DNA of 64,000 bases. It comes from Lichenicoccus roseus (GTDB lineage Bacteria > Pseudomonadota > Alphaproteobacteria > Acetobacterales > Acetobacteraceae). A model generated the notes under the pieces. The model was not told the DNA's origin and did not search any database. It was given only the letters and a program-made list of their open reading frames with translations. Numbering within the stretch: the stretch's first letter is position 1; every line of letters starts with the position of its first letter. The position numbers were made by a program, and so were the translations under genes. The stretch covers positions 186,001 through 250,000 of the forward strand of contig NZ_VCDI01000004.1 of the NCBI RefSeq assembly GCF_005844085.1, written 5' to 3'. Shown here in pieces: positions 1 through 64,000 of the stretch.

Positions 1-1008
1 CAGGAACGTGATCGTGGCGATTGCCCATGCCAACGCTCCAGCCAGCCTGGCCCAGCCCTCGCCGAACAGGGCGGCGACCGGCGGCACCAGCCAGACCAGC
101 ACCATGCCGAGCACGGTGCCCAGCAGCAGCAGCGGCGAATGGCGCAGCTGAACGTAGGCGGTGCGCGCCACCATGCGCCAGATGTCGGCCGGGTGCGGAT
201 AGGGACGCACCGAACGTGCCAGCAGGCTGTGGCCGAGCCAGATCGCGCCACCGCTGCGCTTGACCCGCTGCGCCAGGGTCACGTCGTCGATCAGCGCGCC
301 ACGCAGGCTCTCGATGCCGCCGATCCGCGCCAAAGCCGAGCGCCGGATCAGGATGGTGCCGCCGGCCGCCGCGGCGACCTTGCTGTCGCGACGGTTCACC
401 CGCGCGAACGGATAGAGCAGCTGGAAGAAATACACGAAGGCCGGCACCAGCGCGCGTTCCGCCCGGCTCGCCGTGTTCAGCTCCACCATCTCGGACACCA
501 TGTCCAGGTCGTCGCGCAGCGCCTTGTTGACCAGGGTCGCGACATGCGCCGGCTCGTGGATGATGTCGGCGTCGGCCAGCAGGATGTAGGTATTATCCGG
601 AGCACCGGGTTCGTCCGGCATCAGCCGCGTCACCTCGGCGGTGCCCTGCGCCACCGCCCACAGCTTGCCGCTCCAGCCCGCCGGGGGCTCGGCGCCCTCC
701 ACCACGTGCAGGTGCGGCGAGGCGAGCGCGCGGGCCAGCGTCCCGGTGCCGTCGCCGCTGCGATCGTCCACCAGCACGACGCCGTACGGCCCCGGGTAAT
801 CCTGCGCCAGCAGCGAGCCGATGCTGTCCTCGATGGTCTCCGCCTCGTCGCGCGCCGGCACCACCACGCAGACCGCGGGCCAGGTGCCGGCGACCGGCCG
901 CACCGATTTCGGCACCGGGCCCAGCATCGGGCCGCCCTGCCAGAACCGGCCGTGCGCGAACGCCAGCACCAGCCAGACCAGCAGCGACAGGGTGGCCAGG
1001 ACCAGCAT
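1..1008 (-). CDS. hpnB: Hopanoid-associated glycosyltransferase HpnB (3' end beyond window)
   Basis: Family 2 glycosyltransferase of the hopene-associated HpnB type. The visible 336 codons begin with a hydrophobic segment (residues 2-18), then a GT-A core with a VVVPARDE stretch near residue 48, a DD pair at 81-82 and the metal-binding DAD at 146-148. A further hydrophobic stretch lies near the cut end. The ATG shares one base with the hpnA stop (TGATG), so the two genes are translationally coupled. HpnB proteins are found in hopanoid clusters and are thought to act on the hopanoid side chain or an associated lipid; the exact reaction is not settled. The open frame runs off the left edge, where the rest of the hopanoid cluster may continue. 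Confidence 0.9.
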   Translation of the reverse strand, partial: MLVLATLSLLVWLVLAFAHGRFWQGGPMLGPVPKSVRPVAGTWPAVCVVVPARDEAETIEDSIGSLLAQDYPGPYGVVLVDDRSGDGTGTLARALASPHLHVVEGAEPPAGWSGKLWAVAQGTAEVTRLMPDEPGAPDNTYILLADADIIHEPAHVATLVNKALRDDLDMVSEMVELNTASRAERALVPAFVYFFQLLYPFARVNRRDSKVAAAAGGTILIRRSALARIGGIESLRGALIDDVTLAQRVKRSGGAIWLGHSLLARSVRPYPHPADIWRMVARTAYVQLRHSPLLLLGTVLGMVLVWLVPPVAALFGEGWARLAGALAWAIATITFL

Positions 1009-2018
1009 CAGGCGGCCTTGCCCCGCGACAGCGCATCGACCTGGAACCAGGCGACCGCATCGGCCACCGCCTCGCTGGCCGGCCGCGGTGCGTAGCCCAG
1101 CTCGCGGATCGCCTTGGCCGACGAGAAGAACATCTTCTTGCGCGACATCGCCAGCATCTCGCGGGTGACCCGCGGCTCGATGCCGAACCCGCGCGACGCC
1201 CATTCCGAGGCCACCGCGACCGGCCACAGCACCGACTGCGACAGCCTGAGCCGGGGCGGCCGGCGCCCGGCGACCTCGGAGACCATGGCGAACAGCTCGC
1301 GCAGCTGCATGTCCTCGCCGCCCAGGATGTAGCGCTCGCCGATGGTGCCGCGCTCGAACGCCAGCGCATGGCCCTCGGCGACATCATCCACATGCACGAT
1401 GTTCAGCCCGGTCTCGACATAGGCGGGCATGCGGCCGGCGGCGGCGTCGGCGATCATCAGGCCGGTCGGGGTCGGCTTGATATCCCGCGGGCCGATCGGG
1501 GTGGAGGGATTGACGATCACCGCCGGCAATCCCTGCTCGCGCACCAGCCGCAGCACCTCCTGCTCGGCGCGGTATTTCGACTTCTTGTAGATGCCGATCA
1601 CCGCATGCTCGTGCACCGGGGTCGCCTCATCGGCCACGCTGCCGTCGCCGATCAGGCCGAGGGCCGCCACCGACGAGCAATAGACGATGCGCGACACGCC
1701 GGCCTGCTGCGCCGCCAGCATCAGCAGGCGGGTGCCCTCGACATTGGCCTGCATCATCGAGGCCGGGTCGGGCACCCAGAGGCGGTAGTCGGCGGCGACA
1801 TGGAACAGCGCCTCGCAGCCCTTCAGCGCCGCGGCGAAGGTGTCAGGCCGGCCGAGATCGCCCTCGACCAGCTCGGCGTCGAGCCCTTCGAGGTTGCGCC
1901 GGTCGCTGCCACGGCGGACCATCAGCCGCAGCCTGTGGCCGCGCGCCGCAAGGGTGCGCGCCACCGCCGAGCCGACGAAGCCGGTGGCGCCGGTGACCAG
2001 TGTGGGTGATGTCGCCAT
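1008..2018 (-). CDS. hpnA: Hopanoid-associated NAD-dependent sugar epimerase HpnA
   Basis: Extended short-chain dehydrogenase/epimerase of 336 residues. The Rossmann motif GATGFVG sits at residues 10-16, an SS pair at 115-116 and the catalytic YxxxK at 144-148 (Y144, K148). Length and motifs match the HpnA family of hopanoid gene clusters. It is the first gene of a coupled pair: its TGA overlaps the hpnB ATG by one base. It diverges from an HpnL-like membrane protein across a 153 bp spacer. The role of HpnA in hopanoid side-chain or sugar modification is inferred from clustering, not from a defined reaction. Confidence 0.92.
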   Translation of the reverse strand: MATSPTLVTGATGFVGSAVARTLAARGHRLRLMVRRGSDRRNLEGLDAELVEGDLGRPDTFAAALKGCEALFHVAADYRLWVPDPASMMQANVEGTRLLMLAAQQAGVSRIVYCSSVAALGLIGDGSVADEATPVHEHAVIGIYKKSKYRAEQEVLRLVREQGLPAVIVNPSTPIGPRDIKPTPTGLMIADAAAGRMPAYVETGLNIVHVDDVAEGHALAFERGTIGERYILGGEDMQLRELFAMVSEVAGRRPPRLRLSQSVLWPVAVASEWASRGFGIEPRVTREMLAMSRKKMFFSSAKAIRELGYAPRPASEAVADAVAWFQVDALSRGKAA

Positions 2019-2171
2019 GCGGCCTGCTCCGGGGTTACGCAGAGAACCATCCGAACCGAAGCCTGTTCGAACGCGAAGCGGCTTATAGCCGCGCGATCCG
2101 CGCTGGTGTAGAGCCAGCCCCCTCCTTGGTCTCCCGTCGAGCCCAGGTCTCCCGTCCGGCTAGGGTGCGCG
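2019..2171. promoter_or_regulatory. Divergent spacer between hpnA and an HpnL-like gene
   Basis: This 153 bp spacer must hold the promoters for both directions. The only clear structure is a perfect 6-bp inverted repeat, GCGGCT-TAT-AGCCGC, at 2078-2092. It has no T-run, so it looks more like an operator or leader hairpin than a terminator. No confident -35/-10 pair was found. Confidence 0.3.
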
Positions 2172-3182
2172 TTGAAGACAGCCTCGATCCTGCTTGCCCT
2201 GCTCGGGGTCGGGCTGATGACCGCCGTCGGCGTCTGGCTCGGCGCCGGCGCGGTGTTCAAGGCCATGCTGTCGGTGGGCGCAGGCGGCTTTGCCCTGCTG
2301 GTCGGCTGGCAACTGCTCTGCGACGGCGTGCTGGCGCTGGCCTGGCGCACCTCCTGCCCGCGCAGCCTGCTGCGGATCGGCATCGGCCGGCTGCTGCTAT
2401 CCCGCATGGTGCGCGAGGGGGCGATGACCTGCCTGCCCTTCTCGCAGATCGGCGGCATCCTGATCGGCATGCGCGCCACCGGCTTTGGCGGCGCGATCGC
2501 CTGGCCGATGGCGGTCGCCGCCAACGTGATCGACCTCACCACCGAGGTGATCGGCCAGATCGCCTTCGTGCTGCTCGGCCTGCTGTTCCTGCTCGACCGC
2601 AAGCCGGATACCGACCTCGCCGGCCCGCTCGGGCTCGGCATGCTGCTGGCAGTCGCCGCCATGGCCGGCTTCATCTGGGTGCAGCGCGGCGCCGGCGGCC
2701 TGTTCCGCCGGCTGGCCCGCAGCATGGGCGACCGTGTCGCGGCACCGGCGCTGCGTCGCTCGGTGCTGGACGGCATCGACAGCCTGCAGAGCGACCTCGA
2801 TGCGTTCTATGCGCGACCCGGCCGGATCGCCGGCGGCTGCCTGATCCACCTGACCGGCTGGCTCGGCGGTGCCGCCTGGGTATGGATGGCCTACAGGCTG
2901 CTCGGCGCACCCGTGCAGATCGATACAGCGCTGGCCATCGAGGGCGCGGCCAGCGGCATCATGGCGGTTTCGTTCCTGGTGCCCGGAGCGCTCGGCGTGC
3001 AGGAAGCGGCCTACGTGGCGCTGGGCAGCCTGTTCGGATTGGACCCCCACCTCTCCTTCGGCCTCTCGCTGCTCAGGCGCGCACGCGACCTCGCCATCGG
3101 CGCGCCGGTCCTGCTGCTCTGGCAGTGGGTCGAGCTGGTCAGGCTGCGCCGTGGCGCGAAGACGGTGAGCCAGACCGCCTGA
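2172..3182 (+). CDS. HpnL-like / lysylphosphatidylglycerol-synthase-type integral membrane protein
   Basis: A 336-residue polytopic membrane protein of the flippase-like UPF0104/HpnL family. Family-like features include a REGAMTCLPFSQIGG stretch near residues 79-93, an NVIDLTTE stretch about 30 residues later, and a C-terminal LVPGALGVQEAAY segment. The start is a TTG; no in-frame ATG gives full length. It diverges from hpnA, and its stop lies 4 bp from the stop of the convergent phytochrome gene. A clear paralogue lies at 41362-42411 next to hpnN. A role in moving a hopanoid or another lipid is inferred from family and position. Confidence 0.75.
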   Translation: MKTASILLALLGVGLMTAVGVWLGAGAVFKAMLSVGAGGFALLVGWQLLCDGVLALAWRTSCPRSLLRIGIGRLLLSRMVREGAMTCLPFSQIGGILIGMRATGFGGAIAWPMAVAANVIDLTTEVIGQIAFVLLGLLFLLDRKPDTDLAGPLGLGMLLAVAAMAGFIWVQRGAGGLFRRLARSMGDRVAAPALRRSVLDGIDSLQSDLDAFYARPGRIAGGCLIHLTGWLGGAAWVWMAYRLLGAPVQIDTALAIEGAASGIMAVSFLVPGALGVQEAAYVALGSLFGLDPHLSFGLSLLRRARDLAIGAPVLLLWQWVELVRLRRGAKTVSQTA

Positions 3183-3186
3183 CGGA

Positions 3187-6045
3187 TCAGTCGGACGTGA
3201 TTGCCTCGGCCAGCTCCGAAAGCTTCCGGTCCGACCGGACAAGCTCCAAAGCGGCGTTGGCCGACAGCGGCGGCGCAAAGAAGAAGCCCTGCACCATGTC
3301 GGCGCCGGCTCTCCGCGCGATGTCCTTCTGGTCCTGGGTCTCGATCCCCTCGAACACCACCGGCTTGCCGGCGGCATGGGCGAGCGCGATCACGGCGACC
3401 ACGAACGCCTCGCCGCTTGAGCCGCCGCCGACATCCTCCAGGAAGCTGCGGTCCAGCTTGACCACGTCCACCGGCAGCCGGCGCAGATAGGACAGCGACG
3501 AATAGCCGATTCCGAAATCGTCGATCGCCACCTGCACCCCGAGCTCACGCGCCTCGGCCAGAACCGTCGATGCTCCCGCCCCGGTCAGCATGCTCTCGGT
3601 GATCTCCAGGCAGAGCTGCCCGGCATCCAATCCCTCGGCCTCGATGACGCCGGCCAGCCCCGAGCAGAAGCCAGCTTGGGTCAGCTGCAGGGCCGAGACG
3701 TTCACGTTCATCACCAGCCCGGCGCCGGGAGACGCCGCATGGAACGCCCGGCCCTGGCGCAGCGCCTGCTCCATGACCCACTCGCCGAGGGGGAGGATCA
3801 GTTCGGATTCCTCGGCCACCGGAATGAAGAGCGCTGGCGACAGCCAGCCGCGGACCGGATGCCGCCAGCGCAGCAGCGCCTCGAAGCCGGCCAGCACGGA
3901 CCGTCCGGCACCGAGACGGAACAGTGGCTGGTAGAGCAGCACGAACTGGTCGCCTTCGCGCAGCGCGTCGCGCATGTCGGCTTCGATGGCAAACTGTTGC
4001 GCAGCCTTGTCGAACAACGCGGACTCATACATGACGCCGCGATTGCCGCCGGCCTGCTTGGCCGAATACATCGCCATGTCCGCGGCCCGGACCAGGTTGA
4101 GGCCGCCCGCCTGCTTCGCCAGCACGATCCCGATGCTGGCCGAGATGTGGCAGGATCGCCCCATGATCTCGAACGGAGTCATGATCGCCTGGCGCATCTG
4201 CTCCACGAGGTGGACCACAGCCTCCTGCCGCAACCCGTAGCAGAGCACCACGAACTCGTCGCCACCGAGCCGGGTGACGAGATGCACCGGTCCGCTGATC
4301 GCGAGCAGACGGGCAGCCACCTCGATCAGAAGGGTGTCCCCGGCATCGTGGCCCAGTGTGTCGTTGACCGCCTTGAAGCGGTCCAGGTCGAGAAACACCA
4401 GCGCGGTGGCCGGCCGGCCTTCACGGTCGGGAACGTCCAGCCGCTGCTGCAGCAGGCTCCGGTTCGCAAGGCGGGTGAGCGGATCGTAGTAGCGCAGCAG
4501 CGCCAGTTCCGCCTCGGTGCGCCGCGCCGCCGCCGCCGCGACAACCGCGCCCAGCTGCCTCGCCGTCGCCAGGTCGCCGTCGCTCCAGCAACGCGACCGG
4601 TTTCGGACGATCTCCTTCCAGGCAGCGAACGAGCCACGCGGCGACAGCCGCCCGGTCTCCGTGTCGGTGATGGCATGCCGTCCCGGCTCGCCGGCCCAGA
4701 CGACGGTATGAAGCATCTCTGGTCGCAGCCACAGGATGGCATCCCCGCTGGCCTGCCCGAGGGGGAGCAGCAGCGCCCCGGCGGTATCGGCGGTGCCGGC
4801 CGGAAAGTCCGCCTGGCGCAGGCCGAGATCGTCATAGGCCAGCACCTCGCCAGCTGCCCGGTTGAGCATCGTCGAGAGCATCAGTTCGGCTACGTCCGCC
4901 TCCGGCACCATGCCGACGCACATCGTCCTGCCGGACATCCGAACCACGGCGCCGGACGCGGCCATGCAGCGCAGCAGGTCCGCCCCCGGCTCCGCAAGGG
5001 CCTGCAGCAGCGGCATCCTGGATTCCATTCGCGCGCCCAGCGAATTCAGGAGTTCCTGACGCTGCAGTCGATCGGCATGCGCCTCGGCCTCGCCGAGACT
5101 GGCCAGCAGCAGCGAAACGACCTTGCCGATCATGTCGACGACCGCCCGCAGCTCGGGCCCCGACGTCCGCGGGGTCGCGTGCTGGCAGACCAGCATTCCC
5201 CAGAGCCGGTCGTGATGCACCAGCGCCACCGTCAGGCACGCACCGACGTGCATGTTGCGCAGGTACTCGCAGTGCAGCGGCGAGACGCTGCGCAACGCGC
5301 TGTAGGTCAGATCGAGCGGAGCGACATCGGAGAGCGAGGGGTCGACCAGCAGCGCGACCGGCCGATAGCTGGTATCGGCGATCATGCCCACGCGTTGGAG
5401 CATGATCAGCCGCCTGGCCTGCACGGGGATGTCTGCCGCCGGATAATGCAGCCCGAGATAGGGCTCGTCGCCCGGACGGTGCAGCTCGGCGATGATCTCG
5501 CCATCGCCCTTGGCTGCGAAACGATACGCCATCACGCGGTCGTAACCGGTTAGCTTCCGCAGTGCCCGGACCGCCAGCGTGCAGACCTCCTTGCAGCTGG
5601 TCGCGGCCCTGAAGCTCTCCAGAGCCGGAAGCACTGCCGTGATCGCCGGCGTAGCTTCCGGAGCCAGAGGCAGTGGCTCGATGTTCACGCAGACATGCGA
5701 TCCCGAGCGGTGCGCCTGCAGGTGAAGCAGGACCCCGTCGGCACGGGTGAGCGTATTGAGATGCCCGAGATTGACGTTGTCGTGCGACAGCGCCTCGCCG
5801 GAGGCGGCAGCCAGCGACCCGAACGCCAGTTCTTGCACCGCATCCCGCAGGGGACGTCCAAGCATGGCATGCGCATCCAGTCCCAGGACTTCCGAAAGAT
5901 TGGCGCTGGCATGGCTGATCCGCCAGTCGTCCTCGCTTGCCGCGAGCAGCGCGCCATGCGGCTGGATCGCGCCCGGGATGTGGATCGGCTCCCGGTCGCA
6001 TTCGCTTAGCTCGGGGTCCCCGACCGGGCGTTCGGCATGCTCCAT
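3187..6045 (-). CDS. Bacteriophytochrome with GGDEF and EAL output domains
   Basis: Red/far-red photoreceptor coupled to cyclic-di-GMP turnover, 952 residues. PAS (about 15-125) carries the N-terminal biliverdin cysteine C16 before IHIPGAIQPHG. GAF (about 140-310) has PAADIP with D205 and H258. PHY (about 320-505) has the PRGSF tongue motif at 469-473. GGDEF is intact at 594-598. The EAL domain starts at 722 and keeps the EITES, DDFG, KLDRSF and EGIET motifs, so both activities are plausible. The RxxD product-inhibition site before GGDEF is missing. An AGGA element precedes the ATG. The layout resembles BphG1 of Rhodobacter sphaeroides. No heme oxygenase gene for biliverdin supply is visible in the window. 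Confidence 0.93.
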   Translation of the reverse strand: MEHAERPVGDPELSECDREPIHIPGAIQPHGALLAASEDDWRISHASANLSEVLGLDAHAMLGRPLRDAVQELAFGSLAAASGEALSHDNVNLGHLNTLTRADGVLLHLQAHRSGSHVCVNIEPLPLAPEATPAITAVLPALESFRAATSCKEVCTLAVRALRKLTGYDRVMAYRFAAKGDGEIIAELHRPGDEPYLGLHYPAADIPVQARRLIMLQRVGMIADTSYRPVALLVDPSLSDVAPLDLTYSALRSVSPLHCEYLRNMHVGACLTVALVHHDRLWGMLVCQHATPRTSGPELRAVVDMIGKVVSLLLASLGEAEAHADRLQRQELLNSLGARMESRMPLLQALAEPGADLLRCMAASGAVVRMSGRTMCVGMVPEADVAELMLSTMLNRAAGEVLAYDDLGLRQADFPAGTADTAGALLLPLGQASGDAILWLRPEMLHTVVWAGEPGRHAITDTETGRLSPRGSFAAWKEIVRNRSRCWSDGDLATARQLGAVVAAAAARRTEAELALLRYYDPLTRLANRSLLQQRLDVPDREGRPATALVFLDLDRFKAVNDTLGHDAGDTLLIEVAARLLAISGPVHLVTRLGGDEFVVLCYGLRQEAVVHLVEQMRQAIMTPFEIMGRSCHISASIGIVLAKQAGGLNLVRAADMAMYSAKQAGGNRGVMYESALFDKAAQQFAIEADMRDALREGDQFVLLYQPLFRLGAGRSVLAGFEALLRWRHPVRGWLSPALFIPVAEESELILPLGEWVMEQALRQGRAFHAASPGAGLVMNVNVSALQLTQAGFCSGLAGVIEAEGLDAGQLCLEITESMLTGAGASTVLAEARELGVQVAIDDFGIGYSSLSYLRRLPVDVVKLDRSFLEDVGGGSSGEAFVVAVIALAHAAGKPVVFEGIETQDQKDIARRAGADMVQGFFFAPPLSANAALELVRSDRKLSELAEAITSD

Positions 6046-6268
6046 GGCGGGTCCTATCCGATACCGGGCGACACCGTCGCGGAGGTCCCAACATGCGCGG
6101 GATTGCTTAAGTACCGGTTGACGCAGCTTGCCCCGCGGTCGAGGACCATCGGGGCTTGCGATTGGCCGGACCTCGCCCGATCAGCTAGAGCGCTGCGTGC
6201 CCTCGCACCGGACGTGCTCAGGAACGCGTCCCGGGGGACGCGACGGCCGCTGCACCACAGGAACATCC
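6046..6268. promoter_or_regulatory. Divergent spacer between phytochrome and tyrC genes
   Basis: This 223 bp spacer separates two divergent genes. An 8-bp inverted repeat, CGCGTCCC-GG-GGGACGCG (6225-6242), lies 27 bp upstream of the prephenate dehydrogenase ATG. A TTGACG hexamer at 6118-6123 could be a -35, but no convincing -10 follows. The repeat could form a leader hairpin or bind a dimeric regulator; neither is proven. Confidence 0.35.
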
Positions 6269-7168
6269 ATGTCCGAGCCGATTTTCAAGCGTCTCACCCT
6301 GATCGGACTAGGGCTGATCGGCAGCTCGCTGGCCCGCAGGGCGATGCAGCACCCCACCGGAGCACGCCGCATCGCAGGCGAGATCGTGGCGTGCGACAGT
6401 TCCGGATTGGCCTGCGATCGCGTGCGCGTGCTCGGCATCGCCGACCGCGTCGAGCCGGACGCCACGCTGGCGGTCCGTGATGCCGACTGCGTCGTGCTCT
6501 GCGTGCCGGTCGGGGCACTGGGGGACGTGGCGGCCCGGATCATGCCGCATCTGGCGCCCGGGGCCATCCTGAGCGACGTCGGTTCGACCAAGCAGTCCAT
6601 GCTGCGCGAGATCGAGCCGATCCTGCGCGCCGACGTGGCACTGGTGCCGGGCCATCCGCTGGCCGGCACTGAATACTCCGGACCGGATGCCGGCTTCTCC
6701 ACCCTGTTCGAGAACCGCTGGTGCCTGCTCACCCCGCCCGAGGGGACCGATCCCGGCGCGGTGGCGCGCGTGGCCGCGATGTGGAACGAGTGCGGCGCCC
6801 GTAGCCGCGAGATGGATGCCGCGCATCACGACCGGGTGCTGGCGATCGTGAGCCACCTCCCGCATCTGCTCGCCTTCACCATCTGCGGCACCGCAGACGA
6901 CCTCGCCGACGAGACACGCAGCGAGGTGCTGGAGTTCGCCGCCACCGGGTTCCGCGACTTCACCCGGATCGCGGCGTCGGACCCGGTGATGTGGCGCGAC
7001 ATCTTCCTCAACAACCGCGAGGCGCTGCTGGAGATGCTGGCCCGCTTCACGGAGGACGCGCAGGCGATGGCGCGCGCCATACGCTGGGGCGACGACGCGT
7101 TCATCGTGGACAGGATCGAGCGCGGCCGCGCCATCCGGCGCAGCCTGATCGAACTGAACCAGGCCTGA
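6269..7168 (+). CDS. tyrC: Prephenate/arogenate dehydrogenase
   Basis: NAD(P)-dependent dehydrogenase of tyrosine biosynthesis, converting prephenate to 4-hydroxyphenylpyruvate or arogenate to tyrosine. The 299-residue protein opens with the Rossmann motif GLGLIG at 13-18. It has the GHPLAGTEYSGP substrate loop and the SHLPHLLAF helix typical of the family. It has no fused chorismate mutase or ACT domain. The chosen ATG at 6269 places the nucleotide fold at the very N-terminus; an upstream in-frame ATG would add 47 unrelated residues. It is monocistronic here: the next gene converges on it, and no hisC or aroA neighbour is present. Confidence 0.9.
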   Translation: MSEPIFKRLTLIGLGLIGSSLARRAMQHPTGARRIAGEIVACDSSGLACDRVRVLGIADRVEPDATLAVRDADCVVLCVPVGALGDVAARIMPHLAPGAILSDVGSTKQSMLREIEPILRADVALVPGHPLAGTEYSGPDAGFSTLFENRWCLLTPPEGTDPGAVARVAAMWNECGARSREMDAAHHDRVLAIVSHLPHLLAFTICGTADDLADETRSEVLEFAATGFRDFTRIAASDPVMWRDIFLNNREALLEMLARFTEDAQAMARAIRWGDDAFIVDRIERGRAIRRSLIELNQA

Positions 7169-7213
7169 TGCCGGCCCTGGGTCCTGGCCTCGATCCGCCT
7201 GGCCCTGGCGCGA

Positions 7214-8251
7214 TCAGCCCTGGGCGATCTGGTCGCGGCGGTAGGCGCCCTGGCGCTCGAACATCCAGCCCGGATATTCCGGCGGCAGCCGGCTTGCCTC
7301 GTTGAGCGTCTCGAGTTGCCTGGCGTCGAGCCGCACCTCGGTAGCGGCCAGGTTGTCCTCGAGTTGCTCCGGCTTCTTCGCCCCGATGATGACGCTGGTC
7401 ACCACCTCCTGGTGCAGCAGCCAGGCGAGCGCGATGCGCGCGACCGACACCCCGTGCGCATCGGCAATCGGACGCATGGCGTCGATCACCTTGTAGCCGC
7501 GCTCGGCATCGACCGGCGGGAAGTCGAAATCGACCCGGCGGCTGCCCTGCTCGGCGCTGCCGTCGCGGCCGTACTTGCCTGACAGCAGGCCACCGGCCAG
7601 CGGGCTCCAGACCATCAGCCCGATCCGTTCGGCCTTCAGCATCGGCACGATCTCGCGCTCGAGGTCGCGTCCGGCGAGGGTGTAGTAGGCCTGCAGGCTC
7701 TGGAACTGCGCGAGGCCGCGATGCTGCGCGATACCCTGCGCCTTGACGATCTGCCAGGCGGCCCAGTTCGAGACACCGGTGTAGCGGACATGTCCGTGCC
7801 GGACGAGGATGTCGAGCGCCTCAACGGTCTCCTCGATCGGCGTCGCCGGGTCGAAACCGTGGATCTGGTAGAGGTCGATATGATCGAGTTGCAGCCGCTT
7901 CAGGCTGGCCTTGACGCCGTCGATGATGTGGCTGCGGGTGTTGCCGCGCGCGTTCGGGCCCTTGCCGGTCGGCCCGAACACCTTGGTGGCGACGACGATC
8001 TCGTCGCGCGGCAGCTTCAGGTTGCGGATGGCATGGCCGGTGATCTCCTCCGACAGGCCCTCGGCATAGACATCGGCGGTATCGAGGAAATTGACTCCGC
8101 CATCAACCGCGGTGCCGATCAGGCGCTCGGCCTCGTCCTGGCGTAGCGCGCCGATCTTCTGCCACATCCCCTCGCCGCCACCGAAGGTCATGGTGCCGAG
8201 GCAGATCTCGGAAACATAGAGGCCGGTGCGGCCGAGTGCGCGGTTACGCAT
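7214..8251 (-). CDS. Aldo/keto reductase
   Basis: A 345-residue NADPH-dependent aldo/keto reductase of the general TIM-barrel family. The catalytic aspartate and tyrosine lie in NFLDTADVYAEG, the lysine in VVATKVFG and the histidine in DLYQIHGFD. A C-terminal IIGAKKPEQLEDN segment is the usual cofactor-phosphate loop. An AAAGGA element precedes the ATG. It converges with tyrC and diverges from a TetR-type regulator, which may control it. The substrate cannot be read from sequence. It belongs to a different subgroup from the three related reductases at 30-32 kb and 50 kb. Confidence 0.85.
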   Translation of the reverse strand: MRNRALGRTGLYVSEICLGTMTFGGGEGMWQKIGALRQDEAERLIGTAVDGGVNFLDTADVYAEGLSEEITGHAIRNLKLPRDEIVVATKVFGPTGKGPNARGNTRSHIIDGVKASLKRLQLDHIDLYQIHGFDPATPIEETVEALDILVRHGHVRYTGVSNWAAWQIVKAQGIAQHRGLAQFQSLQAYYTLAGRDLEREIVPMLKAERIGLMVWSPLAGGLLSGKYGRDGSAEQGSRRVDFDFPPVDAERGYKVIDAMRPIADAHGVSVARIALAWLLHQEVVTSVIIGAKKPEQLEDNLAATEVRLDARQLETLNEASRLPPEYPGWMFERQGAYRRDQIAQG

Positions 8252-8471
8252 GCTGTTGGTCCTTTTCGAAGGCGTGTCCCATTGAACAACACAACGACAG
8301 GCAGAAGCGAAAGGATGCCTCGGCGGATTTTGTGCATTGCGCCATTACGGGACAGGAACGTGACTCACAGAAGCGTGCGGCTTTGCAGCCGACTACCGGC
8401 ATTGACCAGCCCGATACCTGTCTTAATGTAACTGCAACAATAATAAGTTTGGCTTTTAGGGACAGGGCCGG
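8252..8471. promoter_or_regulatory. Divergent spacer between aldo/keto reductase and TetR genes
   Basis: The 220 bp spacer is noticeably more A+T-rich than its surroundings, especially at 8420-8460. A TTGACC at 8402-8407, spaced 16 bp from TAATGT at 8424-8429, is a plausible sigma-70 promoter for the TetR gene. A 5-bp hairpin, CGGCT-TTGC-AGCCG, lies at 8378-8391. No operator can be assigned firmly. Confidence 0.4.
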
Positions 8472-9176
8472 GTGCAGGAAATGGACATTCAGACAAGATC
8501 GACCCGTTACCAGTCTTCGCGCGGCACGATCCTGTCAACGTCTCGTGAAATATTCATGAGGCACGGATATCTCGACACCAGCATGGACACCATCGCCCAG
8601 CAATCGGGCGTTTCGAAAACCACGCTGTACGCGCATTTCGAGAGCAAGGAAGCGCTGTTCAACCAGGTCGTGGGCAAGGTGCTGGGTGAGCGCAGTCGGG
8701 TTGCCCTGGACGGGTTGTTCGACCTGCCTGCAGCCGAGGATGGCGCCGACGGTTCCGCGGCCCGAGAGCCGCTGGCCCGGGAGCGCCTCACCGCGGTGGC
8801 GTGCCGGATCCTGGAACGCACGCTCGACCCCGAGGCGGTGGCGCTTATCAGGCTGTGCGTGATCGAGGGCGCCCGCATGCCGCGCCTGACCCTCGGCGGT
8901 CTCGGCGAAGTACGACAGCGACTGGTCGCGGCGGTGGCAGAGTTCTTCAGGGACCAGGCTGACAGCCTCGCCCTGAGCATCGATGAGCCGCAGGAAGCCG
9001 CTGACCTGTTCATGGCGTTGACCATGCGTGACCTCATGCTCGAAGCGGTGCTGCCCGGGTCCGAGATCGAGATCCCGCGCGCCTGGCGGCACAATGCCGG
9101 GGTCGCGGCGGACGTGATCGTGCGCCTCTATGGCTCCGGTTCGACCGGCCCGACCGGGCGCATGGCTGGGGCATAA
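8472..9176 (+). CDS. TetR/AcrR family transcriptional regulator
   Basis: A 234-residue repressor-type regulator. The N-terminal helix-turn-helix spans about residues 20-65, with the TetR signature TIAQQSGVSKTTLYAHFESK. The C-terminal ligand and dimer domain resembles the AefR-like subgroup. The start is a GTG at 8472; an in-frame ATG at 8481 is equally possible and would remove three residues. It diverges from an aldo/keto reductase gene, a common arrangement for autoregulated TetR pairs. Its last 49 bp overlap the tail of the opposite-strand gene at 9128-9568. The ligand is unknown. Confidence 0.88.
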   Translation: MQEMDIQTRSTRYQSSRGTILSTSREIFMRHGYLDTSMDTIAQQSGVSKTTLYAHFESKEALFNQVVGKVLGERSRVALDGLFDLPAAEDGADGSAAREPLARERLTAVACRILERTLDPEAVALIRLCVIEGARMPRLTLGGLGEVRQRLVAAVAEFFRDQADSLALSIDEPQEAADLFMALTMRDLMLEAVLPGSEIEIPRAWRHNAGVAADVIVRLYGSGSTGPTGRMAGA

Positions 9177-9568
9177 GGCAACCGGTCGCGCTGCCAGCCG
9201 CCCCCAAGGCTGATGGTCGTCCCGCCCGGGAACTGCTTCTCGATGCCGACCGCGCCACCCTGCGACAAATACCGGATGCTCCGGTCGACGTCGGTACGCG
9301 CCTGGCCGAGTGCCACGAACGCCCGCGCGCCGGTGTTGCCGAGCAGCCCGCTCTGCAGCTGGATCGAGCTGGTCTGGGTGTTGCGGGTGCCATAGCCGAC
9401 GCTGGCGATCCCTCCAGGCGCGGCGCCGGGTTCCGGCAGCACCGGAGCCAGGCTGTATGAACCGGGGGAGGCCAGAAGGGCGGCCTGCGCCCAGGCTTGA
9501 TCCACGCAGGCCTGAGCGGCCGGTACAGCCGCGATCGAGAGGGCGAGAAGGGCGGTTGCGGCCCTCAA
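9128..9568 (-). CDS. Small exported hypothetical protein downstream of pyk
   Basis: A 146-residue protein with a clean signal peptide: hydrophobic core LLALSIAAVPAAQA, cleavage near residue 20. The mature part is rich in Gly, Ser, Thr and Gln with alternating short strands (for example GYGTRNTQTSSIQLQSG), suggesting a beta-rich envelope protein. It starts at TTG, sharing the sequence TTGA with the pyruvate kinase stop, so it is probably translated by coupling to pyk. Its 3' end overlaps the convergent TetR gene by 49 bp. I do not recognise a family, and a relation to outer-membrane or autotransporter strands is only an impression. Confidence 0.6.
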   Translation of the reverse strand: MRAATALLALSIAAVPAAQACVDQAWAQAALLASPGSYSLAPVLPEPGAAPGGIASVGYGTRNTQTSSIQLQSGLLGNTGARAFVALGQARTDVDRSIRYLSQGGAVGIEKQFPGGTTISLGGGWQRDRLPYAPAMRPVGPVEPEP

Positions 9569-11004
9569 GGCACCCGGACGATGCGCAGCGAATTGGTGCT
9601 GCCGGCCTTGCCGAACGGCACGCCGGCCACCACCACCACGGCGTCGCCGGTCGCCGCCAGGCCGTTTTCGCGGGCCAGCACGGCGGCCACCTGCACCACA
9701 TGGCCGAAGGTCACGTCGTCGGAGCCCTGGTCGGCGACGCAGGAACGCACGCCCCAGACCAGCGACAGCCGGCGGGCCGCGCCCATGTTGCCGGCGAGGC
9801 CGAGCACCAGGCACTCGGGCCGCTCGCGTGCAATGCGGAGCGCGCTGCGGCCGGAGTTGGTGTAGGCGACGATGACCTTGGCGGCCACCGTCTGCGCCAC
9901 CTGCTGCGCGGCCGCGGCGATGGCGTCGGCGGCGTAGTGCTCCGGCGCCGGGCGCGAGGCCTGCATCAGCGCCTGCCAGCCGGCGTCGCGCTCCACCCGC
10001 AGCACGATGCGGCCCATGATCTCGACCGCCTCCTCGGGATACTGCCCGGCCGCGGTCTCGGCCGACAGCATCACCGCATCGGCGCCGTCGAACACCGCGG
10101 TGGCAACGTCGGAGGCCTCGGCGCGGGTCGGCGCGGGTGCGGAGATCATGCTCTCCAGCATCTGCGTCGCCACCACCACCGGCTTGCCGAGCAGCCGCGC
10201 CTCGCGGACGATGCGCTTCTGCACCAGCGGCACCTCCTCGGGCGGCAGTTCCACGCCGAGATCGCCGCGCGCCACCATCACGCAGTCGGACAGCGCCAGG
10301 ATCTCGCCCAGGTTGTCGAGCGCCTGCGGCTTCTCGATCTTGGTCATGATCCAGGCGCGGTTGCCGATGATCTCGCGCGCCTCCTGCACGTCGGCGGGAC
10401 GCTGCACGAACGAAAGTCCGACATAATCGACGCCATGCGCCAGGGCGAAATCGAGGTCGATGCGGTCCTTGGCGGTGAGCGCCGGGATCGGCAGCACAAC
10501 GTCCGGTACGTTCACGCCCTTGCGGTCGGACAGGATGCCGCCGGTGACGACCTCGGTGACGAGGTGTTCGGCACCCTTCTCCAGCACGCGCAGGCGCAGC
10601 TTGCCGTCGTCGAGCAGGAGCAGCGAGCCGATCTGGGCGGCCTGGATGATCTCGGGATGCGGCAGGTTCACGCGGTCGGCGGTGCCGAGCGTGGGGTCGA
10701 GGTCGAGCCGGAAGCGGGTGCCGTGCGCGAGTGCGGCGCGACCGGCCTCGAACTGGCCGACGCGCAGCTTGGGACCCTGGACGTCGGCGAGGATGCCGAT
10801 CGGGCGGCCGCTGCGCGCTTCGAGGTCGCGGATCATCGAGATCCGGCTGGCATGGTCCTCGTGGGTGCCGTGCGAGAAGTTCAGCCTGAACACGTCGACG
10901 CCGGCATCGAACAGGCGCTCGATCATCGCCGCCGTCGAGCTGGCCGGCCCGAGGGTCGAGACGATCTTGGTGCGGCGCTGGTGGCCCGGCTTGGTGGTTG
11001 ACAT
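9565..11004 (-). CDS. pyk: Pyruvate kinase
   Basis: Glycolytic enzyme converting phosphoenolpyruvate and ADP to pyruvate and ATP; 479 residues, the normal length. Signatures include TKIVSTLGPASS at the N-terminus, RLNFSHG, the active-site lysine region MTKIEKP, VARGDLGVELP and ATQMLESM, then the C-terminal allosteric domain with AYTNSGRSA. The ATG at 11004 gives the expected N-terminus. Its TGA overlaps the TTG start of a small exported protein. The SH3-domain protein gene ends 23 bp upstream on the same strand. Confidence 0.97.
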   Translation of the reverse strand: MSTTKPGHQRRTKIVSTLGPASSTAAMIERLFDAGVDVFRLNFSHGTHEDHASRISMIRDLEARSGRPIGILADVQGPKLRVGQFEAGRAALAHGTRFRLDLDPTLGTADRVNLPHPEIIQAAQIGSLLLLDDGKLRLRVLEKGAEHLVTEVVTGGILSDRKGVNVPDVVLPIPALTAKDRIDLDFALAHGVDYVGLSFVQRPADVQEAREIIGNRAWIMTKIEKPQALDNLGEILALSDCVMVARGDLGVELPPEEVPLVQKRIVREARLLGKPVVVATQMLESMISAPAPTRAEASDVATAVFDGADAVMLSAETAAGQYPEEAVEIMGRIVLRVERDAGWQALMQASRPAPEHYAADAIAAAAQQVAQTVAAKVIVAYTNSGRSALRIARERPECLVLGLAGNMGAARRLSLVWGVRSCVADQGSDDVTFGHVVQVAAVLARENGLAATGDAVVVVAGVPFGKAGSTNSLRIVRVP

Positions 11005-11027
11005 GGTCGAGGCCTCTTCTTCCGAGA

Positions 11028-11783
11028 TCAGGGCGGCGTGATCGTCTCGTTCGGCAATAGCCCGAAGAACGCCGATCGTTGCAACCAGCCGCTGTAGTTA
11101 TGAACCGACACCCGGCACCATGCCGAACCGGCTGGGCAGGCACGCAGCCGGCCTATTACCCCCGGTCGGACGATTGCCACAACACCCGCATCCTCCTGCG
11201 GGTCGTCGCGCAGCACCGCGCCGGGGCCACGATCGGTGCTGCCGGAGGCGGTCACCACGAAGGTGCGGTTGCCGACCAGGGTTGCCTGGTGGACCCACCC
11301 GCGCACGCCGTCGCTGTCCTCCACCAGGCGCCAGACGTCGAATTCGCGGGTGATCTCGACCGGCAGGTCGCGCCGCTTGTACAGCCACAGGATCGGATAG
11401 CGGGTGCCGGGCCCGGACCGCATGTTCACCTCGTCGGCTCGCAGGGCGGCGAAGCGGGGCAGCGGCAACTTCGTGTTGGTGCCGATATTGGCCGGCACGG
11501 GCGGCGGCGGCGGGGCCGGCAGCGCGGGGACCGGCACTGGCGCCGGAACCGGCGCCGGATGGACGTGGTGGACAGGAGCACGATGCGGCGCGGGATGCGT
11601 CCGGTGATGGTGGTGCGGGTGCTCTGGGTGGTGCACCGCTGAAGTCTGCGCGCCCGCTGCCTGCGTGCCCGTGCCCGCCAGCAGCGCTGCACCGGCGATG
11701 GCGGTGAGCGACAGCCGGGCCGGCCGCGGCGCCGCCGCCCCTCCTGTCGACCTCGATGACCTGCACAGCGTCGGCATCAGCAT
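11028..11783 (-). CDS. SH3-domain envelope protein with a His/Pro-rich linker
   Basis: About 251 residues with an N-terminal signal segment (hydrophobic LSLTAIAGAALLAG). A low-complexity linker of His- and Pro-rich clusters follows. Then come two bacterial SH3-like modules; the first is clear (VNMRSGPGTRYPILWLYKRR, DVWRLVEDSDGVRGWVH) and the second ends in GWLQRSAFFGLLP. Proteins of this kind often bind peptidoglycan or wall peptides in the periplasm. The ATG at 11783 has an AGGGAG element six bases upstream; a longer in-frame start at 11855 would put 24 charged residues before the signal. The histidine cluster could bind metal, which is inference. It sits just upstream of pyk on the same strand. 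Confidence 0.75.
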   Translation of the reverse strand: MLMPTLCRSSRSTGGAAAPRPARLSLTAIAGAALLAGTGTQAAGAQTSAVHHPEHPHHHHRTHPAPHRAPVHHVHPAPVPAPVPVPALPAPPPPPVPANIGTNTKLPLPRFAALRADEVNMRSGPGTRYPILWLYKRRDLPVEITREFDVWRLVEDSDGVRGWVHQATLVGNRTFVVTASGSTDRGPGAVLRDDPQEDAGVVAIVRPGVIGRLRACPAGSAWCRVSVHNYSGWLQRSAFFGLLPNETITPP

Positions 11784-11859
11784 GGCCAACTCCCTGCCAA
11801 GCCCGCGCCGGTTGGGCAAGGGGTGGCGGCCCAGGTCGCGGCAGATGGCGGGCATTCCC

Positions 11860-12246
11860 TCAGAACGAGACGATCTGGCCGCCGGCGACAGCCTCCAGGA
11901 AGCTCGCGATGCCGGAGACCTCGACTGCTTCCAGCAGCCGGCCGGGCTCGATCGAGCCGCCGCGCAGCCCGGCCTCGCAGGCCAGCAGCCGCACCTCGAG
12001 GGTCAGTGCCGCCTCGCGCAAGGTGTCCAGGCCGGCCACCCCGCGATCGACCAGCACCCGGTCGTGCCCGGCATCGGCGAGGCCGCTCCAGTCGAGACAG
12101 AGCGCCTCGAGGCCGGCGCCGCTGGCGAACAGCACGACGGTGCGGTCCATTGCCGCCGCTCCCGCCGCCATCGAGAAGGCAAAGTGCGCGTGCGCGTGGC
12201 TGCCATCCAGCAGCACGATTCCGAGGGTCGCGCCGGATGCCGTCAC
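11860..12246 (-). CDS. DsrE-family protein coupled to moeB
   Basis: A 128-residue DsrE/DsrF-like protein. A short N-terminal part is followed by VVLFASGAGLEAL, and the C-terminal half contains LEVRLLACEAGLRGG and VSGIASFLEAV, the helix-strand pattern of sulfur-relay DsrE proteins. The cysteine in LLACEAGL is where the family often carries its persulfide cysteine. Translation starts at a GTG that overlaps the TGA of the upstream moeB-like gene (GTGA). A sulfur-carrier role alongside MoeB is therefore attractive but inferred. Confidence 0.7.
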   Translation of the reverse strand: MTASGATLGIVLLDGSHAHAHFAFSMAAGAAAMDRTVVLFASGAGLEALCLDWSGLADAGHDRVLVDRGVAGLDTLREAALTLEVRLLACEAGLRGGSIEPGRLLEAVEVSGIASFLEAVAGGQIVSF

Positions 12247-13061
12247 GGGACGCCAGTAACGGGCCGGGCGTGACCCAGCGGACAGTGCGGATCGGCCGGC
12301 ACCCGGATCATGGTGAAGCGCATCGACAGCGCATCCCACAGCAGCAGCCGCCCGGCCATGGTCTCGCCGATGCCGACGATCTCCTTGATCGCCTCGCTGG
12401 CCTGCAGCGTCCCCATCACCCCGGTCACCGCGCCCAGCACGCCGGCCTCGGCGCAGGAGGGCACCAGCCCCGGCTCCGGGGCCTCCGGATACAGGCACCG
12501 GTAGCAGGGACCCCCACGATGCGGCCTGAAGGTGGCGAGCTGGCCCTCGAAGCGCAGCACCGAGGCGGAGACCAGGGTGCGGCCGGCGGCGACGCAGGCG
12601 TCGGCCACCAGGTAGCGGCTGGCGAAATTGTCGGTGCCGTCACAGACCAGGTCGTAGGCGCCGACCAGCGCCTGGACGTTGCCGGCGTCGAGGCGCACCG
12701 GATGCGCCTGCACCGCGATGCCGGGATTGAGCGCCAGCATCGCCTCGCGCGCCGAAGCCACCTTGCTGCTGCCGATCCGGGCGTCGCTGTGCGCGATCTG
12801 CCGTTGCAGGTTGGAAAGTTCGACGACGTCGTCGTCGACCAGCCCGATGGTGCCGACGCCGGCCGCCGCCAGATAGAGCGCCAGCGGCGAGCCGAGGCCG
12901 CCGGCACCGACCACCAGCACGCGCGACGCGCGCAGCCTGGCCTGGCCGGTGCCGCCCACCTCGGCAAGCAGGATGTGCCGGGAGTAGCGCTGCACCTCTG
13001 CCTCGGTGAAGTGCAGATCGTCCGGCGCGCCGGTCCGGGACGCCTGGGCCATCTGCATCAT
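12243..13061 (-). CDS. moeB: MoeB/ThiF-family sulfur-carrier adenylyltransferase
   Basis: E1-like enzyme that adenylates the C-terminal glycine of MoaD or ThiS sulfur carriers; about 272 residues. Visible features: YSRHILLAEVGG at the N-terminus, the nucleotide motif GAGGLGSP, the DDDVVELSNLQRQI stretch with the catalytic Asp/Arg, and DGTDNFASRY. The first zinc pair is present (CYRC). The second CxxC is reduced to a single cysteine (CPLGH), which is unusual. The start was set at the ATG at 13061, close to the conserved N-terminus; a GTG at 13100 would add 13 residues. A DsrE-like gene overlaps its stop. Confidence 0.85.
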   Translation of the reverse strand: MMQMAQASRTGAPDDLHFTEAEVQRYSRHILLAEVGGTGQARLRASRVLVVGAGGLGSPLALYLAAAGVGTIGLVDDDVVELSNLQRQIAHSDARIGSSKVASAREAMLALNPGIAVQAHPVRLDAGNVQALVGAYDLVCDGTDNFASRYLVADACVAAGRTLVSASVLRFEGQLATFRPHRGGPCYRCLYPEAPEPGLVPSCAEAGVLGAVTGVMGTLQASEAIKEIVGIGETMAGRLLLWDALSMRFTMIRVPADPHCPLGHARPVTGVP

Positions 13062-13122
13062 CGTTCCATACGCCGCGATTCCATCCGCCGGGTCAGCCAC
13101 GCCTGCCGTGGACCATCATCGA

Positions 13123-13137
13123 CACATGATAAATGTG
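13123..13137. repeat. Inverted repeat in a divergent promoter region
   Basis: Perfect 5-bp inverted repeat, CACAT-GATAA-ATGTG, in the A+T-richer spacer between the moeB-like gene and the divergent DUF2939-like gene. A second hairpin, CCGGCA-TCCCC-TGCCGG, lies at 13197-13213 in the leader of the rightward gene. Either could be a regulator site; there is no direct proof. Confidence 0.35.
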
Positions 13138-13239
13138 GGTGAGCGAAGAAAAATTCATACAGTCTCAACCTTCGTCGAGTCATAGTCGTCCCGACACCGG
13201 CATCCCCTGCCGGACTACGCCCGCACAAGGATGCGCGTG

Positions 13240-13815
13240 ATGGCTGCACGGATGCTCCGCCCGCGACCCGCGCCGAATGGTGCACAGACCCGGCCGGGGC
13301 GCCGGGCCCGTCGCATCGCCGTCACGAGCCTTGCCGTCTCCGGCCTCATGTTCGCGATGTCTCCCTACGCGGCGCTCTGGTCGGCCGGCTATGCCGTCAG
13401 CCACCATGACCGCGTCACGCTGCGCGGCAGCCTCGATTGGCAGCAGGTGCGGCTCAGCCTCAAGCATACGCTCGGGCTGCAGTCGCCGGTCCAGCAGATC
13501 GCCCAGCAGGACGAGCTGCCGGATTTCGGCGAGAGCTTCGCCACCAACGTCGCCTCCGGCATGATCGACGACGAGATCACCCCGGAGCGGCTGGGCGACA
13601 TGCTGGGCCGGATCCCGGCGGCCGCCCATGCACGCGGCATGCCGCATGGTCACTTCACCGGCCCGGCGAGCTTCGTCGCCAGCATCCCGGTGGCCGGCTC
13701 GCCGGCCGTGCAGGTGTCGATGCGCATCGAGCAGTGGCACTGGAAGATCACCGCCATCGACCTGCCGCCGGCCCTGCTCGCGCCGCCGCAGACCCGGTTC
13801 GCCGCCCGCAGCTAG
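13240..13815 (+). CDS. DUF2939-like exported or membrane-anchored protein
   Basis: About 191 residues. After an Arg-rich N-terminus there is one hydrophobic segment (IAVTSLAVSGLMFAMSPYAALW) that can serve as an anchor or signal. The following stretch (WSAGYAVSHHDRVTLRGSLDWQQVRLSLKHTL) resembles DUF2939, a small family of unknown function with a one-helix anchor and a periplasmic alpha/beta domain. AAGGA lies eight bases before the ATG at 13240, so that start is preferred over the ATG at 13231. It converges closely on the epimerase gene, with 13 bp between stops. Confidence 0.65.
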   Translation: MAARMLRPRPAPNGAQTRPGRRARRIAVTSLAVSGLMFAMSPYAALWSAGYAVSHHDRVTLRGSLDWQQVRLSLKHTLGLQSPVQQIAQQDELPDFGESFATNVASGMIDDEITPERLGDMLGRIPAAAHARGMPHGHFTGPASFVASIPVAGSPAVQVSMRIEQWHWKITAIDLPPALLAPPQTRFAARS

Positions 13816-13828
13816 TCGCCGATCGGGG

Positions 13829-14977
13829 TCACTCCTCGTCAGCGATGCGCAGCAGGTCCTCGAACGCCACCACCAGGTGGTAGAGCGTGCTGGCCGGCAC
13901 CACGTCGGCCCGTGCCTCGCCCCTGGCGTCGAACTGGTCGATCCATAGCCCGGCGACCTGGGTGCCGAGATAGGTGCGCAACACCGCGTTGGTGACGGTG
14001 GCGGCTTCGTCCCAGGCGCCGTTGGCAAGATGCGCCTTGATCAGCTCGGTCTGCGGCCAGGTACGGCGCGAGGCGCGCTGCTGCTCGCCCGACTTCCGGC
14101 ACTCGTCGACGGCGAACCCGTCGGCGCCGATGCCGTGGCGGAGTGCGAAGCGGTACAGCGCGTCGGCCTGGTGGCGGAAGTTGCGGCCGCCGAGGTCGCA
14201 AAGCCTGTGCAGCAGCCACGACCACTCGAAATGATGGCCCGGCTCGACGGAGTCGCCGGCGTCGCCATCGGCCAGCCGGAGATCCTGCGAGAAATATTCA
14301 CCCAGGGTGCCGGCGGTCCGATCGAAGAAGCGGGTCTCGAACAGCGCGGCGATGGCCTCGGCGCGGGCAAGCCAGCCCTTGTCGCCGGTGGCGCTGTACC
14401 AGACCAGCATCGCCTCCATCAGGTGCATATGCGGGTTGGAACGCCGCGGCAGCGAGGCCGGCACCCCCTCGAGATACCCGCCAGCCTTGCCGTCCGCGAC
14501 GTCGCGATCGAGGAACGCAATGGTGCGCTCGGCCAGCACGCGCGCGTGCTCGAAGCCGACGCGATAGGCTGCCGCCAGCCCGAACAGCATGAAGGCCTGG
14601 TCATAGGTGTCGCGCAGGGTGTCCAGGGTCTGGCCGTCCGGGGTCAGCATGTGGATCCAGCCGGGCTTGCCGTCCGGCCCCCAGCACCGAGCCTCGACCG
14701 TCGCCAGGCCGAGTGCCAGCTTGTCGCGCGCCGCCTCGTGCCCGGCGGCGAGCGCCTGCGCGAAGCAGAATAGCTGGCGACCCTGTACCCGCACCCGCCG
14801 ACGCGCAGACAGGTCGGGGTGACCGGCGAAATCCAGTTGCTCGTAGAACAGGCCGTCGCTGTCGATGCCGCGCTCGATCCAGAGCGGCCAGGCCTCCTGG
14901 TTCAGCCAGTGCCGCACGCGAACCGCGGTCTCGCGAAGCCGGGTCGGGTCCGGCCTGCTGCTCGTCTCGGTCGACAT
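13829..14977 (-). CDS. AGE-family sugar epimerase/isomerase
   Basis: A 382-residue (alpha/alpha)6-barrel protein of the N-acylglucosamine 2-epimerase family, which includes mannose isomerases and some mannose-6-phosphate isomerases. Supporting segments are RVRVQGRQLFCFAQAL, GGYLEGVP, RSNPHMHLMEAMLVWY and GHHFEWSWLL, with histidines at the usual barrel-centre positions. GGAGGCGAG precedes the ATG. A role in hexose or hexose-phosphate interconversion is the likely one; the exact sugar cannot be read. It stands alone, with a 146 bp featureless spacer before the thiolase gene. Confidence 0.85.
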   Translation of the reverse strand: MSTETSSRPDPTRLRETAVRVRHWLNQEAWPLWIERGIDSDGLFYEQLDFAGHPDLSARRRVRVQGRQLFCFAQALAAGHEAARDKLALGLATVEARCWGPDGKPGWIHMLTPDGQTLDTLRDTYDQAFMLFGLAAAYRVGFEHARVLAERTIAFLDRDVADGKAGGYLEGVPASLPRRSNPHMHLMEAMLVWYSATGDKGWLARAEAIAALFETRFFDRTAGTLGEYFSQDLRLADGDAGDSVEPGHHFEWSWLLHRLCDLGGRNFRHQADALYRFALRHGIGADGFAVDECRKSGEQQRASRRTWPQTELIKAHLANGAWDEAATVTNAVLRTYLGTQVAGLWIDQFDARGEARADVVPASTLYHLVVAFEDLLRIADEE

Positions 14978-15123
14978 CTCGCCTCCACCGCCAGCCGCGC
15001 GCAGCCGCGTTCCGGCCGGTCGAGCTTCCTGTTGCTACCGGATTGTTTAAAGCAGCGCCGAAGCAGATGGAATCGCTACCTGCACATCGGCCGCGGACAG
15101 CATCGGGCCACCCGGCGCGTTCG

Positions 15124-16302
15124 CTACAGGACCTCGAACAGTCCCGCGGCACCCATCCCGCCGCCGACGCACATCGTCACCACGACCCACCTGGCGCCGC
15201 GCCGGCGTCCCTCGATCAGCGCATGCCCCACCATCCGGGCGCCCGACATGCCGTAGGGGTGGCCGACGGCGATCGAGCCGCCATCCACGTTCAGGCGCTC
15301 CCCGGGAATGCCGAGCCGGTCCTGGCAGTACAGGACCTGTACCGCGAACGCCTCGTTCAGCTCCCAGAGGCCGATATCCTCGACCTTGAGGCCGAACCGT
15401 TCGAGCAGGCGCGGCACTGCGAACACCGGCCCGATCCCCATCTCGTCCGGCCGGGTGCCGGCAACGGCCATGCCGACATAGCGGCCGAGCGGCGCCAGCC
15501 CGCGCCGCTCGGCGAGGCCGCGTTCCATCAGCAGGCTGCAGGCGGCCCCGTCGGAAAGCTGGCTGGCGTTGCCGGCGGTGACGGTGCCGCCGGGCAGCAC
15601 GGTCTTCAGCGCCCCGAGCCCTTCCAGCGTGGTCTCCGGACGAGGGCCCTCGTCGCGGGCCAGCGTCACGTCGCGCATGCTGGTCTCGCCGCTCGCCTTG
15701 TCCACCACCCGCATGCGCGCCGAGACCGGGATGATCTCGTCGTCGAAGCGGCCCGCCTCGAACGCCGCCTGCACGCGCTGCTGCGAGGCGAGCGCGTATC
15801 GGTCGCAACGCTCGCGGTCGATGCCGTAGCGCGCGGCCACCACCTCGGCGGTCTCCAGCATCGGCATGTAGGCATCCGGCTGGTGCGCCGTGAGCCACGG
15901 ATCACGGTCCAGCCGGTAGGCCTCGGTCTGCACCTGCGAGATCGACTCGACGCCGCCGGCGAGCACGACGTCCATCCGGTCGACGATGATCTGCTTGGCC
16001 GCGGTCGCGATCGCCATCAGGCCCGACGAGCATTGCCGGTCGAGCGTCATCGCGGGCACCCCGACCGGGAGGCCGGCGCGCAGCACCGCGTTGCGGGCGA
16101 TGGTGACCTGGATGCCCTGCGGCATCGCGCAGCCGAGCAGAACGTCGTCGATCTCGTCCCCGGCCACGCCGGCACGCGCCACCGCCGCGCCGATCGCGTG
16201 CGCGGCGAGTTCGGTCGCGGGCGTTGCGTTGAAGGCGCCACGATAGGCACGGCCGATCGGCGTGCGGGCCACCGATACGATGACTGCGTCGCGCATGCTC
16301 AT
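15124..16302 (-). CDS. Thiolase (acetyl-CoA acyltransferase)
   Basis: Thiolase of 392 residues. It has the acylation cysteine in [11 protein letters not shown], the NEAFAVQ box, the [17 protein letters not shown] box with the catalytic His, and the C-terminal [12 protein letters not shown] with the proton-transfer Cys. It is the last gene of the minus-strand catabolic operon. Its ATG overlaps the stop of the upstream SDR gene (ATGA), so the two are coupled. In this setting it most likely performs the final thiolytic step of side-chain or acid beta-oxidation; biosynthetic condensation is less likely. Confidence 0.92.
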
Positions 16303-17189
16303 TCTCCCTGGGCGGCCGGCGCGGCCTGGGTCGCGCTGGCGACCTCGCGCTCGGCCTGGATGAATCCTCGATCCGGCACGATGGCCCCGCTGCGGTCGGC
16401 GATCGCGTCGAGTCCGGCAACCACCCGCGCGGCTGCGTCATTGCCGCCGCCGACAAGGCGCCCCTGCGACAGCTCGATGCTGGCGGTCGCGAAGTGCCCG
16501 GCGCCGGCGCACAGGATCATGCGGGTCGGGGCGGCATCGCCGACCAGCGCCAGCAGCCCCGGACTGACCAGGGCGGGATCGAGCCGGGCGAGGCTCTCCG
16601 GCGGCAGGACCCCCGCGGTCATGCCGGTCGCCGCCGTGGGCGCCAGGCAGTTGACCCGGATGCCGTATCGCGCGCCCTCGATCGCCAGCGTCTGCATCAG
16701 GCCGACCAGGGCCATCTTGGCGGCGCCGTAGTTTGCCTGGCCGAAATTGCCGAACAGGCCGGAGGACGAGGTCGTCATGACGATGCGTCCGTACGACTGC
16801 GCGCGCATCGTCTCCCACACCGCCTGGGTGCAGATCACCGCACCCATCAGGTGCACCTCGACAACCTCGCGGAACGCGTCGAGCGTCATCTTGCCGAAGC
16901 TCTTGTCGCGCAGGATGCCGGCATTGTTGACCAGGATGTCGATCCGGCCCCACTCGCCCGTGACCCGACGCGCCAGTCCCCGGACCGCCGCGTCGTCGGT
17001 CACCGAGGCGGCGACCGCCATCGCGCGGCCACCCGAGGCCTCGATCTCGTGCGCGACGCCATCCGCCGCCGCCTGCGAGACGTCGTTGACGACCACTGCG
17101 GCGCCACTCCTGGCAAGGAACAGGGCATGCTGGCGACCGAGCCCACCACCCGCCCCGGTGATGATGGCGACCCGTCCTTCGAGCGTCAT
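16299..17189 (-). CDS. SDR-family 3-hydroxyacyl-CoA dehydrogenase-like protein
   Basis: Classical short-chain dehydrogenase of 296 residues. The cofactor motif is TGAGGGLG near residue 11, NNAG follows, the catalytic serine lies in [13 protein letters not shown] and the tyrosine and lysine in YGAAK. The N-terminus ([19 protein letters not shown]) and the extended tail resemble the dehydrogenase part of multifunctional peroxisomal-type beta-oxidation enzymes. Coupling to a thiolase supports a hydroxyacyl-CoA substrate. No enoyl-CoA hydratase is present in the operon. Confidence 0.85.
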
Positions 17190-17241
17190 GGCGCGACTTC
17201 CTCTGCTGGGCCGCCCGTACGCTGCCGGCCGTGGGTGTTCT

Positions 17242-17949
17242 TCAATCCGGTGATTCTGGCTCCGGCCGCCGCTCGGAATGGCACAGCGCGTGGAAGCCGG
17301 CGGCCATGAAGCGCGCCATCCGGTCCTTCACCGCCGCGAAGTCGTCCGAATGGCACAGGCCGCCGGAGAGCTTGTCGATCCGCCCGGTCCGGGCCAGCGT
17401 CAGCAGCAGCGCGCCGGTCACGAAGTTGTAGCCCCAGAAGATGTCTTCCGCCGGGCACTCCGGCATGGCCCGGCGCAGCAGGCTGATCAGCCGCATGACG
17501 ACGGGATCGAAATGCCGGCTCATCAGGTCCGCCCCCCAGTCGGGGGTGTTCGACACCTGGGCGCCGAGCGCGCCGTAGTTCTTCCAGGCCTCGCCGCCCT
17601 CGATGTAGAGCTCGAGATCGGTGTCGAGGAAGGCATGCACCGCGCCCTCGACCGAAGGCCTGCCGCCGCACTCCGCCTCGTAGCGGTCGAGCGCCTGCAT
17701 GCGCCGGCTGCTGGAGATCGCCGCCCGCCGCGCGAACACCGCCTCGAACAGGGCTGCCTTGTCGTTGAAATAGTAGTTCAGCAGCGTGTGGTGCACGCCG
17801 ACGCGGACGGCGACGTCCTTCAGCGTCACGCCATAGAAGCCGTGCCGTGCGAACAGGTGCTCGGCCGCATCGAGGATCTGCTCGGTGGTGCTGGATCTCT
17901 GCTCGGCCTTGGTCGGGCGCTTCCTCCGGGTGGTGGTCTCTGTCGTCAA
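17242..17949 (-). CDS. TetR/AcrR family regulator of the catabolic operon
   Basis: About 235 residues. The helix-turn-helix occupies roughly residues 20-70, with ILDAAEHLFARHGFYGVTLKDVAVRVGVHH and the usual LLNYYFNDKAALF recognition region. The C-terminal domain has several helices and is suited to a CoA-ester ligand, as in FadR-type TetR regulators; that ligand is inference. The preferred start is a TTG at 17949; earlier in-frame starts would overlap the ligase gene. It is embedded between the acyl-CoA ligase and the SDR gene on the same strand, so it is probably co-transcribed and autoregulating. Confidence 0.85.
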   Translation of the reverse strand: MTTETTTRRKRPTKAEQRSSTTEQILDAAEHLFARHGFYGVTLKDVAVRVGVHHTLLNYYFNDKAALFEAVFARRAAISSSRRMQALDRYEAECGGRPSVEGAVHAFLDTDLELYIEGGEAWKNYGALGAQVSNTPDWGADLMSRHFDPVVMRLISLLRRAMPECPAEDIFWGYNFVTGALLLTLARTGRIDKLSGGLCHSDDFAAVKDRMARFMAAGFHALCHSERRPEPESPD

Positions 17950-18023
17950 GCTGCTGCCGCCTTCCTGGTCGCGCGCGCGCCCGCAGCGGTGAAGGCTGGC
18001 TGCCTGCCCCGGTCGGCCGCACC

Positions 18024-19667
18024 TCAATCGCTCCCATATGTCGATCGCAGCAGCGTCTTGTCGATCTTCCCGGTGGGCGTCAGCGGCATGGCGGTGATCC
18101 GGAGTACCGTGTCGGGCAGCCACCAGGACGCGACCCGGCCGCGCAGCGCCTCGATCAAATCCTCTCCGGAGACCTCGCGATCATCCCGCGTCTCCACCAG
18201 CAGGATCGGCCGCTCGCCCCATTTCTCGTCCTGCCGGCCGATCACGGCGGCCAGCGAGATGTCCGGATGCGCGCCGACGATGGCCTCGATGGCGCCCGGA
18301 TTGATCCACTCGCCTCCTGACTTGATCAGGTCCTTCGAGCGGCCGGTGATGGCAAGGTTGCCGTCCGCGTCGATGCGGGCGAGATCGCCGGTCGGGAACC
18401 AGCCGGCGGCGTCGGTGGCTGGCTCGGCCTGGCCGAAATAGCGTTCGATCACGGCGGCGCCACGCACGCGCAGATGGCCCTCCGGTCCGCGCTGCTGCGG
18501 CAGCGGCACGCCGTCGGCATCGGTCAGCAGCAGGTCGACGCCGATCGCCGGCCGACCGCTCAGGGCAGCCGAACGCCCGGTGGCGCTCAACGGCGCCACC
18601 GTGCCGGACGGCGACAGCTCGGTCATGCCCCAGCTGGTCTGCACCACCACGCCCAGCCGCTGTTCGAGGCGGGCCATCAGCGCCGGCGGCATCGCGGCAC
18701 CGCCCATGCAGATACGCCTGAGCGACGGCAGGCTGCCGCCATGGGCTTCGAGATGCTCGAGCAGGCCGAGCCAGACGGTCGGCACGCCGACGGCGAGCGT
18801 GACGCCTTCGCGCTCGATCAGCGCGGCGAGACTGGCACCGTCCAACCGGCGCCCCGGCAGCACCAGCTTCGCGCCAACCGCCGGGACCGCGAAGGGCAGC
18901 CCCCAGGCATTGGCGTGCGCCATCGGCACGCCGACCAGCACGCTGTCCTGCCTGGTGATGCCGAGCACGTCCGCCTGCAGCAGGCGCAGCGTATGCAGGA
19001 AGGTCGCGCGGTGGGTGTAGGTGACGCCCTTCGGCGCCCCGGTGGTGCCGGATGTGAAGCACAGCCCGGCCGGCGACCGCTCGTCGAAACGCCCCCAGCC
19101 TGGATCGGCGGCGATGCCGTCCGGCTCGGCCGCGGCGATGCGCTCGAGCAGCGGTTCGAGGGGCTGTTCGAGCGGGCGCTCATCCGTGGACAGCGGCCCG
19201 GCGGCGGCCGGCATGACCGCGTCGCCGTCGATGACCAGGATGTGGCCGATACCGGGCGCCCCGGCGGACAGCGCGCGTGCCAGCGGCAGCAGGTCGGCAC
19301 TGGCGATCAAGACCCGGCAGGACGCCGCCGCGGCCATCCTGCCGAGCTCGGTGGCAGTCTGGCGGGGATTGAGCGTGAGGCAGCAGGCGCCCATACCCAT
19401 AATGGCATACCAGCTCTCGACATGCGCCTGCGTGTTCCAGGCGAGCGTCGCCACATGTTCGCCCGGCACGATCCCGAGGTCGGCGAACAGCGCGCTCAGG
19501 CGACGGCTGCGCTCGCGCAAACCGGCATAGCCGACGCGCGCGACCTCGCCGCCATGACTGGCCGTCACCAGCTCGCACCCTGGATGCCATCGCGCGGCAT
19601 GGTCGAGGAACCGGTCCAGGGTGAGCGGGAAATCCTGCATCGCGCCGTCGATCACACCCGCCATCAT
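18024..19667 (-). CDS. Acyl-CoA ligase (AMP-forming, FadD/DmdB-like)
   Basis: ATP-dependent ligase of about 547 residues that activates a carboxylic acid to its CoA thioester. The AMP-binding P-loop is FTSGTTGAPKGVTYTH, followed by a TSWGMTELSP box. Adenylate-binding GWFPTGDLARID and the C-terminal hinge ITGRSKDLIKSGGEWINP are present, and the catalytic lysine is in PTGKIDK. Two adjacent ATGs (19664, 19667) follow a GGAG element. In the operon it would act after the transporter and before the SDR and thiolase. The chain or ring specificity is not readable. Confidence 0.9.
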   Translation of the reverse strand: MMAGVIDGAMQDFPLTLDRFLDHAARWHPGCELVTASHGGEVARVGYAGLRERSRRLSALFADLGIVPGEHVATLAWNTQAHVESWYAIMGMGACCLTLNPRQTATELGRMAAAASCRVLIASADLLPLARALSAGAPGIGHILVIDGDAVMPAAAGPLSTDERPLEQPLEPLLERIAAAEPDGIAADPGWGRFDERSPAGLCFTSGTTGAPKGVTYTHRATFLHTLRLLQADVLGITRQDSVLVGVPMAHANAWGLPFAVPAVGAKLVLPGRRLDGASLAALIEREGVTLAVGVPTVWLGLLEHLEAHGGSLPSLRRICMGGAAMPPALMARLEQRLGVVVQTSWGMTELSPSGTVAPLSATGRSAALSGRPAIGVDLLLTDADGVPLPQQRGPEGHLRVRGAAVIERYFGQAEPATDAAGWFPTGDLARIDADGNLAITGRSKDLIKSGGEWINPGAIEAIVGAHPDISLAAVIGRQDEKWGERPILLVETRDDREVSGEDLIEALRGRVASWWLPDTVLRITAMPLTPTGKIDKTLLRSTYGSD

Positions 19668-19719
19668 CGCACTCCGCCGGTCCGGCCGGCTGTGGTCCGG
19701 ACCGCTGTATCTGGTCCGG

Positions 19720-21099
19720 TCATTCGAGCGCGGTCCGTGCGACGGCGGCCGGCATGGTGGCGCCCTGGGTAGCGGCCTGCGTTCCATCCTCGCGGGCGAC
19801 GCGGCTCAGCAGGAAGATCGGCACCAGCGCCAATGCCGAGGCAATGGCGATCAGGTAGAAGCCGGAGCTGCTGCGACCGGTCCAGCTCTCCGCCAGGCCG
19901 AACAGGTAGGGCCCGACGAAGCCGCCGGAGAGGCCCATGGTGTTGATGGCGGCTAGCCCGGCGGCGGCCTGCAGGCCGTTCAGCTGGCGCATGGCGACCG
20001 CCCAGTATACCGGCAGCACACCGACGCCGAAGATCGCGCCGCAGACGATGAACAGCATCTGCAGCACGTGGTTGCCGGTGCTGCCGAAGCCGAGCCCGCA
20101 GAGCAGGAAACCGATCGTCACGGCGGCCAGGAACAGGCTGTCGCTCGGCACCCGTCGATGCAGGCGGGGAATGACCAGCACGCCGATCAGGGCGCCGATG
20201 CCGATGCTGCTCGAGACGATGCCGAGCAGCAGCGGCGACGTCACGTTCATCTGGTGGATGGCGCCCGGGGCGAAGAACACCAGGCCGTTCCAGCCGACCT
20301 GGTTGAGAAAGTAGATGGTGCCGATCAGCAGGGTGGTGGCGGAGCCGAGCCCCTTGGTCCAGCCATGCGACTCGATGGCTGCGCGCTGCTCCGTGTTGGC
20401 GATGGCGCGGCGTTCCAGCACGGCTGCCTCCTCCGGATTCAGCCAGGTGGCCGAGCGCGGCCGGTCTGGAAGGCGGAACCACAGGAACACGCCCATCGCG
20501 ATGGTCGGCAGTCCCTCGATGAGGAACATCCACTGCCAGCCCTGCAGCCCGCCGGCCCCGTTCAGCTCCATCAGCAGCCCGCCGAACGGGTTTCCGAAGA
20601 TGATGGCGAGCGGCGGCGCGACATACAGCCAGCCCACCATGATCGAGCGCTCGCGATAGGCGAACCAGCTTGTGATCAGATACAGCAGGGCCGGGAACAA
20701 TCCGGCCTCGGCGGCGCCGAGCAGAACGCGCAGGACATAGAACGACAGGTCGCCGCGCACGAACACCATGGCGACCGAGACGATGCCCCAGGTGACGGCG
20801 ATGCGCGCGATCCAGCGGCGTGGACCGATCCGGTAGGCGAGCAGGTTGCTCGGCACTTCCAGGAAGGCGTAGGCGATGAAGAACAGTCCTGAACCCAGGC
20901 CGTAGGCCGCCGGCCCGATGCCGAGATCGCGCTGGAATGCGGGCTTGGCCAGCGCGACGTTGGTGCGATCCAGATACGACAGCAGATAGATCAGGATTAT
21001 CATCGGCAGCAGCACGCGGATCGCCTTGCGCGCTGCCGCGTCGTAGCGGCGGTCCTCGATCGGTGCGTCGTCCCGGTGATCCGCATATTGGACGGTCAT
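19720..21099 (-). CDS. MFS transporter of the anion:cation symporter (ACS) type
   Basis: A 459-residue, 12-helix major facilitator. The first helix region carries YLDRTNVALA, typical of the ACS family that imports organic and aromatic acids. A middle cytoplasmic loop (LPDRPRSATWLNPEEAAVLERR) also matches the family. It lies between the exported esterase and the acyl-CoA ligase on the same strand, 57 bp after the esterase stop side and 52 bp before the ligase. A role importing the acid released outside the cell is inferred from this order. Confidence 0.88.
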   Translation of the reverse strand: MTVQYADHRDDAPIEDRRYDAAARKAIRVLLPMIILIYLLSYLDRTNVALAKPAFQRDLGIGPAAYGLGSGLFFIAYAFLEVPSNLLAYRIGPRRWIARIAVTWGIVSVAMVFVRGDLSFYVLRVLLGAAEAGLFPALLYLITSWFAYRERSIMVGWLYVAPPLAIIFGNPFGGLLMELNGAGGLQGWQWMFLIEGLPTIAMGVFLWFRLPDRPRSATWLNPEEAAVLERRAIANTEQRAAIESHGWTKGLGSATTLLIGTIYFLNQVGWNGLVFFAPGAIHQMNVTSPLLLGIVSSSIGIGALIGVLVIPRLHRRVPSDSLFLAAVTIGFLLCGLGFGSTGNHVLQMLFIVCGAIFGVGVLPVYWAVAMRQLNGLQAAAGLAAINTMGLSGGFVGPYLFGLAESWTGRSSSGFYLIAIASALALVPIFLLSRVAREDGTQAATQGATMPAAVARTALE

Positions 21100-21156
21100 C
21101 TGTTTCCCCCTTTGTCCGGATCCGGCTCTTGCGGCCGGTAGCGAGAACGGTCGTTT

Positions 21157-22944
21157 TCAATCGCCCCAGTGTGGGTCGGTCATCTGGTCGAGCACGGGTG
21201 CGGACGGCACGCAGGCGAACGAGCCGGCCTGGTTCGCATCGCCGCCGCGATAGGCCGCGTGCAGCGGATACTGGCAAAGCGGACGCTGGAACGCGATGCC
21301 GCTCGCGGGCGTGTCGTTGAGGTACTTGGTCGCGGTGATCCGGGTTGGCGGCACGCCGTGCTCGACCCAGGCAATCAGCGCGCCGAGGGCATCGTCCTGC
21401 CGGTCGAGCGGCACCGGCGGCAGTGGCTGCGAGGTGGCGCCGAAGCTGTTGGCGCCAGGCCCGCCGTCGCAATGCTCGACGCCCGGCGCCATGAACAGGC
21501 GGAGATAGCTGTTCACCTTTACAGGATCGGTGGCGAACACCGCCGTGTAGTAGTTGATCGCCGTGGCGCTAGGGATCAGCGGATCGTCGTAACCCTGGTA
21601 GAGCAGCATGCGGCCGCCGTGCCTGGCGAAGGCGGACAGGTTGGTGCTGTTTGCATTGACCGTGCCGGCGAAGCTGTCGCCGCCGATCGGGAACGCATCC
21701 GCGGCATCCAAGGCCTTGCTGATCAGCACATTGGTGTTCCGGTGCTTGGTCAGCAGGGAAGGCCACTGCCACGACGGGCCGTAGATCCAGTAGAACAGGC
21801 TGTCGAAGTCCGGTTCGGCCTGGATCTGCGTCCAGGTGAGGCCGATGTCGCCGATGAAGCCGTTTGCCGCTGTAAGCGGGATCGGCTCTTCCGCGCCGCG
21901 CTCGAAACCGGGCTGTTCGCGACGTCCGAGATCGTCGTTCACGCCGTTCCAGTAGACACCGATCGTCGTCGCCTGCGCAGGCGTGAGGCAACTGCATTTC
22001 GCCGATGTAGGATCGGTGCACGGCACCTCCTCGGATACGCCGTGACAGATCAGCTGGTGGACGTCGGCAGGGCAGGAATAGGGCTGCTCGAGGAAATCGT
22101 CGGTCGCGAGCCCGCCATCGTGACCTGCGCATCGCGCCAGGACATTGCCGTGGATGAGAGCGAGGGCGGCGTTGGTCAGGTATCCGCCGGGCTCGCGGGC
22201 ATTGGCGTAGAGCGCGGGGCTCGAGGCGATCTGGTGGGTGCGGTTGTGCGCCGGCGCGCCGGCCAGGATGCCGTCGTAGTCGGTGGGGAAGCGCTGGCTC
22301 TCGGAGAACGCGTTCTGGCCGCCGGTGGAGCAGCCAGCGAAGTAGCTGTGCGCCGGCTGGTTGCCGTACAGCGCCGCGGTCACCTGCTTGCCGACCAGCG
22401 TCATCACATGGGTCGCGGCGTAGCCGAAATCCCTGATCGACTGGGGATTGCCGTAAAGCCCGCCGGGCTTGCTGCCGCCGCCGGTCGCGTCGCCGCAGGA
22501 AAGCGGGTTGCAGGCATAACGTAGCCCGGTGCCGAGGTCGTCGTTGGCGACGGCAAAGCCTTCCTGCAGGCGTTGCGACAGCGCCACGTAGTCGAGGGTG
22601 CCGGCGTAGCCGCCGTTGCCGGTGCCGATGAAGCGACCGTTCCAGCCCTGCTCCGGCAGCCAGGCCTCGATGGAAATGAGCGACTGCGCGGGATTGCCGT
22701 TCGAGGACGCCGTGATCTGCACCCGGCAGAACGCCGGCAGGCCGGTGATCGACGCGGTATAGCCGGGGGGCAGGAAGCTGCCGCCGGTGACTTCGGTGCC
22801 CTGGGCAGAGACGACGGTCGCGCCGCCGCCGAGGTTGAAGGCCGTCGGCGAGATCGTCTCGCAGGACGAGGCGTGCGCGGCCGGGGCCGCCGCGAGGGCC
22901 ATGGGCAGGGCCAGCCAAAACATGTGGCGCGATTGCGCGAACAT
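21157..22944 (-). CDS. Exported tannase/feruloyl esterase
   Basis: Secreted alpha/beta hydrolase of 595 residues with a signal peptide (LALPMALAAAPAAHA). It follows the tannase/feruloyl esterase pattern. The nucleophile is S206, directly preceded by C205 in YFAGCSTGGQN. The acid is the aspartate in YQGYDDPLIPS. The histidine in APGVEHCDGG is followed by a cysteine, giving the family CS-D-HC arrangement. It should cleave ester bonds of gallate-, ferulate- or similar hydroxy-aromatic esters in the periplasm or outside. A strong AGGAGG precedes the ATG. It is the first gene of the minus-strand operon and diverges from the radical-SAM gene. Confidence 0.9.
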   Translation of the reverse strand: MFAQSRHMFWLALPMALAAAPAAHASSCETISPTAFNLGGGATVVSAQGTEVTGGSFLPPGYTASITGLPAFCRVQITASSNGNPAQSLISIEAWLPEQGWNGRFIGTGNGGYAGTLDYVALSQRLQEGFAVANDDLGTGLRYACNPLSCGDATGGGSKPGGLYGNPQSIRDFGYAATHVMTLVGKQVTAALYGNQPAHSYFAGCSTGGQNAFSESQRFPTDYDGILAGAPAHNRTHQIASSPALYANAREPGGYLTNAALALIHGNVLARCAGHDGGLATDDFLEQPYSCPADVHQLICHGVSEEVPCTDPTSAKCSCLTPAQATTIGVYWNGVNDDLGRREQPGFERGAEEPIPLTAANGFIGDIGLTWTQIQAEPDFDSLFYWIYGPSWQWPSLLTKHRNTNVLISKALDAADAFPIGGDSFAGTVNANSTNLSAFARHGGRMLLYQGYDDPLIPSATAINYYTAVFATDPVKVNSYLRLFMAPGVEHCDGGPGANSFGATSQPLPPVPLDRQDDALGALIAWVEHGVPPTRITATKYLNDTPASGIAFQRPLCQYPLHAAYRGGDANQAGSFACVPSAPVLDQMTDPHWGD

Positions 22945-23116
22945 TCCGCTCCTCCTTCAGGTCCCTCTGTCGGGGACGCATTTGACGCGAGAATGGGCAC
23001 CAGAACGTTTCGCTGTAAATTCACTAACATGAGAGTGAGTTTGTGCATCGCAACAAGGTTCCGGCACGTGCGTTCAGAGCTCCCGCGCATGGATACCCAG
23101 AGGCTTGCATGCGAGC

Positions 23117-23131
23117 GAACAATACAGGAAC
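23117..23131 (+). promoter_or_regulatory. LexA (SOS) box
   Basis: GAACAATACAGGAAC is a perfect GAAC-N7-GAAC direct repeat, the reverse complement of the alphaproteobacterial LexA site GTTC-N7-GTTC. It ends nine bases before the GTG start of the radical-SAM repair gene, close enough to block transcription or initiation. Together with the repair functions of the two downstream genes, this makes SOS control likely. The promoter -35/-10 could not be fixed with confidence. Confidence 0.75.
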
Positions 23132-23139
23132 ATGGCTAA

Positions 23140-24369
23140 GTGGAACTTCTCCAGAAGCTCGAGATCCTGGCCGACGCCGCGAAATACGACGCGTCCTGCG
23201 CCTCGAGCGGCACCGACAAGCGCGACAGTCGTGGCGCCAAGGACGGCGTCGGTTCCACCGAAGGCATGGGCATCTGCCACGCCTATGCGCCGGACGGCCG
23301 CTGCATCTCGCTGCTCAAGATCCTGCTGACCAACTCCTGCCTGTTCGAGTGCGCCTACTGCATCAACCGCGCCTCCTCGAACGTGCGCCGGGCCCGCTTC
23401 ACGGTGGACGAGGTGGTCCGCCTCACGCTCGGCTTCTACCGGCGCAACTGCATCGAGGGGCTGTTCCTGTCTTCCGGCATCATCAAGTCGCCGGACTACA
23501 CCATGGAGCAGGTGATCGGCGTCGCCCGCACGCTGCGCGAGACGCACGGATTCCGCGGCTACATCCACCTCAAGACCATTCCGGACGCCGATCCGCTGCT
23601 GCTCGAGGAGGCCGGGCGCTGGGCCGACCGGCTTTCGATCAACGTCGAACTCCCCACCGAGGCGGCGCTCGCCGACTACGCGCCGGAGAAGGACATGGGC
23701 GGCATCAGGCGCTCGATGGGCCGCATCCGGCTCGGCATCGACGCCGCCCGCGAGAAGACCGCACCGGGCCGGGCGAAGCCGCGCCGGTTCGCGCCGGCTG
23801 GCCAGTCCACCCAGATGATCATCGGCGCGGATGCGAGCTCCGACCGCACCATCCTGCGCACCAGCACCAACCTGTATGGATCGTATGGTTTGAAGCGGGT
23901 CTACTACTCGGCCTTCTCGCCGATCCCGGATGCGGCGGTGGCCCTACCGCTCCGACCGGCGCCGCTTCTGCGCGAGCACCGGCTGTACCAGGCCGACTGG
24001 CTGCTGCGGTTCTACGGGTTCGGCGTCGAGGAACTGACCACGGACAGTTCCGGCAACCTCGACCTCGAGCGCGACCCGAAGCTGGCCTGGGCGCTGCAGC
24101 ACCGCGAGATGTTCCCGGTCGACGTCAACCGCGCCGACAAGGAGGCGCTGCTCCGTGTGCCCGGCTTCGGGGTGAAGTCGGTGGGGCGCATCCTCACCGC
24201 GCGACGGCACCGCAGCCTGCGGATGGACGACCTTGCCCGCCTGCGCATCTCGATCGCCGCCATCGCGCCCTTCGTGGTGGCGGCCGACCACACGCCGCGC
24301 GGCGAATTGGACAGCGTCCGGCTGGCGGCACGGGTCAGCAGGAAACCGGCGCAGCTCAGCCTGCTTTGA
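23140..24369 (+). CDS. Putative DNA modification/repair radical SAM protein with HhH
   Basis: A 409-residue protein of the putative DNA modification/repair radical SAM family. The [4Fe-4S]-SAM motif CLFECAYC is at residues 67-74 (C67, C71, C74), with extra cysteines at 20, 46 and 55. An SSGI(I)KSPDYTMEQ segment follows. A C-terminal helix-hairpin-helix (VNRADKEALLRVPGFGVKS, about 325-345) can bind DNA without sequence preference. The start is a GTG at 23140, directly after a LexA box. It is co-directional with, and 7 bp from, the DUF4130-UdgX gene. The chemistry is unknown; DNA repair is inferred from the HhH, the partner and the SOS site. Confidence 0.88.
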   Translation: MELLQKLEILADAAKYDASCASSGTDKRDSRGAKDGVGSTEGMGICHAYAPDGRCISLLKILLTNSCLFECAYCINRASSNVRRARFTVDEVVRLTLGFYRRNCIEGLFLSSGIIKSPDYTMEQVIGVARTLRETHGFRGYIHLKTIPDADPLLLEEAGRWADRLSINVELPTEAALADYAPEKDMGGIRRSMGRIRLGIDAAREKTAPGRAKPRRFAPAGQSTQMIIGADASSDRTILRTSTNLYGSYGLKRVYYSAFSPIPDAAVALPLRPAPLLREHRLYQADWLLRFYGFGVEELTTDSSGNLDLERDPKLAWALQHREMFPVDVNRADKEALLRVPGFGVKSVGRILTARRHRSLRMDDLARLRISIAAIAPFVVAADHTPRGELDSVRLAARVSRKPAQLSLL

Positions 24370-24376
24370 GGCCGGC

Positions 24377-25861
24377 ATGCGGAATGTCGTCCTTGCCCAT
24401 GAAGTGGATTTCGCGGCTTGGCGCGCGGCGGCACGCGATCTCGCCATCGAGGGCGTCCCTCCCGAGGCGGTGATCTGGTCGGTGGGCGCGCCGGACGACC
24501 TCTTCGCGGGCACCGAACAGCCGCCGCAACCCGCTGCCGCCGCAGCATTCAGCGTGCCTCGGCCACTGGTCGAGCTGGCGCAGACGGTGATCCAGGCCCG
24601 CGAGCCGGAGCGATTCGCGCTGCTGTATGGCCTGATCTGGCGCACCAGCCGGGGCGAGAAGCGGGTGATCGAGGACGTCACCGACCCGCAGGTCGCGCGC
24701 GCCATCCGGCTCTCGCAGTCGGTGCGGCGCGACACCCACAAGATGCGCGCCTTCGTGCGCTTCCGGGCGGTCGAGGAGGAGGGCGTTACCCGCTATGTGT
24801 CGTGGTTCGAGCCCGACCACTTCATCGTCGAGGCCAATGCCGACTTCTTCGTGCGCCGCTTCGCCACCATGGTGTTCTCGATCCTGACGCCGTACCGCAG
24901 CCTGCACTGGACCGGCAGTCAGGTCGATTTCAGCCCCGGCGCCGACCCCTCGCAGGTGCCGGACGACGACGCGCTGGAGCGCTACTGGCGCGCCTATTTC
25001 AGCTCGATCTTCAATCCGGCGCGGCTGAAGGTCTCGGCGATGACGTCGGAGATGCCGCGCAAATACTGGCGCAACCTGCCCGAGGCCGCCGCCATTCCCG
25101 AACTGGTGCGCGCGGCGCAAGAGCGCACCAGGACCATGCTGGAGACTGCTCCGATGCCGAAGACCGCCCCGACGCCCAAGGCTGCAACGCGTCCGAAGGC
25201 AGCCCAGTCGCTCGTCGAACCGGGTGAGCCCGCCATCGGCGACCTGTTGGCGGACACCCTTCCGGCCTCGGTCGCGGCGCTCGCCAGGGACGCGGCCGGG
25301 TGCCGGCGCTGCCCGCTCTGGCAGCCGGCGACGCAGACGGTGTTCGGCGAGGGTCCGCAGGATGCGGCGATGATGATGGTCGGCGAGCAGCCGGGCGACC
25401 AGGAGGATCTTGCGGGCCGGCCGTTCGTCGGGCCTGCCGGCCAGCTGCTCGACCGCGCCATACGCGAGGCCGGGATCGACCGGCAGGCGGTCTACGTCAC
25501 CAATGCGGTGAAGCACTTCAAGTTCGAGCCGCGCGGCAAGCGGCGCATCCACCAGAAGCCGGACAACAGCGAGATCACCGCCTGCGCCCCATGGCTGGCC
25601 GAGGAACGGCGGCTGGTGCGTCCGGCCCTGCTGCTGATGCTCGGCGCCACCGCCGCCCGCGCGGTACTGGGCCGGACGGTGACCATCTCGCGCGAGCGCG
25701 GCCGGCCGATCCCGCTGGAGGGAAACACCCAGGGCTTCGTCACCGTGCACCCGTCCTACCTGCTGCGGCTGCCGGACGAGGAGGCGAAGCGGCGTGAATA
25801 TGCCGCCTTCGTCGCCGATCTTACGCACGCAAGGGAGCTGCTCGCGGAACTGGCGGCCTGA
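24377..25861 (+). CDS. DUF4130 (TIGR03915-type) - UdgX fusion, uracil-DNA binding protein
   Basis: A 494-residue fusion. Residues 1-250 form a DUF4130/TIGR03915-like domain with VRRDTHKMRAFVRFR and HFIVEANADFFVRRF. After an Ala/Pro/Lys-rich linker (255-285), residues 290-494 are a UdgX-type uracil-DNA glycosylase: motif A GEQPGDQEDLAGRPF at 336-350, the signature KRRIH at 388-392 and HPSYLLR at 458-464. In UdgX the histidine of KRRIH bonds covalently to the excised uracil site, making a suicide complex. Cysteines for the iron-sulfur cluster are C309, C312 and C403; a fourth ligand is not evident (M421 lies where family-4 enzymes often have Cys). It is in an operon with the radical-SAM gene. 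Its 3' end overlaps an opposite-strand lipoprotein gene by 41 bp. Confidence 0.9.
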   Translation: MRNVVLAHEVDFAAWRAAARDLAIEGVPPEAVIWSVGAPDDLFAGTEQPPQPAAAAAFSVPRPLVELAQTVIQAREPERFALLYGLIWRTSRGEKRVIEDVTDPQVARAIRLSQSVRRDTHKMRAFVRFRAVEEEGVTRYVSWFEPDHFIVEANADFFVRRFATMVFSILTPYRSLHWTGSQVDFSPGADPSQVPDDDALERYWRAYFSSIFNPARLKVSAMTSEMPRKYWRNLPEAAAIPELVRAAQERTRTMLETAPMPKTAPTPKAATRPKAAQSLVEPGEPAIGDLLADTLPASVAALARDAAGCRRCPLWQPATQTVFGEGPQDAAMMMVGEQPGDQEDLAGRPFVGPAGQLLDRAIREAGIDRQAVYVTNAVKHFKFEPRGKRRIHQKPDNSEITACAPWLAEERRLVRPALLLMLGATAARAVLGRTVTISRERGRPIPLEGNTQGFVTVHPSYLLRLPDEEAKRREYAAFVADLTHARELLAELAA

Positions 25862-26471
25862 GAGAAGGTGCCAGCAGCAGCGGCTGCTCGGAGAAGGTGT
25901 CGATCGGCACGCGGCCGAAGTCGCGCAGCGGCAGCGCCTGTTGCGGGGGCAGCGTACCGGCGCGCGCGACGGCACTCCGCACGACCGCAAGTGTCGACGG
26001 CGCCACCGTCGCCGGGGTGGCGGCCAGGATGGCGATGGTGCCGCGATACTGCGACGGCGAGGTCGAGCTGTTGAGGGTCGCGATCTCCTGGGCGAGGTAG
26101 CCGTCCAGGCCGACATAGTCCTTCAGGGTCTGCTCGAGGTCAGGCTGCGACGGCAGCAGGATCAGCGCCTCGCAGATGGCGATCTGCTGCAGATCCATGC
26201 CCTCGATCCGGTCGGACACCGCCTGCGTCGTGTCGGCGAAGGATACCCCGCCGACCTGCGCCTTGATCACCGCACCGAACGGCAGGGTGATGCCGCTGAT
26301 GCTGAAGGTCTCGGAGCGCGGACTGTAGAGTTCCCGGCAGACCAGCCCGACCTGTTGCATGCCGCCGCCGGGCTCCGGCACGTCGACGTAGCCACGCATG
26401 ACCACGCCGGGGTCACAGGCGGCGAGGCACAGCAGGGAGAGCACGCAAAGCCGGGATCGATTGTTCGCCAT
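25821..26471 (-). CDS. Putative lipoprotein, function unknown
   Basis: About 216 residues with a lipoprotein signal ending in the lipobox LAAC, followed by DPGVV, so it is expected to be lipid-anchored. The remainder has no recognised domain: a beta-rich first half (GMQQVGLVCRELYSPRSETFSIS) and a helical second half (RIEGMDLQQIAICEALI). The ATG at 26471 has GGAGAG eight bases upstream. It ends inside the UdgX gene on the other strand. It lies downstream of, and in the same direction as, the DyP-like gene. Confidence 0.7.
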   Translation of the reverse strand: MANNRSRLCVLSLLCLAACDPGVVMRGYVDVPEPGGGMQQVGLVCRELYSPRSETFSISGITLPFGAVIKAQVGGVSFADTTQAVSDRIEGMDLQQIAICEALILLPSQPDLEQTLKDYVGLDGYLAQEIATLNSSTSPSQYRGTIAILAATPATVAPSTLAVVRSAVARAGTLPPQQALPLRDFGRVPIDTFSEQPLLLAPSLRPPVPRAAPLRA

Positions 26472-26533
26472 CACGCCGGCTCTCCCGCCGCCGCCCGTCG
26501 CGGTGCGTGGACAGCCTAGCGTGTCCCCACCGG

Positions 26534-27364
26534 TCAGGCGGCCGTCATGGCATCCAGCAGCGCCTGCCCGAAGCCGGCATGTCCGGCGCGCACCCCGGGC
26601 AGCGCAAGGAAGAGGTTGTCATCGGCAGCATCCGGCCGCGCCCGGTAGCGGCACAGGATGTCGCCCATGTCGAACTGCCCGGCGGCATCGACACCGTGGT
26701 CGTAACCGTAGCCGGACCCAGGTTGCCGGCCGCCCTGCTCGACGAACTGCCGCGTCCGCCGCACCAGCAGGTAGCTGCCGCCGTGGGTCCAGGCCGGTTC
26801 GTCGCGTTGCTGCGGCCCGATCCAGGGCGAGCCGGCCGTGGCGCCGGTATCGCCCCGGCGGAAGCCGTTCAGCTTCCAGCGCGGCGCCACGAGGTCATGG
26901 GTGCATGCGATCACGTCGCGCAGGCCATCGGCGGCTGCACACGGCGTGGCGGCGCCGATCTGCAGCAGCAGGTCGCCGCCCTGGTCCGCGACGCTTGCCG
27001 GCGCTGCCTCGAGGTGGCGCGGACGCAACCCGGCCAGGCCGTTTCGCCCGTCGAACAGCGTGCCGCCGACCGCGAGGGTCAGCACGACATGGTCCCGGGC
27101 CAGCGCCTCGGCGCGCTCGGCCATGACACGCATGGCACGGCGCAGGATCGCCGGCTCGCTGGCCAGCACATCGAACGCCACGAACAGCAGGACCGGTGGC
27201 TGCATCGTGACGCCGGGCTGGTGCCGCGCGCGGAAAACCGGCGTGGCGGCAGCGGCGGCGGGCCGATGCGACGCCGCGATCCCTGCAGCCGCCGGCAGGC
27301 CGCCCAGGAACGACCGGCGCGTGAAGGAGAACCGGCGCGTGGCGAATAAGCGGAGCCCAGCCAT
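26534..27364 (-). CDS. Degenerate DyP/EfeB-like exported protein
   Basis: A 276-residue protein with a twin-arginine signal (RRSFLGG at 16-22). The body aligns by eye with DyP-type peroxidases of the EfeB group: VLLFVAFDVLAS, TLFDGRNGLAGLRPRHLEAAP, GGDLLLQIGA, and a GGSYLLVRRTRQFVE segment. The region that should hold the GFKDGT motif (catalytic Asp) is shortened, and no proximal heme histidine in an HIRxxNPR-like context is seen. It is also shorter than the usual 350-430 residues. It is probably a heme-less or inactive relative, or has a different function. The ATG at 27364 was chosen because it places the Tat motif at the usual distance. Confidence 0.7.
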   Translation of the reverse strand: MAGLRLFATRRFSFTRRSFLGGLPAAAGIAASHRPAAAAATPVFRARHQPGVTMQPPVLLFVAFDVLASEPAILRRAMRVMAERAEALARDHVVLTLAVGGTLFDGRNGLAGLRPRHLEAAPASVADQGGDLLLQIGAATPCAAADGLRDVIACTHDLVAPRWKLNGFRRGDTGATAGSPWIGPQQRDEPAWTHGGSYLLVRRTRQFVEQGGRQPGSGYGYDHGVDAAGQFDMGDILCRYRARPDAADDNLFLALPGVRAGHAGFGQALLDAMTAA

Positions 27365-27474
27365 GGCTCTTGCCGTATCACGGGTCCGCCGCCACGTCAG
27401 CCGCTCCGGAACATTGTCGGTGCCACGGCGCTGACAGGACCGCCGCATCGACGCGGACCAGCATGGGAGGCCGC

Positions 27475-27627
27475 ATGGCCGAGGACGAGAAGACCACCGC
27501 CAACACGCCCGTGAGCGGAACCGATCCCGGCGGCACGCGTCCCGCACCGCCCAAGGACACTCCGGAGAAACAGCCGGTGCAGAGCGGCGACCAGAACGCC
27601 AACCCGTCGCGCGTCACCGATCGCTGA
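27475..27627 (+). CDS. Small disordered hypothetical protein
   Basis: A 50-residue, highly polar protein of Asp, Lys, Thr, Pro and Gln with no hydrophobic core, likely disordered. The ATG at 27475 has a GGGAGG element a few bases upstream; an earlier ATG at 27463 is possible. It sits just in front of larC, 31 bp away, on the same strand. It could be a small stress or scaffold protein, or a non-functional frame. I recognise no family. Confidence 0.4.
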   Translation: MAEDEKTTANTPVSGTDPGGTRPAPPKDTPEKQPVQSGDQNANPSRVTDR

Positions 27628-27658
27628 CGTTGCCAGCCGGTCGCATGGCGCACCCGTG

Positions 27659-28912
27659 ATGCATATCCATCTCGATGCCATCGGCGGGGTGGCAGGGGAC
27701 ATGTTTACCGCCGCCCTGCTCGACGCCTTTCCGCAGCATGCCGAAGCGCTTTCGGAATGCGTGCGACGCCTGGCCCCGGTCTCGTGCAGCCTTCAGCGTC
27801 ACGATGACGGCATCCTCACCGGGAGCCGCTTCGACGTGGTCGACACGACGGTCTCCGCAGGACACGACCACCACCATACGCATGACCAAAAGCATGGACA
27901 CGAGCATGGACATGGCCATGGGCACACGCACTGGAGCCATATCCGCGCCCGGCTGAGCGGATCCGACCTGGAGCCGGCCGTCACCGGAATCGCCATCGGG
28001 ATCTTCGGGCGGCTCGCCGAGGCCGAGGGCCGTGTGCATGGCGTGCCGGCCGACGAGGTCGCCTTCCACGAGGTCGGCGCCGCGGACTCCATCGCCGACA
28101 TCGTGGCTGCTTCATGGCTGATCGCCAGGCTGGGCGAGGAAACCGGCTGGAGCGTCTCGGCGCTGCCCCTCGGCTCCGGCCGGGTGCGAACCGCGCACGG
28201 CATCATGCCGGTCCCCGCGCCTGCAACGACCATATTGCTGGAAGGCTTCGAGATCGTCGACGACGGCGTTGCCGGAGAGCGCGTCACCCCGACCGGTGCC
28301 GCCATCCTGGCCTGGCTGGCCGACTCCGGCCGGCTGCGTTCGCGTCCATCCGGGCGAATGGGCGCGACCGGGATCGGCTTCGGCACCAGGCGCCTTCCCG
28401 GCCTCAGCAACTGCCTGCGCGCCCTGGTGCTGCAGACCGGTGCGACCGAGCGCGACACCGCCGCCGCGCATCGTCTGCTGGCGGTGATCGGCTTCGAGAT
28501 CGACGACCAGTCGGGCGAGGATCTCGCCACCGGCCTCGACCGGCTGCGCGACCTGCCCGGGGTGCACGATGTCGTGCAATGGCCGACCATCGGCAAGAAG
28601 GGCCGGCTTGCGGTACACGTGCAGGTGCTGGTGGTGCCGGACCGGCTGGATGACGTGGTCGCGGCCTGCTTCACCGAGACCACCACCATCGGTCTGCGAA
28701 CTCACATGGTCGAGGGGCGGGCGCTTCACCGCAGCCTGAGCCAGGTGTCCGTCGACGGGCTGCCTGTGCAGGTCAAGCTGGTGGACCGGCCCGGGCAGCG
28801 CACCGGCAAGGCCGAGGCCGACCATGTGGGGACGGCGCTAGGCCACGCCGGCCGGCAGGCGCTCAGGCGCCGCGCCGAGCAGGCGGCAAGCGGAGAGAAC
28901 GATGGACGCTGA
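27659..28912 (+). CDS. larC: LarC, nickel insertion (chelatase) for the nickel-pincer cofactor
   Basis: Enzyme that inserts nickel into pyridinium-3,5-bisthiocarboxylic acid mononucleotide, finishing the NPN cofactor; about 417 residues. The N-terminus MHIHLDAIGGVAGDMFTAAL is typical of LarC. A histidine-rich segment (residues 69-91) is a probable nickel store. LPLGSGRV, AHGIMPVPAPAT and VTPTGAAIL, then the C-terminal part with GKKGRLAVHVQVL, follow. A GTG directly precedes the chosen ATG. Its stop overlaps larE by 11 bp. No larA is in the operon. Confidence 0.92.
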   Translation: MHIHLDAIGGVAGDMFTAALLDAFPQHAEALSECVRRLAPVSCSLQRHDDGILTGSRFDVVDTTVSAGHDHHHTHDQKHGHEHGHGHGHTHWSHIRARLSGSDLEPAVTGIAIGIFGRLAEAEGRVHGVPADEVAFHEVGAADSIADIVAASWLIARLGEETGWSVSALPLGSGRVRTAHGIMPVPAPATTILLEGFEIVDDGVAGERVTPTGAAILAWLADSGRLRSRPSGRMGATGIGFGTRRLPGLSNCLRALVLQTGATERDTAAAHRLLAVIGFEIDDQSGEDLATGLDRLRDLPGVHDVVQWPTIGKKGRLAVHVQVLVVPDRLDDVVAACFTETTTIGLRTHMVEGRALHRSLSQVSVDGLPVQVKLVDRPGQRTGKAEADHVGTALGHAGRQALRRRAEQAASGENDGR

Positions 28913-29753
28913 CGACATCAACCCGGCGCAGGACGCTCAGGCTGGGGAAGCCCTGGCTCGCCTGCGGGCCAACCTGGCAACCCTGCGTGGCACCGGGGCT
29001 GCGGTCGCGGTCAGCGGTGGCATCGACAGCCTCACGCTCTCGGCGGCAGCCCATGCGGTGCTCGGAGCCGGTGTGGCGATGCACCATGCCACCTCGCCCG
29101 CGGTGCCATCCGAAGCCACCGAACGGACCAGGGCCCTCGCCGAGCTGCATGGCTGGCGGCTGGAGATCTTCGACGCCGGCGAGTTCGCCGATGCCGACTA
29201 CCGCGCCAACCCGGTCAATCGCTGCTTCTTCTGCAAGACAAGTCTGTATGGCAGCATAGTCCGCCGCCTCGCCGCGACCGGCGTCATCGTGCTGTCCGGC
29301 ACCAACACCGACGATCTTGGCGAGTATCGTCCCGGCCTCGAAGCCGCGCGCCTGCACGGCGTGCGGCATCCCTTCGTCGAGGCGGGGATCGACAAGGCGA
29401 TGGTCCGGCGCATCGCCCGGCTGCTTGGGCTCGGGACGCTGTCGGACTTGCCCTCGGCACCGTGCCTGTCGAGCCGGATCGAGACCGGGATCGCCATTGA
29501 ACCGGCGACGCTTGCCCTGGTGCACGATGTCGAGCGCACCGTGACACGACGCCTGCGACCCGCCACCGTGCGCTGCCGGGTGCGCGCCGACGGCATGGTG
29601 GTGGAACTCGATCCGGGCGCCCTCGCCGCCCTGCCTGCGGAACCTTCCGGTCTGCTGCAGGAGATCGAGGCGCTGGCACGACGCGCCGGCGAGGTGCGTC
29701 CGGTGCGCTTCGCGCCCTACCGGACCGGCAGTGCCTTCCTGGTCGCACCATGA
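28902..29753 (+). CDS. larE: LarE, ATP-dependent sulfur transferase of NPN cofactor synthesis
   Basis: PP-loop ATP pyrophosphatase family enzyme that converts the carboxylates of the LarB product to thiocarboxylates; 283 residues. The P-loop is SGGIDS at 38-43. Cysteines occur in NRCFFCK (C108, C111) and PCLSSRI (C188). One lactobacillus LarE donates its own cysteine sulfur, while LarEs with three clustered cysteines can hold a [4Fe-4S] cluster. The three cysteines here would fit the latter, which is inference. It overlaps larC by 11 bp and larB by 4 bp, so it is coupled on both sides. Confidence 0.92.
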   Translation: MDADDINPAQDAQAGEALARLRANLATLRGTGAAVAVSGGIDSLTLSAAAHAVLGAGVAMHHATSPAVPSEATERTRALAELHGWRLEIFDAGEFADADYRANPVNRCFFCKTSLYGSIVRRLAATGVIVLSGTNTDDLGEYRPGLEAARLHGVRHPFVEAGIDKAMVRRIARLLGLGTLSDLPSAPCLSSRIETGIAIEPATLALVHDVERTVTRRLRPATVRCRVRADGMVVELDPGALAALPAEPSGLLQEIEALARRAGEVRPVRFAPYRTGSAFLVAP

Positions 29754-30427
29754 GCGAGTTCAAGCTCGACCTCGAGCGCACCGCCCGGATCGGCTTCGGC
29801 GAGGCGATCTACTGCGCCGGCAAGTCTGCCGCCCAGGTAGGCGCTATCCTGGAGTCCGACCCGGCTCGCTCGTTGTTGCTGACACGCCTGGATGCCGCGA
29901 AGTTCGACGCCCTGCCGACGCCGGTTCGAAGCCGGCTCGACTGGGACCCGGTCTCGCAGACCGCGTGGCAGGGCGACCCGGCTCCGGTCGCGGGACATTC
30001 CGGGCCGCGCATCGCCATCGTGACCGCCGGCACGTCGGATGTTCCGGTGGCGCGCGAGGCGGCGCGGACGCTGCGCTTCTCTGGACATGACAGCACGGAG
30101 ATCGTCGATGTCGGCGTCGCTGGCCTCTGGCGGCTGCTTGACCGTGTCGAGGAACTGCGCCGGCACGAGGTGGTGATCGTGGTGGCCGGCATGGATGCGG
30201 CGCTGCCCAGCGTGATCGGCGGCCTGGTGCCGGGCGTGGTGATCGCGGTGCCGACGTCGGTCGGCTACGGCGTCGCCGCGGGCGGCCGCGCGGGGCTCGA
30301 CGCCATTCTCGCCAGCTGCTCGCCCGGCGTCACCGTCGTGAACATCGATAACGGCTATGGCGGCGCCTGCGCCGCGCTGCGCGTCCTCAACGCAATGACG
30401 CGCCTCAGCAAGGATCACTCCTCATGA
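29750..30427 (+). CDS. larB: LarB, pyridinium-3,5-biscarboxylic acid mononucleotide synthase
   Basis: PurE-like carboxylase/hydrolase that starts NPN cofactor synthesis from nicotinic acid adenine dinucleotide; 225 residues. Features include an N-terminal EAIYCAGKSAAQ stretch, the PurE-like GTSDVPVAREAARTL near residue 93, VVVAGMDAALPSVIGGLV and VIAVPTSVGYGVAAGGRAGLDA. Its ATG overlaps the larE stop and its own TGA overlaps the ATG of the following aldo/keto reductase, tying all four to one transcript. Confidence 0.93.
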   Translation: MSEFKLDLERTARIGFGEAIYCAGKSAAQVGAILESDPARSLLLTRLDAAKFDALPTPVRSRLDWDPVSQTAWQGDPAPVAGHSGPRIAIVTAGTSDVPVAREAARTLRFSGHDSTEIVDVGVAGLWRLLDRVEELRRHEVVIVVAGMDAALPSVIGGLVPGVVIAVPTSVGYGVAAGGRAGLDAILASCSPGVTVVNIDNGYGGACAALRVLNAMTRLSKDHSS

Positions 30428-31494
30428 ACAGACGCGACTTCATCAAGACCACCGCGGCCGGGGTCGGCGCGACCGCCGCACTCGACGTCATGCCATCCGC
30501 TCCGGCCGCCGCCGCCGCCATCGACGATGCCGCCAAACCCGCCCCCGGCACCGTCACCGCGTCCATCCCGCAACATCCGGACATGAAGTACCGTCGGCTG
30601 GGCCGCACCGGCGAGGCGGTGTCGCTGGTCGGCATGGGTGGATTCCATCTTGCCAAGCCGGGCGGCATGACCAACGCCGAGGCAATCCGCGTCGTGCATG
30701 CCGGTCTCGATGCCGGCATCAACTTCTGCGACAATTGCTGGGACTACAACGGTGGCGAGAGCGAGGTCCGGCTCGGGCGCGCGCTGTCGCAGGAAGGCTA
30801 CCGCAACAAGGCCTTCCTGATGACCAAGATCGACGGCCGCACCGCGCAGGCCGCGATGGGCCAGATCGAGACTTCGCTGACCCGCCTCAAGACCGATCAT
30901 CTCGACCTGCTGCAGTTCCACGAGATCATCCGGATGGACGATCCCGAGCGCGTCTTTGCAGCAGGTGGCGCGCTCGAGGCGGTGCTGCGCGCGCGCGAGC
31001 AGGGCAAGCTGCGCTACATCGGCTTTACCGGGCACAAGAGTCCGAAGATCCACGCCCACATGTTCGCGGTCGCGGACCAGCACGATTTCCATTTCGACAC
31101 CGTACAGATGCCGCTGAACATCATGGACGCGCACTACGACAGCTTCGAGCAGACGGTGGTCCCGATCGCGCTCGCGCACGACACCGGCATCATCGGCATG
31201 AAGGCGTTCGGTGATAATTTCATCCTGAAGTCGCGCGTCATGCCTCCGATCCAGATGCTGCAATATCCGATGGGCCTGCCGGTCAGCCTGCAGGTGACCG
31301 GTATCGACAGCATGCCGATCCTGCACCAGGCGCTGCAGGCGGTGCGGACCTTCACGCCACCGTCGCCCGAGTTCCGCAACGCGCTGCTGGCCCGCAGCGC
31401 AGAGGTCGGCCGCACCGGCTCTACCGAGCACTACAAGATCTCGGGGCATTTCGACGGCACCGGGCAGAACCCGCAATGGCTGACGGAGGCCTGA
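30424..31494 (+). CDS. Tat-signal aldo/keto reductase coupled to the lar genes
   Basis: A 356-residue aldo/keto reductase with a twin-arginine-type leader (MNRRDFIKTTAAG then a hydrophobic Ala-rich stretch to about residue 32). The catalytic tetrad is present: D103 and Y108 in FCDNCWDYNGG, K135 in MTKIDG and H166 in QFHEI. The ATG overlaps the larB stop (ATGA). A closely related reductase follows 12 bp later and another lies at 49956. A Tat leader is unusual for a nicotinamide-dependent reductase; folded export with bound cofactor, or only a degenerate leader, are both possible. The substrate is unknown. Confidence 0.85.
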   Translation: MNRRDFIKTTAAGVGATAALDVMPSAPAAAAAIDDAAKPAPGTVTASIPQHPDMKYRRLGRTGEAVSLVGMGGFHLAKPGGMTNAEAIRVVHAGLDAGINFCDNCWDYNGGESEVRLGRALSQEGYRNKAFLMTKIDGRTAQAAMGQIETSLTRLKTDHLDLLQFHEIIRMDDPERVFAAGGALEAVLRAREQGKLRYIGFTGHKSPKIHAHMFAVADQHDFHFDTVQMPLNIMDAHYDSFEQTVVPIALAHDTGIIGMKAFGDNFILKSRVMPPIQMLQYPMGLPVSLQVTGIDSMPILHQALQAVRTFTPPSPEFRNALLARSAEVGRTGSTEHYKISGHFDGTGQNPQWLTEA

Positions 31495-31505
31495 GAGACC
31501 ATCCG

Positions 31506-32612
31506 ATGGACCGTCGCACCCTGTTCCAGACCGTCGTCGCCGGTGGCGTTCTCAAGGCAAGCGCCGCGGTCGCCGCCACCACCGGGCTCGGCACCGGCAG
31601 CAATCCCCTGCCACCGCTGCCGCGTGTCACCGATCCGGGCGAGCTGCGCGGCGAGATGCTTTATCGCAAGCTGGGAAATACCGGCGCCACCGTGTCGGCG
31701 ATCGGCTTCGGCGGCTCGCATTTCGCCAAGCCCGGCATCGAGGAAGCGGAGTCGATCAGGCTCTGCCATGCGGCGATCGATCGCGGCATGAACTTCATGG
31801 ACAACGCCTGGGACTACAACAAGGGCGAGAGCGAGCGCCGCATGGGCGCGGCACTCGGCCAGGGCGGCTACCGCGACCGTGTCTTCCTGATGACCAAGGT
31901 GGATGGCCGCAATGCCGGCATCGCCAACCAGCAGCTCGAGCAGTCGCTCCGAAGGCTGCGTACCGACCATCTCGACCTCTGGATGTTCCACGAGGTGCTG
32001 CGTTTCGACGACCCCGACCGCATCTTCGCACCGGGCGGTGCGATCGAGGCGGCGGTGGCGGCGAAACGGGCCGGCAAGATCCGCCATATCGGATTCACCG
32101 GACACAAGGACCCGCACATCCACATCGCGATGATGGAGGCGGCGCGCCGGAACGGCTTCCAGTTCGACGTGGTGCTTATGCCGTCGAACGTGATGGACGC
32201 GCATTTCCGCTCGTTCGCGCGCCTCGCCATGCCGGTGGCGCTGCGGGACAACATCGCGGTCATCACCATGAAGCCGTTCGGCGGCTCCAACGGCGTGATC
32301 CTGAAGAGCGGTGCGGCGATACAGCCGATCGACTGCCTGCACTACGCGCTGAACCGGCCGACGTCTGTCGTCATCACCGGCATCGACAACCAGCGTGCGC
32401 TCGACCAGGCGTTCCGGGCGGCCAGCAGCTTCCGCCCGATGGACGTCGTGCAGGAGCAGCGCATCCTGCAGGAGACCGAGACGCAGGCTGCCGAAGGCCG
32501 CTACGAGCTGTTCAAGACCACCGACCATTTCGACGGCACGGCACATAATCCGGACTGGCTCGGCGGCGATACGGCAACGACGGCCGCGCTGGCACCCAAG
32601 ACAGGGGGCTGA
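31506..32612 (+). CDS. Second Tat-signal aldo/keto reductase of the lar operon
   Basis: About 368 residues, paralogous to the preceding gene and to the one at 49956. The leader begins MDRRTLFQTVVAGG, again a twin-arginine-like start with a short hydrophobic part. Catalytic residues are conserved in NFMDNAWDYNKGESE, MTKVDGR and MFHEVLRFDD. It begins 12 bp after the previous stop and looks co-transcribed with larC-E-B. It converges on a LysR gene (11 bp between stops). Function is unknown beyond carbonyl/alcohol redox chemistry. Confidence 0.85.
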   Translation: MDRRTLFQTVVAGGVLKASAAVAATTGLGTGSNPLPPLPRVTDPGELRGEMLYRKLGNTGATVSAIGFGGSHFAKPGIEEAESIRLCHAAIDRGMNFMDNAWDYNKGESERRMGAALGQGGYRDRVFLMTKVDGRNAGIANQQLEQSLRRLRTDHLDLWMFHEVLRFDDPDRIFAPGGAIEAAVAAKRAGKIRHIGFTGHKDPHIHIAMMEAARRNGFQFDVVLMPSNVMDAHFRSFARLAMPVALRDNIAVITMKPFGGSNGVILKSGAAIQPIDCLHYALNRPTSVVITGIDNQRALDQAFRAASSFRPMDVVQEQRILQETETQAAEGRYELFKTTDHFDGTAHNPDWLGGDTATTAALAPKTGG

Positions 32613-32623
32613 TCGCCGTCAGG

Positions 32624-33526
32624 CTATCGTCGCGATCGGTCCAGTTGCGGTCCGATCGTCTCGACCAGCCAGTCGACGAACACCCTGACCCGCGGGGACA
32701 TCTGCCGGTTGCTCGGATAGAGCACAGCCAGCGGCGTGGGTGTCGGGGGGAATTCGGCCAGCACCTCGACCAGGACTCCCGAGGCAAGGTCGTCGTCGAA
32801 ACGGTAGCGTGGCGCCTGGATAAGGCCGAGCCCGAGCCGCGCGGCAGCGGCACTCGTATCAGCGCCACCGACCAGCACGCGGGCGGGCAGCATCACCTCG
32901 ATCGTCCTGCCGTCGACGGTGAATTCCAGCGGCAGAGGCCGGTCGGTCCGGGACGAGACGAAGCCGACCATCACATGCCCGTCCAGCCGATCGGGTGCAG
33001 CGGGAACACCATGCTTGGCGAGATAGCCCGGGCTGGCACAGGTGATCTCCTCCATGACCCCCAGGCGCCGCACCACCATGTCGCTGTCGGCGAGCGGTCC
33101 CGCACGCACCACGCAATCGACGCCCTCGCGCACCAGGTCCACGTAGCGTTCACCCTCGCCAAGATGCAGGGTGAGGGCCGGATGCTGCGCCAGGAAAGCG
33201 GGCAGCGCCGGCAGCAGCACGGTGCGGGCGAGATATCCCGAGACATCGATGCGTAGCAGCCCGGCCACCGCCCCGCTGGCGCCACGATCGGCGTCCTCGA
33301 GATCCGCCAGCACCGCGACACACCGGTGGTAGTAGATCTCGCCCTCGACGGTCGGCTGCACATGACGGGTGGAGCGGTGCAGCAGCCGTGTCTTGAGCCG
33401 CTGCTCCAGGGCCTTGATGCTGGCGGTCGCGACCGGACGCGAGATGCCGAGGTCCGCCGCCGCCGCGGTGAAGCTGCGCCGGTCGACAATGCGCACGAAC
33501 AGGTCGAGCGTGGTCAGACGATCCAT
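32624..33526 (-). CDS. LysR-family transcriptional regulator
   Basis: A 300-residue LysR protein. The winged helix-turn-helix is at residues 1-60, with MDRLTTLDLFVRIVDRRSF and AAADLGISRPVATASIKALEQRL. The effector domain follows (residues 90-295). The ATG at 33526 is chosen; an in-frame start 19 residues earlier adds no family sequence. It diverges from an SDR gene across about 100 bp, the classic LysR layout, so that gene is the likely target. The spacer contains AACAATGTT (33547-33555), a short dyad that could be part of the operator. Confidence 0.9.
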   Translation of the reverse strand: MDRLTTLDLFVRIVDRRSFTAAAADLGISRPVATASIKALEQRLKTRLLHRSTRHVQPTVEGEIYYHRCVAVLADLEDADRGASGAVAGLLRIDVSGYLARTVLLPALPAFLAQHPALTLHLGEGERYVDLVREGVDCVVRAGPLADSDMVVRRLGVMEEITCASPGYLAKHGVPAAPDRLDGHVMVGFVSSRTDRPLPLEFTVDGRTIEVMLPARVLVGGADTSAAAARLGLGLIQAPRYRFDDDLASGVLVEVLAEFPPTPTPLAVLYPSNRQMSPRVRVFVDWLVETIGPQLDRSRR

Positions 33527-33626
33527 GGCTCTATTCCGCTGGGCAAAACAATGTTGACTGCCACCGTGGCCTAACCCGCGCAATCGGAGCGGCCCAGATG
33601 GAGACCTTCAACCGATGGAGGCCACC

Positions 33627-34388
33627 ATGCCCGCACAATCCCGCATCGCACTCGTCACCGGCGGCAGCCGCGGCCTCGGCCGCTCGACGGTCGAGGCGCT
33701 CGCCCGGCGGGGCGTCAGCTCGATCTTCACCTACAACAGCAACCGTGAGGCCGCCGACGCGGTGGTCGCGTCCGTCGAGCGGGCGGGGGCACGGGCAGCC
33801 GCGCTCAGGCTCGACACCGGTGACAGCGCCGCCTTTCCAGCCTTCACGGTGGAAATACGCAAGGTCCTGCAAGGCTGGGGCGCCGAGCGGTTCGACTACC
33901 TCGTGAACAACGCCGGCACATCGCATCACGCACCGATCGCCGAGGTGACCGAGGCGGATTTCGATGCGCTCTACCGCGTCCACTTCAAGGGCGTGTTCTT
34001 CCTGACCCAGGCGCTGCTGCCGCTGATCGCCGATGGTGGCCGGATCGTCAACGTATCGTCCGGCCTGACCCGCTTCGCCTATCCCGGCAGTGCCGCCTAC
34101 GCTTCCATGAAGGGGGCGGTCGAGGTGCTGACACGGTATCTGGCGCGGGAGCTCGGCACGCGCGGGATCGCCGCCAACACGGTGGCGCCCGGCGCCGTGC
34201 AGACCGACTTCAGCGGCGGAATGGTGCGCGACAACCCCGAGATCAACCGGCGGATCTCGGAGGCGACGGCCCTCGGCCGGCCGGGGCTGCCGGACGATAT
34301 CGGCCCGATGATCGCGGGGCTGCTGTCCGACGATAATCGCTGGATCAACGCCCAGCGCATCGAGGTCTCCGGCGGCATGATGATCTAG
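33627..34388 (+). CDS. Short-chain dehydrogenase/reductase
   Basis: Classical SDR of about 253 residues. The cofactor motif TGGSRGLG is at 12-19. NNAG, the serine in VNVSSGLTRF and YASMK (Tyr/Lys) make a complete active site. The C-terminus ends in NAQRIEVSGGMMI, typical of the FabG-like group. GGAGG stands five bases before the ATG at 33627, so this start is preferred over the ATG at 33615. It is divergent from, and probably controlled by, the LysR protein. The substrate is not readable. Confidence 0.88.
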   Translation: MPAQSRIALVTGGSRGLGRSTVEALARRGVSSIFTYNSNREAADAVVASVERAGARAAALRLDTGDSAAFPAFTVEIRKVLQGWGAERFDYLVNNAGTSHHAPIAEVTEADFDALYRVHFKGVFFLTQALLPLIADGGRIVNVSSGLTRFAYPGSAAYASMKGAVEVLTRYLARELGTRGIAANTVAPGAVQTDFSGGMVRDNPEINRRISEATALGRPGLPDDIGPMIAGLLSDDNRWINAQRIEVSGGMMI

Positions 34389-34425
34389 CCTTGGTTGTCG
34401 CCTGCAGCGCACCGGCGGGCGCGGA

Positions 34426-34674
34426 TCAGTCCTGCGCGCCACCCTGGATCGGGATGATGCCGAGCTTCGCGAGGTGCGCCTGCAGGCAGGACAGGGCGAC
34501 GGTGTAGTCGCCGAAGGTCGTCAGATGGCGCTCCAGGAGGAGTGCGACATCCGACGCCGGGCGATCTTTCAGCGCTGCCAGTTCCGGGGGGATGTCGTCC
34601 GTCGTCGCCTGCAGGCGCTCGATGGCGTGGTGCAGGTTGCTGACACAGCGACGCCAGTCTTCGGCCGTCTTCAT
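34426..34674 (-). CDS. Small helical hypothetical protein coupled to a histidine kinase
   Basis: An 82-residue, apparently all-helical protein with two likely amphipathic helices (DWRRCVSNLHHAIERLQAT, VALLLERHLTTFGDYTVALSCLQ). It has no signal or membrane segment. The ATG overlaps the TGA of the histidine kinase gene (ATGA), so it is the third cistron after the response regulator and kinase. Small partners of this kind can modulate a kinase, but this is only suggested by position. No family is recognised. Confidence 0.6.
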   Translation of the reverse strand: MKTAEDWRRCVSNLHHAIERLQATTDDIPPELAALKDRPASDVALLLERHLTTFGDYTVALSCLQAHLAKLGIIPIQGGAQD

Positions 34675-36206
34675 GACGCGTCCGGATGTGCTGCTGCCAG
34701 GCTGTGCTGCTGGTTGTGGAGGACCCATGGCAAGGCGGGCTGGCAGTGCAGGTCGATGATGCAGCCGGGACCGGCGTCCTCGATCTCCATCCTGAAGCCA
34801 TGCAGCGCCATCACCGCTGCGACCAGGCTTAGCCCGAGTCCGTTGCCGGGCACGCTCCGGCTGCGTTCCGAGCGATAGAAGCGCTGCAGCACACGGTCGC
34901 GCTCGCCGGGGACGATGCCGGGGCCCCGATCGATGATGCGGATGCGCAGGCCGTAGGTCTCCGCCGTCAGCGCGAGGATCACCGGGGTCTGCACCGGGGC
35001 AAACTTGATGGCGTTGTCCAGCAGGTTGCCGACCGCCTCCAGCAGCATGTCGTGATCGCCGACGACGATCGATCCCGGGCGCGACTGCAGGAGCAGCGCC
35101 ACGCCCTTCTCCTCGGCGAGCGGCTCGTAGAGCTCGGCGGCCTCCGACAGCACCTCGGCAAGATCGACGCGCGCGAACGCCTCGCGACGCCGCCCATGAT
35201 CGATCGCGCTGATGCGCAGCACGCTGGCGACCACCGCCAGGGCCTGGTCGATCGAGGCGATCGCCCGGTCCGCCGCGGCCTGGAACTCGTCACGGGTGCC
35301 GGCCTCGTCGCGCGAGCGCTCCAGCCGGTTCCGCACCCGCGTCAGCGGCGTACGCAGATCGTGCGCGATGCTGTCGCTGACGCCACGGATGCCTTCGACC
35401 AGCCGCTCGATCTCGTCCAGCATGCCATTCACCGCCGTCGCCAGCCGGTCGAGATCGTCGCCGCTGTGATCGACCGGCAGCCGCCCGCTCAACTGGCCGC
35501 CCATGATCCGCCCGATCGCCGCGTGCAGCCGGGCGATGCGGCTCTGCGCGCGCCAGGCGAGCCAGGTCCCGCCGGCGATGGACAGCAGCAGCGCCGGTGC
35601 CAGGCCGAGTTCCAGGGCACGGCGGATGATGTCCTGCACGTCCTCGAGTTCGTCGAGATCGTAGCCGATCAACAGCACCCGGTCGGGCCCGATTGCCGTC
35701 GCCACCGCGCGCACGACTTCCGGATCGTCGCCGTCATGGTCGCGGTCGATCCCCTTGAACACCGCCTGGCGGGCGTGCCCGTCGACCGGCAGGTGCTTCG
35801 GCATGGCCTGCAGGTTGCCGGCGAGATGCCGGCCGTCGCGCCGGAAGATGCCGGCATAGCGCACCTCGTGCGGATCGTTGGCCAGCCACGCTGCGAGACG
35901 CGCTTCCAGCCTCGGCTCCTCCAGGTCCCGGGCCGGCGCCTGCGCCAACAGGTGGGCCTCCAGCAGGATCGTCCTGTCGATCTTCTGCCGCTGGTGCAGC
36001 GCGGTCTGCCAGTAGATGAAGCCGAACAGCAGCAACGCCATGCCGGCGAAGCCACCGGAGATGGACAGCGTCCAGCGGAAGATGGTGGACGAGGCGGCCC
36101 GTCGCAGCCGGTCCAGCAGGGTGGTGCCGGGCAGTGCCATGGTCGCGGATGGAGTTGCGGGCGCGGGGGTTGCTGCGGCCGGGGTGGTGATCGCGCGGTT
36201 GGACAC
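34671..36206 (-). CDS. Sensor histidine kinase
   Basis: A 511-residue membrane kinase. The first TM helix is at about 48-66, a periplasmic sensor of about 130 residues follows, and the second TM is at about 198-216. A HAMP region (about 217-270) leads to HisKA with the phospho-acceptor H282 in SIAHDLRTPLTR, and the HATPase domain has DNAIKFAP, DRGPGIVP and GNGLGLSLV. The start is the GTG at 36206 (AGGA upstream); an internal ATG at 36140 lacks a ribosome site. It is in an operon with an OmpR regulator upstream and a small protein downstream. The signal is unknown. Confidence 0.9.
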   Translation of the reverse strand: MSNRAITTPAAATPAPATPSATMALPGTTLLDRLRRAASSTIFRWTLSISGGFAGMALLLFGFIYWQTALHQRQKIDRTILLEAHLLAQAPARDLEEPRLEARLAAWLANDPHEVRYAGIFRRDGRHLAGNLQAMPKHLPVDGHARQAVFKGIDRDHDGDDPEVVRAVATAIGPDRVLLIGYDLDELEDVQDIIRRALELGLAPALLLSIAGGTWLAWRAQSRIARLHAAIGRIMGGQLSGRLPVDHSGDDLDRLATAVNGMLDEIERLVEGIRGVSDSIAHDLRTPLTRVRNRLERSRDEAGTRDEFQAAADRAIASIDQALAVVASVLRISAIDHGRRREAFARVDLAEVLSEAAELYEPLAEEKGVALLLQSRPGSIVVGDHDMLLEAVGNLLDNAIKFAPVQTPVILALTAETYGLRIRIIDRGPGIVPGERDRVLQRFYRSERSRSVPGNGLGLSLVAAVMALHGFRMEIEDAGPGCIIDLHCQPALPWVLHNQQHSLAAAHPDAS

Positions 36207-36223
36207 GGGTGATGGTCCTGGCG

Positions 36224-36901
36224 TCAGGATGGCGACTTCAGGACGAAGCCGACGCCGCGCACATTGGTCAGCAGCTCCTCCTCGCCCCGGAGGTCGAGCT
36301 TGCGCCGCAGCCGGCCCATGTGCACGTCGACGAGATTGGAGCGTGGCGCGAAGTTGTAGCTCCAGACGTCCTCGAACAGCATCGTCCGGGTCACCGTCTG
36401 GCCGACGCGACGCATCATGTATTCCAGCAGGCGCAGTTCGCGCGGCAGCAGTTCCAGTATCCGGCCACCGCGCCTCGCCGTATGGCTGACCAGGTTCAGC
36501 TCCAGCGGGCCGACGCGCAGCATGGTCTCGGCGCCGTGCGTCGGCCGGCGCAGCAAAGCCTCGATGCGGGCGGCGAGTTCGCTCAGCGCGAACGGCTTGC
36601 CGAGATAGTCGTCGCCACCCGCGCGCAGGCCGCGCACGCGATCGTCGATCTCGCACAGCGCGCTGAGCACGAGCGCCGGCGTGCGGATCTCGCTGCGCCT
36701 GAGCAGGCCCAGGATCTCCAGCCCGTCGAGCCCGGGCAGCATGCGGTCGACGACCAGGACATCCGCCGCGCCGTCCCTGGCCTGCCTCAGTCCATCTGGC
36801 CCGGTGGACGCGCAATCGACCTCGTAGCCCCGGCTGCGGAAATAGCCGGACACCTCGTCGACCGTCTCCGCATCGTCCTCGATCAGCAGCATGCGGCTCA
36901 T
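36224..36901 (-). CDS. OmpR-family response regulator
   Basis: About 225 residues. The receiver domain has the acidic pair E8/D9/D10 and the phospho-acceptor D52 in VVDRMLPG, with the conserved lysine in YLGKPFALSE. The C-terminal winged-helix DNA-binding domain carries LLPRELRLLEYMM and the recognition part NLVDVHMGRLRRKLD. The ATG at 36901 has AGGAG six bases upstream; a longer start would add 16 residues. It is the first gene of a regulator-kinase-small protein operon. The target genes are not evident from position. Confidence 0.93.
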   Translation of the reverse strand: MSRMLLIEDDAETVDEVSGYFRSRGYEVDCASTGPDGLRQARDGAADVLVVDRMLPGLDGLEILGLLRRSEIRTPALVLSALCEIDDRVRGLRAGGDDYLGKPFALSELAARIEALLRRPTHGAETMLRVGPLELNLVSHTARRGGRILELLPRELRLLEYMMRRVGQTVTRTMLFEDVWSYNFAPRSNLVDVHMGRLRRKLDLRGEEELLTNVRGVGFVLKSPS

Positions 36902-37029
36902 GAAGGCTCCTGCGGCCCGGCGGCGGGTTGTCGCGGTGGCATGCCCCATCTACGCCGGTTGGCAGCGGTCCGCCCGGGCGATCATGGCTCCGAGAGGGTT
37001 CCGAGCCAGTAAATTCGGGTTCAGAGTCT

Positions 37030-38097
37030 TTATCGACGACCGGGCAGATGGTCGCGCGTGCGGCTCCAGTGCGTCGCAAGCTCCAGCACGACCCGGCTGC
37101 CGACGCGATAGGCGCTGTCGAGCGAAGGCACGTAGGCGGAGTAGCCGGTACCGCCACCGCCCTCCCGGGCAAGCAGCTCGGCGGGGGTCTGTCCCGGCGG
37201 GGGCATGTCGTAGTTGCTCGCCGTGCGCAGCACCAGCACGCGGGACAGGTCGACCTTGTGCGCCTGCGCCAGGAAGGTCAGCGCCTGCATCATGCCGCCA
37301 TCCTCCTCGGCGGTGGTGGCGAAGACGCCCTGCCCGTGCGTCCAGTAGCGCACCCACTGCTCGGCCCAGTCGTTCATGCGGCCGCCGACCCAGAAGATGC
37401 CGGAGGCGAGCGTGTCACCCTCCAGCACGAAGGGTGGCCGGCGCGCCGCTTCATCCAGGGTGTACCGGGCCCGGATTGCCATCAGTGGCTGGCTGTCCGG
37501 CAACCTGGTGTCCCGGGTCAGTTCATACGCCCAGTCCACCAGGCCGGGATCGAGGGTGTACATCGAGCCGCCCCAGATCCCGGAAGGCGGTGGCGCAGGC
37601 TGCTCGAACGGCGTGCTGCGGGTCAGCGGCACGTAGCCGGTGCTCCAGCCGGGCGGGATCTCGCGGGCGTCGATCTCATGGGCCTCGCCGGTCACCACAT
37701 GCCTCGCCCACGCCGCGGACGCCACCGAGCCGATCCTGGGATCGATCCCGGCGATGCCGGCCAGCACGAAGTAGGCACGGGACAGGTCGAAGCGCGGATC
37801 GTCGCCAAGTGCCGTGATCGACGCCGCCATCCGCGCAGGCCCCTCGCCGCTGACGATGCCGAGCACCCCGAGCGACGCGTTCCAGCGCAGCGGGTGGTAG
37901 CCTTGCGGAAACGACATCACCGTCGGCAACGGCAGCCGCTCGACCCAGTCCTGGAACTCCCCCGGCTTGTCACCGGTATCGGCCCCAAGCTCGAAGGTCG
38001 TGATCACCACGACGCGCACCGGGATGCGGCCGGTTGCCTGCGCCGTGCCTCCGAGCAGCAGCAAGGATGCAGCGGCGGCAACCAACGTCTGGCGCAT
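37030..38097 (-). CDS. NUP-family (purine nucleoside permease/phosphorylase-like) exported protein
   Basis: A 355-residue protein with a signal peptide (LVAAAASLLLLGGTAQA). It matches the NUP family first described as a fungal purine nucleoside permease, whose fold relates to nucleoside phosphorylases. Recognisable segments are VVVITTFELGADTGDKPGEFQDWVE (in part), GEGPARMAAS, YFVLAGIAGIDP, a MEDGG-like EEDGGMMQAL and RTASNYDMPPPG. Its ATG shares one base with the hpnN stop (TAATG), so it is coupled to hopanoid transport. A phosphorylase or hydrolase role on an adenosyl compound in the periplasm is an attractive inference, not shown. Confidence 0.8.
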   Translation of the reverse strand: MRQTLVAAAASLLLLGGTAQATGRIPVRVVVITTFELGADTGDKPGEFQDWVERLPLPTVMSFPQGYHPLRWNASLGVLGIVSGEGPARMAASITALGDDPRFDLSRAYFVLAGIAGIDPRIGSVASAAWARHVVTGEAHEIDAREIPPGWSTGYVPLTRSTPFEQPAPPPSGIWGGSMYTLDPGLVDWAYELTRDTRLPDSQPLMAIRARYTLDEAARRPPFVLEGDTLASGIFWVGGRMNDWAEQWVRYWTHGQGVFATTAEEDGGMMQALTFLAQAHKVDLSRVLVLRTASNYDMPPPGQTPAELLAREGGGGTGYSAYVPSLDSAYRVGSRVVLELATHWSRTRDHLPGRR

Positions 38098-40691
38098 TAC
38101 TGCGGGTCCTGTCTCCGGCGCGGCAGCAGCGCCGGCTCGAACACCAGCGTTGCAAGAAGCGTGCAGGCCAGGCTCATCAGCAGCAGCCTTCCCATGCTGG
38201 CGGTGCCTGGGTGGTGCGACAACGCCAGCGAGCCGAACGCGGTGCCGGTGGTCAGCGCCGAGAACAGCACCGCCTTCGCCGTCGGCGACGCCAGCGGGTC
38301 GCGCATGCCGGCACGCCAGTTCATCAGGAAATATATGTTGAAGCTGACGCCGACGCCGAGCAGCAGCGGCAGCGCGATGATGTTGGCGAAGTTGAGCGGC
38401 TGGCGCAGCAGGTGGCACACGATCACCGTCAGCATCGCCGACAGCAGCAGCGGCGCCAGCACCAGCGCCACGTCGCGCAGCCTGCGCAGCGCGATCAGCA
38501 GGATCAGCGTGATCATCGCCAGCGCCGACAGGGCGGCGATCTTGAATGCCGACACGATGGTCACCGCGCTCTCCACGATGGTCACCACCGAGCCCGATAC
38601 CTGCGGATAGACCGTGCGCACCTCGCGCAGGAACCGGTTCAGCGAGGCGCTGTCGGAAGCGCCGTTGCGTATATGCACCTCCATGCGCGCCTGCCCGTCC
38701 GGCAGGATCCAGTCGCGCGCCAGTCCCGGCGGCACATCCGCGAGTGTGGTCGGCTTCGCCTGCAGCACGCTGCGCAGCTGGTCGAGCGTCACCGGCAGGT
38801 ACTGCACGAGTGCGCGGTCGGTCGCCAACAGGTCCGCGTCCGGGCGCGTCGACAGGGTCTGCAACGACGCCGCGATGCTGCGCAGCGGATCGCCCGCCGG
38901 CAGTTTGCCGAGCGCCGGCTGCAGGCTGGCGACGGTGCTGACCATAGCGCTGCGGATTTCGGCCGCATCCGGTGGCGGCGCCACCTTGTAGGGCAGCAGC
39001 GTCGGCAGCAGCAGCGAGGCGGCATCCTGGATCAGCGGCAGTTTCTGCGACTGGTCGACCGGCACGAAGGTCTCCAGGGTGCGCACGTCGCTGACCAGCG
39101 GCAGCTTCTGCAGGCGCGTGGTAAGCGCCTGCGCCGAGGCGAGGTTCGGCACCAGCATCTCGGCGCTGTACGGACTGGTCTGCGGGTTGTCCATCAGCAG
39201 GTGCAGGGCGCGCATGCCGGGCCAGTTCGGGTTCTTGGTGTGCAGCGGATCGCCGTCGAAGCGCAGCAGCGGCAGCAGCGCGGCGCCTACCAGGCCGAGC
39301 ACGGCGAAACCTGCAAGCAGGCCGCGGCGGTTGCGGCGGAACATGCGGTCGTAGCGTCGCGCCCAGCCGAAGCCTTCGTCGATGCCGGTCGGCCGGTAGC
39401 CGAACAGCATCAGCAGCGCCGGCAGCACCGTCAGCGTGACGGCGAACGCGATCAGCATGCCGACGCCGGCGATCAACCCGAGCTGCGCGACCCCGCGGAA
39501 GGCGGTGGGCGTGAAGCCCAGGAAGCCGGCCGCGGTCGCGGATGCCGCAATCAGGATCTGAACCCCGGTCTCGCGCCCGGTCTCAGACAGCGACAGCAGC
39601 AGCGGCAGTGGCTGGCCGCTGGCATGGCGCTGGGCCCGGAAGCGCACCGAGAACTGGATTGCGAAGTCGACCGCGATGCCGACGAACAGCACCGCGAACG
39701 CCACCGAAACGAGGTTCAGGGTCCCGACCGCGATCGCCGCGAAGCCGGTGGTGAGCAGCAGGCCGAGCAAGAGCACGATGACGATCGGGATGATGATCCG
39801 CCAGCTGCGCACCGCCAGGAACAGCCACAACGTCACCAGCACCAGCGAGCCGACCAGCTCCTTGATGGCGCCGTCCGCCACCGAGGCGAACTCCTCGTCG
39901 TCGAGCGCCACCTGGCCGGTGATGTAGACCCTGGCATGACCGGCGCGTACTTCCGGGAGCGTCGCGATCGCCGCGTGCATCGCATTGGTGGCGACGCCGC
40001 CGGGGGCGAACGAGCCGAAATTCAGCCGCGGCTGGGTCTCGACGAACTGGTACTTGCCGCCGAGATCGCTCAGCGACCCGGTCAGCAGGCGCTGCCACGA
40101 GAGCGGCGTCGGATGGCCGGCCACGGCGGCGTCGAGGTTGCGGGCGAAAGCCTGCAGCGGCGCCTGGAAGTTGGCGAGATTGGCCTGGCCGCGGACGACG
40201 CCCTCGCCGATCAGCCCGAGCGACTGGAACAGACCACGCGAGGAAGGGTCGGCGGCGAGCTGGCCCAGGAACGGCTGCGCGTCGATGGTGGCGTTCAGCA
40301 GGCTCTCGAGCGGCTTCGGATCGAGGAACAGCAGCGCATTGCGTTGCAGATAGGGATCGGCGTCCGGGCGGCGCACCGACTTGAAGCGGGCGGGCTGGGC
40401 GGACAGCGCCTGCGCGAGCTCACGCGCGGTCTCCTGGCCTTCCTCGGGGATGTCGGCGCGTATGACGGCGACCAGCAGATCCTCGTTCTGCGGAAAGTCC
40501 TTCTGCAGCATCATGGCGCGCTGTTTCCAGGGCAGCGAGGCCGAGAACAGGTTGCCGGTGTCGGTCGACACGCCCAGCCGGGCGCGCGTCACCAGCAGCG
40601 CGCCGGCCGCGAGCACCGCCGCCAGCACCAGCACAAGCAATGCCCGACGCGCACAGAAGGCGACCAGCCGCCCGAGAGGAGCCCTCAGCAT
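38097..40691 (-). CDS. hpnN: HpnN, hopanoid-associated RND (MMPL-type) transporter
   Basis: An 864-residue RND-family lipid exporter. The first TM is at about 17-35. A large periplasmic loop, a TM bundle (about 285-420), a second periplasmic loop and a final TM bundle (from about 700) follow. The repeated RND pattern includes GIAVDFAIQFSVRFR and, in the second half, GVGVSFNIYFLMNW. HpnN proteins move hopanoids from the inner to the outer membrane. The gene is 8 bp after a CDP-alcohol phosphatidyltransferase gene and coupled to a NUP gene, within an envelope-lipid operon. The assignment rests on the family pattern and the hopanoid context; related MMPL transporters are a possible alternative. 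Confidence 0.88.
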   Translation of the reverse strand: MLRAPLGRLVAFCARRALLVLVLAAVLAAGALLVTRARLGVSTDTGNLFSASLPWKQRAMMLQKDFPQNEDLLVAVIRADIPEEGQETARELAQALSAQPARFKSVRRPDADPYLQRNALLFLDPKPLESLLNATIDAQPFLGQLAADPSSRGLFQSLGLIGEGVVRGQANLANFQAPLQAFARNLDAAVAGHPTPLSWQRLLTGSLSDLGGKYQFVETQPRLNFGSFAPGGVATNAMHAAIATLPEVRAGHARVYITGQVALDDEEFASVADGAIKELVGSLVLVTLWLFLAVRSWRIIIPIVIVLLLGLLLTTGFAAIAVGTLNLVSVAFAVLFVGIAVDFAIQFSVRFRAQRHASGQPLPLLLSLSETGRETGVQILIAASATAAGFLGFTPTAFRGVAQLGLIAGVGMLIAFAVTLTVLPALLMLFGYRPTGIDEGFGWARRYDRMFRRNRRGLLAGFAVLGLVGAALLPLLRFDGDPLHTKNPNWPGMRALHLLMDNPQTSPYSAEMLVPNLASAQALTTRLQKLPLVSDVRTLETFVPVDQSQKLPLIQDAASLLLPTLLPYKVAPPPDAAEIRSAMVSTVASLQPALGKLPAGDPLRSIAASLQTLSTRPDADLLATDRALVQYLPVTLDQLRSVLQAKPTTLADVPPGLARDWILPDGQARMEVHIRNGASDSASLNRFLREVRTVYPQVSGSVVTIVESAVTIVSAFKIAALSALAMITLILLIALRRLRDVALVLAPLLLSAMLTVIVCHLLRQPLNFANIIALPLLLGVGVSFNIYFLMNWRAGMRDPLASPTAKAVLFSALTTGTAFGSLALSHHPGTASMGRLLLMSLACTLLATLVFEPALLPRRRQDPQ

Positions 40692-40699
40692 GACCCGGC

Positions 40700-41365
40700 T
40701 CAGGATCGGGTCGTGACGGAAGCGGCCGCAGCCCGGGTCGGGACGCCATCCTGCAGCCGGATCAGCAGGCGCAACCGTACCAGGATCACCAGCGCCATCA
40801 CGCTGGTGGCGACGGCGGCGGCCAGCAGGATCGGCAGCAGCAGGCCGAGCCAGGCCGCCGGACCGAGCAGGTAGAGGGCGTCGTCGGGATGGAAGCCCCA
40901 GGCGCCGGACCAGGTGCGTTCGCCGGGCAGGCGCTCCTCGTAGCGTTCGGACATCCAGTTGCACAGCAGCAGCGCGCCGCTCGCCACCACGCCCAGCACC
41001 ATGGTCCACAAGCCGAGATCGTGCCCGAACAGGGTCGCATGCCGCAGGCCGACGCCGATGGCCACGAAGAAGAGGCAGTTGACGCCGTTATCGACCAGAT
41101 AGTCGTAGCGATGGCCGCCGGGGCTCATCATGTTGCCGATGCGTGCCAACTCGCCATCCATGCGGTCGAGGAAGGCGGACAGCACCCAGAGCAGTCCGCC
41201 CCACAGCATCGCCCCGTGTACGCCCGGGCCGGCCGCCAGCGCCGCGCACGCCGCAACGCCGGTCAGCAGCCGCAGCGTGGTGAGATGGTTCGGGGTGATG
41301 CCGGTGCCGAGCAGCGGACGGACCACGCCGCGCGCCATGGCGTGGGTCCAGGTGTCGTTGTTCAA
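40700..41365 (-). CDS. CDP-alcohol phosphatidyltransferase
   Basis: A 221-residue membrane enzyme that joins a CDP-activated group to an alcohol. The family signature D-x2-D-G-x2-A-R-x8-G-x3-D-x3-D is complete (D67, D70, G71, A74, R75, G84, D88, D92). Helices lie before and after it. The TTG start overlaps the stop of the HpnL-like gene (TTGA); a possible ATG is at 41338. It sits between an HpnL-like flippase and HpnN. Its alcohol and nucleotide partners are unknown; the divergent phnW gene suggests an aminophosphonate head group could be involved. Confidence 0.88.
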   Translation of the reverse strand: MNNDTWTHAMARGVVRPLLGTGITPNHLTTLRLLTGVAACAALAAGPGVHGAMLWGGLLWVLSAFLDRMDGELARIGNMMSPGGHRYDYLVDNGVNCLFFVAIGVGLRHATLFGHDLGLWTMVLGVVASGALLLCNWMSERYEERLPGERTWSGAWGFHPDDALYLLGPAAWLGLLLPILLAAAVATSVMALVILVRLRLLIRLQDGVPTRAAAASVTTRS

Positions 41366-42411
41366 GGCGCGTCTCCGTAATCCAGTGCGGCCTCGATGGG
41401 ACCGCCCCGTTCGACTTTTGGCCCCGACGCCGGGAGGTCCGGTCCGGAAGCAGGTGACCAATGATGCTCCAGCCACTGCCACGCCGCCAGCGCCGGCAGT
41501 CCGAGGCCGATCTCGCGCACCCGCTTGACCAGGGACAGTGCGATCGAGACCTGCGGCGACAGCCCGAACAGGCCGCCGACGACGATGTAGCCGCCCTCGG
41601 ACACGCCGAGCGCGCCCGGCACCGCAAATCCTGCTGCCTTGACCGCCTGGCCGAGGCTCTCGATCACCAGCCCGGTGGCAAGCGACACGCCGTGGCCGAG
41701 GAAATGCAGGGCGAGGCATACCTCGACGGCGCCCAGCAGCCACGAGATCGTCTGGTGCAGCAGCGCCCAGGCGACCGGGCCCGGCGCGGTGTAGAGGCGG
41801 CGGATCGCCTGGTGGAGGCCGGCGATGCCCTCCATGCCCTGCCAGCCGAACTGGCTGGCGAGGCGCATCAGCCCCTTTTCCAGCAGGCTGGCGAGGCCGA
41901 ACCACTGGCCGCCGACGAAGCCCAGCGCCGCCGGGCAGGCGATGCCGATGGCGCCGACCACCTCGTCGGTGACCTGGCTGCGGCCGAGCAGGGCGAGCAG
42001 GGTCAGCAGCCCGGTGATGGTGAAGGCGATCTGCGTCACCATCTCGGTGGTGAGGTCGCAGACGGTGCAGGCGGTGGCATCGACCAGGCTCATGCCGCGC
42101 CGGCGCAGCAGCCGGGCAGAGACGAACTCGCCGCCGACCTGCGCCACCGGCAGCAGGTTGTTCACCCCCTCGCGGACCCAGCGCAGCAGCACGAAGTCGG
42201 CGAGGCCGGGCCGGCCCGGACTGGCGCCGGCGATGGCACGCCAGCCCAGCGCCGAGAACAGCACCTGCACGAGGTGGAAGCCCAGCACCAGCACGATGCC
42301 CCAGCCGGCTTCGTGCAGCAGGCCGAGGATGTGGCCGAGGCCGAAGCGCGCCAGCAACCAGACCGTAAGTGCGGCGCCGAGCACGCCTCCGATGACGGTC
42401 AACAGCTTCAT
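41362..42411 (-). CDS. hpnL: HpnL-like membrane protein (flippase-type family)
   Basis: A 349-residue polytopic protein of the HpnL/UPF0104 family. Diagnostic stretches are REGVNNLLPVAQVGGEF near residue 79, CTVCDLTTEMVTQIAFT, and VPGALGVSEGGYIVVGG toward the end. It is a paralogue of the protein at 2172-3182. The ATG at 42411 is the best start; another in-frame ATG at 42465 lacks a ribosome site. It is the first gene of the minus-strand lipid operon and overlaps the CDP-alcohol phosphatidyltransferase. A lipid-flipping role is inferred from the family. Confidence 0.78.
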   Translation of the reverse strand: MKLLTVIGGVLGAALTVWLLARFGLGHILGLLHEAGWGIVLVLGFHLVQVLFSALGWRAIAGASPGRPGLADFVLLRWVREGVNNLLPVAQVGGEFVSARLLRRRGMSLVDATACTVCDLTTEMVTQIAFTITGLLTLLALLGRSQVTDEVVGAIGIACPAALGFVGGQWFGLASLLEKGLMRLASQFGWQGMEGIAGLHQAIRRLYTAPGPVAWALLHQTISWLLGAVEVCLALHFLGHGVSLATGLVIESLGQAVKAAGFAVPGALGVSEGGYIVVGGLFGLSPQVSIALSLVKRVREIGLGLPALAAWQWLEHHWSPASGPDLPASGPKVERGGPIEAALDYGDAP

Positions 42412-42504
42412 GCGCGCTTTTGCATCTCCATGGGCTCGGGCAAGCTGTCCATGCCCCGCGGTCATAGTCGGATCGATGCGGACACATAGTGGACACCGTA
42501 AATA
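42412..42504. promoter_or_regulatory. Divergent spacer between the HpnL-like gene and phnW
   Basis: A 93 bp spacer with two direct copies of GGACAC separated by 5 bp (42480-42496), followed by an A+T-rich TAAATATTG run that merges into the phnW TTG start. The direct repeat could be a regulator half-site pair for phnW; no consensus promoter is certain. Confidence 0.35.
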
Positions 42505-43608
42505 TTGAGAACCCTGCTCCTCACTCCCGGCCCGCTCACCACCACGGACGCCACCCGGGCGGCGCTCGGCCATGACTGGGGCTCGCGCGATCCGGCGTTC
42601 GTGGCCCTGACCAGCCGGCTGCGCAGCCGGCTTGCGGCCATCGCCCACGGCGAGGACACCCATGACGCGGTGCTCCTCGCCGGCTCCGGGACGTTCGCCG
42701 TGGAGGCGGCGATCGGCACCCTGGTGCCACGCGACGGCAGGCTGCTGGTGCTGGCGAACGGCGCCTATGGCGAGCGCATGGCGGCGATCGCTGGCCAGAT
42801 CGGACGCGCCTGCAGCGTCGAGCGCTGGGCGGAGACGGCGCCGGTCGATCCCGGGCGGGTACGTGCCATCCTGCGCGAGGATGCCTCGATCACCGACGTC
42901 GCCGTGGTGCAGTGCGAGACCACCACCGGCCTGCTGAACCCCGTCGAGGCGGTGGCGGGGATCGTCGCCGAGGCCGGGCGGCGGCTGCTGGTCGACGCCA
43001 TGAGCGGGTTCGGCGCGTTGCCGCTCGACCTCCGCCAAATCCGCGCCAGCGCCGTGATGGCCTCCTCGAACAAGTGCCTGGAAGGTGTCCCCGGCATCGG
43101 CGTGGTGGTGGCGGAACGCAGCCATCTGGCAGCCTGCGCCGGCCAGTCGCACAGCCTGTCGCTCGACCTGCATGCCCAATGGCGCGGCTTCGTGGCCAAC
43201 GGCCAGTGGCGCTACACGCCGCCGGTGCAGGTGGCCGCGGCGCTGGAGGCGGCGCTGGACCAGCTCGATGCCGAAGGCGGCCCGCAGGCACGCCTCGCCC
43301 GCTACCGGAACAACCACGCGATGCTGACCGCCGGCATGGCGCGGCTCGGCTATCGCACCACCCTGCCCGCCGCGTTGCAGGCGCCGATCATCGTGACATT
43401 CGACGAGCCGGGAGCCGGATTCGATTTCACGCGTTTCTACGATGCGCTGCAGGCCGAGGGCATCGTGATCTACCCCGGCAAGCTCACCCAGGCGCCGTCG
43501 TTCCGCATCGGATGCATCGGGGCGATCGACGGGCACGACATCGCCCGGGCGCTGGACTGCATCGCCCGGATCACCGCTCAGCAGGCGGAGCCGGTTGGGA
43601 CGAACTAG
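42505..43608 (+). CDS. phnW: 2-aminoethylphosphonate-pyruvate transaminase-like aminotransferase
   Basis: Class V PLP aminotransferase, 367 residues. It matches PhnW, which interconverts 2-aminoethylphosphonate and phosphonoacetaldehyde with pyruvate/alanine. Features: LLTPGPLTTTDATRAAL at the N-terminus, AGSGTFAVEAA, QCETTTGLLNP, DAMSGFGA and the PLP lysine K190 in ASSNKCLEGVPG. The start is a TTG. No phosphonatase gene (phnX) is next to it, unlike in degradation operons. It is instead divergent from a lipid operon with a CDP-alcohol phosphatidyltransferase, which may hint at phosphonolipid synthesis. Confidence 0.87.
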   Translation: MRTLLLTPGPLTTTDATRAALGHDWGSRDPAFVALTSRLRSRLAAIAHGEDTHDAVLLAGSGTFAVEAAIGTLVPRDGRLLVLANGAYGERMAAIAGQIGRACSVERWAETAPVDPGRVRAILREDASITDVAVVQCETTTGLLNPVEAVAGIVAEAGRRLLVDAMSGFGALPLDLRQIRASAVMASSNKCLEGVPGIGVVVAERSHLAACAGQSHSLSLDLHAQWRGFVANGQWRYTPPVQVAAALEAALDQLDAEGGPQARLARYRNNHAMLTAGMARLGYRTTLPAALQAPIIVTFDEPGAGFDFTRFYDALQAEGIVIYPGKLTQAPSFRIGCIGAIDGHDIARALDCIARITAQQAEPVGTN

Positions 43609-43665
43609 ACTGGAACGATGGCCGCCTGCGGCAGGACATCAACACTCAGCACAGGATGATAGCGC

Positions 43666-45261
43666 ATGAGTTCGTCGACCGAAGCCGCCACGCCGCTCGA
43701 ACTTCCCGGCAGCCAGCACACCATCCCGGCCGGGGCGCGCATGGTCGGCCCCTCGCCGCGCGACCAGCAGGTCGAGGTCAGCATCTACCTCAAGCCGCGC
43801 GACCAGCATCAGACCACCGAGACGGCGCTGACCGGCAGCGTGGAGCAGCGCCGCGAGCATCTGGCGAAGCACCGCCGGACCGCGCATCGCGACGACATCC
43901 ACCGCATCGAGAGCTTCGCGCTTGGCCACGGCCTGACGGTGCTGGAGGCCGATCCGGCGCGCCGGCTGGTGCGGGTGGGCGGCACCGCGGCCAAGATGGA
44001 GGCGGCGTTCGGAACCACGCTGTCCACCTATGAGCATGACGGCACGACATTCCGCGGACGCACCGGCGGGGTCATGATCCCCCGCCATCTGCACGGCATC
44101 GTCGAGAGCGTGCTTGGGCTGGATTCGCGCCCGGTGGCGCATGCCCGCATCGTTCGGCCGAGGGCTGCCCAGCCGCAGAGCGTGCTGCCGAACCAGCTTG
44201 CGAAACTATACGACTTCCCGACCGGCGTGGACGGCAGCGGCGTCACCATCGCCCTGATCGAGCTTGGCGGCGGGTTCCGCGACAGCGACACCCAGCAGGC
44301 GTTCCAGGCGATGGGCCTGACGCCGCCGAAGGTGACCGCGGTGCTGGTGGACGGCGCCACCAACGACCAGTCCGGCTCGGATGCCGACGGCGAGGTGGCG
44401 CTCGACATCCAGGTGGCGGGTGGCGTGGCTCCGGGTGCATCGATTGCGGTCTATTTCACGCCAAACACCAACGCCGGCTTCGCCGACGCGATCTCGCAGG
44501 CGACGCACGACACCACCAACAAGCCCTCGGTGATCTCGATCTCCTGGGGCGGCCCGGAATCGAGCTGGGACGGCCAGTCGGTCACCACCATGAACACCGT
44601 GCTGCAGGAAGCGGCGGCACTCGGCATCTCCGTCTACGTCGCGGCCGGCGACAGCCTTGCCACCGACGGGGTGAGCGACGGCAAGGCCCACGTCGATTTC
44701 CCGGCCTCGTCGCAGAGCGCGATCGGCTGCGGCGGCAGCCACATCACCGAGAAGGGCACCGCCATCAGCCGCGAGGTGGTCTGGAACGACGGCACCAGCG
44801 GCACCGGCGGCGGCATCAGCGACCTGTTCGGCATTCCGGCGTTCCAGGAGGGCGTGACCCTGCCGGCCAGCGTCAACGGTGGCCGCCGCGGCCGCGGGGT
44901 GCCGGATGTCGGCGGCGATGCGGCGCCGGCCAGTGGATATTCGGTGGTGGTGGACGGGCAGACCGAAGTGGTGGGCGGCACCAGTGCGGTGGCCCCGTTG
45001 TGGGCCGGCCTGACCGCGCTGATCAACCAGAAGGCGTCAAACCCGGTCGGCTTCCTGCCGACGTGGCTCTACGCCAACATCGGGTCGAACAGCGCGCTCA
45101 CCGTGCAGATCACCAGCGGCAACAACAAGCCGACCGGCACCGATCTCGGCTACGATGCCGGCTCCGGCTGGAATGCCTGCACCGGGCTCGGCCGGCCGAA
45201 CGGCCAGGCGCTGTTCGACGCGCTCACCGGTGGAACGACGAACGGGGGTGCCTCGGCCTGA
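43666..45261 (+). CDS. S53 family serine-carboxyl peptidase (sedolisin/kumamolisin-like)
   Basis: A 531-residue protease. An N-terminal pro-domain (about 30-160, with a YLKPRDQ stretch and [13 protein letters not shown]) is followed by the catalytic domain. The S53 triad is E243 and D247 in DGEVALDI and S440 in [10 protein letters not shown]329 in AAGDS is the oxyanion aspartate. No signal peptide is visible, unlike many secreted sedolisins, though some kumamolisin-type enzymes also lack a typical signal. A strong GC hairpin follows the stop (45276-45294). It should act at acidic pH; how it leaves the cell is unclear. Confidence 0.92.
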
Positions 45262-45275
45262 CTGGCACGGCGTTT

Positions 45276-45297
45276 GCTGCCCCCCGGGGGCAGCTTT
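45276..45297 (+). terminator. Rho-independent terminator-like hairpin after the S53 peptidase gene
   Basis: GCTGCCCCCCGGGGGCAGC (45276-45294) can fold into a very stable GC stem and is followed by TTT. It lies 14 bp after the peptidase stop and 17 bp before the rutA ATG, so it should separate the two transcripts. The U-run is short, which lowers confidence. Confidence 0.55.
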
Positions 45298-45313
45298 CGC
45301 CAGAGGTCGGGCC

Positions 45314-46402
45314 ATGAAAATCGGCGTCTTCATTCCCATCGGCAACAATGGCTGGCTGATCTCGAAGAACGCGCCGCAATACATGCCGAGCTTCGACCTC
45401 AACCGCGAGGTGGTGCAGCGTGCGGAACGGCACCGGCTGGATTTCGCGCTGTCGATGATCAAGCTGCGCGGCTTTGGCGGCGAGACCGAGTTCTGGGACC
45501 ACAACCTCGACAGCTTCACCCTGATGGCCGGCCTCGCCGCGGTCACCAGCCGGATCCAGCTGTTCGCCACCGTCGCCACGCTGACCATTCCACCGGCGAT
45601 CGCGGCCCGCATGGCGGCGACCATCGATTCGATCTCTCATGGCCGCTTCGGGCTCAACGTCATCACCGGCTGGCAGAAGCCGGAATACTCGCAGATGGGC
45701 CTGTGGCCCGGCGACGAGTACTTCACCCGCCGCTACGACTTCGTGGCCGAATATGTGCAGATCCTGCGCGAGTTGTGGGAGACCGGGCGCTGCGACCGGC
45801 GCGGCGAGTTCTTCCAGATGAGCGATTGCCGGGTCAGCCCGCGCCCGCGGGCCGACATGAAGCTCATCTGCGCCGGGCAGAGCGATGCCGGCATGATGTT
45901 CTCGGCAACCTACGCAGACTATAATTTCTGCTTCGGCAAGGGCGTCAACACGCCGACCGCGTTTGCTCCCGCCGCCCGCAAGTTGCAGGACGCCATCGCG
46001 ATCACCGGCCGGCAGGTCACGACCTACGCGCTGTTCATGATCATCGCCGACGAGACCGACGCGGCGGCGATGGCGAAATGGGAGCACTACAAGGCGGGAG
46101 CGGATCATGCCGCCCTCGCCTGGCTCACCACCCAGAGTGCCGCCGACACGCGCTCGGGTGCCGACACCAACGTTCGCCAGATGGCCAACCCGACCTCTGC
46201 GGTGAACATCAACATGGGCACGCTGGTGGGCTCGTTCGCAACCGTCGCCGCATTGCTCGACGAGATCGCCACCGTGCCCGGCACCGAGGGCGTACTGCTG
46301 ACCTTCGACGAGTTCATCGGAGGGGTCGAGGACTTCGGCACCCGCATCCAGCCGCTGATGCGCTCGCGCGCACATATCGCCAGCACTGTCGAGGCCGCCT
46401 GA
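45314..46402 (+). CDS. rutA: Pyrimidine monooxygenase RutA
   Basis: Flavin-dependent luciferase-like monooxygenase that opens the uracil ring between N3 and C4, giving ureidoacrylate; 362 residues, the normal length. The N-terminus [17 protein letters not shown], the [15 protein letters not shown] stretch and [11 protein letters not shown] are typical of RutA. It begins the rutABCD operon, with the rutB ATG directly after its stop. It needs reduced FMN, normally from RutF; no rutF was found in the window. A terminator-like hairpin just upstream means the promoter must be very close or overlap it. Confidence 0.95.
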
Positions 46403-47158
46403 ATGACCATCGAAACTCCCGGCACCGGCCCGCTTGGCGGCAGCTCCAGGCGGGTGACGCTGCCCGCGCGACCGGAGGCGCTGTCGCTCGATCCGGCACA
46501 GTCCGCCCTGGTGGTGGTGGACATGCAGAACGCCTATGCCAGCAAGGGCGGCTACCTCGATCTCGCCGGCTTCGACATCAGCGGCGCACAGGCCGTGATC
46601 GAGGCCATCGTGGTCGCGGTCCGCGCCGCCCGCGAGGCCGGCATGGTCGTGGTGTGGTTCCAGAACGGCTGGGATGCGGACTACATCGAAGCGGGCGGCC
46701 CCGGTTCGCCCAACTTCCACAAATCGAATGCGCTGAAGACCATGCGCCAGCGCCCGGAGCTTGCCGGCACGCTGCTGGCGAAGGGCGGCTGGGACTACGC
46801 GCTGGTCGATGCGCTGCAGCCGCAGCCGGGCGACATCGTGATCCCCAAGCCGCGCTACAGCGCCTTCTACAACACCCAGCTCGATACCCTGCTGCGCGCG
46901 CGCGGCATTCGCACGCTGGTGTTCACCGGCATCGCCACCAATGTCTGCGTCGAGAGCACGCTGCGCGACGGCTTCTTCCTGGAATATTTCGGCATCGTAC
47001 TCGAGGATGCCACCCACCAGGCGGGCCCCGACTACGTCCAGAAGGCGGCGCTGTACAATATCGAGACCTTCTTCGGCTGGGTCTCCAACGTCACCGATTT
47101 CTGCGGCGCCGTGCGCCAGGCTGCCCCTGCGGACGATGCCCCGGAGGGTGTGCCATGA
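46403..47158 (+). CDS. rutB: Ureidoacrylate amidohydrolase RutB
   Basis: Isochorismatase-fold amidohydrolase that releases ammonia, CO2 and aminoacrylate from ureidoacrylate; 251 residues. The catalytic Asp is in VVVDMQNAY and the nucleophilic Cys in [13 protein letters not shown], with a catalytic lysine expected in the IPKPRYS region. The ATG directly abuts the rutA stop. The TGA overlaps the rutC ATG by three bases. Confidence 0.94.
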
Positions 47159-47580
47159 TGCCGATGCAGGCGATCGTTCCGCCGGGCAGCGGGACGCCGA
47201 TCGCGCCGTTCTCGCCTGGCACGCTGGCGGACGGCGTGGTGTACGTATCCGGCACGCTGCCGTTCGATGCGTCCAACAACGTCGTGTATCCGGGCGACGC
47301 CGCGGCGCAGACGCGTCATGTGCTGGAGACCATCAAGGGCGTCATCGCTGCCGCGGGCGGGAGCATGGCCGACGTCACCTTCAACATGATCTTCCTGACC
47401 GACTGGGCCAACTATCCGGCTCTCAACAGCGTCTATGCCGAGTACTTCCCCGGTGACAAGCCGGCGCGCTACTGCATCCAGTGCGGCCTGGCGAAGCCGG
47501 AGGCGCTGGTCGAGATCGCCAGCATCGCGCATGTCGGCAGCCAGGTCGGCAGCCAGGTCGGCGGGCCCGCCGGCGGATGA
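47155..47580 (+). CDS. rutC: RidA-family aminoacrylate deaminase RutC
   Basis: A 141-residue YjgF/YER057c/UK114 (RidA) family protein that deaminates 3-aminoacrylate. Family motifs are present: [37 protein letters not shown] and [18 protein letters not shown]. The end carries a short repeat, [14 protein letters not shown], which is unusual. Two adjacent ATGs follow GGAGG of the rutB tail; the first overlaps the rutB TGA. Its stop overlaps the rutD ATG. Confidence 0.92.
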
Positions 47581-48344
47581 TCCACTACGACTGCACCGGG
47601 CCCGAGGGCGGCGAGGTGCTGCTGCTGTCGTCCGGCCTGGGCGGTTCGGGCGCCTACTGGACGGCGAACATACCGGCGCTGGCCCGGCGGTACCGCGTCG
47701 TCACCTACGACCAGCGCGGTACCGGCCGTAGTCCCGCGGCGCTGGCGGCTCCCTACGCCATCTCCGACATGGCGGAGGATGCGCTCGAAGTGCTCGACGC
47801 CGTCGGCGCCCGCTCCTGCCGGTTCATCGGCCACGCCCTCGGCGGCCTGGTCGGACTGGCGGTGGCCGCCAGGTCGCCGGACCTCGTCAGCCACCTCGTC
47901 GTGGTCAATGGCTGGATGCGGGCGGACCCGCACACCGTGCGCTGCTTCGACGTACGGCGCGCGTTGCTGCGGCATGCCGGCATCAGGCCGTATCTGCGGG
48001 CACAGCCGTTGTTCCTGTATCCGTCCGCCTGGATGGCAGCCAATGCCGATCGCCTGACAGCAGACGAGGTCCATGCGGCGGCGCACTTCCCGGGTGTCGC
48101 CAACACCCTGCTGCGCATCGAGGCGCTGCTCGGCTTCGACGCCATGCCGCTGCTGCCGGCGCTCACCTGCAGGACCCTGGTGGTGGTGTCGCACGACGAC
48201 CTGCTGGTGCCTCCGGTCTGCTCCGAGCGCCTGGCGGCGGCGCTGCCGGGGACGGCATCGGCCCGCCTGGACGGTGGCCATGCCTGCAACATCACTGCGC
48301 CCGACGCCTTCGATGCGCTCTGCCTGGATTTCCTCGTCTCGTAA
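47577..48344 (+). CDS. rutD: Alpha/beta hydrolase RutD
   Basis: A 255-residue alpha/beta-hydrolase of the Rut pathway, described as an aminoacrylate hydrolase. It carries [11 protein letters not shown] near the N-terminus, YDQRGTGRS and [14 protein letters not shown]. The nucleophile elbow reads GHALGG, so the usual serine is alanine, as also seen in the E. coli RutD sequence. The histidine region GGHACNIT is kept. It is the last recognised rut gene; rutE, rutF, rutG and rutR are not seen next to it. Confidence 0.93.
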
Positions 48345-48427
48345 ACGCGCGCTCAAAGGGGCGTGAACGTTCGTGACAGCTCGGTGTTGAGGCACCGCAC
48401 CGGCTTGGCAAGCCGGATCGTCGGGCC
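48345..48427 (+). promoter_or_regulatory. Spacer between rutD and the PLP decarboxylase gene
   Basis: An 83 bp spacer containing a perfect 7-bp hairpin, CCGGCTT-GGC-AAGCCGG (48400-48416), and a short palindrome, GAACGTTC, at 48365-48372. There is no T-run after the hairpin. It may separate the rut operon from the decarboxylase or act as a leader element; which is unclear. Confidence 0.3.
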
Positions 48428-49909
48428 ATGTCATCGCCCATGGATCAAGATCAGGCACCGGTGCTCGACGCGCTGGACATCGTGCAGCGCCACCCGATCA
48501 CCGGTTTCGGTGGTCCCGGCCACAACATGGGGCAGGGCGTCGACGACGACATCCGCGCCCTGCTCGGCCAGCGTGCCTTCGAGGCGGACGTGCTGACGCC
48601 GAAGGGCCTCGACGACCGGTCGGAATCGGCACAGGTCATGCAGCGCGCCTGGGCGCTCGCCGCCGAGGCCTGGGGCGGCGACCTGTGCCGCTTCGGCATC
48701 GGCGGCTCGACGCAGGCGCTGCAGATCGCAATCAGCGCCCTCGCCGGCCCGGGCGAGCCGGTGCTGATCGCGCGCAACGCCCACCGCGCCGAGTTCAATG
48801 CCGCCGTGCTGGCAGGGGTCGACCTGCGCGTGCTGCCGGTGGTGGTCGATCGCGACCTCGACATCGAGCACGGCGTCGACCCGGCGGTGCTGGCGGCTCA
48901 GCTGGAGGCTTGTCCCACCGCCAAGGCGGTCGTGGTGGTCAGCCCGAGCTTCTATGGCGTCACCAGCGACATTCCGGCCCTGGCCACGGTGTGCCACGCG
49001 CGCGGCGTGCCGCTGGTTGTCGACAGCGCCTGGGGCGCCGCGCATGCCTTCTGCAGCGGACTGCCGGAGGCTGCGACCCGGCAGGGCGCCGACATCGTGG
49101 TGTCGAGCGTGCACAAGACCATGGGTGCGCTGGCGCAGGGCTCGGTGTCCGTGGTGAGCGGCGAGCTGGTCGATCCGGGCCGCTTCATCCTCGCCTATGA
49201 AAGCTTCCGAACCACCAGCCCATCGGTGCCCATCCTCGCCTCGATCGACGCCGCCCGCCGGCATCACGTGCGAGACGGCGAACGCCTCTGGGGCGAGGTG
49301 CTTGCACAGGCGCGGCAGGCCCGCCGCCAACTCGCCGACATCGACGGCGTGGCGGTGCGCGGCCGGGAGATCCTCGGTGGCGCGGGCGCGGTCGATCTCG
49401 ACGAGACCAAGGTGGTGTTCTCGGTGAAGGGCCTCGGCATCACCGGCTTCCAGGCCGACGAATGGCTGCAGGCCGAGCGCCGGGTCAGCGTGGTGCTGGC
49501 CGACATGGACCATCTGCTGGCGGTGTTCGGCATCGGAACGCAGCAGGCCGACACCGACCGGCTGGTCGATGCGGTGGCGGCATTGGCAGCGGCGGCCCGT
49601 GCCGGCGATGAGCGTCTCGGGCGTCCGGACCAGCCGGTGCCCTCGGTCGCCGACCTGGACGTCGAAATGGCGATGCCTGCGGCTGTGGCCTTTCGGGCGC
49701 CGTACGAGATCGTACCGCTCCGGGAGTCCATAGGTCGCATCGCCGCCGAGATCGTCGGCCCCTCGCCGCCGGAAGTGCCGCGGCTGGTGCCGGGCCAGCG
49801 TATCGGGGCAGTGCATGTAAGCTACCTGCTCGGCTGCCTGGCGGCTGGTGCCTACTTGCCGGACCCGACCAACCACGGCAAGGACCGCATACGGGTCGTG
49901 CGTGCATGA
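48428..49909 (+). CDS. Orn/Lys/Arg decarboxylase-family PLP enzyme
   Basis: A 493-residue fold-type I PLP enzyme of the Orn/Lys/Arg decarboxylase family. It has GIGGSTQALQIAI in the cofactor-binding loop, VVDSAWGAAHAF with the pyridine-ring aspartate, and the PLP lysine in SSVHKTMGALAQGS. The C-terminal segment PLRESIGRIAAE...PPEVPRLVPGQ is the family end domain. The start is at 48428 (another ATG at 48440). The N-terminal wing domain of the long E. coli type is absent. It probably makes a polyamine precursor such as putrescine, cadaverine or agmatine; which one is not decidable. Confidence 0.85.
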   Translation: MSSPMDQDQAPVLDALDIVQRHPITGFGGPGHNMGQGVDDDIRALLGQRAFEADVLTPKGLDDRSESAQVMQRAWALAAEAWGGDLCRFGIGGSTQALQIAISALAGPGEPVLIARNAHRAEFNAAVLAGVDLRVLPVVVDRDLDIEHGVDPAVLAAQLEACPTAKAVVVVSPSFYGVTSDIPALATVCHARGVPLVVDSAWGAAHAFCSGLPEAATRQGADIVVSSVHKTMGALAQGSVSVVSGELVDPGRFILAYESFRTTSPSVPILASIDAARRHHVRDGERLWGEVLAQARQARRQLADIDGVAVRGREILGGAGAVDLDETKVVFSVKGLGITGFQADEWLQAERRVSVVLADMDHLLAVFGIGTQQADTDRLVDAVAALAAAARAGDERLGRPDQPVPSVADLDVEMAMPAAVAFRAPYEIVPLRESIGRIAAEIVGPSPPEVPRLVPGQRIGAVHVSYLLGCLAAGAYLPDPTNHGKDRIRVVRA

Positions 49910-49955
49910 TGCCGGCTGCCCTCGCGACCGTGCCGCCATTCAGGAGAACCCCACC

Positions 49956-51008
49956 ATGGACCAGGCCCAATCGTTGAACAGCCCGGCACTGCCGGCGATG
50001 CGCGTGGACGATCCGGCCGACCTGCCGTTCGTGACCGATGCCGGCGAGCGTCGCGGCGACATGCTGTACCGGCGTTTCGGACGCACCGACGAGATGATCT
50101 CCGCCATCGGCCTCGGCGGGTTCCATCTCGGCAAGAAGTCGCTGACCGATGCCGAGGCGGTGCGCCTGGTGCACGAGGGGATCGATCGCGGCATCAACTT
50201 TGTCGACAACTGCTGGGACTACAACGAAGGCCAGTCAGAGCTGCGCGTCGGCGTGGCGCTCGACCAGGGCGGCTACCGCGACCGCGTGTTCCTGATGACC
50301 AAAGTGGATGGCCGTTCGAAGGCCGAGGCGGCGAAACAGATCGATGTCTCGCTCAAGCGCATGCGCACCGATTGCATCGACCTGGTGCAGCATCACGAGA
50401 TCCTGCGCTACGACGACCCGGACCGCATCTTCGCCGAGGGCGGCGCGATGGAGGCCTTCGTCGAAGCGAAGCAGGCCGGCAAGCTTCGCCATATCGGCTT
50501 CACCGGCCACAAGGACCCGCGCATCCACCTGCAGATGCTGGCGGTCGCCGCCGAGCGAGGCTTCCATTTCGATGCCGTGCAGATGCCGCTGAACGTGATG
50601 GACGCGCATTTCCGCAGCTTCGCGCATCTCGTGCTGCCCTATCTGGTCGAGCACGGCATCGCGGTGCTTGGCATGAAGGCATTCGCCGACAGCGTGCTGC
50701 TGAAGAGCGGAGCGCCGATCGCGCCGGTCGAGTATCTGCATTACCAGCTCAACCTGCCGACCTCGGTGGTGATCACCGGCATCCAGAGCCAGCGCGATCT
50801 CGACCAGGCCTTCGAGGCCGCGCGCACCTTCCGGCCGATGGACCGGAGCGCGATGAGCGAGCTGCTGGCGCGAAGCCGTCCGTATGCGCTGGAGGGCAAG
50901 TACGAGCTGTTCAAGACCAGCTCCACGTTCGACGGGACGGCCAAGAACAACGCGTGGCTCGGCGACGATGTGGAGTCCGTGACGGAACTCGCGCCCGAGA
51001 TGGAGTAG
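49956..51008 (+). CDS. Aldo/keto reductase, third paralogue
   Basis: A 350-residue aldo/keto reductase closely related to those at 30424 and 31506 but lacking a clear twin-arginine leader. The active site is complete: NFVDNCWDYNEGQSE (Asp and Tyr), MTKVDGR (Lys) and VQHHEILRYDD (His). AGGAG lies nine bases before the ATG at 49956. It lies 46 bp after the PLP decarboxylase gene on the same strand and could act on its pathway, which is inference. The TPR glycosyltransferase-like gene follows 19 bp later. Confidence 0.85.
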   Translation: MDQAQSLNSPALPAMRVDDPADLPFVTDAGERRGDMLYRRFGRTDEMISAIGLGGFHLGKKSLTDAEAVRLVHEGIDRGINFVDNCWDYNEGQSELRVGVALDQGGYRDRVFLMTKVDGRSKAEAAKQIDVSLKRMRTDCIDLVQHHEILRYDDPDRIFAEGGAMEAFVEAKQAGKLRHIGFTGHKDPRIHLQMLAVAAERGFHFDAVQMPLNVMDAHFRSFAHLVLPYLVEHGIAVLGMKAFADSVLLKSGAPIAPVEYLHYQLNLPTSVVITGIQSQRDLDQAFEAARTFRPMDRSAMSELLARSRPYALEGKYELFKTSSTFDGTAKNNAWLGDDVESVTELAPEME

Positions 51009-51027
51009 CGCATCAGGCGGCCCGGTC

Positions 51028-52515
51028 GTGGCTGCCACCGGGGCCAAGGCTGCGGCCCGTCTGCTGCGACGTGCCGATATCCTGTCGGAGCGGCGCAGGT
51101 TCGCGGAGGCGTTGCAGGCTTGCCGGGAGGCACTCGCCGCCGATGGTGGCAACGCCGGGATCTATCGTCGCATCGGCGGGCTCTCGGTGGTGCTGGACGA
51201 GCCGCAGGCCGCCGTGGATGCCCTCCAGATTGCGCTCGAACTTGATCCGCATGACGCCTCGGCGCTGGTCAATCTCGGCGCAGCACTGCGCGCGCTGGGG
51301 CAGCCGGCGGAGGCGGTGCGGCGCCTGCAGCAGGGGTTGCAGATCGTCCAGTCGCCGTCGGCCTGGTTCAACCTGGGGATCGCCTACGCGGATGTGTCGC
51401 GCTGGGAGGACGCGGTTGCCTGTCAGCGGCGGGTGCTGCAGGTGGCGCCGGGCCATGTGAAGGCGAGCGCTGCCTTGGCGATTGCCCTGCTGGCGCTGGG
51501 TGCCGCCAGTGATGCGGTGGCGGTTGTCGAGGGCGCGCTCGCAACCGCGCCGCAAGCCCCGCGACTGCACACGATCCTGGCCCAGGCGCTGCTGATGCGG
51601 GGCGATCTTGCGCGAGGCTGGCGCGAGTTCGAATGGCGCTGGGCGGTGCCGGAGAATGCCGGGAACCGTCGGCATGCCGATTTGTCGCCATGGCTCGGCG
51701 AGCCGATCGCTGGCCGGCGTCTGCTGATCCACGCCGAGCAGGGTCTCGGCGACACCCTGCAGATGTGCCGCTACGTGCCCTTCATCGAGGGCGCGGGCGC
51801 GGTTGTGCTGGAGGTGCAGCCGGGCCTGGTGCGCCTGCTGGAAACCTTGGCGGCACCGGCGGGCACGGCTTTGCAGGTTGTGCCGCGTGGCGCGCCGCTT
51901 CCACCGCTTGACCTGCAATGCCCGATGATGAGCCTGCCGCTTGCCTGCGCTAGCCGGGTTCCGGACGATATTCCGCGTGAGGTGCCTTATCTGCATGCGG
52001 CGGGGGCTGATGTCGCACGCTGGGCCGCCCTGCTGCCTGCCGGGCCGGGATTGAAGGTCGGATTATGCTGGTCGAGCGGCGTACGGCCGGATCTGGTCAG
52101 CCGCATCATCCACGCACGCAAGTCGATCCCGCTCGAGCTGCTGGCACCGCTTGATACCGTCGCCGGATGTCGCTTCGTGTCGCTGCAGAAGGGCGAGGTG
52201 GCTGCCGATCTGCCGATCGCACTTCCAGGTTTGGATATTCTCGATCATTCCGGGCTGATGACGGACTTCGCGCAGACGGCAGCCGCGATCCGCAACCTCG
52301 ACCTGGTGATCACCGTCGACACCGCGGTGGCCCATCTTGCCGGTGCCCTCGGGCATCCGGTCTGGCTGCTCAACCGCGCGGATGCGGACTGGCGCTGGTC
52401 GGCCGCACATCGCGACGCGCCGTGGTACCCGACGCTACGCGAGTTCCGCCAGCCAGTGCCGGGCGACTGGACCAGTGTGGTGCAGCGCGTCGCAAGGGCC
52501 CTGGCCGAACTCTGA
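51028..52515 (+). CDS. TPR protein with a glycosyltransferase family 9-like domain
   Basis: A 495-residue protein. Residues 10-210 are tetratricopeptide repeats (for example NAGIYRRIGGLSVVLDEPQAA, DASALVNLGAALRALGQPAEA, SAWFNLGIAYADVSRWEDA). The C-terminal half resembles GT-B glycosyltransferase family 9 proteins, with HAEQGLGDTLQMCRYVP, VGLCWSSG, ARKSIPLELL and LVITVDTAVAHLAGALGHPVW. Such TPR-GT9 proteins are common in Rhodospirillales, and their substrate is unknown. The start is a GTG at 51028. It lies close behind the aldo/keto reductase. Confidence 0.82.
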   Translation: MAATGAKAAARLLRRADILSERRRFAEALQACREALAADGGNAGIYRRIGGLSVVLDEPQAAVDALQIALELDPHDASALVNLGAALRALGQPAEAVRRLQQGLQIVQSPSAWFNLGIAYADVSRWEDAVACQRRVLQVAPGHVKASAALAIALLALGAASDAVAVVEGALATAPQAPRLHTILAQALLMRGDLARGWREFEWRWAVPENAGNRRHADLSPWLGEPIAGRRLLIHAEQGLGDTLQMCRYVPFIEGAGAVVLEVQPGLVRLLETLAAPAGTALQVVPRGAPLPPLDLQCPMMSLPLACASRVPDDIPREVPYLHAAGADVARWAALLPAGPGLKVGLCWSSGVRPDLVSRIIHARKSIPLELLAPLDTVAGCRFVSLQKGEVAADLPIALPGLDILDHSGLMTDFAQTAAAIRNLDLVITVDTAVAHLAGALGHPVWLLNRADADWRWSAAHRDAPWYPTLREFRQPVPGDWTSVVQRVARALAEL

Positions 52516-52602
52516 CCTGCCTGGACTGCAGGAAGCCGATCCTGCTGCCGGACGTCCCACGGATCGAGGAGTGAGACGCCGGACGGAAGACTTCGCGGCA
52601 GT

Positions 52603-52621
52603 GGGGGTCAAGCTGGCCCCC
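52603..52621. terminator. Possible bidirectional terminator hairpin
   Basis: GGGGGTC-AAGCT-GGCCCCC forms a seven-pair stem (one wobble) in the 122 bp spacer between two converging genes. It has no clear U-run in either direction, so termination is only suggested by its place. Confidence 0.35.
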
Positions 52622-52637
52622 GGTGGGTACACGCGGC

Positions 52638-54221
52638 CTAGTCCCGGCCGGGCTTGCCGTCGATCATGCGGGGCAGGCCAAGCGGGTTGCCGTCGCGGAG
52701 CGCTTCCGGAAGCAGGGCCTGCGGCAGGTCCTGGTAGCTGACCGGGCGCAGGAAGCGGTGGATCGCCAGGCTGCCGACCGAGGTGCTGCGGCCGTCCGAG
52801 GTGGCCGGGAACGGGCCGCCATGCACCATCGCGTGACTGACCTCGACCCCGGTGCCGAAGCCGTTGACCAGGATGCGGCCGACCTTTCCCTCGAGCAGCG
52901 GCAACAGGCCACGCGCCGCCTCGTGATCCGCCTCGTCGATATGCAGGGCAGCGGTCAGCTGGCCCTCGAGGGTCTCGATCACCCGGTGCAGCGACGCGAG
53001 GTCCGGGCAGCGCACCACCAGTCCGCTGGCGCCGAACACCTCTTCCTGCAGCTCGTGATGCGCAAGGAACCCGGCGGCGGTGGTTTCGAACAGGGCCGCC
53101 TGCCCGGCTGCGGCGCCGCCTTGCTGGCCACGCGCCAGGGTCCGCACGCCTTCATGTCCACCAAGCTTTCCGACCGCTGCATCGTAGGCGTCGCGGATGC
53201 CGGGGGTCAGCATGGTCGCGGCCGCGGCGCCACGGATCGCCTCGGCGGCAGCGGCTACGAAGCTGTCCAACCCCTCGCCTTCCAGCGCCAGTATGAGGCC
53301 GGGATTGGTGCAGAACTGGCCGGCACCGAGCGTCAGCGAGCCTGCGAACGCGGTGCCGATCGCCGCCCCGCGCGCCGCCAGCGCACCGGGCAGCAGGATC
53401 ACCGGGTTGATGCTGCTCATCTCGGCATAGACCGGGATCGGTGCGGGACGGCCCTGCGCGATCTTCATCAGCGCGGTGCCGCCGGCGCGCGAGCCGGTGA
53501 AGCCGACCGCCTTGATGCGCGCATCGGCCACCAGCGCCTGGGCGCCGCCGGCACCCTCGGTGAAGAGCAGCGAGAACACGCCGCCCGGCAGCCCGGCATC
53601 GGCGGCCGCCTTCGTCACCGCCTGTCCGACCAGCTCGGAAGTGCCGGGATGCGCCTGGTGCGCCTTGACGATGACCGGGCAGCCGGCCGCCAGCGCCGAC
53701 GCGGTGTCACCACCGGCGACCGAGAAGGCGAGCGGGAAGTTGCTGGCGCCGAATACCGCGACCGGCCCGAGCGGGATGTTGCGCAGCCGCAGGTCCACGC
53801 GCGGCAACGGCTTGCGATCGGGCAGCGGGGTGTCGAGACGCAGATCCAGGAACGAGCCCTCGCGCAGCACCGACGCGAACAGCCGCAGCTGGCCGGCAGT
53901 GCGGGCGCGCTCACCTTCGAGACGCGGGCGCGGCAGGCCGGTCTCGGCCATGCATCGCACGATCAGCGCGTCGCCAAGCGCTTCGATGTTGGTGGCGATG
54001 GCTTCGAGGAATGCCGCGCGCTGCTCGAGGCCGGTCTCGCGGTAGGTCTGGAAGGCACTGTGCGCGGCGGCACAGGCCGCCTCGATCTGGGCCGGGCTGG
54101 CGCCGCCGAAATCCGGCTCCATCGCAGCACCGGTCGCAGCCTCGATGCCGCGCACGGCACCCTGGGAGCCGCGCTCGGAGCGGCCGGCAAGCAGCAGGTT
54201 GCCGGTGATGGATCCAGACAT
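52638..54221 (-). CDS. Aldehyde dehydrogenase (2,5-dioxovalerate / ketoglutarate-semialdehyde type)
   Basis: NADP-type aldehyde dehydrogenase of 527 residues, matching the alpha-ketoglutaric semialdehyde dehydrogenases of sugar-acid, hydroxyproline and glucarate catabolism. Catalytic residues are N161 (FGASNFP), K186 ([11 protein letters not shown]), E267 (AEMSSINP) and C304 ([11 protein letters not shown]). The ATG at 54221 is chosen with AGGAAAG upstream; a longer start would add 24 unrelated residues. It stands alone between converging and co-directional genes, so the upstream pathway is not identified. Confidence 0.88.
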
Positions 54222-54324
54222 GCGGCATCTTTCCTGTGGTTGGATGCCGATGAAATGCGCCTGCAGGTCCGGCTGCGCAAGGTCAGCCGGCACCGCGGGC
54301 GGGTGGCGTCAGGCTGGCGTCGGG

Positions 54325-56076
54325 TTACTGGAACGGCAGGTAGCGGAAGGAGAAATACACCATGTTCTCGTCGGTCCGCGGCGCGCCGCCGACACCGTAG
54401 AACGCTGTCTTGCGCGTGTAGGACCACTGGGTGCCGACCTGCATGGTGCCGTAGTCGCCCTTCAGGAAGCGCCACCAGCCGCCCAGGGTGCCTTGCACGA
54501 CGCCCGAGGTGTTGGCCGTGCAGGGCGACGCCAGCGTGGTTGCGATCGGCTCCTCGATGTTGCAGCCGGCGTTGCTGTAGAGCGCGCTGCCGTAGCCGTA
54601 GCCCTTGCCCCCCGCGGTGAAAGCCTCGCGGTGGGTGATCTGCTCGGTGCCGACATAGGCATACAGGTCGAGCGCCTTGACCGGATGACCGACCAGGCCA
54701 ACCATCGCGATGACTTCCGGCAGCGGCAGCGGATCGCCGTTGCGCGAGAAGGTCGAGTCTGGCAGCTGCACCGAGCCGTAGCGGCCGATGCCGTCGCCGA
54801 CCAGCACGTTGCCCTGCAGGTCGAGCTTGCCCTTCACCAGCGGCAGGATGGCGCCGGCGCCGGCGCCCCCCGCGGGGACCGTGCGGTTCTTGCCGCTGCC
54901 GACGAGGCTGGTGCGATCGTGCAGGAAGCGCGCAAGACCGAAGACTTCGTAATGGCCCCAGCCCGGATCGGCGGTGCCCTTCAGGATCACGTCCGGGGCG
55001 ATGTCGTCGGAGTAGCTGGTATCCGGGTTCAGCGTGCCGCTGCCGGTGTTGGTGGCGTCGACCGTGCCGGTCAGCACGCCGTTGCCGTTGCCGCCGGTGT
55101 AGTAGCTGGCCTGCGGGCTCTCGAACGAGAGGCCGAGATCGAAGCGGTCGTGGTCGAAACCCTTCACGAAGCGGATCTGCGTGTTGCGGGTCCAGACGAA
55201 GCCCGGGACGTACTGCGCGTCGATGGTGAGCGGAACGTTTTCCTGGCGCGGCGTGATGCCGGTCTTGAACATCGTCGCCAACGACCAGGATTGGCCACCG
55301 AGGACATAGAAGTCCCAGTCCTTGCGGGCGTAGGTGGCATACAGCTCGCGCTCGCGGAGCACGTAGCTGTTGCTCTCGGTCGAGTTCGAGCCGGAACCCG
55401 ATCCGAGGAAGTCCGCCGCATAGAAGGCGCTGAGCGTGGTCACGCTGTCCGGATTACCCTCGGCAAGCAGCGAGATCCGGCTCTGGCGCGCAGACTCGCG
55501 GAATTCCGGAGTGTGGTAGTTCGGGCTGTTGGCGTACGGAATGCTGTTGTTGAAGTTGCTTCCGACGTCGAGCGTCTCGTTGCGGGTCCGGGTGATCGCC
55601 TCCGCCGCGATGAAGCCGCCCAGCGTCACGCGGATGCCGCCGAGGGCGAACTGGCCCTGCTTCAGCTTCGGACCGGGATACAGCACAGGGGTCGGCACGC
55701 CGTCGACATAGACGTACGGGCCGTACTTCGGGATCGAGCCGCTGCCGGCGATGTTGACGCTGTAGCCCGGCGGCGCCGACAACGATCCGGGCGCCATCGG
55801 CTGGCCGAACGAATTGGTGCGTCGGTCGGACAGAGACATCGCTTGCCGGTTCGCGGCTGCGGCCTCCGCGCGGGCGGCGCGCACGTCGGCGTCGCGCTGC
55901 GTCAGGCTGTGCTTCATGCGGCCAAGCTCGCCCTGCAGCTGGCGGATCTGCTTCTCGATCGAACTGATCTGCGAGCCGGTGTCGTCCGCACGTGCCGGCA
56001 CGGCCCCGGACATCGCCGCCCCTGTCAGAGCGGTCGCAGCCAACAGGCCTGCCTTCGGGAAGCGTCTTCTATTCAT
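54325..56076 (-). CDS. Coiled-coil outer-membrane porin (DcaP-like), Pho-regulated
   Basis: A 583-residue exported protein. The signal peptide (GLLAATALTGAAMSG, cut after PARAD) is followed by a coiled coil at about 35-80 (SSIEKQIRQLQGELGRMKHS). The remainder is a long beta-barrel pattern ending in FSFRYLPFQ, with the C-terminal aromatic residue near the end needed for outer-membrane insertion. DcaP-like porins have this coiled coil. A Pho box lies about 100 bp upstream, and the gene follows phoR. It is therefore likely a phosphate-starvation porin. A nine-G run in the leader is unusual. The ATG at 56076 starts the signal peptide. Confidence 0.82.
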   Translation of the reverse strand: MNRRRFPKAGLLAATALTGAAMSGAVPARADDTGSQISSIEKQIRQLQGELGRMKHSLTQRDADVRAARAEAAAANRQAMSLSDRRTNSFGQPMAPGSLSAPPGYSVNIAGSGSIPKYGPYVYVDGVPTPVLYPGPKLKQGQFALGGIRVTLGGFIAAEAITRTRNETLDVGSNFNNSIPYANSPNYHTPEFRESARQSRISLLAEGNPDSVTTLSAFYAADFLGSGSGSNSTESNSYVLRERELYATYARKDWDFYVLGGQSWSLATMFKTGITPRQENVPLTIDAQYVPGFVWTRNTQIRFVKGFDHDRFDLGLSFESPQASYYTGGNGNGVLTGTVDATNTGSGTLNPDTSYSDDIAPDVILKGTADPGWGHYEVFGLARFLHDRTSLVGSGKNRTVPAGGAGAGAILPLVKGKLDLQGNVLVGDGIGRYGSVQLPDSTFSRNGDPLPLPEVIAMVGLVGHPVKALDLYAYVGTEQITHREAFTAGGKGYGYGSALYSNAGCNIEEPIATTLASPCTANTSGVVQGTLGGWWRFLKGDYGTMQVGTQWSYTRKTAFYGVGGAPRTDENMVYFSFRYLPFQ

Positions 56077-56101
56077 GATGCAATTCCGTGCCCGGCAAGG
56101 A

Positions 56102-56110
56102 CCCCCCCCC
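56102..56110 (-). repeat. G9 homopolymer in the porin leader
   Basis: Nine consecutive G residues on the coding strand, 26-34 bases upstream of the porin ATG and downstream of the Pho box. Such runs slip during replication and can switch expression of surface proteins. In this G+C-rich genome, chance is also possible. Confidence 0.6.
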
Positions 56111-56177
56111 ACCGTTCGGCGGCCTCTCAATAATGTTTTACGTCTCGAACGTATCGCGATGATTTGTTTGCATCTGG

Positions 56178-56195
56178 ATGACCGTTTTATGACAG
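56178..56195 (-). promoter_or_regulatory. Pho box (PhoB site) upstream of the porin gene
   Basis: CTGTCATAAAACGGTCAT on the minus strand matches the two-repeat PhoB consensus (CTGTCAT-N4-CTGTCAT), with one or two changes in the second half. It lies between phoR and the porin gene, about 100 bp before the porin ATG. Its spacing suits activation by phosphorylated PhoB under phosphate limitation. Confidence 0.8.
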
Positions 56196-56223
56196 CAGCC
56201 GACGCCATTGCGACCGGAACGGC

Positions 56224-57378
56224 TCACGCCCGCGGCAGCCAGACGCTGAACAGGCTGCCCTTGCCCTGGCTGCTTTCGATCTGCAGCCGTCCCGAGTGGC
56301 GTCCGACGATGTGCTTGACGATGGCCAGGCCGAGCCCGCTGCCGACCCGGCCGGCCTGCCCTTCCTCCACCCTGTAGAAGCGCTCGGTGAGCCTGGGGAG
56401 GTGATGCGCGGCGATGCCGGGTCCGTCGTCGCGCACCGCCAGCACCACCCCGGCGGCGGCCGGCCAGACGCCGCCCTGCACCGGACTGGCGGACAGGGTG
56501 ATACGTCGCGTGGCATACTTGAGGGCATTGTCGAGCAGGTTCTGCAGCACCTGGGCGACCTGATCAGCGTCGCCTCGCACCGAGGGCAGGCCGGACGCAA
56601 GATCGATCTTCAGCTCGATGTTGCGGCTCTGCAACAGCGGTTCCAGGCCGTCGGCGACGTTGGCGATCACCGGCGCCAGATCGACGCGGCCACGGGGACG
56701 GTCGTGCTCCATCAGCTGGATGCGCGACAGGCTCATCAGGTTGTCGATCAGCCGGCGCATGCGCGCGGCCTGCGTCTGCATGATGGCAAGGAAACGTCGC
56801 TGCGCCTGCACGTCGTCTGCGGCCGGGCCGAGCAGCGTGTCGATGAAGCCGATCAGGCTCGCCAGCGGCGTGCGCAGCTCGTGGCTGGCATTCGCCACGA
56901 AGTCGGCGCGCATCCGCTCCACCGCCTCCTGCTGGGTCTGGTCGGACAGCGCCAGCACCAGCAACCCGGGATCGATGTGCGGGAGGGCGCGGATCGAGAC
57001 CTGCAACGCACGCGCCACCGGGACATCCAGCTTCACGGTGGCGCTGACGATGTCTCCGCCATCGACGCGCAGCAGCGTGTCGTCGAGCGCCGGGTGGCGC
57101 AGCAGCGACGACACCACGTCGCCATACGAATCCCGCACCGCCAGGTTGGCGTGGATCAGCGCGCCCTGGCGGTCGATCAGCAGCAGCGGACAAGGCAGCA
57201 GTTCGACCAGGTCGGAAAGCCACGCGAGCGGCTGCTGGTCCGGGCCGGGCTCCTGCGGCAGGTCGCCGCCATCGAGCCCCGGGTTGAGCAGCCGCGCCTT
57301 GAGCGGCCTGACGCAATACCCGGCGAGGAAGGCGGCGGCCACGACGAGACCGATGCTGACGAGCGACAGGTCGGACAC
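56224..57378 (-). CDS. phoR: PhoR, phosphate-regulon sensor histidine kinase
   Basis: A 384-residue kinase of the phosphate system. One N-terminal TM (about 6-23), a PAS-like domain (about 55-145), HisKA with phospho-acceptor H166 in NASHELRTPLASL, then the ATPase domain with DNALKYA, RDDGPGI and VGSGLGLAIV. The GTG at 57378 is chosen for spacing to an AGG element; a GTG at 57381 is possible. It follows phoB with a short spacer. It phosphorylates PhoB when phosphate is low and acts through PhoU and PstSCAB. The order phoB-phoR downstream of phoU is a common alphaproteobacterial arrangement. Confidence 0.93.
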   Translation of the reverse strand: MSDLSLVSIGLVVAAAFLAGYCVRPLKARLLNPGLDGGDLPQEPGPDQQPLAWLSDLVELLPCPLLLIDRQGALIHANLAVRDSYGDVVSSLLRHPALDDTLLRVDGGDIVSATVKLDVPVARALQVSIRALPHIDPGLLVLALSDQTQQEAVERMRADFVANASHELRTPLASLIGFIDTLLGPAADDVQAQRRFLAIMQTQAARMRRLIDNLMSLSRIQLMEHDRPRGRVDLAPVIANVADGLEPLLQSRNIELKIDLASGLPSVRGDADQVAQVLQNLLDNALKYATRRITLSASPVQGGVWPAAAGVVLAVRDDGPGIAAHHLPRLTERFYRVEEGQAGRVGSGLGLAIVKHIVGRHSGRLQIESSQGKGSLFSVWLPRA

Positions 57379-57394
57379 CACGACCTGCCGGGGA

Positions 57395-58150
57395 TCAGGT
57401 CTGTTCGACGTCCAGCGCGTAGCCCGCCGAACGCACCGTGCGTACCGGATCCGCCTCGCCGGGCGCATTCAATGCCTTGCGCAGGCGACGGATATGCACG
57501 TCGACGGTGCGCGCCTCGACATGGATGTCGGCGCCCCAGACCGCATCGAGCAGGTCCTCGCGCGAGAACACCCGGCGGGGGTGGCGCAGCAGGAATTCCA
57601 GCAGGCGATACTCGGTCGGCCCGAGATGCACCGGCCGCCCGTTGCGCTGCACCCGGTGCTCGCCGGGATCCATGACGATGTCGTGGAACTGCATGGTGCG
57701 GCCGGCCGGCTGCGGCTGCGCGCGACGCAGCAGAGCCCGCATGCGCGCGGTGAGCGCCTCCATGGAGAACGGCTTGGTGATGTAGTCGTCGGCGCCGGTG
57801 TTCAGGCCGCGGATCGAGTCCTGCTCCTCCATGCGCGCGGTCAGCATGATCACCGGCAGGTCGCGTGTCTGCGGCCGGCGGCGGATCTGCCGGCAGACCT
57901 CGAGGCCGGACAGGCTCGGCAGCATCCAGTCGAGCAGCACGATGTCGGGTGCGAACTCCACGACGCGCAGCAGCGCCTCCTGGCCATCGCCGGCCTCGTC
58001 GACGACATAGCCGAGCTTCTCGAGGTTGTAGCGCAGCATCACTGCCAGCGCCGGATCGTCCTCGACCATCAGCACGCGCGGCTTGTGCTGGTCTTCACGC
58101 GAAGTTGGCACGTCGCTCCTGTACAGGCTTTCGGTTGCGGACTGCATCAT
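57395..58150 (-). CDS. phoB: PhoB, phosphate-regulon response regulator
   Basis: A 251-residue OmpR-type regulator. The receiver carries the acidic pair in VEDDP and phospho-acceptor D74 in LLDWMLPSLSG, with the lysine in YITKPFSMEAL. The winged helix includes LGPTEYRLLEFLLRHP and the recognition helix region RTVDVHIRRLRKAL. The ATG overlaps the phoU stop by three bases. It should bind the Pho boxes in front of pstS and the porin gene. Confidence 0.96.
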   Translation of the reverse strand: MMQSATESLYRSDVPTSREDQHKPRVLMVEDDPALAVMLRYNLEKLGYVVDEAGDGQEALLRVVEFAPDIVLLDWMLPSLSGLEVCRQIRRRPQTRDLPVIMLTARMEEQDSIRGLNTGADDYITKPFSMEALTARMRALLRRAQPQPAGRTMQFHDIVMDPGEHRVQRNGRPVHLGPTEYRLLEFLLRHPRRVFSREDLLDAVWGADIHVEARTVDVHIRRLRKALNAPGEADPVRTVRSAGYALDVEQT

Positions 58151-58965
58151 CTGCTCCCCAGTTCTGGGCCGGCGGGGCCTTGATCGCTCACGCCTCGGGC
58201 CGGGTCGCGGTCGCGGTCATCCTGAGCGCCTTCCTCCGGATCGTCGGGATCGAGATGGAAGCCACGCTCCGACCCCTGGCCACCGCGCGGCCGGGCGGCT
58301 GGCAGCAGCTCGCCGGTCACCGAATAGTGCACCTGCTCGGCGATGTTAGTGCAGTGGTCGCCAATGCGCTCGAGGTTCTTGGCGATGAACAGCAGGTGGG
58401 TGCAGGAGCTGATGTTGCGCGGATCCTCCATCATGTAGGTGATGAGTTCGCGGAACATCGAGTTGTAGAGTTCGTCGACGGCCTTGTCCGAGTTCCAGAC
58501 CTCGATCGCCTTGGCCTCGTCGTTCTGGCTCAGCGCGTCGATGGCGAGGCGCAGGCTTTCCTGCACCAGCCGGCCCATGTTGCGCAGCGCGCCCAGCGAG
58601 AGCCCGGCATCGCCCGAGCCGATGCGCAGCGACCGCTTGGCGATGTTGGCGGCGTAATCCCCGATCCGCTCCAGGTCGCTGGTGACCTTGAGCGCCGAGA
58701 CGATCTCGCGCAGGTCCTGCGCCATCGGCGCACGCAGCGCCAGCATGCGGATCGCGCGGCCCTCGACGTCGCGCTCCACCGCGTCGACCTCGGGATCCTG
58801 CTCCATCGCCTGCTGCGCCGCCTCGCTGTCCCGGTTGAGCACCGCGGCCAGTGCATTCGCGGTCTGGCTTTCCACCATGCCGCCCATGCGCGCCATCATC
58901 GCACGCAGCTGGTTGAGTTCCTGCTCGTAGCTGCGGACGATGCGACGCGGGTCGTTGCTGCTCAT
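58147..58965 (-). CDS. phoU: PhoU, phosphate signalling modulator
   Basis: A 272-residue protein with two three-helix PhoU bundles. The repeats hold SDLERIGDYAANIAKRS and KNLERIGDHCTNIAEQVH, the metal-binding motifs of the family. It links PstSCAB activity to PhoR and restrains the response when phosphate is plentiful. It has an extra polar C-terminal tail of about 45 residues rich in Asp, Arg, Gly and Pro, not typical of the core family. It lies between pstB and phoB, sharing bases with the phoB start. Confidence 0.94.
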   Translation of the reverse strand: MSSNDPRRIVRSYEQELNQLRAMMARMGGMVESQTANALAAVLNRDSEAAQQAMEQDPEVDAVERDVEGRAIRMLALRAPMAQDLREIVSALKVTSDLERIGDYAANIAKRSLRIGSGDAGLSLGALRNMGRLVQESLRLAIDALSQNDEAKAIEVWNSDKAVDELYNSMFRELITYMMEDPRNISSCTHLLFIAKNLERIGDHCTNIAEQVHYSVTGELLPAARPRGGQGSERGFHLDPDDPEEGAQDDRDRDPARGVSDQGPAGPELGSR

Positions 58966-58980
58966 GCCAAGAACTTCCTG

Positions 58981-59829
58981 TTAGCCGAAGCGACCGGTGA
59001 TGTAGTCCTGCGTGCGTTTCTCGCGTGGCGCGGTGAAAAGGCGGTCGGCCGGCGCCACCTCGACCAGTTCACCCATGTAGAAGAACGCCACCTGGTCGGC
59101 ACAACGCGCCGCCTGCTGAAGGTTGTGCGTGACGATGGCGATGGTGAACTCCACCTTCAGCTCGTCAAGCAGTTCCTCGATGCGCGCGGTGCTGATCGGG
59201 TCCAGCGCCGAGGTCGGCTCGTCGAGCAGGATCACCTCGGGACGGGTCGCGATGGTTCGGGCGATGCACAGGCGCTGCTGCTGGCCGCCGGACAACGCCG
59301 CCGCCGGCGCGCGCAGCCGGTCCTTGACCTCGGCCCACAATGCCACCCGGCGCAGCGCATCCTCGATGCGCGCCTCCATGGCGGCACGATCCAGGCTCTC
59401 GTGCAGGCGCACCCCGAACGCCACGTTGTCGAAGATCGACATCGGGAACGGCGTCGGCTTCTGGAACACCATGCCGACGCGCGAGCGCAGCGCATTGGTG
59501 TCGGTGCCCGGTGCGATGATGTTCTGGCCGTCGAGCAGCACCTCGCCGGTGGCGCGCTGCCCGGGATAGAGGTCGTACATGCGGTTCATCACGCGCAGCA
59601 GCGTCGACTTGCCGCAGCCGGACGGCCCGATCAGCCCGGTGACGCGCTGCTCCGGGAAGTCGATCGAGATGTTCTTCAGCGCGTGGTTGGCACCGTAGTA
59701 GAAGTCGAGCCCGCGCAGGCTGAGCATCGCACGCCCGGGGGCAAGCGCCTGCGGCGCGCCGCGTGTCTGGGCGAACGAGACGCCCTGCTGCGGGCGAGCG
59801 GCGGCGTTCTGCCCGATCTGGTCATTCAT
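58981..59829 (-). CDS. pstB: PstB, phosphate ABC transporter ATPase
   Basis: A 282-residue ABC ATPase. The Walker A is GPSGCGKST, the signature [14 protein letters not shown], Walker [14 protein letters not shown], with the Q-loop in [12 protein letters not shown] and the switch histidine in [12 protein letters not shown]. The ATG at 59829 fits family length; a longer start would overlap pstA. It powers high-affinity phosphate import with PstC and PstA. Confidence 0.96.
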
Positions 59830-59839
59830 GGCTGATCGC

Positions 59840-60733
59840 TCATGTGCTGTCCCGTCCGCCAAGCCCGAGGCGTGCGATGATGTTGATGATCAGGACACCG
59901 GCCGTGATCAGCAGCGCCGCCGTCCAGGCGAGTTGCACCCAATCGTCGTAGGCCGAGCCGGCATACTGGTAGATCGTTACCGGCAGGCTGGACATCGGCG
60001 CGTTCAGGTTCACCGACCAGGAGAGGTTGCCGAGCGAGGTGAACAGCAGCGGCGCGGTCTCGCCGGACACCCGGGCGACGGCGAGCAGGATGCCGGTGGC
60101 GATGCCCTTCCGGGCAGCGCGCACGCAGATCAGCATGACCACCTTCCATCGCGGCGCGCCGAGCGCCGCCGCCGCCTCGCGCATCGAGGTCGGCACCAGT
60201 CGCAGCATGTCCTCGGTGGTTCGTACCACGATCGGGATCACCAGGATGGCGAGCGACATCGCGCCGGCGAACCCGGAGAAGTGCCCGACCGGGCCAACCA
60301 GGATCAGGTAGACGAACAGGCCGACCAGGATCGAGGGCGCCGACAGCAGCATGTCGGAGACGAAGCGCACCACGTCGGCGACCCATGAGCCGGTGCCGAA
60401 TTCGGCGAGGAACACGCCGGCCAGCAGGCCGACGGGGGCACCCACGAGCACGGCCAGCACGGTCTGGATGATGGAACCGACGATCGGGTTGAGCAGGCCG
60501 CCGCCGGAGCCGGGCGGCGACGTCATCCGGGTGAAGGTCGAGAGATGCAGGCCACCGAGGCCGCGCGACACCAGGGTGACCAGGATCGAAACCAGGGCCG
60601 CCAGCAAGATGGCGGTCGCCACCGCGCACAGCACTGTGGCGGCGAGGTTGGCGAAGCGGCGGCGTCGCGCGCGCCCGGCCTCCGGCGCGACATGCCTGGA
60701 AGCCGCGCCGAGCCGGGTTGTGGTCGCCGACAT
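59840..60733 (-). CDS. pstA: PstA, phosphate ABC transporter permease
   Basis: A 297-residue permease with six predicted TM helices. It has the cytoplasmic EAA-loop [12 protein letters not shown] that contacts PstB, and typical PstA stretches [17 protein letters not shown] and [14 protein letters not shown]. It starts 3 bp after the pstC stop. The N-terminus is a positively charged 25-residue segment before the first helix. Confidence 0.95.
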
Positions 60734-60736
60734 CGC

Positions 60737-61708
60737 TCAGTTCCCCCGCTGGCGCAGCAGCAGCCGCGAGCAGGCAAGTGTGATGAACGAGATCACCATC
60801 AGGATCAGTCCCAGCGCCAGCAGCGCGGACAGCTTCAGGCTACCGGCGGGGCTTTCCGGAAACTCGAGCGCGATCAGCGACGCGATGGTGTTGCCGGGCG
60901 CGAACAGGCTGGCGCCGATGCGGTTGGAGTTGCCGATCACGAAGGTGATCGCCATCGTTTCGCCGAGCGCACGTCCGAGCCCGAGCATGATGCCGCCGCT
61001 GACGGCGACGCGCGACCATGGCATGACCACCTTGCGCATCACCTCCCAGCGGGTCGAGCCGAGCCCGTAGGCGCTCTCCTTCAGAACCGCCGGCATCGAG
61101 TTGAAGACGTCGCGCATCACGGCGGCGATGAACGGCGTGATCATCACCGCCAGGATAAGGCCGCCGGTCAGCAGGCCGGTGCCGAAGGGTGCGCCGGAGA
61201 ACAGCCGGCCGATGATCGGGGCATGGCCGATGGTGTCGATCAGCGCCGGCTGCACGTCCTGCGCCATCACCGGCACGATCACGAAGAAACCCCACATGCC
61301 GAAGATGATCGAGGGCACCGCGGCGAGCAGTTCGACGGCGGTGCCGACCGGCTGCGACAGCCAGCCGGGCGCCATCTCGGTCAGGAAGAACGCCACCCCG
61401 AAGGCGAGAGGCACCGCCACCAGCAGGCCGATGAACGAGGTCACCAGGGTGCCGAACACCGGGGCGGCGGCGCCGTAGTGATCGACCACCGGGTTCCAGA
61501 CGGCGTGCGTCAGGAAGCCGACACCGAACACCTGCAGCGCGTGGCTGCCGCCGACCAGCATCACCAGGATGATGCCGACGATCAGCAGCAGCACGACGAT
61601 GCCCGCGGCCCACGCGATCCCGGCGAACAGCTGGTCGCCGAGCTTGCCGCCAAGGCCGGTATCGACCTTGCGGGTGCCGGCCCGGCCGCCCGCTGGCGTC
61701 GCATCCAC
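60737..61708 (-). CDS. pstC: PstC, phosphate ABC transporter permease
   Basis: A 323-residue permease with about six TM helices. It has the EAA-like loop SAYGLGSTRWEVMRKVVMP and the PstC-typical MLGLGRALGETMAITFVIG. The start is a GTG at 61708, ten bases after the pstS stop. It pairs with PstA as the membrane channel of the high-affinity phosphate system. Confidence 0.95.
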   Translation of the reverse strand: MDATPAGGRAGTRKVDTGLGGKLGDQLFAGIAWAAGIVVLLLIVGIILVMLVGGSHALQVFGVGFLTHAVWNPVVDHYGAAAPVFGTLVTSFIGLLVAVPLAFGVAFFLTEMAPGWLSQPVGTAVELLAAVPSIIFGMWGFFVIVPVMAQDVQPALIDTIGHAPIIGRLFSGAPFGTGLLTGGLILAVMITPFIAAVMRDVFNSMPAVLKESAYGLGSTRWEVMRKVVMPWSRVAVSGGIMLGLGRALGETMAITFVIGNSNRIGASLFAPGNTIASLIALEFPESPAGSLKLSALLALGLILMVISFITLACSRLLLRQRGN

Positions 61709-61718
61709 CGGTGGCGAG

Positions 61719-62753
61719 TTACCGGCCAGCGGCGGGCGCTCCCGGCACCTGGCTCCAGGCTCGCCGGACGTTCGCCTGCACCGAAGCCGGCAGGGTCACG
61801 TATTGCAGGCTGGTGGCGGTCGGACCGCCATGGGTGAAGGCCCAGTCGAAGAACTTGATCACCGCCCCGCTGCGGGTGGTGTCCTTGGGGTCGGTCGGCA
61901 GCAGCACGAAGGTCGCCGACACGATCGGCCAGGCGCCTTCGCCCGGGGTATTCAGCATGTCGACTGCGAAGTTCTTGGCCGAACCCCAGTCGGCGGCGGC
62001 GGCGGCCTTGCTGAAGCTGTCCAGGTTCGGCGCGACGTAGGCACCGGCGGCGTCCTTCAGCTCGACCGTGGTCAGGTGGTTCTTGTCGGCGAAGGCATAT
62101 TCGACGTAGCCGAGTCCGCCCCGGGTATTGCGGACCACGGCGGCGACCCCGTCATTGCCGCGCGCGCCGGCGCCGGACGGCCAGGAGATCGAGCTCGCCG
62201 CGCCGACATTCGACTTCCAGTTGGCGCTCGCCTTGGACAGGTAGGAGGTGAACACGAACGTCGTGCCCGAGCCGTCGGCGCGATGCACCGGCGCCACCGC
62301 GATGTCGGGCAGCGCCACGCCCGGGTTCAGGGCGGCGATCTGGCGGTCGTTCCAGGTGGTGATGTCGCCGTTGAACAGGCCGGCCAGCACCTCGCCGGTC
62401 AGGTGCAGCTGGTTCGGCGCGATGCCGGGCAGGTTGACGATCGGCACCACGCCGCCGATCACGGTCGGGAACTGCAGCAGTTTGTTCGAGGCGAGCTTGG
62501 CCGCCGCCACCGGGGCGTCGGACGCGCCGAAATCGACGGTGCGTGCCATCACCTGGTTCTGGCCGGCGCCGGAGCCCAGCGCCTGGTAGTTCAGCGAGAT
62601 GCCCAGGGTGTCGCGCGCGGCGGCGCTCCAGGCGCCGTAGATCGGAGCCGCGAAGGTCGAGCCGGCGCCGGTGATATCGACCGCCTGTGCCGCGCCGGAC
62701 GCGAGGGGCAGCAAACCGAGGCCAGCCGACAGGGCAAACAGGGCAGCGCGCAT
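61719..62753 (-). CDS. pstS: PstS, periplasmic phosphate-binding protein
   Basis: A 344-residue exported binding protein. The signal peptide is cut after GAAQA. Phosphate-binding stretches are ITGAGSTFAAPIYGAW and FGASDAPVAAAKL, then APVHRADGSGTTFVFTSYLS. The ATG at 62753 starts the signal peptide; AAGG lies eight bases upstream. A Pho box is 64-81 bp upstream, so phosphate-starvation induction is expected. It is the first gene of the pst-pho operon. Confidence 0.96.
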   Translation of the reverse strand: MRAALFALSAGLGLLPLASGAAQAVDITGAGSTFAAPIYGAWSAAARDTLGISLNYQALGSGAGQNQVMARTVDFGASDAPVAAAKLASNKLLQFPTVIGGVVPIVNLPGIAPNQLHLTGEVLAGLFNGDITTWNDRQIAALNPGVALPDIAVAPVHRADGSGTTFVFTSYLSKASANWKSNVGAASSISWPSGAGARGNDGVAAVVRNTRGGLGYVEYAFADKNHLTTVELKDAAGAYVAPNLDSFSKAAAAADWGSAKNFAVDMLNTPGEGAWPIVSATFVLLPTDPKDTTRSGAVIKFFDWAFTHGGPTATSLQYVTLPASVQANVRRAWSQVPGAPAAGR

Positions 62754-62808
62754 ACGAGGACCTTTCGTTGTCGCGGCGGCTTTACAAAACGGCGGTGGCG
62801 CGCGTGTT

Positions 62809-63927
62809 TCAATTCGATGACGGTTTGATGACACCCGACACCGGACGCAACGTTTTCTGGACGGAAGGTGGAGGCGGTCCCGGGTCGGCCCCCTTCGGAT
62901 CGGGCCGGGCCGGGCCGGGAGGCTGGGCGACCAGCTCGATGCGCCGGTTGAGCGCCTGTCCGGCGGTATCGTCGTCCGCTGTCAGGGGCGCCGCGGGCCC
63001 CACCCCCATCGCGGTCACCTGGCCGGCCGGGATGCGCCAGTTGGCCACCAGGACCTGCATGACGCGGTTTGCCCGCGCGTCGGACAGCCGCATGGCGTCC
63101 GCCACGGTCTGCCTGTCGTCGCCGGTATGGCCCACGACCATCAGCCGCATGTCCGGGTTGGCCTGCAACAGTGCCGCGGCCGGCGCCAGCACCGGACGCC
63201 AGCCGGACGCCAGAACGGCAGTGTCTGCCATGAAGCGCAGGCCATAGAGGGCGATGTGCCCCTGTGTGCGCAGGGCGGCTGCGATCAGCGGCGCGGTCGC
63301 CGCCGGCTGCCGGATCGGCGTCGGCTCGCGCACCGTCTCGATGAAGATGCCGGGCTCGCGGCCAACATGGCGGGCGATCGCCAGCGCCAGCGTCACCCGC
63401 GCACCGGGGCGGTCGGCGGACGCAAGCACGTAGCGGATGTCGTCGCCGACGGGATGCAGGAAATCGATGATCAGGCCACCCGCCTCTCCGGCATGCGCCT
63501 CCACCATCGGCTGGGTCAGCAGTTCGCCGAACCCGAAGCCGCCGCAGCCGCCAGTTGGGCCGGCACCGGAGCAGCTATAGGACGTGGTGAAGCCGGCGCC
63601 CTGGAGGGCATCGTGGAAGAACCGCATCACCTCCATCGTGGAAACCATGCGCGGCACCACATAGGCGTGGCGCGACACCTCGCCATCGATCGTGCGTACC
63701 CCGGCGAAGCCGAAGTCGCGGAACGGGCCGGTCGGCAGCGTGGCCTGCTCGTCGTCCAGCCGGTCCGACGCGATCAGCCGGGCGCCGTCGTATCGTGGCA
63801 GGTAGCGGCTGTCGGTGGTCCCCGGGGCGTCGGCGGCGGGGATCCCGGGGCCGGGCTGGGATGCACGGGCGGCCGTTGAGGACGCCAGCGACAGCGCGAC
63901 CAGGCTTAGTCGGATGACTTGGAGCAC
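62809..63927 (-). CDS. OmpA-family protein with a DUF4892-like N-terminal domain
   Basis: A 372-residue exported protein. The signal peptide (LSLVALSLASSTAARAS) is followed by a DUF4892-like domain (about 30-200, with FHDALQGAGFTTSYSCSG and a CGGFGFGE cluster). A C-terminal OmpA-like peptidoglycan-binding domain (about 215-335) has MRLMVVGHTGDDR and LSDARANRVMQVL. The start is a GTG at 63927. It probably tethers the outer membrane to peptidoglycan. The pstS Pho box lies within its last codons. It is the nearest gene upstream of the pst operon. Confidence 0.8.
   Translation of the reverse strand: MLQVIRLSLVALSLASSTAARASQPGPGIPAADAPGTTDSRYLPRYDGARLIASDRLDDEQATLPTGPFRDFGFAGVRTIDGEVSRHAYVVPRMVSTMEVMRFFHDALQGAGFTTSYSCSGAGPTGGCGGFGFGELLTQPMVEAHAGEAGGLIIDFLHPVGDDIRYVLASADRPGARVTLALAIARHVGREPGIFIETVREPTPIRQPAATAPLIAAALRTQGHIALYGLRFMADTAVLASGWRPVLAPAAALLQANPDMRLMVVGHTGDDRQTVADAMRLSDARANRVMQVLVANWRIPAGQVTAMGVGPAAPLTADDDTAGQALNRRIELVAQPPGPARPDPKGADPGPPPPSVQKTLRPVSGVIKPSSN
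62817..62834 (-). promoter_or_regulatory. Pho box upstream of pstS
   Basis: GTGTCATCAAACCGTCAT on the minus strand is a two-repeat PhoB site (consensus CTGTCAT-N4-CTGTCAT). It lies 64-81 bp upstream of the pstS ATG and inside the 3' end of the OmpA-family gene. It resembles the porin-gene box in spacing and sequence. Confidence 0.82.
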
Positions 63928-64000
63928 TGGGAAAATCCGGCCTGTGGCTGCCGACGCTACAGCATCGGCAGCCAGGGCGGGGCTGCTAAGTTCAGTAGCG
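63928..64000 (-). repeat. Inverted repeat upstream of the OmpA-family gene
   Basis: A perfect 9-bp inverted repeat, GGCTGCCGA ... TCGGCAGCC (63946-63954 and 63965-63973), lies just upstream of the OmpA-family start in the last 73 bp of the window. On the minus strand a short TTTT follows about 15 bases later. It may be the terminator of an unseen upstream gene or an operator; the cut edge prevents a decision. Confidence 0.35.

Follow-up and report, generated by a model that had tools for sequence, protein, structure and literature searches.

What does an SOS-type operon that joins a radical-SAM enzyme to DUF4130 and a uracil-binding UdgX domain do to DNA, and which of its parts belong to the core? 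We addressed this question for a gene pair of Lichenicoccus roseus lying in the window, i.e., the whole stretch of 64,000 nucleotides that was analysed (Table 1), for which a preliminary description had proposed LexA control and a role in DNA-damage handling. Comparison across genomes brings out a conserved box, a split into core and accessory parts, a clamp-type tail, invariant cysteines and an intact UdgX signature, from which an SOS-induced DNA-damage module emerges as the reading that we favour, by little more than an even chance.

Table 1 Features of the operon, with positions in the window.
Feature	Position	Strand	Remark
LexA-type box GAAC-N7-GAAC, GAACAATACAGGAAC	23117-23131	+	right arm overlaps AGGAA Shine-Dalgarno-like stretch, 23126-23130
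Radical-SAM protein with probable HhH, 409 aa (TIGR03916 rSAM_link_UDG)	23140-24369	+	GTG start
Codons of extra invariant C20, C46, C55	23197-23199, 23275-23277, 23302-23304	+	predicted auxiliary Fe-S ligands
CX3CX2C (C67, C71, C74), motif for SAM-binding [4Fe-4S] cluster	23338-23361	+	alignment
Probable helix-hairpin-helix (HhH), aa 327-356	24118-24207	+	weak Pfam match, profile reach, PGxG
Sliding-clamp-binding type motif QLSLL, aa 405-409 (radical-SAM C-terminus)	24352-24366	+	pattern match
DUF4130-UdgX fusion protein, 494 aa	24377-25861	+	profile matches, AlphaFold2
DUF4130 / TIGR03915 domain, aa 9-237	24401-25087	+	regular radical-SAM partner
UdgX domain, aa 239-484	25091-25828	+	optional module
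UdgX R-loop KRRIH	25538-25552	+	H392 = H109 of M. smegmatis UdgX

The end of the box and the GTG of the radical-SAM gene are eight bases apart, and a gap of 7 bp separates the stop of the latter from the ATG of the fusion gene at 24377. Together with the scores of the DUF4130 domain (198.9 bits to TIGR03915, cut-off 112.25; 129 bits in Pfam, gathering 27) and of the UdgX domain (331 bits to TIGR03914, cut-off 190), these coordinates bear out the two-gene operon with a DUF4130-UdgX fusion described before, while 553 bits to NCBIfam TIGR03916 (curated cut-off 343.5) establish the first product as a radical-SAM protein. COG4277 is presumably the radical-SAM family of this operon. The earlier view of an undescribed pathway has to be given up, as NCBIfam already has a name for the pair, DUF4130 had in 2013 been assigned to the SOS network together with radical SAM and uracil glycosylases (PMC3765255), and LexA/SOS control of the TIGR03916/TIGR03915/TIGR03914 (COG4277-COG1573) pair, the same families matched here above curated cut-offs, is reported for Bacteroidetes in PMC8565304, which cites earlier Verrucomicrobia and Alphaproteobacteria reports and refers to da Rocha 2008 and Erill 2016. 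Additionally, a Streptomyces LexA target is called only ‘Radical SAM protein’ in PMC9380542. SOS control of the gene pair is not new, and no tested feature sets the window operon apart from its own NCBIfam family. Newly noticed here are the core/accessory split, the clamp-type tail and the three invariant cysteines, which our search of the open-access literature found in no paper.

The bare box pattern is not rare: the window holds two exact GAAC-N7-GAAC sites versus 0.88 expected, and the genome 109 matches versus 56 for a reversed control pattern. Since 23 of 100 shuffles of the window also give two sites, the box GAACAATACAGGAAC is not significant alone, and place and conservation were therefore tested instead; it is on these two that its significance rests. 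The second window site (43602-43616) was taken as chance, overlapping the end of the ORF 42505-43608 and having a spacer ranked 68 among the 100 genome places listed. The spacer of the operon's own box ranks 14 in that list, a mediocre place, but lexA's own box comes after it at 16. As to place, a box of the same type sits either at the start or ahead of lexA, uvrA, parE, an imuA-like gene (called at 64 of 150 bits) and the gene of a ligase-associated DEXH helicase in this genome, with uvrA, parE and the helicase scoring below cut-off, being cut by the examined stretch. Of the 100, 18 boxes were examined, chosen by eye for A+T-rich spacers; five of these go with genes of known SOS or repair function, the rest with unnamed ORFs or ORFs without a match. 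A sigma-70 consensus scan gave no promoter for the operon, such a consensus being uninformative for this bacterial class.

Lack of conservation in close relatives had been named in the preliminary description as a result that would refute it; conservation turned out to be clearly in its favour. The exact box is found close to the start of the radical-SAM ortholog at 74 of 86 alphaproteobacterial loci (0.32 expected), a count that includes the window's own locus, has one duplicate removed, and takes the class of part of the genomes from their closest named relatives; L108, on the same contig as L020, was dropped here and from the clamp-motif counts, and the weak matches L026-L030 from the counts altogether. 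Among held-out alphaproteobacterial loci, whose genes are at most 92% DNA-identical to any gene of the first set, the box was found in 24 of 24 (0.16 expected; the non-alphaproteobacterial L163 being left out), four of which (L180, L181, L184, L185) are 90-92% identical to L006 and therefore relatives rather than independent lineages. The conserved boxes occur in both orientations, and their 20-base flanks are only 28-30% identical. Five of the 12 alphaproteobacterial loci lacking an exact box have a single-mismatch box on the expected side; another of the 12, L106, has 5 bp of upstream sequence and was kept in the counts, as was L071, whose partner gene is cut. None of the 18 gamma- and betaproteobacterial loci has this box. 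It is retained in nine operons that lack UdgX (L003, L008, L009, L012, L013, L014, L059, L069, L170), and no exact box was found at the UdgX-less L005, L037 and betaproteobacterial L065. With GAAC-N7-GAAC near its start, conserved in orthologs, the operon has what marks a member of the alphaproteobacterial LexA regulon, and the box at 23117-23131, correctly recognised in the preliminary description, would be expected to bind LexA.

This conserved SOS-type box also weighs against an operon devoted to DNA modification or anti-phage defence, a function that the NCBIfam title ‘DNA modification/repair’ and matches in 10 phage-collection records might suggest. For neither protein did PADLOC return a family with an E-value of 0.01 or less, and the one named-phage record examined has glyQ and glyS beside the pair, which makes such a function extremely improbable. 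A PHROGs search yielded weak matches only, and viral contigs one relative.

Whether UdgX stands at the centre of the system, as had been supposed, can be judged from its distribution. Of 398 genomes sampled from the phylum, 84 have a TIGR03916 match over the cut-off, and the family is also present in Bacteroidota and Clostridia. Across 385 genomes, TIGR03916 and DUF4130 are each found in 25 and together in 24; UdgX is fused in 17 of these 24 pairs and occurs above cut-off in 15 genomes that lack the pair. The seven pairs of this class sample without fused UdgX come from four genera, two of them (G033, G260) having a UdgX match over cut-off elsewhere in the genome and five (G162, G175, G198, G252, G271) none over cut-off anywhere. 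Likewise, the loci of Parabacteroides, Acinetobacter and Acetoanaerobium yielded no UDG, and the control genome of Bacteroides ihuae matches TIGR03916 and TIGR03915, not TIGR03914. DUF4130 adjoins the radical-SAM gene in seven of nine distant loci (in L159 detected with the NCBIfam model only); L109 has no DUF4130 within 0.7 kb downstream, and the Gemmatirosa locus L155, at 303 bits below the TIGR03916 cut-off, has neither an adjoining DUF4130 nor the three extra cysteines. These profiles make UdgX optional and point to radical SAM plus DUF4130 as the core, with UdgX as an add-on.

The same distribution bears on two alternatives that give UdgX a larger part. In a uracil-DNA-glycosylase base-excision-repair operon (COG1573-COG4277) the glycosylase would be central and the radical-SAM enzyme accessory; UDG-based base excision repair is indeed the label given to the system in PMC8565304, and all 48 UDG-bearing rows among 52 aligned with MAFFT keep the UdgX signature (E337, Q338, R390 and H392). 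However, the pairs and loci without UdgX argue against such an operon, as does the finding that UdgX remains bonded to its own product (PMC10359453), and we hold it to be quite unlikely; the printed label ‘uracil-glycosylase repair system’ appears misleading for operons that carry no glycosylase domain. Removal of the covalent UdgX-DNA adduct by the radical-SAM enzyme would account for the adjoining genes and for the need of UdgX-DNA bonds for some removal route, but it is very improbable given pairs without UdgX and the 15 genomes with UdgX alone.

Where UdgX is present, its signature is intact. The domain in the window superimposes on M. smegmatis UdgX (PDB 6ajo, 6l6s) with Z 31.7 and an rmsd of 1.3 over 195 aa, sharing with it motif A GEQPG, the R and H of the R-loop KRRIH, which had rightly been picked out before, and motif B, here HPSYLLR in agreement with HPS..LR. 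In M. smegmatis UdgX, H109 is the DNA-bonding histidine (PMC10359453, which also lists the UdgX motifs), and a covalent bond of the window UdgX to uracil sites in DNA is to be expected from its intact signature. Unlike the M. smegmatis protein, it forms one chain with DUF4130 and belongs to an SOS operon. An apparent loss of the R-loop histidine in 52 of 105 loci was an artefact of the pattern K[RKQ]2[ILVM]H and of segment choice, the alignment showing both R and H. The AlphaFold2 model of the fusion has a mean pLDDT of 87.4 and a pTM of 0.53; for DUF4130, a PDB profile search gave no match at E up to 1, and the fold lists were filled by UDG.

Turning to the radical-SAM protein, CX3CX2C is kept in 52 of 52 aligned rows and nine of nine distant sequences, and C20, C46 and C55 in 52 of 52 and eight of nine, respectively; these six are the only positions with Cys in at least 10 of the 52 rows. 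In L154 the three cysteines are present and a different gene follows within 0.77 kb, so that the coupling between them and DUF4130 is not absolute. An extra conserved Cys set is what auxiliary-cluster radical-SAM enzymes have, and its place ahead of CX3CX2C suggests an auxiliary Fe-S cluster. The AlphaFold2 model (mean pLDDT 83.8) has the radical-SAM core according to the fold search; its Cys-rich N-terminal stretch is mostly below pLDDT 50, and the model therefore gives no structural proof of this cluster. The cysteines could also serve to insert sulfur into a DNA base or to methylthiolate it, with the auxiliary cluster supplying the sulfur as it does in LipA or MiaB. LipA has three Cys just N-terminal of CX3CX2C as well, and the best fold matches include LipA, BioB, HydE and MiaB. 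Yet the spacing here, C-x25-C-x8-C, differs from that of LipA, the fold matches, tied near Z 17, reflect the common radical-SAM core, and damage induction suits repair more than modification; a sulfur-transfer role seems quite improbable. LipA, HydE and BioB share core fold and extra cysteines with the protein, which is set apart from them by its HhH, its DNA-damage context and its Cys spacing.

An SplB-type photolyase, directly reversing a thymine photoproduct of UV, would fit the combination of radical SAM with a DNA-binding motif and SOS control. SplB carries a conserved H-atom-donor Cys C-terminal of CX3CX2C, and in the 52 rows no Cys beyond C74 towards the C-terminus is conserved, which argues against a photolyase of this type, as does the lack of an SPL family among the NCBIfam and Pfam matches. 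SplB is not among the 50 fold matches listed, an absence that carries no weight. On the other side, DUF4130 is tied to ‘SplB-like radical SAM photolyases’ in PMC3765255, and SplB, with which the window enzyme shares radical SAM and the proposed DNA substrate, is SOS-regulated in several species (PMC8565304). We consider such a photolyase unlikely. Unlike SplB, the enzyme has an HhH, a clamp-type tail, three extra N-terminal Cys and a DUF4130 partner. No chemistry was found here for the TIGR03916 family, and the statement that it has no known product stands. The HhH that had been read as a plain feature of the protein is only probable: the match to Pfam HHH_3 (E 0.0034, 17.9 bits) is below the gathering score of 27, while P341-G-x-G is invariant in the 52 rows, PGxG is conserved in the distant sequences too, and the family profile reaches the HhH chains of ComEA and RuvA (E 0.03-0.2).

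The protein ends in a motif of the sliding-clamp-binding type, a feature that the preliminary description had overlooked along with the three extra cysteines. Such a motif lies within the last 20 aa at 102 of 103 loci and at 25 of 25 held-out loci (L163 included), versus 7.2 and 2.1 for shuffled tails judged by the same wide pattern; these counts are not blind, because a first, stricter pattern (63 of 103 and 17 of 25) was widened to penta- and hexapeptide types after both sets had been seen. We take this wide pattern to represent sliding-clamp-binding peptides, and the counts leave out L025, cut by a contig end, with L155 out of the distant set. Other tails read QLSLF, QADLF, QTEMF or QLSLPLF, and distant ones QLILPF (Parabacteroides), QLSLGF (Acinetobacter), QLSIF (Acetoanaerobium) and QLSLWD (the distant Gemmatirosa paralog). 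Residues 404-409 of the model have pLDDT below 50, placing the peptide in a disordered tail as in clamp clients. In favour of a clamp-binding role, DnaE of the same genome carries QIGLFG, at a distance of 230 residues from its end; against it, the only match of MutS is a loose QAGIL, 13 residues before the end, and DinB and ImuB have no clamp-type match near the tail. The QLSLL tail may be a docking site for the sliding clamp (DnaN). A working analogy is ImuB of the SOS mutasome, damage-induced and clamp-docked via QLPLWG (PMC10421592); unlike ImuB, the radical-SAM protein has no polymerase domain and would contribute radical-SAM chemistry instead.

Returning to the SOS-induced module, a clamp-docked radical-SAM enzyme with DUF4130 and an optional UdgX uracil anchor, we propose that LexA at its box represses the operon, and that damage, by causing LexA cleavage, would lead to joint expression of both genes. 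The tail would then dock the radical-SAM protein on DnaN while the HhH grips DNA, and SAM-derived radical chemistry, probably assisted by the auxiliary Fe-S cluster at C20/C46/C55, would act at a stalled fork on a nucleotide that is damaged or unusual. DUF4130 would probably recognise or present the lesion, and a fused UdgX, bonding covalently to uracil sites, could anchor DUF4130 there as an add-on outside the core. The role in DNA-damage handling proposed at the outset is likely. More tentative, and somewhat short of an even chance, is the wider concept of chemical repair docked at the replisome, in which an enzyme with two Fe-S clusters, docked on DnaN under SOS in the manner of a translesion polymerase and with DUF4130 and an optional UdgX anchor, would reverse or process a lesion in place rather than have it copied past.

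In conclusion, the clamp-type tail hints at where the enzyme should act and makes its role testable, the coupling with DUF4130 indicates which partner belongs with it, and the three cysteines indicate which cofactor to expect. If true, replisome-docked chemical repair would differ from excision repair, photolyases and bypass. A named but uncharacterised, widespread family behind a DNA-damage switch thereby becomes open to direct experiment.

The LexA-type box GAAC-N7-GAAC, the radical-SAM gene and, 7 bp on, the DUF4130-UdgX fusion named in the preliminary description are all present in the sequence, and the curated models agree. Since the upstream neighbour is divergent and the downstream ORF convergent, the operon comprises two genes only; in many loci these overlap by 1 or 4 bases under the start codons chosen. 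At 23126-23132, a Shine-Dalgarno-like AGGAA lies within the right arm of the window's box, and an out-of-frame ATG (23132) directly follows the box. Further along, three consecutive genes occupy 27656-30427: the first encodes a nickel insertion protein (Pfam Ni_insertion), the second has no Pfam match, and the third encodes an AIRC-family protein. We take this order to be that of larC, larE and larB, the genes for the nickel-pincer cofactor.

Features of the two-gene operon and its neighbours (window coordinates)
Feature	Position	Strand	Remark
Tannase-family gene, divergent upstream neighbour	21157-22944	minus	
GAAC-N7-GAAC box	23117-23131		exact pattern match
Radical-SAM protein, 409 aa	GTG start at 23140		TIGR03916 553 bits (cut-off 343.5)
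C-terminal QLSLL of radical-SAM protein	24352-24366		end of protein
DUF4130-UdgX fusion, 494 aa	begins 7 bp past radical-SAM stop		TIGR03915 199 bits (cut-off 112); TIGR03914 331 (cut-off 190)
Convergent downstream ORF	25821-26474	minus	

Two exact boxes in the 64-kb window, against 0.88 expected, are not significant; the deciding evidence is conservation. We searched 105 oriented loci from position -150 to +15 relative to where the match begins. An exact box occurred in 75 of 87 alphaproteobacterial loci (window included), where the remaining sequence of these loci predicts 0.32; leaving out one duplicate gives 74 of 86 (orientations 65 and 9). None of the 18 gamma- and betaproteobacterial loci has one. 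The 20-base flanks average only 28 and 30% identity, so that the box has been retained and its surroundings have not. A later-drawn, held-out set, with genes 73-92% identical to the nearest first-set gene, carried it in 24/24 loci (0.16 expected); conservation in relatives, whose absence was to have counted against SOS control, is thus borne out. Of 100 listed box-bearing places in the window's genome, 18 were looked at; among them, boxes of this type sit on or ahead of the starts of lexA, uvrA, parE, an imuA-like gene and the gene for a ligase-associated DEXH helicase. In a ranking by spacer the window's box is middling, at 14 of the 100 listed, with the lexA box nearby at 16. On these sequence grounds, LexA control of the operon is strongly supported and very probable.

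Other elements accompany this survey. Ten of the 18 gamma/beta loci (L045, L073, L083, L085, L087, L088, L094, L099, L101, L110), Xanthomonadaceae orthologs without GAAC-N7-GAAC, have an inverted repeat, TCTCA-N5-TGAGA, at a near-fixed distance (38-47 bp) ahead of the radical-SAM match and nowhere else in 193,383 bases; it may form a hairpin or serve as operator for a different regulator. The palindrome GAAC-N4-GTTC, the Gram-positive type of LexA box, lies 13 bp upstream of the match in L032 and L033 (a Rhodospirillales and an Acetobacteraceae MAG), which lack the direct repeat, with five others in 717,185 bases. In the window's genome, two near-identical 100-aa proteins (L140:1521-1820, L153:1196-1495) start 5 bp from GAAC-N7-GAAC boxes and resemble a third (L135:1495-1821); none has an NCBIfam match, L140 also lacks a Pfam match, and the genes are possibly unnamed SOS-controlled genes.

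Across 385 genomes of the class, TIGR03916 (radical SAM) and TIGR03915 (DUF4130) each exceeded the cut-off in 25, 24 of them common to both; the non-shared genomes are G045, its match lying at the end of a contig, and G182, with a fragmentary radical-SAM match. UdgX is over cut-off in 34 genomes, 15 of which lack the pair. Of the 24 pairs, 17 have it fused to DUF4130; the seven lacking the fusion span four genera, G033 and G260 carrying a UdgX match over cut-off elsewhere. Among the 105 loci, DUF4130 and UDG share one frame in 91, DUF4130 stands without UDG in 12 (L071 cut by the contig end), and two have neither (L025, cut; L109, with only 0.7 kb downstream covered). The box is kept in nine UdgX-less operons (L003, L008, L009, L012, L013, L014, L059, L069, L170) and absent from L005, L037 and betaproteobacterial L065. 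Beyond the class, the loci of Parabacteroides, Acinetobacter and Acetoanaerobium combine radical SAM with DUF4130, and no UDG was found in them; Bacteroides ihuae, the control genome, matches TIGR03916 and TIGR03915 and not TIGR03914. Given this co-occurrence and an optional UdgX, the constant unit is radical SAM plus DUF4130. That UdgX is missing from many pairs argues against both glycosylase-centred repair and removal of the UdgX adduct as the core task. For the UDG-less operons, 'uracil-glycosylase repair system', as the literature calls it, is an unsuitable label. One locus, L158 (CAKLQH020000003.1), is filed as Acinetobacter phage MD-2021a; its pair adjoins glyQ and glyS, and the stretch therefore looks like host chromosome, not phage.

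The model of the radical-SAM protein (mean pLDDT 83.8) matches the radical-SAM core, and its best fold matches, HydE, lipoyl synthase and biotin synthase, are tied near Z 17, identifying the superfamily alone. Besides C67/C71/C74, three cysteines (C20, C46, C55) are invariant in 52/52 aligned rows and kept in 8/9 distant sequences, which suggests ligands of an auxiliary Fe-S cluster, in a stretch modelled with low confidence. The 52 rows hold no further conserved cysteine, so the H-donor Cys used by SplB has no counterpart here. A Gemmatirosa kalamazoonensis megaplasmid paralog (L155:3001-4263; TIGR03916 303 bits, below cut-off) retains CX3CX2C and the HhH and has lost H47 and all equivalents of C20/C46/C55; a histidine kinase gene, not DUF4130, lies downstream. 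Strict coupling of these cysteines to DUF4130 is counted against by L154, which has all three and no DUF4130 in the 0.77 kb after it.

The radical-SAM tail varies across loci as QLSLF, QLELF, QASLF, QADLF, QPDLF, QTEMF, QLSLPLF, QMQLPF, QLGFGF and similar, the range familiar for bacterial clamp-binding motifs. A penta/hexapeptide clamp pattern, widened after a stricter version (63/103 and 17/25), matches the last 20 residues in 102/103 loci and 25/25 held-out ones, against shuffled-tail means of 7.2 and 2.1; the sole locus missed has QLSFF. Five of eight distant members match within the last 20 residues, the others carrying QLSIF, QLSFF and QLSMF further in, and the Gemmatirosa paralog (36% identical) has QLSLWD. 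That the motif is not always terminal argues against a C-terminal degron. No DUF4130 protein, fused or unfused, has such a tail (0/96). In the window's genome, DnaE has QIGLFG 230 residues before its end, DinB and ImuB lack a clamp-type match near the tail, and MutS has only a loose QAGIL. Docking of the enzyme on the clamp through its tail is likely; for ImuB, the accessible text of PMC10421592 gives the clamp-binding motif QLPLWG.

E337, Q338, R390 and H392, kept in 48/48 UDG-bearing rows, match the UdgX signature in the accessible part of PMC10359453. With the model's fit to M. smegmatis UdgX (Z 31.7, rmsd 1.3 over 195 residues), this signature makes it likely that the window's UdgX retains covalent bonding to uracil sites. 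Seven of the 48 domains (L046, L048, L053, L072, L074, L081, L098; Roseomonas/Belnapia/Dankookia group) lack C309, C312 and C403, conserved in the other 41, and retain H380 and the bonding histidine; they are perhaps UdgX without an Fe-S cluster.

The operon's radical-SAM family is presumably COG4277. The pathway had been proposed as undescribed; according to the accessible text of PMC8565304, the gene pair and its SOS control are both already in print, and neither is new. For the clamp-type tail, the core/accessory split and the cysteine set, we found no description in the open-access literature searched. Upon DNA damage, LexA would be cleaved and the radical-SAM enzyme and DUF4130-UdgX made together from the operon; the enzyme would dock on the clamp, much as ImuB does, and together with DUF4130 apply its radical chemistry to a fork lesion. 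Such chemistry on a lesion in DNA is plausible, with the balance slightly in its favour, and UdgX may be able to anchor its DUF4130 partner at uracil sites.
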